35,992 nucleotides of DNA, from positions 1-35,992 of the IMG/VR virus record IMGVR_UViG_3300027972_000033. One strand, written 5' to 3'. Below, one piece after another: positions 1-35,992 of the stretch. The notes below the pieces were generated by a model that was not told where the DNA came from, did not search any database, and saw only the letters and a list, made by a program, of their open reading frames with translations. Both the position numbers and the translations under genes were made by a program. The stretch's first letter is position 1, and every line of letters starts with the position of its first letter. This DNA comes from a virus.

Positions 1-347
1 ATTTGCCAAAGGAAGTATGCGTCGAAGTTTTCTTCGTTCTTATTGGTTAGCCATTCCTCATAAAGCGGGTCGGTTAAATCCGATATTCGTTTCTTCATAA
101 TGTGAAATTCATTATGGCATGGTTCGCAAAGCGTCACCAAGTTCGAATCAGGATACTCCCACGGCTTTGCATCTCGCTTATATTTCAGGTGGTGTACGTT
201 GAGTTCTGTTGTTTTGTCACCGCAACGCCTGCACCGGAACATATCTAGTTCCATTATGCGTAGTCTTGTTTTCTGCCAGCGCGGGTCTTTGTACTGTGCT
301 GAAAACTCAGCGGTTGCCGATTGCGTCTTGTGCTTCGTTTGTGTCAT
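1..347 (-). CDS. HNH endonuclease, cut by the left edge
   Basis: Begins at ATG 345-347, with AAGGAG six bases upstream (354-359), and reads open for 115 codons to the window edge. The protein has a CxxC knuckle (RCRRCG), then HH (NVHHLKYK), then NLVTLCEPCH. This is the Cys4-supported HNH (beta-beta-alpha metal) nuclease pattern. Phage HNH proteins of this size nick or cleave DNA, often near cos/packaging genes or as free-standing homing enzymes. It follows a train of small genes and its start lies inside the end of the preceding gene. The C-terminus is missing, so a fusion or further domain cannot be excluded. Confidence 0.85.
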   Translation of the reverse strand, partial: MTQTKHKTQSATAEFSAQYKDPRWQKTRLRIMELDMFRCRRCGDKTTELNVHHLKYKRDAKPWEYPDSNLVTLCEPCHNEFHIMKKRISDLTDPLYEEWLTNKNEENFDAYFLWQ

Positions 348-582
348 GTGTATCTCCTTGTGTTACCAGTGTTGTGATGTCGTTCTCAAGGTATCTGAAA
401 GACCGCTTGATAGACGCTATTTGAACGGGTGCAACCGTGTCGCCAAGATAGTCAAGACACTTTGCAATATGCCGATTAAATATGCGTTTCAGCTCGTTTT
501 CCATACATTCCCTGTGATTAGTTTCGTCAAAGCTATTCGTTATTTTTTCCATTGTCAACCCTGTTTCCTTGTTTTTTTGCAT
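307..582 (-). CDS. small protein of unknown function (91 aa)
   Basis: Not recognised. The start at 582 is chosen because AAAGGA lies just upstream and because the preceding gene stops one base before it (TAAGATG), which suggests translational coupling. A longer version from 612 and a shorter one from 552 are possible. The protein is charged and mostly helical-looking (ENELKRIFNRHIAKCL), with no membrane segment. Its end overlaps the start of the HNH gene by 41 bases. Confidence 0.6.
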   Translation of the reverse strand: MQKNKETGLTMEKITNSFDETNHRECMENELKRIFNRHIAKCLDYLGDTVAPVQIASIKRSFRYLENDITTLVTQGDTHDTNEAQDAIGNR

Positions 583-583
583 C

Positions 584-712
584 TTAGTCCTTTTCTTCTG
601 ATTCTTTAACATCGCAAGGCATCTCGCAAGCCTCGCAAACGTAGTAATGCGTTACCGTTCCTGCAACGTAAACAGACGCGCCGCAACAGGCAGATACTTT
701 GTCTATGCTCAT
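584..712 (-). CDS. Cys-rich mini-protein (42 aa)
   Basis: Starts at ATG 710-712, overlapping the stop of the upstream gene (ATGA), and stops one base before the next start. Six cysteines are arranged as CC near the N-terminus and CEACEMPC near the C-terminus, which suggests a small zinc-binding knuckle of the kind common among phage accessory proteins. Function unknown. The linked stop/start signals on both sides are the main evidence that it is translated. Confidence 0.6.
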   Translation of the reverse strand: MSIDKVSACCGASVYVAGTVTHYYVCEACEMPCDVKESEEKD

Positions 713-909
713 TCGTAACCCTCATCAAATAGATAGTCCTCGGTGTCGCAGACATAATCTCGCCTAACCAAAACTTCTCCAGTCACACGGCTGAACTCTG
801 ACATACACCTGCCGCACGTTTTTACATCCGACCGTCTCTTGTTGTTTGTACGCCCCTTATGACCGCACACAGGGCATCTGTATCGGCGGGATGGTAGGTT
901 GTCGGTCAT
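709..909 (-). CDS. zinc-ribbon mini-protein (66 aa)
   Basis: Contains CPVCG at residues 12-16 and CGRC about 17 residues later. These are two knuckles of a zinc ribbon followed by an acidic tail (CDTEDYLFDEGYE). Start and stop overlap the neighbouring genes (TAATG upstream, ATGA downstream). The fold points to nucleic-acid or protein binding. No specific role can be read. Confidence 0.65.
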   Translation of the reverse strand: MTDNLPSRRYRCPVCGHKGRTNNKRRSDVKTCGRCMSEFSRVTGEVLVRRDYVCDTEDYLFDEGYE

Positions 910-1082
910 TATATAACCTCTCTATTGCGCATCGCCTTGTACACGTACATGACGGCCTCTTTGCCGTGTAGCATTTCTGCGCTTTGCCCGGTTTTTACAC
1001 CGCGCTTTCTATAATATCCTCCTCCGACATATTCAAACGGAAACAGTACGTCTAAATCTTTTTCATCTACTTCTGATTTCAC
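909..1082 (-). CDS. small protein (57 aa), GTG start
   Basis: Opens at GTG 1080-1082, which overlaps the upstream stop (GTGA), with GGAG seven bases before it. It ends in TAATG shared with the next gene. The sequence includes FPFEYVGGGYYRKRG, then a helical segment (GKEAVMYVYKAM). No family recognised. The call depends on the GTG start and on the coupling at both ends. Confidence 0.5.
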   Translation of the reverse strand: MKSEVDEKDLDVLFPFEYVGGGYYRKRGVKTGQSAEMLHGKEAVMYVYKAMRNREVI

Positions 1083-1249
1083 GGCCTAACTCCTTTTGTT
1101 TTGTATGTATAGGTGAAACGTATTCCACAAAATGGGCAAAACTTTGGCTGTGTTATTTCTTTTGCAACGGAATCAAAACACGGGGTATAAAACACATTCT
1201 TACAGCTATCACAGGTGTTCTCATCGCAGTATGGAACTTTGTCTGTCAT
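1079..1249 (-). CDS. Cys-rich mini-protein (56 aa)
   Basis: Two zinc-knuckle-like pairs: C..CDSC near residues 8-16 and CPFCG near residues 38-42, a treble-clef or ribbon arrangement. The start overlaps the preceding stop (TGATGA) and the stop overlaps the next GTG start. It belongs to the row of coupled small genes at 307-2086. Function unknown. Confidence 0.6.
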   Translation of the reverse strand: MTDKVPYCDENTCDSCKNVFYTPCFDSVAKEITQPKFCPFCGIRFTYTYKTKGVRP

Positions 1250-1410
1250 CACGCCACCTCCACAAACCTATCGCCAAAACCCGCCTTGTCGAACGTCTCA
1301 ACCAGCTTTCCGCGCCGGATGATGATATGCTCTTCCGTTTCGCCGGTCTTAATCCAGCACTTGCCGGACGTAGTATCTAGGTAGATGTGGTCTTCGTAGA
1401 TGTCTTTCAT
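1249..1410 (-). CDS. small protein (53 aa)
   Basis: Starts at ATG 1408-1410 inside the stop of the preceding gene (ATGA) and stops at 1249-1251, overlapping the next start. The protein is hydrophilic (KTGETEEHIIIRRGKLVET) with no recognised motif. The evidence is gene packing and a continuous frame. Confidence 0.5.
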   Translation of the reverse strand: MKDIYEDHIYLDTTSGKCWIKTGETEEHIIIRRGKLVETFDKAGFGDRFVEVA

Positions 1411-1634
1411 ACGTCCGCTCCATCATAGTCAGGGTTCATCATTCTAAAGCCAGCCGTCAATCCGCGCCCAACAGGAAGGTGTGAACATTCATCAAGCTCG
1501 TCGCGCTCGTTCATGCCGTCCCAAAATTGTTGTTTAATAATGTCTTTGGCTTGGTTCCTTGTAAACGCTAGCTTCGTACATTTAGACGCTTCAAGCTCTG
1601 CCGCCGTGTGCTGTGTTCCTGTTTTATGTTTCAT
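1407..1634 (-). CDS. small protein (75 aa)
   Basis: Start placed at ATG 1632-1634 because it overlaps the preceding TGA (ATGA). A longer frame from 1679 lacks this support. Contains a basic helical part (RNQAKDIIKQQFWDGMNERDE, shown only in outline) and an acidic end. No family recognised. Ends by ATGA overlap with the next gene. Confidence 0.5.
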   Translation of the reverse strand: MKHKTGTQHTAAELEASKCTKLAFTRNQAKDIIKQQFWDGMNERDELDECSHLPVGRGLTAGFRMMNPDYDGADV

Positions 1635-2086
1635 GATACGCTCACTATCGAATATTTGTGGATTGTGGCGGGTCTGCAAACGTAAATAGAAAACTCCATT
1701 TCTTTATTTCCGTTTATAATGGCATCAATGTCTTTTTTCGCGGTTTCGTGCTTGTGGTAGATGCTTTGAAAACACGCCCTGGTGCTTCTCGTAAAAACTT
1801 CACTACCAATCGGACGCTCAAAAATAATGTAGTGCTTGTTTGTTTCTGGTATCATAGCCCAATCATCCACATTCTGCGACCAGCAATCTGGACAACAAAG
1901 GTATTCACCTTTTTCAAAATTACCTTCGCACACCATATTGTGCGCCCCGTTCACTTGTCCACAGTCAAGACACTTATATTCTTTTATCGGCATTACATCC
2001 CAAGGCTCGCTAGGTATCGGCAACCCGCAGTCATTACAACACCGTATCGTTGTCCATCCTCTGCTATTTTTAAATTTGCATTTCAT
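1631..2086 (-). CDS. Cys-rich protein with zinc knuckles (151 aa)
   Basis: The start is the second ATG (2086). AAAGG is six bases upstream of it but directly abuts the first ATG. Four CxxC-type pairs are visible in the first 75 residues (CCNDCG, CLDCG, CCPDC and a Cys in NMVCEG), which suggests a double zinc ribbon. The C-terminal half is mixed. It resembles phage regulatory or recombination accessory proteins only in general terms. Function unknown. Confidence 0.6.
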   Translation of the reverse strand: MKCKFKNSRGWTTIRCCNDCGLPIPSEPWDVMPIKEYKCLDCGQVNGAHNMVCEGNFEKGEYLCCPDCWSQNVDDWAMIPETNKHYIIFERPIGSEVFTRSTRACFQSIYHKHETAKKDIDAIINGNKEMEFSIYVCRPATIHKYSIVSVS

Positions 2087-2199
2087 ATTCATCCTTTCAA
2101 AAAGAGCGGAGTCGGCCTCGTTGAGAACCGAGAGTTAGTGAGTCCCTAATTCCAGTAAAGTCCCGTTAACCCTGATATTCTCCGCTTAAATTCATTTTG

Positions 2200-2604
2200 T
2201 TATAAGCCAGCCACCATTTTTTCAATTACCGCGCCTTCAATCCTTGCCGCGCCCTGCCGTGCAAACGCAATCGACGAGTAAACCTTTGCCGTGCTTCTAG
2301 CACCGAACTTGTTGCGATTACTGCGCTGAACGTACTGGAAGCCGCTTCGAATTATGAACTGGCCGCGCTCTGAATCTCGGTGAGTAATTTTATAAACTCG
2401 GTTGTACTCCCTGATCTTGTCTTTGTTCTTTGCGTAGTATGCCGAGTTGTAGGTTTTCTTGTCATACGTTGCGTCACCAACAGGCAGACCAATCTTTTTT
2501 TTATCTCGTGGTGCTTTTGTTTGCGGCTTCGGATTCGCGTCATTGCACTCCGTACACTGGCCGGCAATCAGGTATAGGACGTTTTTTCCGCATGGGCAGA
2601 TCAT
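2200..2604 (-). CDS. small protein with N-terminal CxC/CxxC knuckle (134 aa)
   Basis: Starts in a TAATG overlap with the exonuclease gene, so the two are translationally coupled. The N-terminus has CPCG and CTEC, a short zinc knuckle. The middle is very basic (DKKTYNSAYYAKNKDKIREY), a pattern seen in HNH-associated and DNA-binding phage proteins, but I see no HNH catalytic motif. A DNA-binding accessory to the exonuclease is an inference from position only. Confidence 0.6.
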   Translation of the reverse strand: MICPCGKNVLYLIAGQCTECNDANPKPQTKAPRDKKKIGLPVGDATYDKKTYNSAYYAKNKDKIREYNRVYKITHRDSERGQFIIRSGFQYVQRSNRNKFGARSTAKVYSSIAFARQGAARIEGAVIEKMVAGL

Positions 2605-3542
2605 TATTCAAATCCAATCTTGGTAAAATCACGAGCCTCAAAGATAGCCTGTTCTTCGCGTCCGATAATCTGCTCCGGGATCCCCGTCACGATCACGCCT
2701 TTGTCTTTGTATCCTTCCCACTTGCCTGAAGCGTAGCACTTTCCAAGCTCTGCAAGGTGATATTTAAGTTGCGTCTGCGCCATTCCGAACGTAGCTTCAT
2801 CCAGCGCAATCACCGCGCAATCATTCGGTGCTTGCTTTTCAACCACGACAAACAGGAAGTGCCGTACTGGTTCTTTGCCTTGCTCAATGCGTATCTTGTT
2901 AATCACGGCAAGGTAAAACGCCAGTTGAAGCTGATAGCCGTACTGGTAAATCGCGTTGCTATAGTTGCCGCGTGTCCATGCTTCGATTTCCTGCGTAGTT
3001 TTCAGGTCAACCACTATCGGCTGTCCGACCTTAATCCTGATGCCGCAACGGTTCAACTCTTCTGCCTGTGCGATACTGCAAGCCTCAATAAACCAGTCCG
3101 TCCGGCTCTGCATTGCAAACGCTCCAGCCTGAATACGCCAGCTTACTTCCGCAACCCCATTAGTCAGCAGGATTGCCGCCGTAGGGTTTGCTTTGATTGA
3201 ATCTGCTAGTTCTTCCATAGCCAAGAAGTCAGCGTGCTTTATAAGCCGTTTACCGCTTGCTTCGAGTTCTGCATACGCCGCCTTGCCTTCTTTCGTTCTG
3301 CGGTCTATGTCCTCTGGAATTATGTCATGGTCTGCGTGGAACTTTTCCGGCTCTAAAATCAGTTCGTGAAATGCCGAACCGAACCGCATAGCGTCAGATT
3401 CTTCTCTGACTACATCCTTTGCAATGTACTTGCGGTAAAACAGGTACTTCGATTTGATGAAGTCCTTGATGGTGCTTGTGCTAACAACGGCGTTGCCGTG
3501 ATAAGCGTTGTTACTCTCTCCGATGACCATTCCGTATTGCAT
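2604..3542 (-). CDS. PD-(D/E)XK exonuclease, RecE/ExoVIII-like (312 aa)
   Basis: Matches the phage PDDEXK exonuclease family (exodeoxyribonuclease VIII/RecE-like C-terminal domain). The pattern is an N-terminal ISxSxIKDFxKS-type helix, then AMRFGSAFHELILEPEKF, then the active-site strands VVDLKTTQ (D and K of D-x-K) and the helical QYGYQLQLAFYL, which corresponds to the family's QxxxY. It would resect 5' strands of double-stranded DNA ends to give single strands for annealing. The start at 3542 is set by AAGGAG six bases upstream, which removes 27 residues from the longest frame. The annealing-protein gene lies directly upstream, as expected for a recombination pair. Confidence 0.85.
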   Translation of the reverse strand: MQYGMVIGESNNAYHGNAVVSTSTIKDFIKSKYLFYRKYIAKDVVREESDAMRFGSAFHELILEPEKFHADHDIIPEDIDRRTKEGKAAYAELEASGKRLIKHADFLAMEELADSIKANPTAAILLTNGVAEVSWRIQAGAFAMQSRTDWFIEACSIAQAEELNRCGIRIKVGQPIVVDLKTTQEIEAWTRGNYSNAIYQYGYQLQLAFYLAVINKIRIEQGKEPVRHFLFVVVEKQAPNDCAVIALDEATFGMAQTQLKYHLAELGKCYASGKWEGYKDKGVIVTGIPEQIIGREEQAIFEARDFTKIGFE

Positions 3543-3564
3543 TTGATACTCCTTGTTTAATTTT

Positions 3565-3584
3565 AGGCGGTGGTCGTCCCGCCT
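3565..3584. other. intercistronic hairpin, copy 1
   Basis: AGGCGG pairs with CCGCCT across an 8-base loop, between the stop of the annealing-protein gene and the ribosome binding site of the exonuclease gene. In the gene direction the loop is GACGACCA, almost the same as the loop of the hairpin at 22640-22659. The T-run follows only on the + strand, so this copy is not an obvious terminator for the leftward operon. Confidence 0.55.
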
Positions 3585-3600
3585 TTCTTTTTTAACTATT

Positions 3601-4440
3601 TTATAAAAGCTGTCCGTTGTCAACTTTTTCGGCAGGCTTTTCTGCTTTCACTTCCTGAGGCTTTGCTACTGGGATAATGTCAGTACCATCCTCCGACATG
3701 ATAACAGGGAAAGCCTCGTCAATAGTTGTATCCCCGTCTTTGATTGCATTTTTCAGTCCAGACAGAATCTCAAGATGCTTCCCGCAGATTTCTTTGAACT
3801 CTGTCACGCCGATTGCAACGAGTACACGTTGAGGGTCAATGCCAAGTTTTTTAATCCATCCTGTTGCAAGTTCGCGCCGCTTCTCCAGCGACTTCCCATC
3901 ACCGAACAGCATATCACGGACAGCCTTCTCAACTGGCTTGCAAAGGGCGCGTGGCACGACTTTGAATATCGCGTTACGTTCTGCCTTCGCACAAGCTACA
4001 GAGGCCATTAATGCACGTTGCCGCTCGCTGTATGGCTTGCCGTTCTTATCAACGGTTGATTCTTTATGTTCTGCCGACTTGCGAACGTTCTTTTGCAGGT
4101 CGTGGCAAACTCCCTGCGCGATAACGTATCTGTCTGTCTGCTCGATAATACGCGCACCGGAAATGAGATTTCCATAACAGGCCGAAACGATTTCAGCCAT
4201 ACGAATACTCATGCCCTCTGCGTTTTTACCGCCGCCGACTGGACGAGAATATAGGCATGATTCTGCCACTTCCTCATCCTGCGTTGCCAAGTCCGTCGAA
4301 TCGCGCTGGAACTCAACAATGCTCCTTGGATACGTTTTTGCAGTTACGATCTGCATATCAATGGCGGCTTTTTCAAGTACCATCAATGCGCTTCCAGTGA
4401 TAACTTCCGGTTCATATACTTCTACTTCATTCTCACTCAT
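3601..4440 (-). CDS. probable single-strand annealing protein (recombinase), 279 aa
   Basis: Lies directly upstream of the exonuclease. The middle contains RPVGGGKNAEGMSIRMAEIV and SERQRALMASVACAKAERN, which I associate with a phage recombination-protein family of the Erf/Sak/RecT functional class. The acidic, Pro/Lys-rich tail (residues 250-279) is typical of proteins that contact ssDNA-binding proteins. Its role would be annealing of single strands made by the exonuclease. The class is inferred from context and general resemblance, so the exact family is uncertain. ATGA overlap with the upstream small gene. Confidence 0.6.
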   Translation of the reverse strand: MSENEVEVYEPEVITGSALMVLEKAAIDMQIVTAKTYPRSIVEFQRDSTDLATQDEEVAESCLYSRPVGGGKNAEGMSIRMAEIVSACYGNLISGARIIEQTDRYVIAQGVCHDLQKNVRKSAEHKESTVDKNGKPYSERQRALMASVACAKAERNAIFKVVPRALCKPVEKAVRDMLFGDGKSLEKRRELATGWIKKLGIDPQRVLVAIGVTEFKEICGKHLEILSGLKNAIKDGDTTIDEAFPVIMSEDGTDIIPVAKPQEVKAEKPAEKVDNGQLL

Positions 4441-4649
4441 TCTTCATTCTCCTTTTTCTGTTTCCGTTTATGCTTCCGACCCAACGCCAGCCTGCCACCT
4501 TTGACAAGCTCGCGCATCTCTACTACATTTAACAGCTTTGCCTGCCAGTTCTTTATCTCGCAGATTCTGCGCCGTCCTTCGACTTCATAAAAATCGCAAC
4601 CGCTCATAAGTGCCGAGTAAAAAACCGTGACTGACTTTACCTTCTTCAT
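4437..4649 (-). CDS. small basic protein (70 aa)
   Basis: Coupled by ATGA overlaps at both ends (4649 and 4440). The C-terminus is strongly basic then acidic (GRKHKRKQKKENEE). No family recognised. It is probably part of the early recombination operon. Confidence 0.55.
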   Translation of the reverse strand: MKKVKSVTVFYSALMSGCDFYEVEGRRRICEIKNWQAKLLNVVEMRELVKGGRLALGRKHKRKQKKENEE

Positions 4650-4831
4650 CCTGTCACCGTGGTTGACATTACTACATTACGCCGCGCTTCTACGTGGTCT
4701 TTAAGAATCGCCTCGCAATATGGTGAGAGCTTCATTCCGGCCTTCTTACTTGCCGCCGTTAGCCGCTGTTTCATATCTTGCGAAACGACAACGCCGATCA
4801 TCTCGCGCTTGTCTGTGATTTTTACTGCCAT
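4646..4831 (-). CDS. ribbon-helix-helix-like DNA-binding protein (61 aa)
   Basis: A short protein with a beta strand (MIGVVVSQDM) followed by two predicted helices (KQRLTAASKKAGM and LSPYCEAILKDHV). This is the size and layout of Arc/MetJ/CopG-type repressors. It is the first gene of the leftward operon beside the divergent control region, so it may regulate that region. The fold is inferred from the pattern alone. Confidence 0.6.
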   Translation of the reverse strand: MAVKITDKREMIGVVVSQDMKQRLTAASKKAGMKLSPYCEAILKDHVEARRNVVMSTTVTG

Positions 4832-4924
4832 AAATAAAACCCTTTCGTTAGTTCGGGATAAAGCGTAAACGAGTACGCGGATTATGGCAAGCGATTTTGT
4901 TTAAAAATAATTTAATAAATTATG

Positions 4925-4953
4925 TTGCAATCGGTTTAGCACAAGTTTATCTT
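4925..4953 (+). promoter_or_regulatory. candidate rightward promoter
   Basis: TTGCAA and TATCTT are separated by 17 bases, about 40 bases upstream of the first rightward gene. The surrounding divergent region (4832-4992) is AT-rich and is the only point where the two main transcription directions separate. The match to sigma-70 boxes is moderate. I did not find an equally good leftward promoter. Confidence 0.4.
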
Positions 4954-4992
4954 ATCCACATAAATCAACGCGGGAAGCCGCAGAAGGAGCGA

Positions 4993-5154
4993 ATGAAAGA
5001 CACAAGAATAAACAGAATCAAAATGCAAATCAGGATATGGCTTGCGGTAATGGATTTCCGTCGTGCAATCCGTGACGCTGAAAAACGCAAGCTCAAAAAA
5101 GAGGCTGGAATCTTTGACCTTGACGCTTATAGAATGGGAGATGGTAAGCAATGA
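4993..5154 (+). CDS. small basic protein (53 aa)
   Basis: First gene of the rightward cluster. ATG 4993-4995 is preceded by AAGGAG at a short distance. A longer frame from 4897 would run back through the promoter region. The protein is basic and helical (MQIRIWLAVMDFRRAIRDAE), and its stop overlaps the start of the lysozyme gene (ATGA). Function unknown. Confidence 0.5.
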   Translation: MKDTRINRIKMQIRIWLAVMDFRRAIRDAEKRKLKKEAGIFDLDAYRMGDGKQ

Positions 5155-6341
5155 AGCACATCATTATATCACTAGCAATGACCGTTCTCGTTCCGTCCTG
5201 TGCGCCTGCGATTACTAACGCCGAATTGGATAGACTGATTCCGGCTTTGATTCAGGTTGAGTCTGGTGGAAACGATAGCGCGGTTGGGGACTTTGAAGAA
5301 ATCCTTTTGCTTGACAATAGCGTAATGCCGTTGGTATGCTACGAAGAACAATTGGAGGATATATGCAATGTAAAATATGCACAGCAAACAAACCCGAATC
5401 ATCTTTCCATAGTCATTATGATAAAAAACGGGGGAAGCGATACTACAAAAAAACCTGTTCCGAATGTGTTGAGTCCGAAAGAAAAAGAAAAATGCTCGCA
5501 AACCCAAAACTTGCAGAACGTAAAAGGCAATCTACAAAGAAAAGACGCGATAAATACCCAGAAAAAGTTAGATCAGAAAAACGAGCCTCTTACTACAGAA
5601 ACAGGAAAAAAATCAACGAGATGGCAAGGGAAAAACTTAGACAAAAAAGGATTTCAAACCCAGAATGGTGGGAGTCAGAAAAAACTAGACTCAGATCATA
5701 CGGTACAAAGAACCAATCTAAACGATCAAAAGAACAATATCTCATATCCCTATGGCTTAAACAAACAGCCGGAGGATGCTGCTCTATCTGCGGGAATGAC
5801 TCGGATTTGCGGATATTACAATGGCACCACACAGATCCTTTATCTAAAAATAAACAATTCAATACAGGTGAGCTTAGATTTAACAGAGCTTCTTTCCGAA
5901 CAATCAATAAAATTATCGAAGAGCGAAACAAATGTATCCTGCTGTGTCCTAATTGCCACTCAACTATACACGCTGATTCAAGAGATAGGTTTGAAAAATG
6001 GCCAAACTCAATTCCCGTTGATCTTCCAGAAAGAATTAAAAGCGGGCTTTTTCTATATGCCGGAATCAACATACAAGATAAAAACAAAGTATGCTAGAGC
6101 GGTAGGTTGCCTCCAGATTTGGCCTGTAATGGTCAAGGACGTTAACCGTATCACGGCATCAAAGTACACGCTTGCTGACCGCTACAACCGGCAGAAAAGC
6201 ATTGCGATATGCCGCGCCTATATGAGTCACTACGGCAAGCGATGGACGATTGAACAGGCGGCTAGACACTGGAACTCTGGCCCATCTACAACAAAGGTAA
6301 CGGATAAGTATTGGAACAAGGTAAGAAAGGAACTGAAATGA
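5151..6341 (+). CDS. lysozyme/transglycosylase gene interrupted in frame by an HNH element
   Basis: The 5' part (5151 to about 5292) encodes a signal peptide and the SLT/goose-lysozyme-like start with the catalytic glutamate in IQVESGGNDSAVGD. The 3' part (about 6094-6341) continues as RAVGCLQIWPVMVKDVNRI, then a helical tail with AARHWNSGPST, as in this enzyme family. Between them lie about 800 bases that contain an HNH gene in another frame. The lysozyme frame stays open through the insert, so unspliced translation would give 396 residues with about 265 meaningless ones. Joined parts would give about 130 residues. The role would be peptidoglycan cleavage at lysis or entry. Confidence 0.75.
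   Translation: MKHIIISLAMTVLVPSCAPAITNAELDRLIPALIQVESGGNDSAVGDFEEILLLDNSVMPLVCYEEQLEDICNVKYAQQTNPNHLSIVIMIKNGGSDTTKKPVPNVLSPKEKEKCSQTQNLQNVKGNLQRKDAINTQKKLDQKNEPLTTETGKKSTRWQGKNLDKKGFQTQNGGSQKKLDSDHTVQRTNLNDQKNNISYPYGLNKQPEDAALSAGMTRICGYYNGTTQILYLKINNSIQVSLDLTELLSEQSIKLSKSETNVSCCVLIATQLYTLIQEIGLKNGQTQFPLIFQKELKAGFFYMPESTYKIKTKYARAVGCLQIWPVMVKDVNRITASKYTLADRYNRQKSIAICRAYMSHYGKRWTIEQAARHWNSGPSTTKVTDKYWNKVRKELK
5293..6093 (+). mobile_element. HNH-bearing insertion in lysozyme gene, probable intron (limits approximate)
   Basis: The proposed limits join GACT to CTAGAGCG, giving GD-S-RAVG across the junction. They leave a U before and a G at the end, as group I introns require, and make the insert 801 bases (a multiple of three). 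Other junctions within about 10 bases are possible. I could not find a convincing group I P3-P8 core. Only about 70 bases precede the HNH start, and the HNH stop (6095-6097) lies just past the proposed end. The insert is notably A-rich compared with its host gene. Confidence 0.45.
5363..6097 (+). CDS. HNH homing-type endonuclease (244 aa)
   Basis: Start placed at ATG 5363, with GGAGG four bases upstream. ATG 5336 is in the same frame but has no clear ribosome binding site. The N-terminus has a CxxC pair and a second Cys pair (MQCKIC, CSECVE), followed by a long Lys/Arg-rich helix (residues 35-95). The HNH core is CSICGNDSDL, LQWHHTDP, NKIIEERNKCILLCPNCHSTIH: two zinc Cys pairs, paired His, Asn and terminal His. 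This architecture is typical of intron-borne or free-standing phage homing endonucleases. The A-rich codon use differs from its neighbours and points to transfer. Confidence 0.85.
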   Translation: MQCKICTANKPESSFHSHYDKKRGKRYYKKTCSECVESERKRKMLANPKLAERKRQSTKKRRDKYPEKVRSEKRASYYRNRKKINEMAREKLRQKRISNPEWWESEKTRLRSYGTKNQSKRSKEQYLISLWLKQTAGGCCSICGNDSDLRILQWHHTDPLSKNKQFNTGELRFNRASFRTINKIIEERNKCILLCPNCHSTIHADSRDRFEKWPNSIPVDLPERIKSGLFLYAGINIQDKNKVC

Positions 6342-6592
6342 GCAACTACAACGACACATCAAAACTGCCAGTATGCGACAAGCATCGGCACGAGATAATC
6401 AACCATGCGTTGCGCGAAGAGGTTATCCCTCTTACCGTTGGCATGAAGCTGGAGCAGACCGTGGAGGAGTTGCGGGAGGCGTTGAGAAAAATAGCAGACT
6501 GCTATTACGACGACGTATTGACAGAAACAGTAAAACAAAGAAGCATCGCGGTGAAAGCCATCGCCGAAACGGAGGCCAGCCATGAAATTTAG
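6338..6592 (+). CDS. small protein (84 aa)
   Basis: ATG 6338 overlaps the lysozyme stop (ATGA) and follows AAAGGA by six bases, which favours it over the longer frame from 6311. The protein has a central amphipathic helix (LEQTVEELREALRKIADCYY). No family recognised. It overlaps the next gene by 11 bases. Confidence 0.6.
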   Translation: MSNYNDTSKLPVCDKHRHEIINHALREEVIPLTVGMKLEQTVEELREALRKIADCYYDDVLTETVKQRSIAVKAIAETEASHEI

Positions 6593-6881
6593 CGACTTAA
6601 CACCGGAGCAGGTTCGGGAAATCTGCGGCAAAATGAGAGCCCTTGAAAAAATAGACGACGCAGGATACTGCCCAAACTACCCCTACAGCAAGGACGCAAT
6701 GACCCCGATCATCGAGGGGATGACGTACAGCACAGAACTGTACCGCTATCATTCATATTTAACAGCTATGTTCGAAGCATCAGTCGGAGAGTACGCTTAT
6801 GTTAAAATGCTCACAGCCACCGCTAACCAGCAGTTCGTCGCGGCGGCGTTGGCGTTAAACTTGGTGAAGGAGACAAAATGA
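6582..6881 (+). CDS. small protein (99 aa)
   Basis: Begins MKFSDLTPEQVREICGKM. No recognised domain, no membrane segment. The end overlaps the next start by ATGA. It belongs to the tightly packed rightward set. Confidence 0.55.
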   Translation: MKFSDLTPEQVREICGKMRALEKIDDAGYCPNYPYSKDAMTPIIEGMTYSTELYRYHSYLTAMFEASVGEYAYVKMLTATANQQFVAAALALNLVKETK

Positions 6882-7330
6882 ACATAACAGAAGCATCTAA
6901 AATAATGAAGACTGTAGCACTCTCAAAATCAAAACTTGATAAAAAGAACGAGCGCATCAAACAACTCGAAGCCGAACTTGCCCAGTCTAACGATAAACTT
7001 CACCGCCAGAACAACGAGTACATCGAAGTATGTTTCAACATCTCGTCAGAGCGCGAGGTTCTGAAAACCGAACTGGCCGAGGCGGTCGGAAAGCAACGGC
7101 AGTCTGAAGAAAGCGCAGATCACTATAAAGCCAAGGCCGAAGAATTTGCGAAGGAACTGTCCGAGTTCAAACGCCAGGTCGCGGCGGGCGAACTGTTTAC
7201 TCCGCAGACAATCCACAGCTTCCTTGAAACGAAGCGAGACAGATGGAACCCTCTTTACATGGCTGACTTGGTAAAGTTCGCCGCTGAACGACAAAGAAGA
7301 AACGGAGGCGGTTATGGTACACAGCGTTAG
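6878..7330 (+). CDS. coiled-coil protein, copy A of a repeated module (150 aa)
   Basis: A long heptad-rich coiled coil (residues about 10-100) contains ELSEFKRQVAAGELFTPQTI and ends in KFAAERQRR. Two following genes carry the same module (FKRQIAATEL...QFAAEQAKE and FERQIEEGEL...QFAAERAKE). The three look like tandem paralogues that lost or gained coiled-coil length. Function unknown. Confidence 0.6.
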   Translation: MNITEASKIMKTVALSKSKLDKKNERIKQLEAELAQSNDKLHRQNNEYIEVCFNISSEREVLKTELAEAVGKQRQSEESADHYKAKAEEFAKELSEFKRQVAAGELFTPQTIHSFLETKRDRWNPLYMADLVKFAAERQRRNGGGYGTQR

Positions 7331-7553
7331 TCCAGACTATTCAATCACTGACGAGCTTAGAGACAGGGCGGTCGGTGCTGAATCCGAACTCGCCGAGTTC
7401 AAACGCCAGATCGCGGCGACTGAGTTGATACCGGTTGATGTAGTAACCAATTTTGTCGCAGAAGATGCGCTTTTGACTGACGACGAGGTCTGGAAAATAC
7501 GAGAAGCCATTAAACAATTCGCCGCCGAGCAAGCAAAGGAGGGAGAGAAATGA
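7314..7553 (+). CDS. paralogue copy B of the repeated module (79 aa)
   Basis: Starts inside the end of copy A, with GGAGG five bases before the ATG. It shares AEFKRQIAATEL and QFAAEQAKE with copies A and C. At DNA level the stretch around 7393-7416 closely matches 7160-7183 of copy A, which points to a recent duplication or gene conversion. Ends in ATGA overlap with copy C. Confidence 0.6.
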   Translation: MVHSVSPDYSITDELRDRAVGAESELAEFKRQIAATELIPVDVVTNFVAEDALLTDDEVWKIREAIKQFAAEQAKEGEK

Positions 7554-7885
7554 TCGAACGTAAAGGCGGATTGAAGGGGCTAACTGGTGATGGTGGCGAG
7601 GTGTGGAATACGGCCTATGCGCTTGAGCAGTATAAGCAGACTGTTGCTGACTTAGCAACCGAACTAAACAAAACAAAAAAAAAGATAGAAGTACTCCAAC
7701 AGATACTTGTTGATGAAAGCCGCGAGAGAGCTAACTTTGAACGCCAGATCGAGGAGGGTGAATTGGTTAAGTTTAAAACTCTAATTGACTACGGGTTCTT
7801 TGACCACCACACGCCAGAAGGCCAAAATAGAATGGAAGAAGAGTTCCAACAGTTCGCCGCCGAACGAGCAAAGGAGTCCAAATGA
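7550..7885 (+). CDS. paralogue copy C of the repeated module (111 aa)
   Basis: Preceded by GGAGGGAGAG, a strong ribosome binding site. It has an internal coiled coil (LATELNKTKKKIEVLQQIL), then FERQIEEGELVKFKTLIDYG and QFAAERAKESK, the shared module. Overlaps the next start by ATGA. Confidence 0.6.
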   Translation: MIERKGGLKGLTGDGGEVWNTAYALEQYKQTVADLATELNKTKKKIEVLQQILVDESRERANFERQIEEGELVKFKTLIDYGFFDHHTPEGQNRMEEEFQQFAAERAKESK

Positions 7886-8112
7886 GAACGATAGAAAAGC
7901 AACGCATCTTCAAGCGGTTTATGAAAGGGTGGTCTACCCATTGCATTGCATTGGACTTGTTGATTAAAGCAAAAAATAAAACCATATCAAACGATGACAT
8001 TATATTGAAGCGCGGAGAAGTTGAGCAGGTAATCAGGGACGTTATCTTAACAAAGCTGGAGTTCTACGAAAGCTGGACGGGGGAAGCAAGCAGAAAGGAC
8101 GGTGGGGAATGA
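7882..8112 (+). CDS. small protein (76 aa)
   Basis: A helical, basic N-terminus (MRTIEKQRIFKRFMKGWSTH) and an acidic C-terminus. No family recognised. Supported by ATGA overlaps at both ends. Confidence 0.5.
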   Translation: MRTIEKQRIFKRFMKGWSTHCIALDLLIKAKNKTISNDDIILKRGEVEQVIRDVILTKLEFYESWTGEASRKDGGE

Positions 8113-8180
8113 TGTGGCAAATTGAAGATTCGGACTATGCAGAAAACGAGTGCGCGGCATGGTGGTGCTGTTGCGGTTAA
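8109..8180 (+). CDS. Cys/Trp-rich micro-protein (23 aa)
   Basis: A very short frame beginning ATGATG, overlapping the upstream stop (ATGA). The peptide ends AAWWCCCG after an acidic middle. Translation is plausible because of coupling, but nothing else supports it. After it, 8181-8278 holds no gene that I can see. Confidence 0.3.
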   Translation: MMWQIEDSDYAENECAAWWCCCG

Positions 8181-8278
8181 ACTTTAACGCGGAGACTCGG
8201 AGTGCCGGTTTAAAAGCTGGGCAACCACTCCCCGCTTGCAGGTGCAGGCGGCTCCGCAACTAATTGGGAAGGGATAAT

Positions 8279-8440
8279 ATGAACATCAGTACACGCGATT
8301 ACTTCGCGGCCAAAGCTATGGTTGAGCTGATGAGGACTAAAACAGCGAAAGAAAATCCAGCCGACACTATCGCAATCGGAGCGTACCTTATGGCTGACGC
8401 AATGGTTAGAGAGTCAAGGCGGTCACCTAGAGCGGAATGA
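8279..8440 (+). CDS. small protein (53 aa), DYFAAKAM type
   Basis: AAGGG lies five bases before ATG 8279. The sequence starts with ISTRDYFAAKAM and continues as a helix with an IGAYLMADAM motif. It resembles small helical proteins found often in phages of enteric and gut bacteria. Role unknown. Confidence 0.6.
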   Translation: MNISTRDYFAAKAMVELMRTKTAKENPADTIAIGAYLMADAMVRESRRSPRAE

Positions 8441-8460
8441 CACAAAGAAAGGAATAAATT

Positions 8461-8628
8461 ATGAACGGAATGACTAAAAAGCAGGTTGCGGTAGAGATTG
8501 AGCGAATTGTTCAGGCGGCGAGAAAGCATCAGCGGATAAGTGAGTATTCGGCTCGGTGGCAGGTTGAACACGCGGCTATGGCAGGAGTTAGGAAATGCGC
8601 AAACGATATGATTTCTAACCCCGCCTAA
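8461..8628 (+). CDS. small helical protein (55 aa)
   Basis: AAAGGA precedes ATG 8461 by seven bases. Two helices (KKQVAVEIERIVQAARKH and a Trp/His-rich one). No family recognised. It is the last well-supported rightward gene. A possible 27-residue frame follows at once (8629-8712), but only its abutting start supports it. Confidence 0.5.
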   Translation: MNGMTKKQVAVEIERIVQAARKHQRISEYSARWQVEHAAMAGVRKCANDMISNPA

Positions 8629-8708
8629 ATGACCTGCAATCCACGACCTGCACCGGAGCGCACGCAAGACGTTTCGGGCAGTGTTCGTGGAACCTGCAAT
8701 CCTCACAG

Positions 8709-8855
8709 TTAATCGTCGTCAGATTTGTCATGTCGCACACTCATTATCTTTCGGACGTTGGTTAGTATTTTCTCTCTGAACATCTCACAGTCATTGCCGC
8801 AACGACGACACTCAAAGTTTTTGTCAAGCTGACCACCGCAGTTAGGGCATTTCAT
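8709..8855 (-). CDS. zinc-ribbon mini-protein (48 aa)
   Basis: Has CPNCGG and CRRCGNDC in the first 25 residues, a clear four-Cys ribbon, then a basic helix and an acidic tail. It is the last gene of the leftward operon and converges with the rightward cluster. Function unknown. Confidence 0.6.
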   Translation of the reverse strand: MKCPNCGGQLDKNFECRRCGNDCEMFREKILTNVRKIMSVRHDKSDDD

Positions 8856-8858
8856 AGC

Positions 8859-9098
8859 CTACTTCTCCGGTGGCACGATTAACCAGCCTGCTGGGATTGT
8901 AGACGAGCCTTTGATGCGAGTCAGCGTCTTACCCTCCCCGTACAGCAAACCCCCGTCCTTGATGGCAATGCCTTCGGGCGGCGAGGTGTAGACGGCCTTG
9001 TCATTCAGCAGGTGTTGTTTTTCGTAGCTCACGCACCCGCTTGTGGATACGAGCAAGCCGCTTAGAATCATCAGGAGCAGTTTCGATTTTGCGTTCAT
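8859..9098 (-). CDS. small lipoprotein, possible outer-membrane spanin (79 aa)
   Basis: Start at 9098 with AAAGGA six bases upstream. A Lys-containing N-terminus and hydrophobic stretch lead to SGC, a plausible lipobox for lipidation at Cys. The gene starts inside the preceding gene in a different frame. That nested arrangement, a membrane-anchored charged protein plus a lipoprotein, is typical of Rz/Rz1 spanin pairs, which fuse the inner and outer membranes during lysis. Sequence similarity is not detectable by eye. Confidence 0.55.
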   Translation of the reverse strand: MNAKSKLLLMILSGLLVSTSGCVSYEKQHLLNDKAVYTSPPEGIAIKDGGLLYGEGKTLTRIKGSSTIPAGWLIVPPEK

Positions 9099-9195
9099 CT
9101 TCTTTCCTTTGGTCAGAGCGTTTGCCAAGCCATGATAGCCAGACCCCGAAGGCTCCGACTAGCACAGCCGTGACAACGCTGACCCATGAGGGCAT
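9001..9195 (-). CDS. single-span membrane protein, possible inner-membrane spanin (64 aa)
   Basis: One N-terminal membrane helix (VVTAVLVGAFGVWLSWLG) is followed by a highly charged segment (RSDQRKEDERKIE, RIHKRVRELRK). Coupled to the upstream holin-like gene by TAATG and overlapping the downstream lipoprotein by 98 bases. It is short for an Rz protein, so the spanin call comes from gene arrangement. Confidence 0.5.
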   Translation of the reverse strand: MPSWVSVVTAVLVGAFGVWLSWLGKRSDQRKEDERKIETAPDDSKRLARIHKRVRELRKTTPAE

Positions 9196-9353
9196 TACTT
9201 AGCTTTCGGGATGAGGTTTAGCCAGCTGAGGCACTTGGCGACAAATCCGTCGTCTTTTGGGCTTGGCGTGAGTTTTGCGATAGCGGCAACAACCGCCAGA
9301 GTGGAAGCAACGATTCCGAGAACCGCCTCATAATTTTCCATTAACCACTTCAT
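9195..9353 (-). CDS. holin-like small membrane protein (52 aa)
   Basis: One hydrophobic span (AVLGIVASTLAVVAAIAKL) follows a short N-terminus, and a basic C-terminus ends LIPKAK. GGAG precedes the ATG. Size and place beside spanin-like genes fit a small holin or a holin accessory. This is an inference. Confidence 0.5.
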   Translation of the reverse strand: MKWLMENYEAVLGIVASTLAVVAAIAKLTPSPKDDGFVAKCLSWLNLIPKAK

Positions 9354-9389
9354 AATTACTTCTCCTTACCCCGCTTAATTGCGGGAAAT

Positions 9390-9776
9390 CTATTTAATGC
9401 ACAGCATCGTTACCATGTGGTCTAGCTGAGGCATCAGCTTCAATAAAATAAACCCGCCAATAGCAACAGAAAGAGGAACCTTAAACGTAGTTCCAAACAG
9501 CGCAATCTTGCCCATCTTGCCTGAATGGTTCAGCGCACAATGCTCAGTCTTTTGAAACATAGAGAGGCTCAAAACTATGGTACGCAACAGCCGCCCCTGC
9601 TCAATCATTTCTTCCGTAAGCCAGAACAAAACGTCACCAGTAAGTTTCGGGTCTCCTGCGTGACCGTTAGTGAGGCTCTTGGCTTTTAACAAAATGGATG
9701 CTTCACTTTCCATGCGAACCCGCTCGTCGTGTTCTGCCATTTGTTCTGCGGCCTCTTTCTGCTTTTTCTCGGTCAT
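9390..9776 (-). CDS. membrane-anchored protein near lysis genes (128 aa)
   Basis: A charged N-terminal half (KKQKEAAEQMAEHDERVR) is followed by a C-terminal membrane segment (VPLSVAIGGFILLKLMP). It could be a holin or antiholin component, or a superinfection protein. It lies between the lysis-type genes and the tail-fibre genes. Confidence 0.55.
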   Translation of the reverse strand: MTEKKQKEAAEQMAEHDERVRMESEASILLKAKSLTNGHAGDPKLTGDVLFWLTEEMIEQGRLLRTIVLSLSMFQKTEHCALNHSGKMGKIALFGTTFKVPLSVAIGGFILLKLMPQLDHMVTMLCIK

Positions 9777-9812
9777 TGCATCTCCCCTGCTATTTGGCCT
9801 TTCGGCTGGCTT

Positions 9813-9935
9813 TTAAGCCGTGGTTAATACCCTGTAAATAATAATCATCAAAACGATTGCGACAGTCGCCAGAACCGCTCGCGTCATTACGAAGCAGTTG
9901 TATTCGAAGGTGTCGGGGTCTTTCTGCTTGTGCAT
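9813..9935 (-). CDS. tiny membrane protein (40 aa)
   Basis: GGAG six bases before the ATG. The N-terminus is acidic/basic and hydrophilic (MHKQKDPDTFEYN), then a single membrane helix (VLATVAIVLMIIIYRVL). A small holin-like or membrane regulator role is possible from position only. Confidence 0.5.
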   Translation of the reverse strand: MHKQKDPDTFEYNCFVMTRAVLATVAIVLMIIIYRVLTTA

Positions 9936-9964
9936 CCGTATCTCCTCAAATGTGCGGTCTAGGT

Positions 9965-10294
9965 TCACTGCACTTCTCCGGTAAATACGTTTCCATCTTT
10001 GTCACATCTGACCAATCCGAAAGTATCTAAAGCCGTTTGCATATCCGGCAATCCATGAATCACCAGAGCCTTTCCCGACGTAAGAATTTCAATCGCTTGC
10101 TCCTTAGTGAAAGTTCCGGCGGTTACGTTTTGAACGGTTTCGGAATCAGGCACTTTGGAAAGGTCTGGATTTGTCCACCAGCCAAAAACAAACACGCTCC
10201 CCAAACTATTTTTAATAAACTGCCCGCCAATAATTCCATCAAGAACGGGTTGCGTTTCACTACCAACTGGAGAAAGTATAAGAACACTTTTCAT
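9965..10294 (-). CDS. small protein of unknown function (109 aa)
   Basis: No signal peptide, no recognised domain. Starts MKSVLILSPVGSETQPV and contains a TFTKEQAIEILTSGK helix. Lies at the end of the tail-tip/fibre set, two bases after the LamG-like gene. Confidence 0.55.
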   Translation of the reverse strand: MKSVLILSPVGSETQPVLDGIIGGQFIKNSLGSVFVFGWWTNPDLSKVPDSETVQNVTAGTFTKEQAIEILTSGKALVIHGLPDMQTALDTFGLVRCDKDGNVFTGEVQ

Positions 10295-10295
10295 A

Positions 10296-11003
10296 TTATG
10301 GCCTCGTGATTAATATGTCTCTGAAAGACATTTCAACTTTTGAACTTGCATCAGGTGAGTTAAAATAGACCGCATTTACCGTTCCTGATGATGTATCTAG
10401 AGTCTGTGAATTTGTCACCCCATTCACTACAGAATAGACAGTATTTGTGGTGCGTGTAACGAAGATGTTATTCCAAACTCCGGTTAAGCACAGTCCCAAA
10501 TCTTTGGCCCCAATTCCAACATGAGTAAAGGCAATCTGCCTATTCGTTCTGACCTGAAATCCCCAATTTCCAGCAGCAGCACTACTAGAAAAAATATACG
10601 TTCTCAACCCCGCATTAGTATTCGCAAGTGCTGGAACGAAAAACTTACATGAGAATGTGAAGTTTGACTGAAACGGAAATGGCCCAACAGGCAAAACATC
10701 ATCAGCATCAAAATACAGTTCGTTGGTTCCTGCTACAGAGCGAATGATTGGCTGTAAAGAAGCCGTTGCCTGCGTGATGTTCGTATTAAAACAGTTCTTG
10801 GCATAACAGGGATAAAGGACATTCGTCGCACCCGACCTTATGATTGGACTCTCTGCGGTTAACCACAGGACAGAGTTTGTCCACGTATCAAACGGCATCG
10901 TAGCGGCTTCGACCACGTAGGGCGATTTCGTAGCAAACACCCCGTTAGTAATCGCTCCGGCTTGCAGTGCCAGACCGCATAGAATGGCAAGTATCCACTT
11001 CAT
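10296..11003 (-). CDS. secreted LamG/concanavalin-like protein (235 aa)
   Basis: The N-terminus is a Sec signal peptide (MKWILAILCGLALQAGA). The rest is beta-rich and looks like a LamG/ConA-type jelly roll (FTFSCKFFVPALANTN, WGFQVRTNRQIAFTHVG, VWNNIFVTRTTNTVYSVVNG). This fold binds glycans or peptides. It is encoded among tail-tip genes, so it may be an adhesin or decoration protein that passes through the host export route. Function inferred. Confidence 0.6.
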   Translation of the reverse strand: MKWILAILCGLALQAGAITNGVFATKSPYVVEAATMPFDTWTNSVLWLTAESPIIRSGATNVLYPCYAKNCFNTNITQATASLQPIIRSVAGTNELYFDADDVLPVGPFPFQSNFTFSCKFFVPALANTNAGLRTYIFSSSAAAGNWGFQVRTNRQIAFTHVGIGAKDLGLCLTGVWNNIFVTRTTNTVYSVVNGVTNSQTLDTSSGTVNAVYFNSPDASSKVEMSFRDILITRP

Positions 11004-11004
11004 T

Positions 11005-11313
11005 TTATGGGTTCCTCGTAAAGCGTTTGACGTTGTTGGTTGCGTCGTAGAACTCGGTGTAAACGTAGTTGGTTCCGTTTGCTGTGGCAGTCCAATTCAG
11101 CACGGCGTTGGTCAATCCAGCCTTCAAAGCCAGCGCATCCTCAACCGCCTTATTGTTCGGAACCGTGTTCGTTTCAGAGTTGACGGTGGGGGTGATGTTG
11201 GAAATAGAGAGCTTGGTGGCGAGTTGCGCGGTGGTTACTCCACCGCCACCGCTATATTGGCCAAAGGCATAAGCCGCCGCTAAAAGTACCGCTGTTGCTA
11301 TTTTTATCTTCAT
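11005..11313 (-). CDS. secreted fibre-like protein (102 aa)
   Basis: AGGAG upstream of the ATG. A signal peptide (MKIKIATAVLLAAAYAFG) is followed by a Gly stretch and a segment with NTVPNNKAVEDALALKAG, a pattern of trimeric phage-fibre shafts. It directly precedes the LamG-like gene, and the two could form one appendage. Confidence 0.55.
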   Translation of the reverse strand: MKIKIATAVLLAAAYAFGQYSGGGGVTTAQLATKLSISNITPTVNSETNTVPNNKAVEDALALKAGLTNAVLNWTATANGTNYVYTEFYDATNNVKRFTRNP

Positions 11314-11324
11314 ATCATTTTCTC

Positions 11325-11999
11325 CTATTTGATATATCTCTGTCTGCTACCACGGTCATTTGACGGAATGTGCAAAGCCGCCTTGATAAAAAGAGCATCA
11401 GCCTCATACGTATCCCCATCATCAGCCGGATTTCTATACAGCCTAAAGCGTATAATGTCTCCAACGTGCCAGCCGGCAGACGGTGCCGGTATATTCACCA
11501 CATTTGAGCCGTTTTTAAAGGCATCAATGAAGTGCCAATACTGCTTGTTATCAACTTGTTTTGAGGCAGTTATTGTTGCTCCAGTTTCTGGTGCGCCTTG
11601 AGCTGGTAGATAACAATAATCGACATTCCATTTAACTATACCTGAGCCTGTCGTTGATGGCATCCAGTGAATATGCATTTCTAATTCTAGAGGATTTCCT
11701 TCGATGTCGTTTTCTCCATTAGATAGTTCATCAATAGCCAAGTCGTGCGGGATTTCAAAATGATTACAAAGTACTTCAGTCGTATTTGCACCATCAAATG
11801 AGTAAGTGGCACACGTAACACCTGCTATTGTAGGTGAAACTACATCAGGCGCAGATGCTCCAGTTGGTGTAACCCACGGCCCACCTACATATTCATCTCT
11901 GTACCGAATGGAGTGGAAACCATCGTCGGTGATTTTTTCAACCACCTTGTCGTTGGCTTCGTTGTAAACCTCAATCTGATTGGATATGATCTTTTTCAT
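11325..11999 (-). CDS. tail-associated beta protein (224 aa)
   Basis: Start set at 11999, two bases after the preceding stop. The longer frame has no better signal. The sequence FEIPHDL...HIHWMPSTTGSG...VKWNVDY resembles a protein found beside tail-fibre genes in many prophages, with the HxHW motif. Probably a virion surface or receptor-binding component. Biochemical role unknown. Confidence 0.6.
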   Translation of the reverse strand: MKKIISNQIEVYNEANDKVVEKITDDGFHSIRYRDEYVGGPWVTPTGASAPDVVSPTIAGVTCATYSFDGANTTEVLCNHFEIPHDLAIDELSNGENDIEGNPLELEMHIHWMPSTTGSGIVKWNVDYCYLPAQGAPETGATITASKQVDNKQYWHFIDAFKNGSNVVNIPAPSAGWHVGDIIRFRLYRNPADDGDTYEADALFIKAALHIPSNDRGSRQRYIK

Positions 12000-12001
12000 A
12001 T

Positions 12002-12844
12002 TTACCACCCGAAGCTCTGGACGTTCACCCATGAATAGGAGTTTGTGCCGGTCTGCATGGACACGTCAATGAATGAATTTGATGATGTTTTATAGTAGCG
12101 CATCCGTCCTACGTTAGATGCCGATGCCGCAATATTGGTGTCTGAAATAGTTTTGTATTGCTCGTCAAGCTCAGCCCATGACTTAGCGCAAGTCGGCGTT
12201 TGCGCTAGGATAACGCCTTCGGTAGCGTGTACCTTGGCAACCCGCCCAACCTGAAAAGCGTCTGTAGGGTATGCCGGACTGTTAGTGATTGCTGGGCCAT
12301 TGGTGCTGGCGTAGAGTTCGGCGTTCAACGAATAAGCAGACGTATTAACGTCTCTCACAAGCCCGCGCAGAGTGACATAGCCATTGTTATTTTTCGGTAT
12401 ATTTTCCGTTGCTATACCTAAAGGCGCATGACCACCATTATGAACGTCAATCAACGGTTTATTTCCGCTGAATCCCGTCTGGTAAACTACCCATCCGTTT
12501 GTTAAGGCGGCTCCTGATTCGTTCCTTGCTCGGATATAATCTTCCTGCCCGATTTGTAACGTAACATTCCCGCCAGCCATTCCGACATCGAGCGTACCGT
12601 CTTCTGAGTTCCATCCTAGTTGACCTTCTGACAAGGTGTTCGTGATGGTCGTATTGAAGGACACCGCATAAAGCGCGGCGGTGGTGTTGGGCTGGATTGC
12701 GGTTGATGCTTTTAATACCGTTTCCTGATAGGTCGAGTTTGAGAAATTAACATAACTCAAATCGGCAATTTCTTTTGATAATGGCGTGTAATTAACTGCC
12801 GATGCAATCGCACAAAATAACAACCATATCATTATCGTTTTCAT
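12002..12844 (-). CDS. secreted tail-fibre-like protein (280 aa)
   Basis: Start at 12844 because the signal peptide (MKTIMIWLLFCAIASA) begins there. The mature protein starts VNYTPLSKEIADLSY. The middle has GWNSEDGTLDVGM and VTLQIGQEDYIRARNESG, a beta-repeat pattern that I recognise from phage tail appendage proteins. A signal peptide on such a protein is unusual. Confidence 0.65.
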   Translation of the reverse strand: MKTIMIWLLFCAIASAVNYTPLSKEIADLSYVNFSNSTYQETVLKASTAIQPNTTAALYAVSFNTTITNTLSEGQLGWNSEDGTLDVGMAGGNVTLQIGQEDYIRARNESGAALTNGWVVYQTGFSGNKPLIDVHNGGHAPLGIATENIPKNNNGYVTLRGLVRDVNTSAYSLNAELYASTNGPAITNSPAYPTDAFQVGRVAKVHATEGVILAQTPTCAKSWAELDEQYKTISDTNIAASASNVGRMRYYKTSSNSFIDVSMQTGTNSYSWVNVQSFGW

Positions 12845-12854
12845 TTTACACCCA

Positions 12855-13148
12855 TTAGAACGCGGCGAAATCAACGGCACTTGTCGAGCTTGCTGTCCGA
12901 TAACAGACGCACTTGATGTTGACGTATTGGTCGCCGTTAAAATTGAAGCTCATTCCGCTTGATACGCGAATTGCTTTTCCTGCCGCATACATTACGTCAA
13001 ATTCTGCTATCGTGCAGTTTGACAGCACAAAGACAGGCTCAGAACCGACAACGTAGCACGAAAGGTTATTCGCCTTTGCTTCCGATGGTGTCCAGATTGC
13101 AGTGGTATCGCTTGCCGTAACTTGTTTGCCTTCACCGTATGTCATCAT
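12855..13148 (-). CDS. small virion-type protein (97 aa)
   Basis: GGAGG seven bases before the ATG. Beta-rich with four cysteines. No family recognised. Preceded by a promoter-like repeat (13175-13203) shared with the tail-tube gene. Confidence 0.55.
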   Translation of the reverse strand: MMTYGEGKQVTASDTTAIWTPSEAKANNLSCYVVGSEPVFVLSNCTIAEFDVMYAAGKAIRVSSGMSFNFNGDQYVNIKCVCYRTASSTSAVDFAAF

Positions 13149-13174
13149 AATTAATCCTCCCGCCGTTATTCGTT

Positions 13175-13203
13175 ATTTAAAATCCTATGGATTGCAAAGT
13201 CAA
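13175..13203 (-). promoter_or_regulatory. promoter-like repeat, copy 2
   Basis: Read on the minus strand: TTGACT, 16 bases, TTTAAAT, starting right after the TAA of the upstream gene and ending 27 bases before the next ATG. The same elements with the same spacing occur at 18395-18423. Confidence 0.45.
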
Positions 13204-13204
13204 A

Positions 13205-13711
13205 TTAGGCACTTGTCCCGCCGATGTAGATGTCGAACGTAACGCCGGTTCCTGCCCCGCTATTAGCAATCTTGAGCAAGTCGCCAGTTCCTGCTGTCAC
13301 CGCATAACCTGGATCTGTCGGGGTGTAGAGAAAAAGTATGCCGCCAGGCTTAACGACCACGATGTCTGATGAATTGCCAACCCAGTTGATGAACTGATTG
13401 GATGCCGCACCGCCTACAAGCACGTTGTTTGTGTTCGCAGAGGAAGCCACGACGCAGATCATGCGAACATCCGCGAACACGCAAGTTTGACCGAGCGTGT
13501 CAACCAGTTCGCCGGACAAGTCTAAATCCTCGCTTGCAGATGCCGTAAGTGTACGTGTTGCAGAGTATAGCAAGTCTATTTTTCCTGCGGTTGTACCGTT
13601 TGTTATGCTGTAAAAAATCGGCTTAAATAATTCAGCAGAAGTCGAGTATGTTGTAGCCTTCGCGTTTTTAAGGTCAAGTGATAGGTTTATAAATCCGCTT
13701 ACTATTGCCAT
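13205..13711 (-). CDS. beta-rich structural protein (168 aa)
   Basis: Strong AAGGAG upstream. The sequence alternates small and beta-forming residues (TTAGKIDLLYSATRTLTASA, GGILFLYTPTDPGYAV) like tail-tip or decoration proteins. No specific family recognised. Lies in the tail-tip module. Confidence 0.6.
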   Translation of the reverse strand: MAIVSGFINLSLDLKNAKATTYSTSAELFKPIFYSITNGTTAGKIDLLYSATRTLTASASEDLDLSGELVDTLGQTCVFADVRMICVVASSANTNNVLVGGAASNQFINWVGNSSDIVVVKPGGILFLYTPTDPGYAVTAGTGDLLKIANSGAGTGVTFDIYIGGTSA

Positions 13712-13726
13712 GTTGTTCTCCTTTTT

Positions 13727-13888
13727 TTATTGCCCTAGTTCAATTTCCCATTTGCCTTTGAGTATTCTCATTGAGGCAATGCCAGACATTGATTGCCTTT
13801 GAATTACGATGCAGTTTTCAGATCCATCGTGAAGTTTGTTCCACTCGCCACCCAAATAAATCATATTACCGTATGGTTGTCCAATCAT
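13727..13888 (-). CDS. small protein (53 aa)
   Basis: Start at 13888 from the ATGA overlap with the preceding stop. The longer frame from 13981 is out of step with the gene packing. Contains GGEWNKLHDGSENCIVIQRQ. Function unknown. Confidence 0.5.
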   Translation of the reverse strand: MIGQPYGNMIYLGGEWNKLHDGSENCIVIQRQSMSGIASMRILKGKWEIELGQ

Positions 13889-14184
13889 GCTACGCTTTCT
13901 GCGTTTACCGAAATAACAAGCCTGCCAGAAATCACTGTTGCAGTATAAGATGAAAAAGAGGCTGATCCGGTTAGATTCCACACCACGTTGTTAAGCGTAA
14001 AAATTAGAGCATCGCCAAAATCAAAAACGAGTCGGCTTTCTTCTAAATAAACGCGAGGCTCAATTCCTTCATATCCGGACGGCAACGTAAAAGAAATGTT
14101 ATTGACGGCTGAAAAAAGCGCATTTGCTTCTTTACAAAAATTAATCATAGGCCCTGTTCCGACAAAGTCATCCTTAAGTTTCAT
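13885..14184 (-). CDS. small tail-module protein (99 aa)
   Basis: Start at 14184, two bases after the upstream stop. Beta-rich (RVYLEESRLVFDFGDALIF). No family recognised. Probably a tail-tip component by position. Confidence 0.5.
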   Translation of the reverse strand: MKLKDDFVGTGPMINFCKEANALFSAVNNISFTLPSGYEGIEPRVYLEESRLVFDFGDALIFTLNNVVWNLTGSASFSSYTATVISGRLVISVNAESVA

Positions 14185-14185
14185 A

Positions 14186-15238
14186 TTAAGACCACCCGTC
14201 TCTATAAATCCATTGCTGTGTCTGCCTGTACCAATCAACGCCATTCTGAAACTCTTTAGTGTCAGATGCACAATAAAACACGCCACCGCCCTCTCGATTT
14301 AGTGTCGCAGTAGATGCACCAGAAAAAGTTCCGGCCGCTGTCGAAAACGAAACTCCATTGCATGACGGGCAGTCCGGTATGCTTGCCGACCTATCTCCCG
14401 AAAGAACGGCGGCTGTTATTATTCTGTTTGTAGGCGTTGAGTCTACTGGAAGCCTATTAACTACAACGAACTCATACCAGCTTGTTGTGTCTACTTGCGG
14501 AAAGTTTATCGAACCATTTGTTTTTAAACTCGCAGAAAATGCGTTTGGAACGATGAATGAAGTATAAGAAGAATATCCTCCTGAATGCGGAACTTCCTGA
14601 ACTTTCTGCCCGTTTTTATAAATATATGCCAAAGTTCCATCCGTACTACTCCATTTAAAATTATATGTTGCCGGCTCGGCGCTTGGATAAACAGCAATCG
14701 ATGCCAATATCGGATATTTAGACCCGCCTGTCGCTGCAAATTGAGCGGAAGAAATATTTGTGTACGTCGTTATCCACGCCGTAGAACCGGCATCCCACTC
14801 TCCAGCCTCCCAAACCCACTGCCACCCTCCAGCAGGATATGTTAGTATTGGCTTGATGACTGTTATTTTTCCATTTGTTGGCTTGTTCGCATAATTAGAA
14901 CCGATGACATATGGAGACTTTGATATTCCTCCTGCGCCAACCCAGCTCGTCGTATAGTTTACCAGATACTTATATGCTGTGTCCGTCCAGTTTCTTGTAG
15001 TTCCAAAATAAAGAAAATCAAGCGTAGATGCGTCTGGACTTACTGTAAGGTAAGTTCCTCCAGCAAAAGCCGATAAGGTTTCGGCGTGTTCTCCAAGTTG
15101 AGACGCATTAGATTCATTGGATATTCTTGACCGTTGCAAAGACCAATTTTGCCTAGTAAGCCTGACGTTATTTTGACCGATGTTTACATCTGAACGTCTT
15201 TCCTGTGCTACCCACTCCCAATTGCTAGTTACTGCCAT
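14186..15238 (-). CDS. probable tail-tip/fibre protein (350 aa)
   Basis: Directly downstream of the tape measure in transcription order. Aromatic- and Ser/Thr-rich beta segments (NWEWVAQERRSDV, GGWQWVWEAGEWDAGSTAW, CPSCNGVSF near the C-terminus with a CxxC). The distal tail or host-recognition role is inferred from position. Confidence 0.6.
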   Translation of the reverse strand: MAVTSNWEWVAQERRSDVNIGQNNVRLTRQNWSLQRSRISNESNASQLGEHAETLSAFAGGTYLTVSPDASTLDFLYFGTTRNWTDTAYKYLVNYTTSWVGAGGISKSPYVIGSNYANKPTNGKITVIKPILTYPAGGWQWVWEAGEWDAGSTAWITTYTNISSAQFAATGGSKYPILASIAVYPSAEPATYNFKWSSTDGTLAYIYKNGQKVQEVPHSGGYSSYTSFIVPNAFSASLKTNGSINFPQVDTTSWYEFVVVNRLPVDSTPTNRIITAAVLSGDRSASIPDCPSCNGVSFSTAAGTFSGASTATLNREGGGVFYCASDTKEFQNGVDWYRQTQQWIYRDGWS

Positions 15239-15247
15239 AAAATTCTC

Positions 15248-16786
15248 CTATTCTACTCCGCCAAGACGTTCCTGTAATATGGCGTTCTGTTGCGTCAAAA
15301 GCTCGTTAGTTTTTGCGAGAGGGTCACTTAATCCTCCAGACAAAGAAGAACCCAGAGTCTCGTTTGAAAGCATCCCGCCAACAGACTGCTCAACATCGTA
15401 AGAGCTTTTTCCTTCACCTATAAGCTGTTGAGCATAAGCTCCAACACCCTGAACGCCAGCCGCCATGCCTTTTATTTCGGCTCTGATAAAATCCTGTACT
15501 CGTTGAACTACATCATATTCAGAAAGACCGGAAGCGCGTTGCTCTGCGGCATATCGTCCAGCACCAGAAACGCCAGCCTTTGTTCCGACATTTTCCTGAC
15601 CTGCAACAAAGCGTGTAAATTGCTCCTTTTCATATTCGCTTGCACCGGTCGCGCTGGTTTTTTTGTAGAGTTCAGCAAACCCGCCCTGCGTCTTTTTTAT
15701 CGCATTTGCCTGACGCTCTTCTTCATTCAGCGCGGCAAGCTGTTTTTCAAGCTCTGCAACTGTCTCAACCGTTTCCAGCTTTCCTTCCTTTTCAATCTGT
15801 ATCAGCTCTAATGATCTTGCCTTACGAGCTTCAAATTCTGACTGTGCGTTTTTAGCGGCTTCCCCGCCCTCTTTCCACGCCTCTTTTAGGCTTCCTCCAC
15901 TTGCAAGAGTTCCTGCAAAACCGCCAATCGCGCCACCGACAGACCTTGTTCCTGCCGCGACAGCCTTACCAATAAACGCCAGCTTGTCCGTGACTGGCGA
16001 CAGAACGTCACCGATTGCCTGAAAAGATGATTTTATTTCGTTTGCCCAAAAAGTAATCTCGCCGCCCTCGGTCAGATCGATGATCTTTTCTTTTAGCTTT
16101 GTAATACCAGCGGCAAGCCCGCCGCCTCCAAATATAGATTCCCCTGCCGTTTCGAGAGCATCTCCGACAACACCCTTAAATGAAATCCATGCACCGTTTA
16201 TTGTCTTCAACTCTGCCTCTGCAACTTGGAACCCGACTCCCATAGCCTTTTGAACGATTGCCATTTTTTCGGCTTGCGTGGTTGCCGTACGAAGTTCAGG
16301 GATATAGCGTCCAAGCATTGTAAACTCGCCCTGAAATGCAAGAGCCGTCATCTTCATTGCGCTGTTTAGATCAAGACCAAATGCCTTAGATAGCCCGATT
16401 GCGCCCTTTGTCGCTTCTTCAATCTTGCCGTTTGCAATCCCCATTGTCTTTGCGGTTGTAACGAGGCTCATTATCTGTTCATCGCCAAGCGTGGTCGTGC
16501 GCTGTATGGCTGTCGCAAATGCTCCCCATCTTGCTACCGCCGCAGTTCCATTTTCGCCTAAAGCCGTAAAAGTTGCCGCTAATTTTGCATTAACAGATTC
16601 TTGATCTGCCCATGCTTTCCCGATTGCAACAAACCCGCCAACAATGGCAGTTGCCGCGCCAATAGCCACCACGGACATTTTTCTAAACGCTTCGCCAGTT
16701 GCGGCGGCTCCGTCTTTGATTCTCTGCATCCCCGAAGAAACCCCGTCCTTCAGCGATATGATAAGATTCACGCGTTTGTCAGCCAT
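15248..16786 (-). CDS. tape measure protein (512 aa)
   Basis: Start at ATG 16786, with GGAG eight bases upstream. The helical N-terminus leads into hydrophobic stretches (VVAIGAATAIVGGFVAIGKA) and the segment SVNAKLAATFTALGENG, typical of phage tape measure proteins, followed by long coiled-coil helices. At about 510 residues it predicts a short tail, roughly 75 nm by the usual 1.5 angstrom per residue rule. Lies after the tail assembly gene and overlaps it by 8 bases. Confidence 0.8.
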   Translation of the reverse strand: MADKRVNLIISLKDGVSSGMQRIKDGAAATGEAFRKMSVVAIGAATAIVGGFVAIGKAWADQESVNAKLAATFTALGENGTAAVARWGAFATAIQRTTTLGDEQIMSLVTTAKTMGIANGKIEEATKGAIGLSKAFGLDLNSAMKMTALAFQGEFTMLGRYIPELRTATTQAEKMAIVQKAMGVGFQVAEAELKTINGAWISFKGVVGDALETAGESIFGGGGLAAGITKLKEKIIDLTEGGEITFWANEIKSSFQAIGDVLSPVTDKLAFIGKAVAAGTRSVGGAIGGFAGTLASGGSLKEAWKEGGEAAKNAQSEFEARKARSLELIQIEKEGKLETVETVAELEKQLAALNEEERQANAIKKTQGGFAELYKKTSATGASEYEKEQFTRFVAGQENVGTKAGVSGAGRYAAEQRASGLSEYDVVQRVQDFIRAEIKGMAAGVQGVGAYAQQLIGEGKSSYDVEQSVGGMLSNETLGSSLSGGLSDPLAKTNELLTQQNAILQERLGGVE

Positions 16787-17501
16787 TGTCCGCACTCCAT
16801 TTCTGTCTGATCTCGTTTACCTTTTCGCGGAAGCTCTTTAATGCTTGGAGCCGTGCAGTAGCTTTGGGCGCAACTGCCTTTCCTTTGTGCGCGCTTGCAT
16901 TTGCGCTTGCCTCATTTTCGGCATTAATACGCGCCACAAACTGTTCAATCAGAGAGCCGATGCTTTCAACCGGCGTTTCATAAAGCCATTGTTCAGGGGT
17001 GCCGCCGTATTCACGAAGCAGGCAGGCAATCAGACCGCCGTAGTTTGTCGCGTCGTCACTCGCCGCCTTTCCGTTTTCGTCTTTTGCTCCAACGCACTTC
17101 TTAAAAACTGCGGTCATCTCGTCTTGCTCGCAATGGAGCCGCCTTGATAGCTTTTTAGCGGCCTTCTCTGCGTCTATCTGGTCTGAGTATTGATCAAGAG
17201 CATCGTCTGTCAGAGGAAGCGTAAGAAGCCAGAACAGCATAGCGTCCTGAAAGATTCCTTGAATCTGCCATTCATCAACCTTCTCAGCATACCAGAATGA
17301 TTTTGCCAACGTCAGCGGATAGAACTTGATGCCGCAAAGCTCAAAGGGAGACTTGAGCAATCGGCGTTCTTCTGGTGTCTGCTGTGCTACTTTGTCGGCC
17401 AGCTTATCAAGTGCCTCAATATCCTCATAATCCGCGACACGAAGCGCACGAGATGTGTCTTTCAGGAGCTTCGTTATCGCTTGCTTTGTCAGTTCCTGCA
17501 T
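16779..17501 (-). CDS. tail assembly chaperone-position protein (240 aa)
   Basis: Between tail tube and tape measure genes, where tail assembly chaperones sit. All-helical, with FWYAEKVDEWQIQGI and LLREYGGTPEQWLYETPV, and a basic Ala-rich C-terminus. A short open frame overlaps its first 77 bases. No canonical slippery site was found, so frameshifted G/GT expression is not shown. Confidence 0.55.
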   Translation of the reverse strand: MQELTKQAITKLLKDTSRALRVADYEDIEALDKLADKVAQQTPEERRLLKSPFELCGIKFYPLTLAKSFWYAEKVDEWQIQGIFQDAMLFWLLTLPLTDDALDQYSDQIDAEKAAKKLSRRLHCEQDEMTAVFKKCVGAKDENGKAASDDATNYGGLIACLLREYGGTPEQWLYETPVESIGSLIEQFVARINAENEASANASAHKGKAVAPKATARLQALKSFREKVNEIRQKWSADNG

Positions 17502-17589
17502 TTTCAGACTCCCGCTTTTGCTTCAATGCCTCAGCTAACGGTTTAAAAGACCGCCCATCTATCGAACAGCTTTCAAGTCCGTGCCCCAT
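17425..17589 (-). CDS. small overlapping protein after the tail tube (54 aa)
   Basis: ATG 17589 lies one base after the tail-tube stop, suggesting coupling. The last 77 bases overlap the next gene in another frame. The sequence is hydrophilic (ALKQKRESENAGTDKASDNE). It may be the short partner of an unusual tail-chaperone pair, or simply a small gene. Confidence 0.4.
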   Translation of the reverse strand: MGHGLESCSIDGRSFKPLAEALKQKRESENAGTDKASDNEAPERHISCASCRGL

Positions 17590-17590
17590 A

Positions 17591-18367
17591 TTATGCCGTT
17601 GCGAGTAGCGGGTTTGCGTGAGCCGTGAAGCTGAATGTGTCAAACTTGCTGTTGGCATCGCTTGAATCAGTAGAATCAACCAGCGGAACCAACATATCGC
17701 CAGTCATAGCACCGAAATCAGCTTCGATTAGTGCGGCGGTATTACTTGTTGGGATGCCTTCAAAGTCCATTTTGAGTTCGCATTTTGGCGTAATGTTTTT
17801 GCCTATCAAGTGGTCGCCGTTTTCGTCATTTGTGTCGATGTGGTTCATCGAGAATGTAACGGATGCGCCGGATGGACTTGCATTGTCACCAACCGTAACG
17901 CCAAACGTAGGAACTCCGAACCCGTCCCACGCGAAGAAAGGCTCTGCGGCTTTTGGAGGAGAAACTACTGCCGCCGCGTGAGGGAAGAAGTCGCTTACAT
18001 CGGAATAACCAACGGTCAAACCTGCCTCGTGTGCGTTTTCGGCGTGATTGTGTCCGGTAACTTGCACCGTCACATATCCAGCCGCCGAAAGAGTTACGGA
18101 CAAGCCGGTAACAATCTTGGATGATTGAACGTCGCCGAATTTTGTCAGGAATGTTCCAAGGTCGGTTACAAAGTCCGTACCGCAATAATTGGCGGTCTGT
18201 GTATATTCGGTTTGCGTCCCGACACTCCGCTGACAGGCCACGTTGCCAAGCTCGTCAAGTGCCTGTACGTTTGTTCGTTTCACGCTTGTCGTGCTGTCGG
18301 TCGTGTTGAACGCCGCCGCAAGTCCGAAAAGATTTGATGCCTCTAGTGCTATTGTTGCGTCTGCCAT
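17591..18367 (-). CDS. major tail tube protein (258 aa)
   Basis: Position upstream of the assembly and tape measure genes, a good ribosome binding site, a promoter-like element upstream and a beta-sandwich composition all fit the tail tube subunit. Features are FSMNHIDTNDENGDHLIGKN and FDTFSFTAHANP at the C-terminus. The call rests on gene order more than on a specific motif. Confidence 0.65.
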   Translation of the reverse strand: MADATIALEASNLFGLAAAFNTTDSTTSVKRTNVQALDELGNVACQRSVGTQTEYTQTANYCGTDFVTDLGTFLTKFGDVQSSKIVTGLSVTLSAAGYVTVQVTGHNHAENAHEAGLTVGYSDVSDFFPHAAAVVSPPKAAEPFFAWDGFGVPTFGVTVGDNASPSGASVTFSMNHIDTNDENGDHLIGKNITPKCELKMDFEGIPTSNTAALIEADFGAMTGDMLVPLVDSTDSSDANSKFDTFSFTAHANPLLATA

Positions 18368-18394
18368 AATGTTTCCTCCTGTTAGCTGTTGATG

Positions 18395-18423
18395 ATTTAA
18401 ATTCTATGCGCTTCGAAAGTCAA
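18395..18423 (-). promoter_or_regulatory. promoter-like repeat, copy 1, upstream of tail tube
   Basis: On the minus strand TTGACT and TTTAAAT are 16 bases apart, starting just after the stop of the upstream gene and 28 bases before the tail-tube ATG. The element recurs at 13175-13203 with the same spacing and flanks. Confidence 0.45.
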
Positions 18424-18424
18424 A

Positions 18425-19777
18425 TTAGTCGCCGTGAACTGCCTCAGTTAGAAACAGAATTTCAAGCGGGATTTTTATCTGCCAGTACCGTTTGTTGAGA
18501 ACTATCTTTTCAACCGGCGGTTCTGGAAGGTCACGAAGTCTGCACCATGTCACGTTGCCGTATTTGTTCATATTTTGCGTTTCTTTTAGCCACGCCGTAA
18601 CAGCCCCGCAAAAGTGCATTGCGGTTGTGCGATTCTCAAACAGCCCCTCAATTTCTGCATTGATTAGCTCGTTACACCATGCGCCTGCCTCGCCGTATGT
18701 GCGTTCGATGTTAAACGCTCCAGCAGACCCGCCGCTGGTGATTTTCCATACGTTGGCAAACTTGGGCTGTCCGTCCTCGTTTACTGGAATGTACCCGCGA
18801 AAACAATCCCTGTCCTCTGTGTTTCCAAGGTATGCCGCCAAAGACTCAAATACTGTTAGTTCTGCCATATTCCACCCCCCTACGATTACGCTTGTTGCTG
18901 TTTCGATGAATGATTTTAGAGCGTCGAAAACTGTTTTTTCTGCAGAATCCCACGCTTCGCCAATTGTGTATTCTGAATATACTGGCGTTCCGGTTGAGCC
19001 TGTCAGCGGTATCCATGTTCCAGACAATGCGGTTGATGCAAAGGCGGCTGTGGCGGTTGGCGTGACGGATGCGGTTACTTCGAGAGAGTATTCGAGGGTG
19101 GGGGATGGTGCAATAGCATCCCCGTCAAACGGATTTGGACTAATCTCCCATCCTGTTTTAGACGGAAAAATATTCGAAATATCAGTATTCTTATACTGGC
19201 TTGCTGTAGCAGAAACTAAAACCAGCTCAAACGAATCTACACCGTACGGAATAGCAGAATATAACCACGCGAACTCTTCATCATTTATTTTTTTTACCCA
19301 AAAAATGCCGTACTCATCTTCATCTATTAAATAATCACCGTTTACTTCTGTTGTCCCCGCCCCGACCACCGTAATCGTCAGCGGATAATCCAGCGTCCTC
19401 GTAAACGTAGCCGGAGGCGTATTCAACACGTTATCCGGCGCGGTGTACGTTGTCACCCCGTCAGTCAGCGTCCAAATGCTCGCTGCCTTGTAAAGCGTGT
19501 GCGTTGTGCCTTTCTTCCATGCCAGCGCGGTGAGGCTATAAACGTATGCGCCGTCAAATTCTGAATCTGTACCGCTAACAGTAACCGTCTTAAAAGCGTC
19601 AGTTTCAAAAGTTGCGCCCATGAAAAACGTATTCGGGATGTCGTCAGATTGCCATTGAAGCATCCCACCGCCAGCTCGTTTCCACTTCGTAAGGCTCTGC
19701 TCGTCAGCCCCGTAGTTTCCTGCCGTTGCCGGAACTGTAACCCCTGTCGTCTTGTGCGTTAATCTATAGTTTGGCAT
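18425..19777 (-). CDS. tail protein with possible internal start for a tail terminator (450 aa)
   Basis: The first 300 residues are repetitive beta domains with Thr/Ser-rich linkers (residues about 1-240). The last 147 look like a separate tail terminator/completion protein that begins MAELTVFESLAAYLGN and ends with KIPLEILFL. An ATG at 18868 with GGGGGGTGG just upstream could start that part separately. The linker before it (AEKTVFDALKSFIETA) resembles the start of the C-terminal part, as if duplicated. Confidence 0.6.
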   Translation of the reverse strand: MPNYRLTHKTTGVTVPATAGNYGADEQSLTKWKRAGGGMLQWQSDDIPNTFFMGATFETDAFKTVTVSGTDSEFDGAYVYSLTALAWKKGTTHTLYKAASIWTLTDGVTTYTAPDNVLNTPPATFTRTLDYPLTITVVGAGTTEVNGDYLIDEDEYGIFWVKKINDEEFAWLYSAIPYGVDSFELVLVSATASQYKNTDISNIFPSKTGWEISPNPFDGDAIAPSPTLEYSLEVTASVTPTATAAFASTALSGTWIPLTGSTGTPVYSEYTIGEAWDSAEKTVFDALKSFIETATSVIVGGWNMAELTVFESLAAYLGNTEDRDCFRGYIPVNEDGQPKFANVWKITSGGSAGAFNIERTYGEAGAWCNELINAEIEGLFENRTTAMHFCGAVTAWLKETQNMNKYGNVTWCRLRDLPEPPVEKIVLNKRYWQIKIPLEILFLTEAVHGD

Positions 19778-19792
19778 TGTTTAACCCCTTCG

Positions 19793-20251
19793 CTAAATTG
19801 CCGCAATCAGTTTGTCCACCAGCGACTCTACCGCCGCCATATATTCTCGCTCCGAATCGTCTCTAGCTTTGAAAATGTATTTCTCGGTTGCCTTTGCGTC
19901 ATTATGCGGTGTCCGCTTATAGCTGTTGTGTATCTTTTCGGCATACGCTTGCGCCGGACTGTTCGACGGAACGCCTATTTCTACACGCTCTGGAAACACT
20001 TCTGCCGTTATCGAGCCTTTAAGCTGTCCAGGATGAAAGCTATCGGTTGCTCGTTTGGTTTTCTTACCCTTTAGAGTTGCAACATATTCGGCTTTTTTCT
20101 GCGACCTTGGCGCATAGGAAACTGCCTTGTTGCCAACTATAAGCCCGATGGTTTTCAGAACTTTAACGGTATTCTGCGGAGTTGCCTTTCCAGCCTTTTC
20201 AAGCCTTCCGACCAAAGCCTTTAGCTCGCTAGTGTCAACCGTTATTTCCAT
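19793..20251 (-). CDS. HK97 gp10-like head-tail/tail completion protein (152 aa)
   Basis: Start at 20251 (MEITVDTSELKALVGRLEKA). Contains VGNKAVSYAPRSQK and LKGSITAEVF, the pattern of the HK97 gp10/minor tail component family, which helps join head and tail. Overlaps the upstream zinc-ribbon gene by 17 bases. Confidence 0.75.
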   Translation of the reverse strand: MEITVDTSELKALVGRLEKAGKATPQNTVKVLKTIGLIVGNKAVSYAPRSQKKAEYVATLKGKKTKRATDSFHPGQLKGSITAEVFPERVEIGVPSNSPAQAYAEKIHNSYKRTPHNDAKATEKYIFKARDDSEREYMAAVESLVDKLIAAI

Positions 20252-20393
20252 TTGTTCCGAACCTTTCCCATTGATAAAGCCATGTCTTGCCGCACGAAAC
20301 GCACTCACAAAGACCGTCACCACGGAGCGCAAACGATACGCTTCCGCATTTGCAGACGATTGCTCTTTCGCTGTCTGGTGTTAGGTCGGTCAT
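20235..20393 (-). CDS. zinc-ribbon mini-protein (52 aa)
   Basis: Starts in an ATGA overlap with the stop of the minor head gene. Two CxC/CxxC pairs (CKCGS and CECVSCGKTW) make a compact ribbon. It is similar in style to the Cys-rich mini-proteins near the left end. Function unknown. Confidence 0.65.
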   Translation of the reverse strand: MTDLTPDSERAIVCKCGSVSFALRGDGLCECVSCGKTWLYQWERFGTNGNNG

Positions 20394-22066
20394 TTGCTTA
20401 CGCCTTCGATATAAACGGACTGGGTGTGGATGCAGTTACTTGACAAGCACCCGTTAGCCGTGTATAGTGTGCTTAAAGATTGGAGATCATAAACATGGCC
20501 ACTATAAGAACAGACATCGACATTGACCACGCTATCAGCCTCTATCAATCCGGCATTGGCTACTATGAAGTCGGAAAGTTGCTTGGAGTTAGCCCGCCCA
20601 CAATCAGAAGAAGATTTGTTTCCGCAGGAATAAATATCAGGAGCCAAGGCGAACAGCTCAGGATTACTCAAGAACGACGCGGTGCTGAATGGAGACTCGC
20701 AAACACCGCCAAGGCTCACGATGCGGTTCGTGGCATGTGCCGCACCCAAGAGGATAGAGAAAAGAGGGCTGTTACGCGCCAAGCCAAACAACTTGGAATC
20801 AGCGGAAGCGAAACCAGCCTTTCCGAATGGCTCCGTCTTAAATTGTCCTGCGACGTTATTCAGCAGAAGGCGGTCGGAAGCTATAATATCGACATTGCTA
20901 TTCCCGAATTTTCCATCGCCGTGGAAGTGTTCGGAGGTAACTGGCACTTGTGCGGAAAGCACGCCGCCATACTTCCCAAACGCCATGAATATATCCTCAA
21001 TCGTGGATGGCTTCCGGTCTACGTCTGGACAACTAAAGCCAAGCCTATTTCCTTCAATGCGGCGCAGTACATTATCACCCTTTGCGAGCGTATGCGCGGC
21101 GGCGAATCCTTGATCGGTGAGAAGCATGTGATTTGGGGTAACGGTGAGCGTATTACCACTGGCATATTCAATCTTGACAACCTCGCCTGAATACTCAAAA
21201 CGATAAGCCGCCGTCATGTCAGGGCTTTCAACCATCGTTTCAGGAACGCAACAATTCGGATGAAAAAGCCCATCCGCAATAGCATCATCGAGCGAACCGT
21301 ACTTGTCAGACGTTCCGCTAATGCTCAAAATCTCACCCTCATACGGTATGCAAGGCGAATCAGGGTCAGAGCTTTTGCCTTCAATCCTAACAAGGTCTAA
21401 TCCGCTTTCAACCATCGTATCGATAAACGTTTCGCGCGCCACCGTGTTATGAAGCGTCCGGTTCAGCATCCCGAAATAAGAATCCGTGTTCCATGTCTTG
21501 CCGCCCTTATCGACAAACTTGAAGGCCGGTTTAATCTCTGCCGCCCGTTGCTTCATCTCTGCTGACATTTCTTTGTAATTCATGCCGGTCAATGCACCCT
21601 TGCGAATCACATCAGAAACCGCCGTCCTGATTGCGCGTATGTCCTCGGTCATCATGCCGCCAATGCGCGCGTTCATAGCAACCCTGCCGCCAACCGTCGA
21701 AGGATTGATTTTGCCGATTATGTCATTCAGATACTTCTTTGAGAATTGCCCGAATGTAACACCGGCAACGGAAGCCGGAAGGTCATCAATGGCAAGAGCG
21801 TGCCAAGCCTTGGAAACTACCGTTGCGCGTTGCTTTGTCCAGTCATCAACCCCACGGTTCAGCTTTACATACTCATCAGCAATGCCTTTATAAAGTCCGT
21901 CCCTGATTACCGCCGCCCGTACAAAGTCGCCACGGTTTGTTGCTTCAATGATTTTGGCTTCAATATCGCGCCGCGCTTCTGCCGTGATCTTTAAAATCTG
22001 CCGCTTGCCCTGCTCGGTTTGTGCCAGCAAGAGCTTTTCGCGGGCTTTGCCGGACAGCTTTGCCAT
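20390..22066 (-). CDS. minor head protein (Mu gpF/SPP1 gp7 type) containing an intein (558 aa precursor)
   Basis: Residues 1-271 and 545-558 are the host protein. It is a helical head morphogenesis protein whose conserved part includes RTLHNTVARETFIDTMVE, CIPYEGEILSISG and GLFHPN. The family's HPNCxH motif is completed only after splicing (HPN joined to CIH). Residues 272-544 are the intein. Spliced product: 285 residues, a normal size for a short member. It follows the connector gene. Minor head proteins of this family are few-copy capsid components acting in DNA ejection or head assembly. Confidence 0.85.
   Translation of the reverse strand: MAKLSGKAREKLLLAQTEQGKRQILKITAEARRDIEAKIIEATNRGDFVRAAVIRDGLYKGIADEYVKLNRGVDDWTKQRATVVSKAWHALAIDDLPASVAGVTFGQFSKKYLNDIIGKINPSTVGGRVAMNARIGGMMTEDIRAIRTAVSDVIRKGALTGMNYKEMSAEMKQRAAEIKPAFKFVDKGGKTWNTDSYFGMLNRTLHNTVARETFIDTMVESGLDLVRIEGKSSDPDSPCIPYEGEILSISGTSDKYGSLDDAIADGLFHPNCCVPETMVESPDMTAAYRFEYSGEVVKIEYASGNTLTVTPNHMLLTDQGFAAAHTLAKGDNVLRRIEGNRLGFSCPDVDRKPSTIEDIFMAFGKYGGVLSAQVPVTSEHFHGDGKFGNSNVDIIASDRLLLNNVAGQFKTEPFGKAGFASADSKLFGLARNSPLFSILLGAAHATNRIVSLGGVCESPFSTASFLSNPELFALAPDIYSCGNKSSSDCGRANSKQLSDFIVANAGLIEADSVVNVDVCSYSGHVYDLQSLSTLYTANGCLSSNCIHTQSVYIEGVSK
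20440..20468 (+). promoter_or_regulatory. sigma-70-type promoter for the nested endonuclease
   Basis: TTGACA at 20440-20445 is a perfect -35 box, followed by 17 bases and TATAGT at 20463-20468, five of six matches to TATAAT. It lies on the + strand within the codons for the last residues of the intein, 26 bases before the endonuclease ATG. It is the best promoter match I found in the window. Confidence 0.7.
20495..21190 (+). CDS. Vsr/EDxHD-type homing endonuclease nested antisense in the intein (231 aa)
   Basis: Start at ATG 20495 with GGAG nine bases upstream. Residues 11-44 form a helix-turn-helix (AISLYQSGIGYYEVGKLLGV then PPTIRRRF), as in resolvase/homing-enzyme DNA-binding tails. Residues 105-180 match the Vsr-like nuclease fold of the EDxHD homing endonucleases: Glu111 in SLSEWLRLKL, Asp133 in YNIDIAIP, Glu144 in IAVEVFGGNWH, His151, then KRHEYILNRGW and VYVW. 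It would cut intein-less alleles. It lies wholly inside the intein coding region on the opposite strand, in exact codon register. Confidence 0.85.
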   Translation: MATIRTDIDIDHAISLYQSGIGYYEVGKLLGVSPPTIRRRFVSAGINIRSQGEQLRITQERRGAEWRLANTAKAHDAVRGMCRTQEDREKRAVTRQAKQLGISGSETSLSEWLRLKLSCDVIQQKAVGSYNIDIAIPEFSIAVEVFGGNWHLCGKHAAILPKRHEYILNRGWLPVYVWTTKAKPISFNAAQYIITLCERMRGGESLIGEKHVIWGNGERITTGIFNLDNLA

Positions 22067-22067
22067 G

Positions 22068-22448
22068 TTAAGACCCTCTGCTAATTCTCAGACGTTGCCG
22101 CGCAAGATACTTCTGCGCCATAGGTGAAAGCGTTACGCCGTAGTCACGTTCGCGCTTTTCTGTTTCGGCGGTTTCAATCATCTGCGCCGAGTTTTGGCTG
22201 GTCGTGGTTCGCACCGTTTCGTCGAGAATGAAAAGAGCCTGCTCGAAGATTGCGTAATCGTCACGGAACTTGTCAGTCCCCGATGGGTCACATACGTCAC
22301 GCCCGATGAAAAGCTCTATTTCGCGCTTGGCCTGTGCCAGTGCGCCGGTTCGCTCATCCGTGCCATAATTTGCCCAATCAAAAGACCGGACATGGTTGCT
22401 GACGGCGTAGTATGCGTTCGCGTCGGTTATCGTTTTTGTGTAGGCCAT
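22068..22448 (-). CDS. head-tail connector/adaptor with DnaT-like domain (126 aa)
   Basis: N-terminus TITDANAYYAVSNHVRSFDW is typical of the phage head-completion adaptors that databases often label DnaT-like ssDNA-binding domain. It continues with ALAQAKREIELFIGRD. Place between capsid and minor head genes fits a connector under the portal. All-helical. Confidence 0.75.
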   Translation of the reverse strand: MAYTKTITDANAYYAVSNHVRSFDWANYGTDERTGALAQAKREIELFIGRDVCDPSGTDKFRDDYAIFEQALFILDETVRTTTSQNSAQMIETAETEKRERDYGVTLSPMAQKYLARQRLRISRGS

Positions 22449-22451
22449 TTT

Positions 22452-22610
22452 TTAAGCCTTCCGTTTGCCCTTTGTGGCGGGCTTTACTTCTTCCAATGCG
22501 TTTACCTGCTCAACCACCGGAAAGACAGCCACGGACTCAGCCTGTGCCTTTTGTGCGGCTTCTTGCGCGTTCGTGTAAACCGTTCTCGTCTGTCCCTTGT
22601 AGTCTGCCAT
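22452..22610 (-). CDS. small protein (52 aa)
   Basis: Starts MADYKGQTRTVYTNAQEAAQ and ends in a basic Lys/Arg tail. A purine-rich AAGGGG precedes the ATG. Lies just downstream of a terminator-like hairpin. Function unknown. Confidence 0.5.
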   Translation of the reverse strand: MADYKGQTRTVYTNAQEAAQKAQAESVAVFPVVEQVNALEEVKPATKGKRKA

Positions 22611-22631
22611 AAAATCCCCTTCTGAATGTTG

Positions 22632-22660
22632 TAAAAAACGGGCGGTTGTCGTCCCGCCCT
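22632..22660 (-). terminator. terminator-like hairpin (copy 2 of a repeated hairpin)
   Basis: On the minus strand GGGCGG pairs with CCGCCC around an 8-base loop (GACGACAA), followed by GTTTTTT. This has the form of an intrinsic terminator or attenuator, right after the stop of the secreted-protein gene. Confidence 0.65.
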
Positions 22661-22667
22661 TGTTCGG

Positions 22668-23132
22668 TTACTGAATGGCGGTAATCAAACCGTCAACAAT
22701 GGTCAGCGTATTTGTCGTGCCTTCACCGTTCAGCACAGTGAGGTTTGACGTTACGCAGGTCACTCCACTCATAACGATTGACCCAGTGTTTGTCAGGACA
22801 AGCGATGTCCCTACGGTTGCTGTGGTCGCCGTTACCGCAGCCGGTGTAGTTGCTCCAATAACCACGGCATCAGCAGTCCCTCCATTGATGTCGGCCGTTG
22901 TCAGAACAGCAGACGGTACGGTTACGACCCCGTTTGTGGCGATGGTTGCCGCCGCCGCACCTACTGAACTCTGAATAGTTCCGGTTTTCAGTGTGGTCAC
23001 GTTTCCGGTGGTGATGGTTGCCGTGGTAATGGTCGCCGTTGCCGCCGTTCCTTCTGCGGTTACGGGTGTGTAGTTAGCCGCATAAACTCCGACTCCAGCG
23101 GCTACGATTGCGAGTGCGATGATTTTCTTCAT
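22668..23132 (-). CDS. secreted Thr/Ala-rich protein in the capsid region (154 aa)
   Basis: Start at 23132 with AGGAG seven bases upstream. Signal peptide MKKIIALAIVAAGVGVYA, then ANYTPVTAEG. The mature part is a Thr/Ala/Val-rich beta repeat (TATITTATITTGNVTT, TLKTGTIQSS) like shaft segments of phage fibres. It shares the NYTP mature start with the product of 12002-12844. A secreted protein gene between capsid and connector genes is unexpected. It is flanked by similar hairpins. Confidence 0.65.
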   Translation of the reverse strand: MKKIIALAIVAAGVGVYAANYTPVTAEGTAATATITTATITTGNVTTLKTGTIQSSVGAAAATIATNGVVTVPSAVLTTADINGGTADAVVIGATTPAAVTATTATVGTSLVLTNTGSIVMSGVTCVTSNLTVLNGEGTTNTLTIVDGLITAIQ

Positions 23133-23163
23133 AATGTTTCTCCTGTTTGGTTTGTCAAATATC

Positions 23164-23184
23164 GGGCGGTTTGGATTCCCGCCC
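23164..23184. other. intercistronic hairpin, copy 3
   Basis: GGGCGG and CCGCCC are separated by 9 bases, 7 bases after the capsid-gene stop and 32 before the next ATG. No T-run follows in the gene direction, so it is more likely an RNA-stability or processing hairpin than a terminator. Confidence 0.45.
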
Positions 23185-23191
23185 TTTGTCA

Positions 23192-24046
23192 TTAGGCAAT
23201 GACGGTTTCGTTCAGGTTAACGTCAATGCTGACTGCCGGACGGTAGGTCTTGATACCGCCGATGGACAGGATGCGCTGACCGTCTGCGATTCGACCTTCG
23301 AGCCGCAGTTTTTCGTCAGTGATGATGTCGTTAGCGAGCGCAATGGAAGTCCCCATAACGCCAGCCAAGCCGTGAGTAACGCTCGAACCAGTAACGAGGT
23401 TGTTCGAAATAAACACGTTCACGCCGAACATTTTGCCGCGATAGTTCGCGTTCATAACGTAGTCGTCAGACATAACGCTCGACGGGCCTTTGTTGCCAAA
23501 GTACATCGTGATTGCTTCTTCAATTTCAGGAGGAACAACCGCGTAGATGTCGCCGCGAGGGGCATTAGCTTTTTTGAGCTGACGAACGATTGCGCCAAAC
23601 AGTTGCGGAATGTTTGCCGCCGTGGTCGCTGTTACCTGCCAGGGGGTCGTGCCGGTTGCGTAGGAATCAAGTCCGGCGTTGGCGTATTCTGCCATAACCA
23701 GCGCATCCCAGTAATCACCCATCTGATAACCGGCATCAGTTACGACTTCGGTCATTTTTTCGATGGAAGTTTTGGCACGAGCAGCATCTTCACGTTTAAA
23801 CGCCACGTAACGGGCTTTGTCGATTTCCAGCTTCTGGCTTGAATCGGTAATGTCCTCATACGTGATGTTGTCATCAGTGTACTCTTTGTCGGTCAGAGTG
23901 CTAACGCCAACGATGTTCAGCGTGTCGCCCTTGCCCCATACTTCCTGCTTGAACTGCGAATTACAGATCATAGCACCAACGAGGTCTTTACGAAGACCAG
24001 CCAACGCAACTTGCGTCCACATTTCACCATAGATAGTTTCAGCCAT
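23192..24046 (-). CDS. major capsid protein (284 aa)
   Basis: HK97-fold capsid candidate of the P22-coat-like branch: VWGKGDTLNIVGVSTLTDKE, ITYEDITDSSQKLEIDKARY and FKREDAARAKTSIEKMTEV match the strand-helix pattern of that group. It directly follows the scaffold gene. Size and order (portal, scaffold, capsid) fit. Confidence 0.8.
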   Translation of the reverse strand: MAETIYGEMWTQVALAGLRKDLVGAMICNSQFKQEVWGKGDTLNIVGVSTLTDKEYTDDNITYEDITDSSQKLEIDKARYVAFKREDAARAKTSIEKMTEVVTDAGYQMGDYWDALVMAEYANAGLDSYATGTTPWQVTATTAANIPQLFGAIVRQLKKANAPRGDIYAVVPPEIEEAITMYFGNKGPSSVMSDDYVMNANYRGKMFGVNVFISNNLVTGSSVTHGLAGVMGTSIALANDIITDEKLRLEGRIADGQRILSIGGIKTYRPAVSIDVNLNETVIA

Positions 24047-24064
24047 GTTATTACTCTCTCTTTC

Positions 24065-24739
24065 TTATTTCTCCGCTTCTGCCGCCGCCATGAACTCCTT
24101 GACGTATGCCTTGGGGTCTTTGGCGATTTCAGATAGCGGTTTTGTTTTAAGCGCATCCAGTGTCGGGCGATTACCCGTCTGGTTCGTTTGCTGTCCTGCC
24201 TTTGTGCCTGCCCCACTCGGAACATTAGCCGCAAGCAATCCAGCGTATTTTGTTGAGACTGATTTCAGGCGTTCGTCCACCAGTACCGTGTTACCAAGGT
24301 CTTGGAGGTCTTTCAGCTCGTTTGAGATAATCAGGGAGCGCGTATCTTCTGGTACGGTGTCGAGAAATTTAAGCCGCTGTGCAATCTTGCTTAACTCGCT
24401 GTTGCGCTTTTCGGTCGTATAGGTCGCTTCCAAGTCGGTTTTATCCTTCTCGGCTTTGTCTAAACGCGCCTTCAAGCGTTCCATTTCAAGTTTCAGCTTG
24501 CCCGCTTCGCCTAGGTCTTTGCCTTCCAGCTCATCGAGCTTTGCTTGCAATTCCTCAACCTTCTGCTGTTGTTTCTTTTTGTCGCCCAGTATGCCGTTTG
24601 CTTTGCCTTCCGCTTCTGCCAGTTTAGCCTTCAGAGCCGCGATTTCACTTTCGTTACTGTCGCCGCCCAATAGTGCTTCGATGGTAGCATCGTCCAGCCC
24701 TGCTTCCTTCAACTTTGCTGTTTTTTCTGCCTTCGTCAT
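24065..24739 (-). CDS. capsid scaffolding protein (224 aa)
   Basis: Starts MTKAEKTAKLKEAGLDDATI. A long charged coiled coil (residues 30-120: KAKLAEAEGKANGILGDKKK and similar heptads) is followed by a C-terminal part TLDALKTKPLSEIAKDPKAY. This is the usual form of phage scaffold (gp20/minor structural) proteins between portal and capsid genes. Two copies of an ACGGCCTTAA-type repeat lie just upstream (24757-24800). Confidence 0.75.
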   Translation of the reverse strand: MTKAEKTAKLKEAGLDDATIEALLGGDSNESEIAALKAKLAEAEGKANGILGDKKKQQQKVEELQAKLDELEGKDLGEAGKLKLEMERLKARLDKAEKDKTDLEATYTTEKRNSELSKIAQRLKFLDTVPEDTRSLIISNELKDLQDLGNTVLVDERLKSVSTKYAGLLAANVPSGAGTKAGQQTNQTGNRPTLDALKTKPLSEIAKDPKAYVKEFMAAAEAEK

Positions 24740-24818
24740 GTCTCGTTTTCTCCTGTCACGTTAAGGCCGTAACCGCCTGTTAACCACGTTTAAGGCCGTG
24801 GGTTGCCTAATCGCCCGA

Positions 24819-26423
24819 TCATGGCTCGGGTGGAGCCTGTAAATCTGTTTCTTTGTCATCTTCATCGGTTTTCGCCGCTTCAAGATCCGGCATCCCGCCG
24901 AAAGTATTTGGCGAAAATTCGTCAATAGCGGCTTCGATCTCTTTGCGCTGTTCGTCGCTGACTTCCGACCCAAGCCGGTCGAGACGGTTGAATATCTTAC
25001 GCAACACCATGCGATACATCTCTGCCGGCATAGAGGCGTTTGCGGTCATAATCAGCGCATTAATCTCTGCGCCAAAGTCGCCAATATCAAACTGCCGGTT
25101 ATACGAAACTTCCCACGCCGGAATTGATGCGTCCCATGCGTTAACTATTGCGGCGACTTTCTGCTCAACCGATTCGAGGATTTCAGCCCGCGCTCTCATA
25201 ACCTGCGCCACATCCAAGAAGTCCCACGCTTTGCTTTCCGCACTAGCAACCTGCCGTGATTCCTGCTGGAGCATCAAACCAACGCTGTCGAACATATTGG
25301 ATTTGAGTTGCTGTATCTCCGTCCGAACGGCGCCAAGGTCTGAGGCTGTCGGCATTAAGTATGCAGGAGCGGGGTCGTCTTTCGTGATTAAAATTGGATA
25401 GTTCAGACCGATAATCATTTCTGCTGGTGTCAGTCCGGTCGCTGAATAAGAATCTGCCGCGTTCTGGATACACGAAACCGGAAGCACAAGCTGAGGATAG
25501 CACCGCTTGAAGAAGTTAGCACGGTTAACGCTTTCCAAATCCATGATGGTTCTGTTTACGCTTTCAATGTCGTCAAACGCGTGGCCTTTCGCGCAGATTG
25601 TGCCGCAAAGAACAAACGGAACACCGCTGTAGTTTATAGGGTACGTTTCGTCAGATTCGACTACAGATTTGCCCTTTTCGTTAACGTAGATTTTGACGAT
25701 GCGTACCATGCCAGCAGTCCATATTCGTCTAACCGTGTAGCAGGTTTCCGGCTTATCCGGTGTAGTGCTTTCGACAACCTTGCTCTCGGTGATAAGCCAT
25801 TGGATGCCTCCGATGCCGTCGAATTTCCAGTCAACCACTTCGAGCGGGGAATAAACCTGAATGTATGGCCGAACCTTTTTCTTCTGCTTTTCGGCAACGC
25901 TGATTTGCCCATCAATAACAGGCGCATCAACTCCAAGCCAGCACCATCCACACGCCGTCAGGTAATCGTTAGCCTGCCGCATTAGGTCATTAAGTGGCTT
26001 CCCATCCGCGCTTGCATCCTCAAGAATTTCGTCGGGGCAATTTGTTCGCTTCGGTGTGTCGCTGAAAACGTGCTGACTGATTTTGCCAACAATCTTCCCA
26101 GCGTATGGGAAGCAATGGCTTTGCTGTTTTCGCCCGTCAACCTTCCCGCCGTCTGCTCGTGTGCCGCCTTCCCAGTCGATCTTAGATTCGCCAGAGAAAC
26201 GAGAGAGCCGACGCTTGACGTACTCGCGCCCACCCTGAACGGCCAGCAGGTTTGTTTCCATCTGCTCACATCGTGCGTCATAAATGGAGTTCCTGCGCGT
26301 CAAATCAAGCGGCAAATCTGTCTTTGCCTTTGCCGATGAACCCGCGCTCTCATCCGTGCGGGGACGGTGCTTGGTCTGCCTGAATCTGCCTTCATTTGAA
26401 CCTTGACCGATATAGTCTGACAT
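24819..26423 (-). CDS. portal protein (534 aa)
   Basis: AAGGGGG precedes the ATG. Features of the portal fold are the helical N-terminal wing, YIQVYSPLEVVDWKFDG, IMDLESVNRANFF and the stem region (AEILESVEQKVAAIVNAWDA). An acidic C-terminus follows. Forms the dodecameric DNA gate at the capsid vertex. Located between terminase and scaffold, as usual. Confidence 0.8.
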   Translation of the reverse strand: MSDYIGQGSNEGRFRQTKHRPRTDESAGSSAKAKTDLPLDLTRRNSIYDARCEQMETNLLAVQGGREYVKRRLSRFSGESKIDWEGGTRADGGKVDGRKQQSHCFPYAGKIVGKISQHVFSDTPKRTNCPDEILEDASADGKPLNDLMRQANDYLTACGWCWLGVDAPVIDGQISVAEKQKKKVRPYIQVYSPLEVVDWKFDGIGGIQWLITESKVVESTTPDKPETCYTVRRIWTAGMVRIVKIYVNEKGKSVVESDETYPINYSGVPFVLCGTICAKGHAFDDIESVNRTIMDLESVNRANFFKRCYPQLVLPVSCIQNAADSYSATGLTPAEMIIGLNYPILITKDDPAPAYLMPTASDLGAVRTEIQQLKSNMFDSVGLMLQQESRQVASAESKAWDFLDVAQVMRARAEILESVEQKVAAIVNAWDASIPAWEVSYNRQFDIGDFGAEINALIMTANASMPAEMYRMVLRKIFNRLDRLGSEVSDEQRKEIEAAIDEFSPNTFGGMPDLEAAKTDEDDKETDLQAPPEP

Positions 26424-26461
26424 TATGCCCCCTTAAAAGATTTAAAACCTATACCACGTTG

Positions 26462-26502
26462 TTTAGATTCTGTCTAGTTAGCTTGTTTAGACTGTGTCTA
26501 AA
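26462..26502. promoter_or_regulatory. two palindromic operator-like sites
   Basis: TTTAGAC-TGT-GTCTAAA (26486-26502) is a perfect 7-base inverted repeat. Twenty-four bases earlier, TTTAGATTCTGTCTAG (26462-26477) is a related imperfect copy. They lie in the gap upstream of the portal gene. They look like binding sites for a dimeric regulator. Confidence 0.5.
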
Positions 26503-26686
26503 TAACTTCTTCCCGCCAAGCCGTAATGTCACCGGAGCAATTCACATCAAACGCGGCTTGGTCTGCGTCATGCCGGTCGTACCGCTTGCCCTTGCCTTTC
26601 GGCGACCATCCGCACCCGTTAAATTCAACCTCAGTTCCGTCATCAAACAGTCCGGCGACAACGTGCCTGCGTCTCGTTTTGCTCAT
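26498..26686 (-). CDS. small basic protein (62 aa)
   Basis: Start at 26686 from the ATGA overlap with the previous gene. Starts MSKTRRRHVVAGLFDDG. No family recognised. Its 3' end overlaps the operator-like palindrome. Confidence 0.5.
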   Translation of the reverse strand: MSKTRRRHVVAGLFDDGTEVEFNGCGWSPKGKGKRYDRHDADQAAFDVNCSGDITAWREEVI

Positions 26687-27003
26687 TTCTTCATGCCCTC
26701 CAACTCCTTGCAATCTCTAAACCCCAATTCAAAAAGCTTTAATATCTCTGCTTTGCGCCAGGCCTTTGCAAATTTAGGCGGTGCAAACGTATGAAGCGGA
26801 TTCTTATCCTCTGCCCACTTCCACCCATCAGCGTATGGGTCGCTGATTAGCTCGCGCTCCCTTGCGTCATATTCGCCGCTCCTGCCTTCGATGTACGTTA
26901 ATCCGCCCTTGTCCTCAGTTGGCACGGCTCGACGCTTGTATGCGCCTTTAAACAGCTTTGTGTATCCTGTCGGATTTGGCTGGTTTATCTGGTTGCTGTG
27001 CAT
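26683..27003 (-). CDS. small protein between terminase and portal (106 aa)
   Basis: Hydrophilic, with RSGEYDARERELISDPYADG and a C-terminal helix (KAWRKAEILKLFELGF). No family recognised. It might be a packaging accessory by position. Confidence 0.5.
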   Translation of the reverse strand: MHSNQINQPNPTGYTKLFKGAYKRRAVPTEDKGGLTYIEGRSGEYDARERELISDPYADGWKWAEDKNPLHTFAPPKFAKAWRKAEILKLFELGFRDCKELEGMKK

Positions 27004-27015
27004 TTTTGCCTTTCG

Positions 27016-28212
27016 TTATGCCATTTGGAGAAAGCCGGAATCACCTGAACGCTCGCGCCTCATAAGCTCCTCAAGGGCATAGCGGGTCGCGTCCACGTAA
27101 TCACAATGCGCGTCCTCAATGTTTGGAGTTATTGCGTCTGTTTTTTTGTCGATTATGTAGCTGTAAAGTGAAAGCTCGTCCTGAACTTCTTTTAAATCCG
27201 GCGCAACAATGATGTCGAATTGCCGCAAAAACGCCACTCCGTCGACAATACTTCCTGCGCCCTTCTTGCTCGGCTGGCATCGAAACCCGTTGCGGTTCAT
27301 ATAGCTGATAGTTTCAGGCCGTGAACAGTCTGCCGTAATAGGCCATTTCGTGGAGCCTTCAATCTGCCGGAATAGTTGCGGTGTGCGGTCAATCTCAATC
27401 CCAACGCCTCCGACCGCCTTGTCGATGTAAAGCCGCCGCCCATCAATCCAGCACCGGACAAGCGTTGTCGGGTCGTTTGCAAAACCCCAGTCTGCCCCAA
27501 AATAAAAGCGGGTGTTTGCTTTTGGCTCCGGTATCGGCTCAACCTTCCAGCGTCCGAAAAACACTTGCGCTTCACTGTGCCTTACCGGTTCACCAAGCCA
27601 AACGTGCCGGTATTTGTCATAATCATTCTGCTTGTCCCACTCCATCAACGTCCGCAACCTGTCAGGAAACCACGGGTTTTCATCAAAGTTAACCTTGCGG
27701 ATGATTGTGTTTGGCGGGGTAGAGCCTTGCAGAAATAGCTTGTCAACGGGGTCATTCTCCGTCTGCCGGTTCATCGTTATCCAAAGCTCCGAACCTTTGC
27801 CGCGAATGGTAGGAAGCAGGTCTGTGAGGCTTTTTTGACTGATTGCCTGCCCTTCTTCAATCCAGACAATATCAACGCCTTCAAATGATCGAATGTCGTT
27901 TAAGCCACGGAAGCGAAACTCTGAGCCGGTTGAAATGTGCGTGATACTGTTCAGCGTCGTTTCAAACTCGGATTGTGCGCCTAAAAGTTCAATCTGCTTC
28001 TCAATCGTGCGCTTGCTTGAATCGGCAATGGATAGCTGCACTTCGCGGGTGCAAAGGATGAATTGCTTTTGCTTCATTGCCCTGACTGATAGGCACATTG
28101 CCGCCGCCCAGCTTTTCGCGCTTCCTCTACCGCCGTGAATAACTTTGTAATCTGCCTGCTGATTTAGCAGAATGTCTGACCACTTCGGAAGGCTTACTTT
28201 TGCCAAGGACAT
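27016..28212 (-). CDS. terL: terminase large subunit (398 aa)
   Basis: PBSX/Terminase_3-type packaging motor. Walker A is GGRGSAKS (residues about 27-34). Walker B plus catalytic Glu is VDIVWIEEGQ. The C-terminal RNase H-like nuclease is shown by FYFGADWGFANDPT, ITADCSRPET and AHCDYVDATRYAL, each with an expected acidic residue. It pumps DNA into the prohead and cuts it. The small subunit lies directly upstream. Confidence 0.92.
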   Translation of the reverse strand: MSLAKVSLPKWSDILLNQQADYKVIHGGRGSAKSWAAAMCLSVRAMKQKQFILCTREVQLSIADSSKRTIEKQIELLGAQSEFETTLNSITHISTGSEFRFRGLNDIRSFEGVDIVWIEEGQAISQKSLTDLLPTIRGKGSELWITMNRQTENDPVDKLFLQGSTPPNTIIRKVNFDENPWFPDRLRTLMEWDKQNDYDKYRHVWLGEPVRHSEAQVFFGRWKVEPIPEPKANTRFYFGADWGFANDPTTLVRCWIDGRRLYIDKAVGGVGIEIDRTPQLFRQIEGSTKWPITADCSRPETISYMNRNGFRCQPSKKGAGSIVDGVAFLRQFDIIVAPDLKEVQDELSLYSYIIDKKTDAITPNIEDAHCDYVDATRYALEELMRRERSGDSGFLQMA

Positions 28213-28215
28213 AAT

Positions 28216-28602
28216 TTAGACCATTGTGATTTCGAGCTTGCTGATCTTTTCGCCGCCGCTGGTGTGGTCGACCTCTTGTCGGTCGCTGTAGCCGTGTTTG
28301 CTAAGTAAGAGCTTGGTAATGTTGGAGTTAAACACATTTGTCAGGCCGCCTGATGCTAGTTTTAGCTCCTGAACTTGCTCAACTTCTCTTGCGATGTCCC
28401 GAAATTCTGTTTTTTCTTCGTCTTTTATCCAGTCATAAACGCGCTGTTTCGCAATCTTGCAATGAAAAGCCAGCCCGACGATTGACGGCACGACCTCGCC
28501 TTTATTTTCGTAAACTGAAAGATATTCACGGGCTTTTTCTAAAAGCTCTTCAGTGTGTTTTGTAGGCCTGCCTGCGCCTGATTTGCCGTCGGTTTTGCTC
28601 AT
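28216..28602 (-). CDS. terS: terminase small subunit (128 aa)
   Basis: Start taken at ATG 28602 (MSKTDGKSGAGRPTK). A TTG start at 28638 would add 12 residues. Neither has a strong ribosome binding site. N-terminal helix-turn-helix region (VVPSIVGLAFHCKIAKQRVY), then a helix and the end HGYSDRQEVDHTSGGEKI, typical of small terminase proteins that bind the packaging site. Stop lies 3 bases before the large subunit start. Confidence 0.8.
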   Translation of the reverse strand: MSKTDGKSGAGRPTKHTEELLEKAREYLSVYENKGEVVPSIVGLAFHCKIAKQRVYDWIKDEEKTEFRDIAREVEQVQELKLASGGLTNVFNSNITKLLLSKHGYSDRQEVDHTSGGEKISKLEITMV

Positions 28603-28634
28603 ACCGAAATGCTTACAGAAAGCCTTTGATTGTG

Positions 28635-28769
28635 TCAACTGTATATTTGAACTAAATATAAATAAGGATACATTCTAAGAATTGTCTTGACTGGTGTTTT
28701 TCCGATGTGGCTTGATACCTCGTGAACCGTTCTCTTCAACGCCTCTTCAAGATTCGATGAGTTCAACAA
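28635..28769 (-). CDS. possible small protein with TTG start (44 aa)
   Basis: A protein-like frame (LEEALKRTVHEVSSHIGKTP) between RusA and the small terminase. It begins with tandem TTG codons inside the RusA end. There is no ATG near its front. It may instead be non-coding leader. The gap holds AT-rich sequence and a TTGACA (28633-28638) without a good -10 box. Confidence 0.25.
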   Translation of the reverse strand: MLNSSNLEEALKRTVHEVSSHIGKTPVKTILRMYPYLYLVQIYS

Positions 28770-29106
28770 TCACTTCAATCCGTGGGTTGCGCTTGTCCTG
28801 TTCGCCAAACTCCACGCCGTAAAAAAGCCAGTCCGCGTCATCCTGTCCGGTTGCGTCTGCAATGCCGTCTAAAACGCTTTTCGCTGAGCTGGCTGAGTTG
28901 TCGCGGTCATGGCGCCGATTATCCTTCCAGATGAAACGCAGGCGGTAAGAGTGAATCGGCGTTGCTGATGATACGCCCTGAGCCTGTGCAATCAGTCTGG
29001 CGGTCGTTCTGGCGGCTTTAACGAGCTTTGAGCGTTGCGCCCAATGTATTCTGGCATTTGGGGATAGCTTCGGAGATGGGAGTGGCAGGGTTATTGTTTT
29101 GGTCAT
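28747..29106 (-). CDS. rusA: RusA-type Holliday junction resolvase (119 aa)
   Basis: N-terminus LPLPSPKLSPNARIHW, then the metal-binding cluster HDRDNSASSAKSVLDGIADA and the acidic pair QDDADW, which match the conserved aspartates and lysine of RusA. It resolves four-way junctions before packaging. A frequent neighbour of terminase genes. Confidence 0.9.
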   Translation of the reverse strand: MTKTITLPLPSPKLSPNARIHWAQRSKLVKAARTTARLIAQAQGVSSATPIHSYRLRFIWKDNRRHDRDNSASSAKSVLDGIADATGQDDADWLFYGVEFGEQDKRNPRIEVIVELIES

Positions 29107-29123
29107 TGATATGCCTTATGTAG

Positions 29124-30329
29124 TTATTTTGTGCTTTTTCTGGCTTTCTTTATATCAAGCCATTTTCCATACGCTTCTGATTTAGGCTGTACTTGACCAA
29201 GCCCTTTGCACCAATAGTCATTTCTCAGAAGAACCTTGCACATTCTGCGCCATGAAGGAGCCCAGCACTTGCTTTCAAGCTCTTCCGGAGCCTCTTCTGG
29301 TATTGAAGTATACCCTCTGTCATGCCATCCTGAAATGAATTTTTTAAATCGCAATCTGTAATGCTCTCTAGTCTTTGCTGGCATTGTTTGAAGAAGAAAA
29401 TTGCAGTAGCTTTTCCAGCTATGTCCATCCGGTTTAAAAATCTTATTATATCCGGTCATGTTTCCGTTTTCTTTTATGTATAAAGCACCAGAGTTTGCCC
29501 CATTGACACGCGCAATAAGCTTATACCATGTGTCCGGCTCAAGAATATGATACAGCCAAAGACCCCTTCTCTGATCGTCTCCGTATGGCTGGCAAAGCCG
29601 TTGCTGGCTTATTTTTACACCAGCCATTTGCATTTTATCATAGATGCCGTTGTGTAGCTTTTCAGGAAACTTTCCGTGATAACGCCAGATGTCTTCTGTT
29701 TTCCAGTCATAGATTGGATAGGCGTTATACACGTTACCGATGATCTTTGTTGTCCAGATATAGTCCTTGAACTGACGATCTTTCTTTTCCCATGTAGCAA
29801 TTGCACAATAGCGATGGAGGCTTTCGTCTGCTCGTATTCCGATAAAGGCCGCACACTCTTTTCCTTCTGAATACCACTCTCCGAACAGAACCATAAACTC
29901 TTCAAACTCCATCTTAGGTATGAAAAATGGGAAGTCTTTTTCTGTTTTAGCGCAATCTGGCTTTTGTCTAACCCATATTTCTTTTTTATCTTCATCCCAG
30001 CAACACCAGCGAGGCTCAAAGTTAGTAACCGCATTACGAAGAAGAAGAGGAACGCAAGTCCAGAACAGCTCTATGTTGTCTTTGTAAAAATCCTTCATAG
30101 CTGTAATATGTTCGATCGTATCAGAATATTGAGCCTCAAGGTCAATAACTAGAACGCCTACCTTTCTATTCCTTTTGATTGCCTCATCCATAACCAAATG
30201 GAGCATTACGGAACTGTCCTTGCCTCCAGAAAAGCTGACATATATTTTTTCAAATGAGTCAAAGATTTTAGAAACTCTGTCTCTAGATGCATCCAAAACA
30301 TTCTGCTGTTTATATTTCTTTACCTGCAT
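29124..30329 (-). CDS. PAPS-reductase-like ATP pyrophosphatase, IbrA/DndC-like (401 aa)
   Basis: The nucleotide-binding SGGKDSS loop (SFSGGKDSSVMLHLV, residues about 34-48) marks the PP-loop ATPase family (PAPS reductase/DUF3440). Further features are IGIRADESLHRY and YPIYDWKTEDIWRY, shared with the sulfur-handling DndC/IbrA group. The next gene upstream is a ParB-like IbrB homologue, the known partner. The reaction in phages is unsettled. A sulfur- or nucleotide-modifying role or regulation is possible. Confidence 0.85.
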   Translation of the reverse strand: MQVKKYKQQNVLDASRDRVSKIFDSFEKIYVSFSGGKDSSVMLHLVMDEAIKRNRKVGVLVIDLEAQYSDTIEHITAMKDFYKDNIELFWTCVPLLLRNAVTNFEPRWCCWDEDKKEIWVRQKPDCAKTEKDFPFFIPKMEFEEFMVLFGEWYSEGKECAAFIGIRADESLHRYCAIATWEKKDRQFKDYIWTTKIIGNVYNAYPIYDWKTEDIWRYHGKFPEKLHNGIYDKMQMAGVKISQQRLCQPYGDDQRRGLWLYHILEPDTWYKLIARVNGANSGALYIKENGNMTGYNKIFKPDGHSWKSYCNFLLQTMPAKTREHYRLRFKKFISGWHDRGYTSIPEEAPEELESKCWAPSWRRMCKVLLRNDYWCKGLGQVQPKSEAYGKWLDIKKARKSTK

Positions 30330-30338
30330 TTTATACCC

Positions 30339-31487
30339 CTAGTAAATTGTTGACTGTCTATCCGGCATACCGCCTTCAAGGTTAACCTCTTCCATGCTGT
30401 TTGCAGTAAGCCATTTGTTAAGATACTCAAGAGCTATTTCATTTGCTTTTGACTGCTGTTCTTCTGTCAAAAGATGGTATCCGGCTCTGAATGTACTTGG
30501 TATTCCAGAGGCATAGCACAGAGAGGCTTGACCGAGCCACGCAATGCGGTTCATAGAGGCGTTTGTAAGATAATGCTCGCAAGAGTGTTTCCATTCCGTA
30601 ATTACTCTGTTAAGCGCAGACCGGAACCGCTCTTCGTCTGAAAGAAAGTTTTTATATTCCTCTTCGCATTGATCTTTTGTCATTGTTGGGTGTGTCGCTG
30701 AATAGAATCCGGCCTTATGACATTCCCACTTGTCAAAGGTATGGAAAATACGCTTTTCGTCGCTGGTGTTAACTGTGCGAAAGCCATACTTTTCTTTTTC
30801 TTCTTCATCTACCAAATCATCAAGCGGAACAAAAACAGAATCGGGTTCTGAATCTGAAATATCCCATGACTTTGAAAAGTCCTCATCCTTGAATAATCCG
30901 GCAAGTCCGGTGATCTGGCAAAGACGTAAAACCTCATCCTCTTCCATGCCAAGCTCACGGGCTATGCGCTCGTTTTTCCAGTTACGGTTTTTAAGCTCAA
31001 TAACAATGTCGCTCATGGCTTTTACGGTATGCTTTCCTCTGGCTCGATTGTGACGAATCGTAGAGGCCATACGGTCGTTTTTGCTCTCACGCTCATAGTT
31101 TATTGTCACCACTGGCAGATAACCCAAAACTCGTTCCTGAATGTCCTTACACTCCTTTCCTACTCGGTTACGGTGGAACCCGTCGATAACCTCTCTAGTA
31201 TCGTTCTCTTTTTTCATCGTAACGATAGGCTGGGTGTAACCGTCGCTTGCAATAGAAACCCTCAAAAGTTCCATTTCTGGAGGAGCTACGCAGTTAGGGT
31301 TATAGTCATTCGCCTCAACCGAGGTGTTTTTTACCCACACAACGCAGTCAACAGGTTCTTTATTGAACGGGCTATGCTTGCTCAATTCAATACGTATTTC
31401 GTTTAATTCTGATACTCTATCGTTAATGTCTAGCGAATCTAGATGGCTAGTGATTGTTTTTAGATAGTTTTCTATTCTGCTATTCAT
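30339..31487 (-). CDS. ParB-like, IbrB-type protein (382 aa)
   Basis: The N-terminal ParB/sulfiredoxin-like domain carries the EVIDGFHRNRVGKE box, the DGxHR motif also seen in DndB. It is followed by a helix-turn-helix-like part (ELKNRNWKNERIARELGMEE, about residues 170-190) and a helical C-terminus. Encoded immediately before the PP-loop gene, forming the IbrB-IbrA order. It probably acts with that protein as CTP/ATP-dependent regulator or modification partner. Confidence 0.8.
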   Translation of the reverse strand: MNSRIENYLKTITSHLDSLDINDRVSELNEIRIELSKHSPFNKEPVDCVVWVKNTSVEANDYNPNCVAPPEMELLRVSIASDGYTQPIVTMKKENDTREVIDGFHRNRVGKECKDIQERVLGYLPVVTINYERESKNDRMASTIRHNRARGKHTVKAMSDIVIELKNRNWKNERIARELGMEEDEVLRLCQITGLAGLFKDEDFSKSWDISDSEPDSVFVPLDDLVDEEEKEKYGFRTVNTSDEKRIFHTFDKWECHKAGFYSATHPTMTKDQCEEEYKNFLSDEERFRSALNRVITEWKHSCEHYLTNASMNRIAWLGQASLCYASGIPSTFRAGYHLLTEEQQSKANEIALEYLNKWLTANSMEEVNLEGGMPDRQSTIY

Positions 31488-31581
31488 TTTTCGTTACTCC
31501 TATTGTTAATTTAGTCCCGTGTGCTTCATTCTCCCCTGCACGGATTTCAAACAAGGGTTTAAAGGATGATGCTATACATTG

Positions 31582-31645
31582 ACCGACGCTACCCTAGCAC
31601 CTACTGGAGAAGCTCCCAGTCTCGAATTGGTATAGAAACGTCGGT
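31582..31645. ncRNA. candidate structured RNA element between ParB-like and wHTH genes
   Basis: A 64-base segment closed by a perfect 7-bp inverted repeat (ACCGACG...CGTCGGT). Inside, on the minus strand, CTA/TAG pairs adjoin the closing stem, and a second hairpin ACTGGgAG-CTT-CTCCAGT follows. I find no match to tRNA, hammerhead or twister cores. A 26-codon frame also runs through it. Confidence 0.35.
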
Positions 31646-31659
31646 ATTTCATAAGGTGG

Positions 31660-32013
31660 CTATGCTGGATTGTTTTTGTTACGGTTGCAAGCAAAATTAA
31701 TTCCGCAACCTTCGCGGGTTCCGTTGACTTCGACGCGACCGAGCATTTTAAGCTCTGTAATGCGCCCTGACAAGGCGTTTGGAGTCTTGCCCATGATAGC
31801 GCATAGCTCACGAAGCGTTCGACCGTCAGCGGCCTGTTTAATGAGGCTGTAGACGGCTTCACGGTCGGCGGCTTTGGAAACGCGTTTGTTTGCGTTTGCG
31901 CTGTGCTGATTGCCACCGTGTCGAGATTGGCAAACGTCAGCGGGTGTTTTCGCCGGACGTTCTGTCTTAACGCGGTAACGGTAATCTCTGAAAAGGTCGA
32001 GTTCGGTGGTCAT
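31660..32013 (-). CDS. winged-helix DNA-binding protein (117 aa)
   Basis: The C-terminal part (REAVYSLIKQAADGRTLRE, LCAIMGKTPNALSGRITELK) is a winged helix-turn-helix like those of small phage regulators (ArsR/MarR-like layout). A basic linker precedes it. Coupled to the upstream small membrane gene by TAATG. Likely a transcription regulator or replication accessory. Confidence 0.65.
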   Translation of the reverse strand: MTTELDLFRDYRYRVKTERPAKTPADVCQSRHGGNQHSANANKRVSKAADREAVYSLIKQAADGRTLRELCAIMGKTPNALSGRITELKMLGRVEVNGTREGCGINFACNRNKNNPA

Positions 32014-32147
32014 TATTTAATCTCCATAAGCGGAAGCCACGCAAAAACAAGCCCAGTTGTAAGAAATACTTCCGGATTGTCTGACAATAAGGCAAATAAC
32101 CAACAAACCAAAACCACTACATAACATTTCCAGCCAACAAAGCGCAT
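32013..32147 (-). CDS. small membrane protein (44 aa)
   Basis: Two hydrophobic segments (CYVVVLVCWLFALL and LTTGLVFAWLPLM). TAATG overlaps at both ends couple it to its neighbours. Function unknown. Confidence 0.5.
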   Translation of the reverse strand: MRFVGWKCYVVVLVCWLFALLSDNPEVFLTTGLVFAWLPLMEIK

Positions 32148-32497
32148 TAGTTTACCTCCACATAAGCATTAACGCCTTCAAGCGTCATTTCTGCGTAGTC
32201 TTTTGCGCGTTTGAGTGCGGCTTGCTGGCTGGTTGCGACTGCTTCGACCGTGATTGTATCAAAATCTTTTCCATGTTTTGCCGATGCGCCCCACCGACCA
32301 GTCGAGTATTTGATGCTGTCGAGCCGGATAACGTCATCTATGCAGTCCGAACAGCAATACTTTTCACCGTCTATGCTAATGCCGTGGTGTTCTTCCGTAT
32401 CGAGGTCACACCCGCACTCTGCACAATTCGCGCTTGTGTCGTGTTTCTGTCTCGCCGCGTCTGATTCTAACTGTTCGCCTGTGATTTGTTCGCTCAT
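32147..32497 (-). CDS. zinc-finger protein (116 aa)
   Basis: Start at 32497 with AAGGAG six bases upstream. Contains CAECGCDLDTEEHHG and CCSDCIDD, a zinc-binding treble-clef pattern, then a mixed domain (FDTITVEAVATSQQAAL). Lies in the early gene set near the ssDNA-binding protein. Role unknown. Confidence 0.65.
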   Translation of the reverse strand: MSEQITGEQLESDAARQKHDTSANCAECGCDLDTEEHHGISIDGEKYCCSDCIDDVIRLDSIKYSTGRWGASAKHGKDFDTITVEAVATSQQAALKRAKDYAEMTLEGVNAYVEVN

Positions 32498-32672
32498 TCT
32501 GCACTCCTTTTGTTTAACTGCCATGATCATTTCATAAGCCTGATCTGGTGTAAAGCGTTTTTTAATTTGTTTTTAAATGGATTAAAATTGGAGCTGGTTG
32601 CCTGCCCGATGCCAGCCGCACCGTTACCTTTTTGCCGAGACTTCCCGACAATGCCGCAGACTGGCGGGTAAA

Positions 32673-33065
32673 CTAAAATGGCGAATCTTGGTCGAGTTCA
32701 ACGCCTCCAAACGCGTCCTTAGCGTCCTGAACAGCCTTCGACTTCGGCGGCACATCATCGCGTCTGCGTTCGCCTTGAACTTCGCACTTCCATGCGCTAA
32801 GTGAAACGAAATAGCGTCCGTTCCACTCCCTGCCCTGCAAATTGCAACGGACTGCCACCGTGTCGCCAATTACAACGCCTGCCTCGGCAAACAGGTCGGA
32901 TTTCTTTCCTGCGGCCTCTATTGCCAGTTTCTGCGCGAATTTGCCGTCTGTCACTTCAATCGCAATCTGCGCTTTGCGAAAGTGATTTGCTCCGTACTCC
33001 TTTGTTTCTTCTACGGCTATGACTGTTCCGGTGAGTTCTACTGATAGCTGGTTCTGTTCGCTCAT
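32673..33065 (-). CDS. OB-fold ssDNA-binding-like protein, DUF3127 type (130 aa)
   Basis: Pattern GTVIAVEETKEYGANHFRKA, then GDTVAVRCNLQGREW and YFVSLSAWKCE matches the DUF3127/SSB-like OB fold. The acidic tail ends DQDSPF, like the protein-interaction tail of SSB (DDIPF). It would bind and protect single strands during replication and recruit partner proteins. Confidence 0.8.
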   Translation of the reverse strand: MSEQNQLSVELTGTVIAVEETKEYGANHFRKAQIAIEVTDGKFAQKLAIEAAGKKSDLFAEAGVVIGDTVAVRCNLQGREWNGRYFVSLSAWKCEVQGERRRDDVPPKSKAVQDAKDAFGGVELDQDSPF

Positions 33066-33370
33066 TATTTGCCTTTCTTCGGTTGCTTAATTTCATAGCA
33101 AGACAGGCTTTCAACCTGCTTTTTGGCTTCGTTCAGTCGGTACAAGCCCCATTCTTTTGTGGTCATCGTTGAGCGTTTCCCGCACTTTTTGCAGGTAATA
33201 TATACAGTTCCAAGCCACGTTAAAAAAAACGGAGAATCCTCGTGCCAGTTGGTTTCAACCCACTCGTGTCCTTTGCACTCAAGTATCGATACCTTTGCTT
33301 GCAGTTCTTCGATGCGCTTTTCGGCACCAAATACTCGTTTTTCAATGTTCCTCATTCTGTGTATGTTCAT
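33065..33370 (-). CDS. coiled-coil plus zinc-knuckle protein (101 aa)
   Basis: AAAGG six bases before the ATG. The first 35 residues form a coiled coil (VFGAEKRIEELQAKVSIL), then C..H, then CKKCGK. The architecture suggests a small DNA-binding or adaptor protein. TAATG links it to the ssDNA-binding-protein gene. Confidence 0.6.
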   Translation of the reverse strand: MNIHRMRNIEKRVFGAEKRIEELQAKVSILECKGHEWVETNWHEDSPFFLTWLGTVYITCKKCGKRSTMTTKEWGLYRLNEAKKQVESLSCYEIKQPKKGK

Positions 33371-33393
33371 TTTTTGCCTTTCTGTTTTGTTTG

Positions 33394-33570
33394 CTAAATT
33401 TTTATCCCGTTAAGCATCTGCACCAACTTTTCCTTGCAGTCAGGAATTGATCTGCTTTTCAATGCAATAATTTGGCATAAATCGTTTATTGATTTATTTT
33501 CAAGCCACGCAATATCAGCCTGTCCATGCGGTATTTTTACCATTTTTCCATTTATTCTTTTGTAGTTCAT
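33394..33570 (-). CDS. small protein (58 aa)
   Basis: ATG 33570 (MNYKRINGKMVKIPHG) is preceded by AAAGGA. An alternative start at 33603 overlaps the primase stop by ATGA and would add 11 residues. The sequence is hydrophilic with a C-terminal helix. No family recognised. Confidence 0.5.
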   Translation of the reverse strand: MNYKRINGKMVKIPHGQADIAWLENKSINDLCQIIALKSRSIPDCKEKLVQMLNGIKI

Positions 33571-33599
33571 CAACTTCCTTTCTGTTTTGCTAAAATCTG

Positions 33600-35294
33600 T
33601 CATTCGGTTTCGGTTGGTCTATATCTTCGCTCTTCTCTTATTTCCAAATTGTCAGCGTGTAATGCAACGTCCTGATATGGATATTCGCCATGAGTGTATT
33701 TCAAGCATCTAGCCCATATCCTGTTTTTTTCGTGTTCGTCTTTCCAGAATCCGATTAGCTCTTGCGCCGAACATTCTATGCTTCCAGAGTTCTTTGCTGA
33801 AAACGGAGAAGGGCATTGATACATTCCATTTTCTTTATCTGTTGGCCTTGCAACTTGCGTTGTAAGTATTCCAACCTTTCCGACTTCCGAAATGTACGCC
33901 TTAAACTCTTCTACGTTGTCAGACGTTGATTCATATTTAGACCCTGTTCCGGTCATTAGTCCAATATAATCAACGCCGACGCAATGAATTTCTTTTCCGG
34001 TTAAAAGCTCAAGCTCTTCGACGCGCTCCCTTATTTTAGTTACAGTCAGCTTTGCGATCTTCTGAATGTATACGTTGTCAACCTGCGGAGACTGCATTTC
34101 AAAGCCGGCCATAATCTTTTCTTCAAACTCTCGAACAGATAGCCCGTTCTGCATAGCCGCATATCGTTCGCAAAGCGTCTCAAAACTAAGCTCTAAGTCG
34201 AACATGGCGTAGTTAACGTGCCGGATAAAGTACGGCATATTGTGAAGCAGTCGCGTTTTCCCCACGGATGTGTTTGCCATTAAAACAAGCATATCACCTT
34301 TTTTTATTACAAGGTCGAATGTCGGCAACCATTGGCGCAAATTAAAAACGTCATTGCTAATCCCTAGCTTTGCGCGTTTAGATAGCTCTCTGAACCCGTC
34401 TGCTGGTCTGCCAAGGATTTTAGCATCAATACCTCTAGGCATTTCATCAGAAGCATCAAGCCACGCCATTAAGTCATCCTCTGCCGTGTCCTTGTTTATT
34501 TTCAAGTAGTCAGCAAAGTCATGTCCGGTAAACTCTGGATGCTCTCTAATAAACTTTTCAGGCATCGATATAATTTGCACCGTTTCAACCTTGCCGCGCA
34601 GGCTTTTTAGGACTTCATCGCGCCAAGTCTCTCCGTGTTCGTCTGCGTCCGGCATTAAAACAACCTTACGGTTTTTAAGCAGGTCTGCATATTCAGGCTT
34701 CCAGCTTTTAGAACCAAGCGGGTTTGTTGTAGCCACTACGCCAACGGAAACAAGCGCATCAGCCGTTTTCTCACCTTCGCACAGGAAAACATACGCATCA
34801 GGCTCTCTAGCCATTAGGTGGCGATTATAGAGCGTTCTTACGTTTGCCGGAAGCGTCCTGCTACCGTTACATTCCTGAAAGCAATCTTTGCGCCCGTCCG
34901 CATAGTCTACTCGGTTGACCCTGAATATCTCTTCCCCGTTGTCATCCCTGTAAACATATACGGTTTTACCAACAACAACCTTTTCTTTTTCCGGCTCTGG
35001 CTTGGCTTTTATAATCGGCCTGTCATCAGAAAGCGCAAACATTTCCTGAATACGAATCTTTGCCTGATCTATGCTTACGCCTTCCAGCTTTTCTATGAAC
35101 TGGAATATCCCCCCTCCGCAGTTGCATTTTGTGTGACAAGTCCAAGATTGCCCATCATTCGACACAGAGAACGCTGTTTTATTATCGCCGCCGTGTATAG
35201 GACAGGCGCATCGTTTGTTTTTGTCTAGCTGGTATCCAAGACGGCCTAACAGCTTTGGCATATCAACAAGCTCTTTGATTTCCTTGTAGTCCAT
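33600..35294 (-). CDS. primase-helicase, CHC2 zinc finger + TOPRIM + RecA fold (564 aa)
   Basis: T7 gp4-like architecture. N-terminal zinc finger CACPIHGG...WTCHTKCNCGGG (residues about 28-62). TOPRIM FLCEGEKTADAL and VLMPDADEHGE (about 165-215). C-terminal helicase with Walker A MANTSVGKT and Walker B CVGVDYIGLM. It would make primers and unwind the fork. The initiator gene lies just upstream. The order initiator, primase-helicase, ssDNA-binding protein forms a compact replication module. Confidence 0.9.
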   Translation of the reverse strand: MDYKEIKELVDMPKLLGRLGYQLDKNKRCACPIHGGDNKTAFSVSNDGQSWTCHTKCNCGGGIFQFIEKLEGVSIDQAKIRIQEMFALSDDRPIIKAKPEPEKEKVVVGKTVYVYRDDNGEEIFRVNRVDYADGRKDCFQECNGSRTLPANVRTLYNRHLMAREPDAYVFLCEGEKTADALVSVGVVATTNPLGSKSWKPEYADLLKNRKVVLMPDADEHGETWRDEVLKSLRGKVETVQIISMPEKFIREHPEFTGHDFADYLKINKDTAEDDLMAWLDASDEMPRGIDAKILGRPADGFRELSKRAKLGISNDVFNLRQWLPTFDLVIKKGDMLVLMANTSVGKTRLLHNMPYFIRHVNYAMFDLELSFETLCERYAAMQNGLSVREFEEKIMAGFEMQSPQVDNVYIQKIAKLTVTKIRERVEELELLTGKEIHCVGVDYIGLMTGTGSKYESTSDNVEEFKAYISEVGKVGILTTQVARPTDKENGMYQCPSPFSAKNSGSIECSAQELIGFWKDEHEKNRIWARCLKYTHGEYPYQDVALHADNLEIREERRYRPTETE

Positions 35295-35632
35295 TACAGC
35301 CCCCTTACTTCTTTTTTGATTGTTCCTGCTGGCTGTTTAGACATATATGCGCGTAGCATACCTGTAGGGTTCTTGATTTTTTCGGTCTGGTTCGCCGCGT
35401 CCACCAAAAACGCCTCTAGGTTTTGTTTGTACGTTTGCTTGTTGAAATTGTTTCTAAGCACAAGAACAACGTCTACTTCTCGTATCCGCTTGAAGTCATC
35501 GCGGCACTCAAGAACTAGCCGCGCATCTTGAACCGGATTAAGAGATATATCTCTCTCTCTATGTGGTAGCATTTGCTTAGGCATTTGCTCTAGCTTTTGC
35601 TCTGGCACTTGCTTAGCTTTTGCTAGACCTCC
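35294..35632 (-). pseudogene. C-terminal part of the replication initiator gene (other frame)
   Basis: From 35632 this frame reads GGLAKAKQVPEQKLEQMPKQ, then LPHRERDI and a C-terminal helical part. This is what normally continues the product of 35623-35937 in DUF1376-type initiators. The frame change lies at AAAAGGG (35631-35637). If translated alone it could start at ATG 35608. Repeated MPxQ codons here coincide with iteron-like DNA. Confidence 0.6.
35571..35630. repeat. iteron-like repeats, possible replication origin
   Basis: On the minus strand the units AGCAAAAGCTA, AGCAAGTGCCA, AGCAAAAGCTA, AGCAAATGCCTA and AGCAAATGCTA occur in near succession. Two more copies of AGCAAATGCT-type sequence stand in the opposite orientation at about 35782-35804. 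Lambda-like phages place origin iterons inside their initiator gene, as here. Confidence 0.45.
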
Positions 35633-35937
35633 CTTTTGCCAGATGTTTTTCGTATTTGACTAATGATTTCGGCCTTTTCTATCTCTTTATCGGCTCTTTC
35701 ATTATGGTAAAATTTGCCTTTAAGTACGAAAAACTGATTGATGACTGACATTACGGCATTTTGTTCTTCGGAAGCAAACGCTCGGCAAATGCTAAGCAAA
35801 TGCTTGGGGTCTGCTGATAGCGGTTTTCCCTTGGCATAGTATGAATCAAGAAGCCGTCTGTATGCCGAATCTTCAAGCATACTCAAATGGTCTGTGTGCT
35901 TCATGTAGTCTGCCGGATAGTGTGCGTACCAGTCCAT
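35623..35937 (-). CDS. replication initiator, DUF1376-like, N-terminal part (104 aa)
   Basis: MDWYAHYPADYMKHTDHLSM and LEDSAYRRLLDSYY are the hallmark of the DUF1376 domain in phage O-type replication proteins. The frame ends at TAG just after ISQIRKTSGKREV, where family members normally read GKRGG and continue. A one-base shift restores that continuation. Start overlaps the stop of an upstream gene (TAATG). Confidence 0.8.
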   Translation of the reverse strand: MDWYAHYPADYMKHTDHLSMLEDSAYRRLLDSYYAKGKPLSADPKHLLSICRAFASEEQNAVMSVINQFFVLKGKFYHNERADKEIEKAEIISQIRKTSGKREV

Positions 35938-35992
35938 TACTCCACCTCATTGTTAAAATACGCAAATGCAATCACGGACTGAATCAGCTTAT
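35937..35992 (-). CDS. 3' end of an upstream gene, cut by the right edge
   Basis: Open frame from the right edge ends KLIQSVIAFAYFNNEVE, with its TAA overlapping the initiator ATG. Only 18 residues are present, so no identity can be given. Confidence 0.4.
   Translation of the reverse strand, partial: KLIQSVIAFAYFNNEVE

Follow-up and report, generated by a model that had tools for sequence, protein, structure and literature searches.

Large inteins of the canonical kind, such as the VMA inteins and the PI-MtuI RecA intein, combine a HINT splicing domain at both ends with endonuclease information in the middle of the insert, and they interrupt a conserved protein at a conserved residue. Their nuclease is a domain of the intein itself, read in the same frame and usually of the LAGLIDADG or HNH type. 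A different arrangement, the fractured genes of Dassa et al. 2009, reportedly consists of split inteins with free-standing EDxHD genes between the two halves. The endonuclease domains of inteins have been described as nested at one conserved site (PMC6801210). Antisense homing-endonuclease genes are known from nuclear group I introns (Dir.S956-2, I-DsqI), where they lie opposite the strand of the splicing element and are thought to be expressed from their own promoter (PMC9548176). Finally, an insertion in a phage methylase gene is open in the host frame and hides an HNH gene in another frame, without splicing domains (PMC11855218).

The locus described here lies on a 35,992-base virus record (the window, i.e. 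the whole stretch of DNA that was analysed) carrying a minus-strand structural operon of terminase, portal, capsid and minor head genes; also on the minus strand, a phage-borne PAPS-reductase-like gene adjoins a ParB-like gene (29124-30329 and 30339-31487). Like the canonical large inteins, the insert in its minor head gene has splicing domains at both ends, mid-insert endonuclease information and a conserved insertion residue, but the nuclease is a separate protein encoded on the other strand. It shares a nuclease superfamily with the fractured genes, whereas here the intein is contiguous and the coding sequences of nuclease and intein are superimposed on opposite strands. The group I intron hosts are ribozymes, so their antisense inserts need not stay open, while in the present case the strand opposite the nuclease gene has to stay open as one uninterrupted frame. 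The methylase insertion, in turn, differs in that its HNH nuclease is a same-strand, out-of-frame reading of the same transcript and that no splicing domain was detected. Our literature search, which did not cover preprint 10.1101/2025.01.02.630785, found no intein with an antisense endonuclease, in keeping with the first-pass annotation, which knew of no contiguous intein arranged in this way. That 2025 preprint, cited in PMC11855218 and dealing with actinobacteriophage inteins of 'non-canonical architecture', may bear on this point and may describe some of the Gordonia or Mycobacterium members discussed below.

We consider it very probable that the locus is a mobile intein with a homing endonuclease (HEN) encoded antisense to it. 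Both reading frames and their register, selection on the plus frame, the splicing residues, empty alleles and an enrichment of expression signals are observed; splicing, expression, the cutting site and homing are inferred. The minus-strand features are as follows.

20390..22066, minus strand: minor head ORF (MuF-like, Phage_min_cap2) of 558 aa, interrupted by the intein; matches PF06152 (E 3.9e-13) and PHROG minor head families
21254..22066, minus strand: N-extein, residues 1-271, ending in ...GLFHPN; from alignment to the intein-less allele L076
20435..21253, minus strand: intein, C272-N544, 273 aa; supported by C1, TPNH, GHVY, the terminal N, the +1 Cys, 105 distinct relatives and an empty allele
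20390..20434, minus strand: C-extein CIHTQSVYIEGVSK plus stop; corresponds to CIHTTIVYTPEGKK in L076
21128..21139, minus strand: block B, TPNH, antisense to the VIWG codons of the HEN C-terminus; its T and H are present in all 46 of the inteins aligned
20432..20548, minus strand: C-terminal splicing region of the intein, blocks F and G with the +1 Cys; from conservation and an AlphaFold2 confidence mostly above 80
20558..20875, minus strand: intein residues 127-232, a predicted disordered linker and antisense shadow of the HEN gene; pLDDT mostly below 50, amino acid changes in the middle close to neutral expectation

Residues 1-272 of the ORF match minor head families and the residues beyond match intein families, the insertion point being HPN|C. 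The boundaries are fixed by the intein-less sequence L076, which is 63% identical in the N-extein and runs across the junction: it reads ...GLFHPN-CIHTTIVYTPEGKK-stop, i.e. ...GLFHPNCIHTTIVYTPEGKK-stop, where the window reads ...GLFHPN-[intein]-CIHTQSVYIEGVSK-stop. The intein and ORF coordinates of the first-pass annotation proved exact to the base. Its suggestion to compare alleles with and without the insert was also borne out, as L076 and the junctions of Guernseyvirinae phages both indicate that removal of the intein leaves an intact host gene. With the joined exteins of phage vB_StyS-sam as query, uninterrupted alignments to many intein-less Guernseyvirinae phages are obtained, while other members of this group, e.g. 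Snoke, carry the intein.

The residues expected of a splicing-competent intein are largely in place. Across a 46-row alignment, the nucleophile Cys1 is invariant, as are T39 and H42 of the block B TxxH motif; block F reads GHVYDL, and the C-terminal Asn is followed by the +1 Cys (...SSN|C). The penultimate His of block G is absent from the window intein, which has Ser there, and is present in many relatives; this His is not obligatory in all inteins. Matches of the single sequence to intein families are weak (PF14890, E 3.6e-6, under the curated cut-off; TIGR01445, E 7.6e-5), yet the profile of the minus-strand protein family clearly matches inteins of known structure (2jmz, 1.3e-10; 2imz, 1.6e-9). 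An AlphaFold2 model of the intein is confident at its two ends, of intermediate confidence over residues 81-130 and below a pLDDT of 50 over most of residues 127-232; compared with intein structures by Foldseek, it reaches E-values down to 5.7e-5 and meets the criterion for a HINT fold. No division into two genes was seen in the window or its relatives, all of which have a single continuous frame, so the fractured-gene criterion of a split intein is not met.

The weak single-sequence matches and the lack of splicing data would also fit a broken head gene, in which a nuclease gene has inserted into a dead minor-head ORF and the minus reading is meaningless. We hold this to be highly improbable, given the conservation of Cys1, TPNH and the terminal Asn/+1 Cys, a minus frame that stays open throughout the family and minus-type constraint at its ends. 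For an active intein, the head gene would be transcribed from the minus strand, and the Hedgehog/intein splicing domain formed by both ends of the insert would excise it and join HPN to CIHT.

Opposite this intein, and entirely within its coding sequence, lies the putative endonuclease gene.

20495..21190, plus strand: HEN gene of 231 aa, starting at ATG and ending at TGA, its codons in register with those of the minus ORF; from family comparison, selection, 3R3P profile match and AlphaFold2 model
20522..20644, plus strand: helix-turn-helix domain, HEN residues 10-50; PF13384 (E 4.7e-4, below cut-off) and AlphaFold2 helices with pLDDT of about 95
20804..21031, plus strand: Vsr/EDxHD-like nuclease core, HEN residues 104-179; 3R3P profile match and Foldseek matches to 3r3p and 1vsr
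20891..20893, plus strand: codon of D133, kept in 105 of 105
20924..20926, plus strand: codon of E144, kept in 105 of 105

A 231-codon plus-strand gene fully inside the intein had been proposed at the outset, and family comparison upholds it. The family profile of its product matches 3R3P, the catalytic domain of I-Bth0305I (E 3.6e-6), as well as 3hrl, such that profile searches now connect each of the two products to an expected family. The AlphaFold2 model (mean pLDDT 88.8) comprises a helix-turn-helix, linker helices and a nuclease core, and 3r3p and 1vsr are among its best Foldseek matches (prob 0.99 and 0.95, but E of about 0.03). I-Bth0305I and Vsr (1VSR, 1CW0) thus share detectable homology and a similar predicted core fold with the HEN; identity is low, however, and here the core is joined to an N-terminal helix-turn-helix and to an antisense intein. 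Among the 105 distinct inteins, R163 is kept in 103 and E106 in 100, alongside the invariant D133 and E144, whereas H151 is found in only 70, and its correspondence to the HD pair of the published E-D-x-H-D motif is not established. The initial description as a helix-turn-helix plus Vsr/EDxHD nuclease is therefore supported by homology to I-Bth0305I and Vsr, although not every EDxHD signature residue could be checked, and the protein is best called an EDxHD/Vsr-like, predicted two-domain nuclease with inferred cleavage activity.

Could the plus frame be open merely by chance? Position 1 of each plus codon faces position 3 of a minus codon, which means that a stop on one strand reads TTA, CTA or TCA on the other. 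The HEN gene contains none of these codons, against 7.1 expected from phage codon usage (P 3e-4). Long in-register antisense frames do exist over other genes of the window, reaching 216 codons over the capsid gene, and this leaves room for a chance open frame antisense to the intein. We nevertheless find that explanation scarcely credible in the face of a flip in codon-position bias, purifying selection on the plus frame, invariant catalytic residues, the nuclease profile match and the expression signals. The frame over the major capsid gene, in which this 216-codon run lies, is a 231-codon open frame on the plus strand (23147-23842), largely antisense to that gene and with no evidence of being a gene itself.

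The flip is apparent in pairs of relatives, where extein and splicing ends vary mostly at minus third positions and the middle at plus third positions. For L064 and L065, for example, substitutions at minus positions 1/2/3 number 2/0/39 in the extein, 3/0/13 in the splicing ends and 45/11/28 in the middle. Measured against random placement of the same changes, plus amino acid changes amount to 0.47-0.71 of the neutral expectation and minus changes to 0.84-1.20, meaning that an absence of purifying selection on the plus frame, which would have refuted the original proposal, is not upheld. A column-by-column two-way test places plus constraint over codons 20-225 and minus constraint at both ends, and finds both strands constrained around block B, where TPNH faces VI[R/W]G of the HEN. 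Constraint specific to the minus strand amounts to 0.06-0.31 bits per column through most of the middle, against 0.6-1.0 for plus. This switch from minus-type to plus-type bias indicates that the plus gene is under purifying selection and the intein middle mostly passive. One internal island stands out:

20912..20923, minus strand: HGDG island, opposite the residues just before the catalytic E144; minus residues conserved beyond plus codon choice (z 10-33) in the column-by-column test

Part of the middle is, consequently, not a pure shadow. Together with the intermediate model confidence over intein residues 81-130 and a comparison of the window with L001 (plus changes 0.67 of expectation, minus 0.84), the island keeps alive the idea that both strands are fully functional over the whole overlap, the intein middle being a selected domain for splicing or homing and the two readings conserving each other. 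The predicted disorder of residues 127-232, the nearly neutral minus changes in most pairs and the low minus-specific constraint in most of the middle speak against such mutual conservation, which we judge unlikely without dismissing it. Instead, comparative and modelling data support a middle that is largely a passive antisense reading and, over most of its length, no second functional protein. At the position taken in ordinary inteins by the in-frame endonuclease domain, the minus reading would be a mostly unselected, probably disordered linker because the same bases code for the separate plus-strand gene. The notion of a single mobile element with splicing protein and nuclease on opposite strands is thus supported, with the qualification that the intein middle is largely passive and that homing and splicing have not been demonstrated.

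Relatives were collected by scans with single sequences, a consensus and motifs, since conservation was nowhere high enough for alignment-based scans. Baiting with the nuclease recovered 48 IMG/VR loci, of which 47 have an antisense intein, always in the same register and with an open minus frame. A second bait comprised only the first 62 residues of the consensus, i.e. the N-terminal splicing domain, which avoids circularity, and here an antisense nuclease was present in 78 of 80 viral loci, again all in register. The antisense gene accordingly tracks the intein, and this check for homologous inteins devoid of an open plus frame, the other potential refutation, did not overturn the proposal. 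The motif EVFGGNWH alone, used as a third scan, recovered essentially the same contigs, and a scan of genome contigs added only two clear members (L198 and L200). In total, 105 distinct inteins show the same two-strand layout, some of them retrieved by the splicing domain alone; among the carriers are phages of Salmonella, Escherichia, Gordonia, Mycobacterium, Pseudomonas, Haemophilus, Vibrio, Klebsiella, Edwardsiella and Rhodococcus. The records that were looked at carry no annotation of the nuclease except for a partial hypothetical ORF in vB_StyS-sam.

The nuclease frame is interrupted in only two of the 105 (L149 and L152). Both inteins keep intact ends; L149 is shortened and contains stops, and L152 has one internal stop. 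Owing to the in-register overlap, indels that shift the nuclease frame would disrupt the head protein as well, and we hypothesize that this double damage may contribute to the rarity of decayed nucleases. Record MG969409 (L056), which has a broken frame and is flagged UNVERIFIED, was left out. Salmonella records whose tblastn match ends at HEN residue 150 were considered as pseudogenes and rejected, the two examined (L054, L055) being open. Likewise, Edwardsiella phage MSW-3 and Rhodococcus phage REQ3 were rejected as nuclease-free relatives, as both contain the nuclease. The REQ3 intein (L117:1113-2891) has an apparent Ala instead of Cys at its start, and the nuclease antisense to it apparently has no N-terminal helix-turn-helix.

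Candidate expression signals for the nuclease gene are found within the codons of the splicing motifs.

20440..20468, plus strand: sigma-70-like promoter, TTGACA-17-TATAGT, within block G codons; 11 of 12 positions match, -10 element enriched across the family
20482..20485, plus strand: Shine-Dalgarno sequence GGAG, within block F codons; enriched across the family relative to codon redraws
20495..20497, plus strand: HEN start codon ATG, which on the minus strand reads CAT, the codon for the block F His; CAT in 57 of 60

Expectations were derived by redrawing synonymous codons from each locus's own usage in 66 lineages of less than 40% identity. Of these 66, 30 have a Shine-Dalgarno match 5 bases or longer, where 8.1 ± 2.4 would be expected, and 28 have a perfect TATAAT, against an expectation of 4.2 ± 1.8; the 57 CAT codons among the 60 divergent inteins having the block F His compare with 28.0 ± 3.7 expected. 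Such enrichment over synonymous redraws indicates that codon choice in the splicing motifs serves the opposite strand. Because the lineages share ancestry, these counts are not fully independent, and in some members the ATG or the promoter is missing from its usual position. The plus gene would therefore have its promoter, ribosome-binding site and start codon all antisense of blocks F and G; its transcription is inferred and is probably independent of the late operon.

In nearly all members, the insertion point in the MuF-like head protein is a single conserved site, HPN|C or an equivalent, often followed by R-C. In Escherichia phage fEg-Eco06 (L057:2114-3007), the element interrupts this head protein elsewhere, at a second site (TST|CRARDG), and the HPNC site is empty. 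In the virus Rctr197k (L060:2501-3385), it sits in a deaminase-like PCVA|CAKRL motif of a protein annotated as head morphogenesis, the deaminase name resting on the PCxxC motif only. Between L053 and L069, the intein is 94% identical and the extein 74%, as lateral transfer predicts. The contigs L074 and L075 are mostly 95-100% identical until about 190 bases before the insertion site and then diverge sharply (~3600-3797), which resembles the edge of a conversion tract, but L075 ends there.

Two relatives of the nuclease are free-standing, L036 (L036:4986-5663) and WHB31326.1 of Acinetobacter phage P1068 (L205:2312-3205). Both genes converge on the 3′ end of intein-less head genes and lie within or close to the target site; that of L036 overlaps the last head-gene codons, HPN|C included. 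That the antisense frame is intrinsically open in this nuclease family was considered and rejected: the frame corresponding to the intein reading contains 9 stops in L036 and 12 in P1068, so its openness belongs to residence in the intein. In the tree, L036 falls inside the intein-borne set beside L125 (98/91), which is why it is not claimed as ancestral; judged by this placement, it may be an escapee rather than an ancestor.

A helix-turn-helix plus a nuclease core is compatible with other roles, and in the absence of cleavage data, the plus gene might be real without being a homing endonuclease, for instance if it encoded a phage nuclease or regulator whose overlap with the intein is incidental. 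This we regard as quite unlikely, considering its near-constant pairing with an intein at a conserved head-gene site, the existence of intein-less alleles together with lateral transfer, the homology to the intron-linked I-Bth0305I domain and the free-standing versions adjoining the same site. As a homing endonuclease, the protein would cut intein-less head-gene alleles at or near the conserved HPN|C, although the cut site is unmapped, and repair from the occupied allele would copy the whole element.

We tentatively propose, at somewhat short of an even chance, that the family amounts to a large class of two-strand mobile elements that has so far gone undescribed. In this class, splicing-motif codons would also act as the promoter, ribosome-binding site and start codon of an antisense nuclease, and at least one stretch inside the overlap, HGDG opposite the catalytic strand, would have residues that matter on both strands. 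The locus is a natural example of one mobile element with two of its functions encoded on opposite strands of the same bases, and this pairing has been kept across phages as divergent as Jerseyvirus and those of Gordonia, Mycobacterium, Pseudomonas and Rhodococcus. The members of the family form a well-sampled set for studies of sense-antisense coding, and they illustrate how genome annotation hides such antisense genes. Free-standing nucleases beside empty head genes are possible intermediates in the pairing of endonucleases with splicing elements. With expression still inferred, intein mobility would gain a promoter of its own, independent of the late structural operon of the phage.
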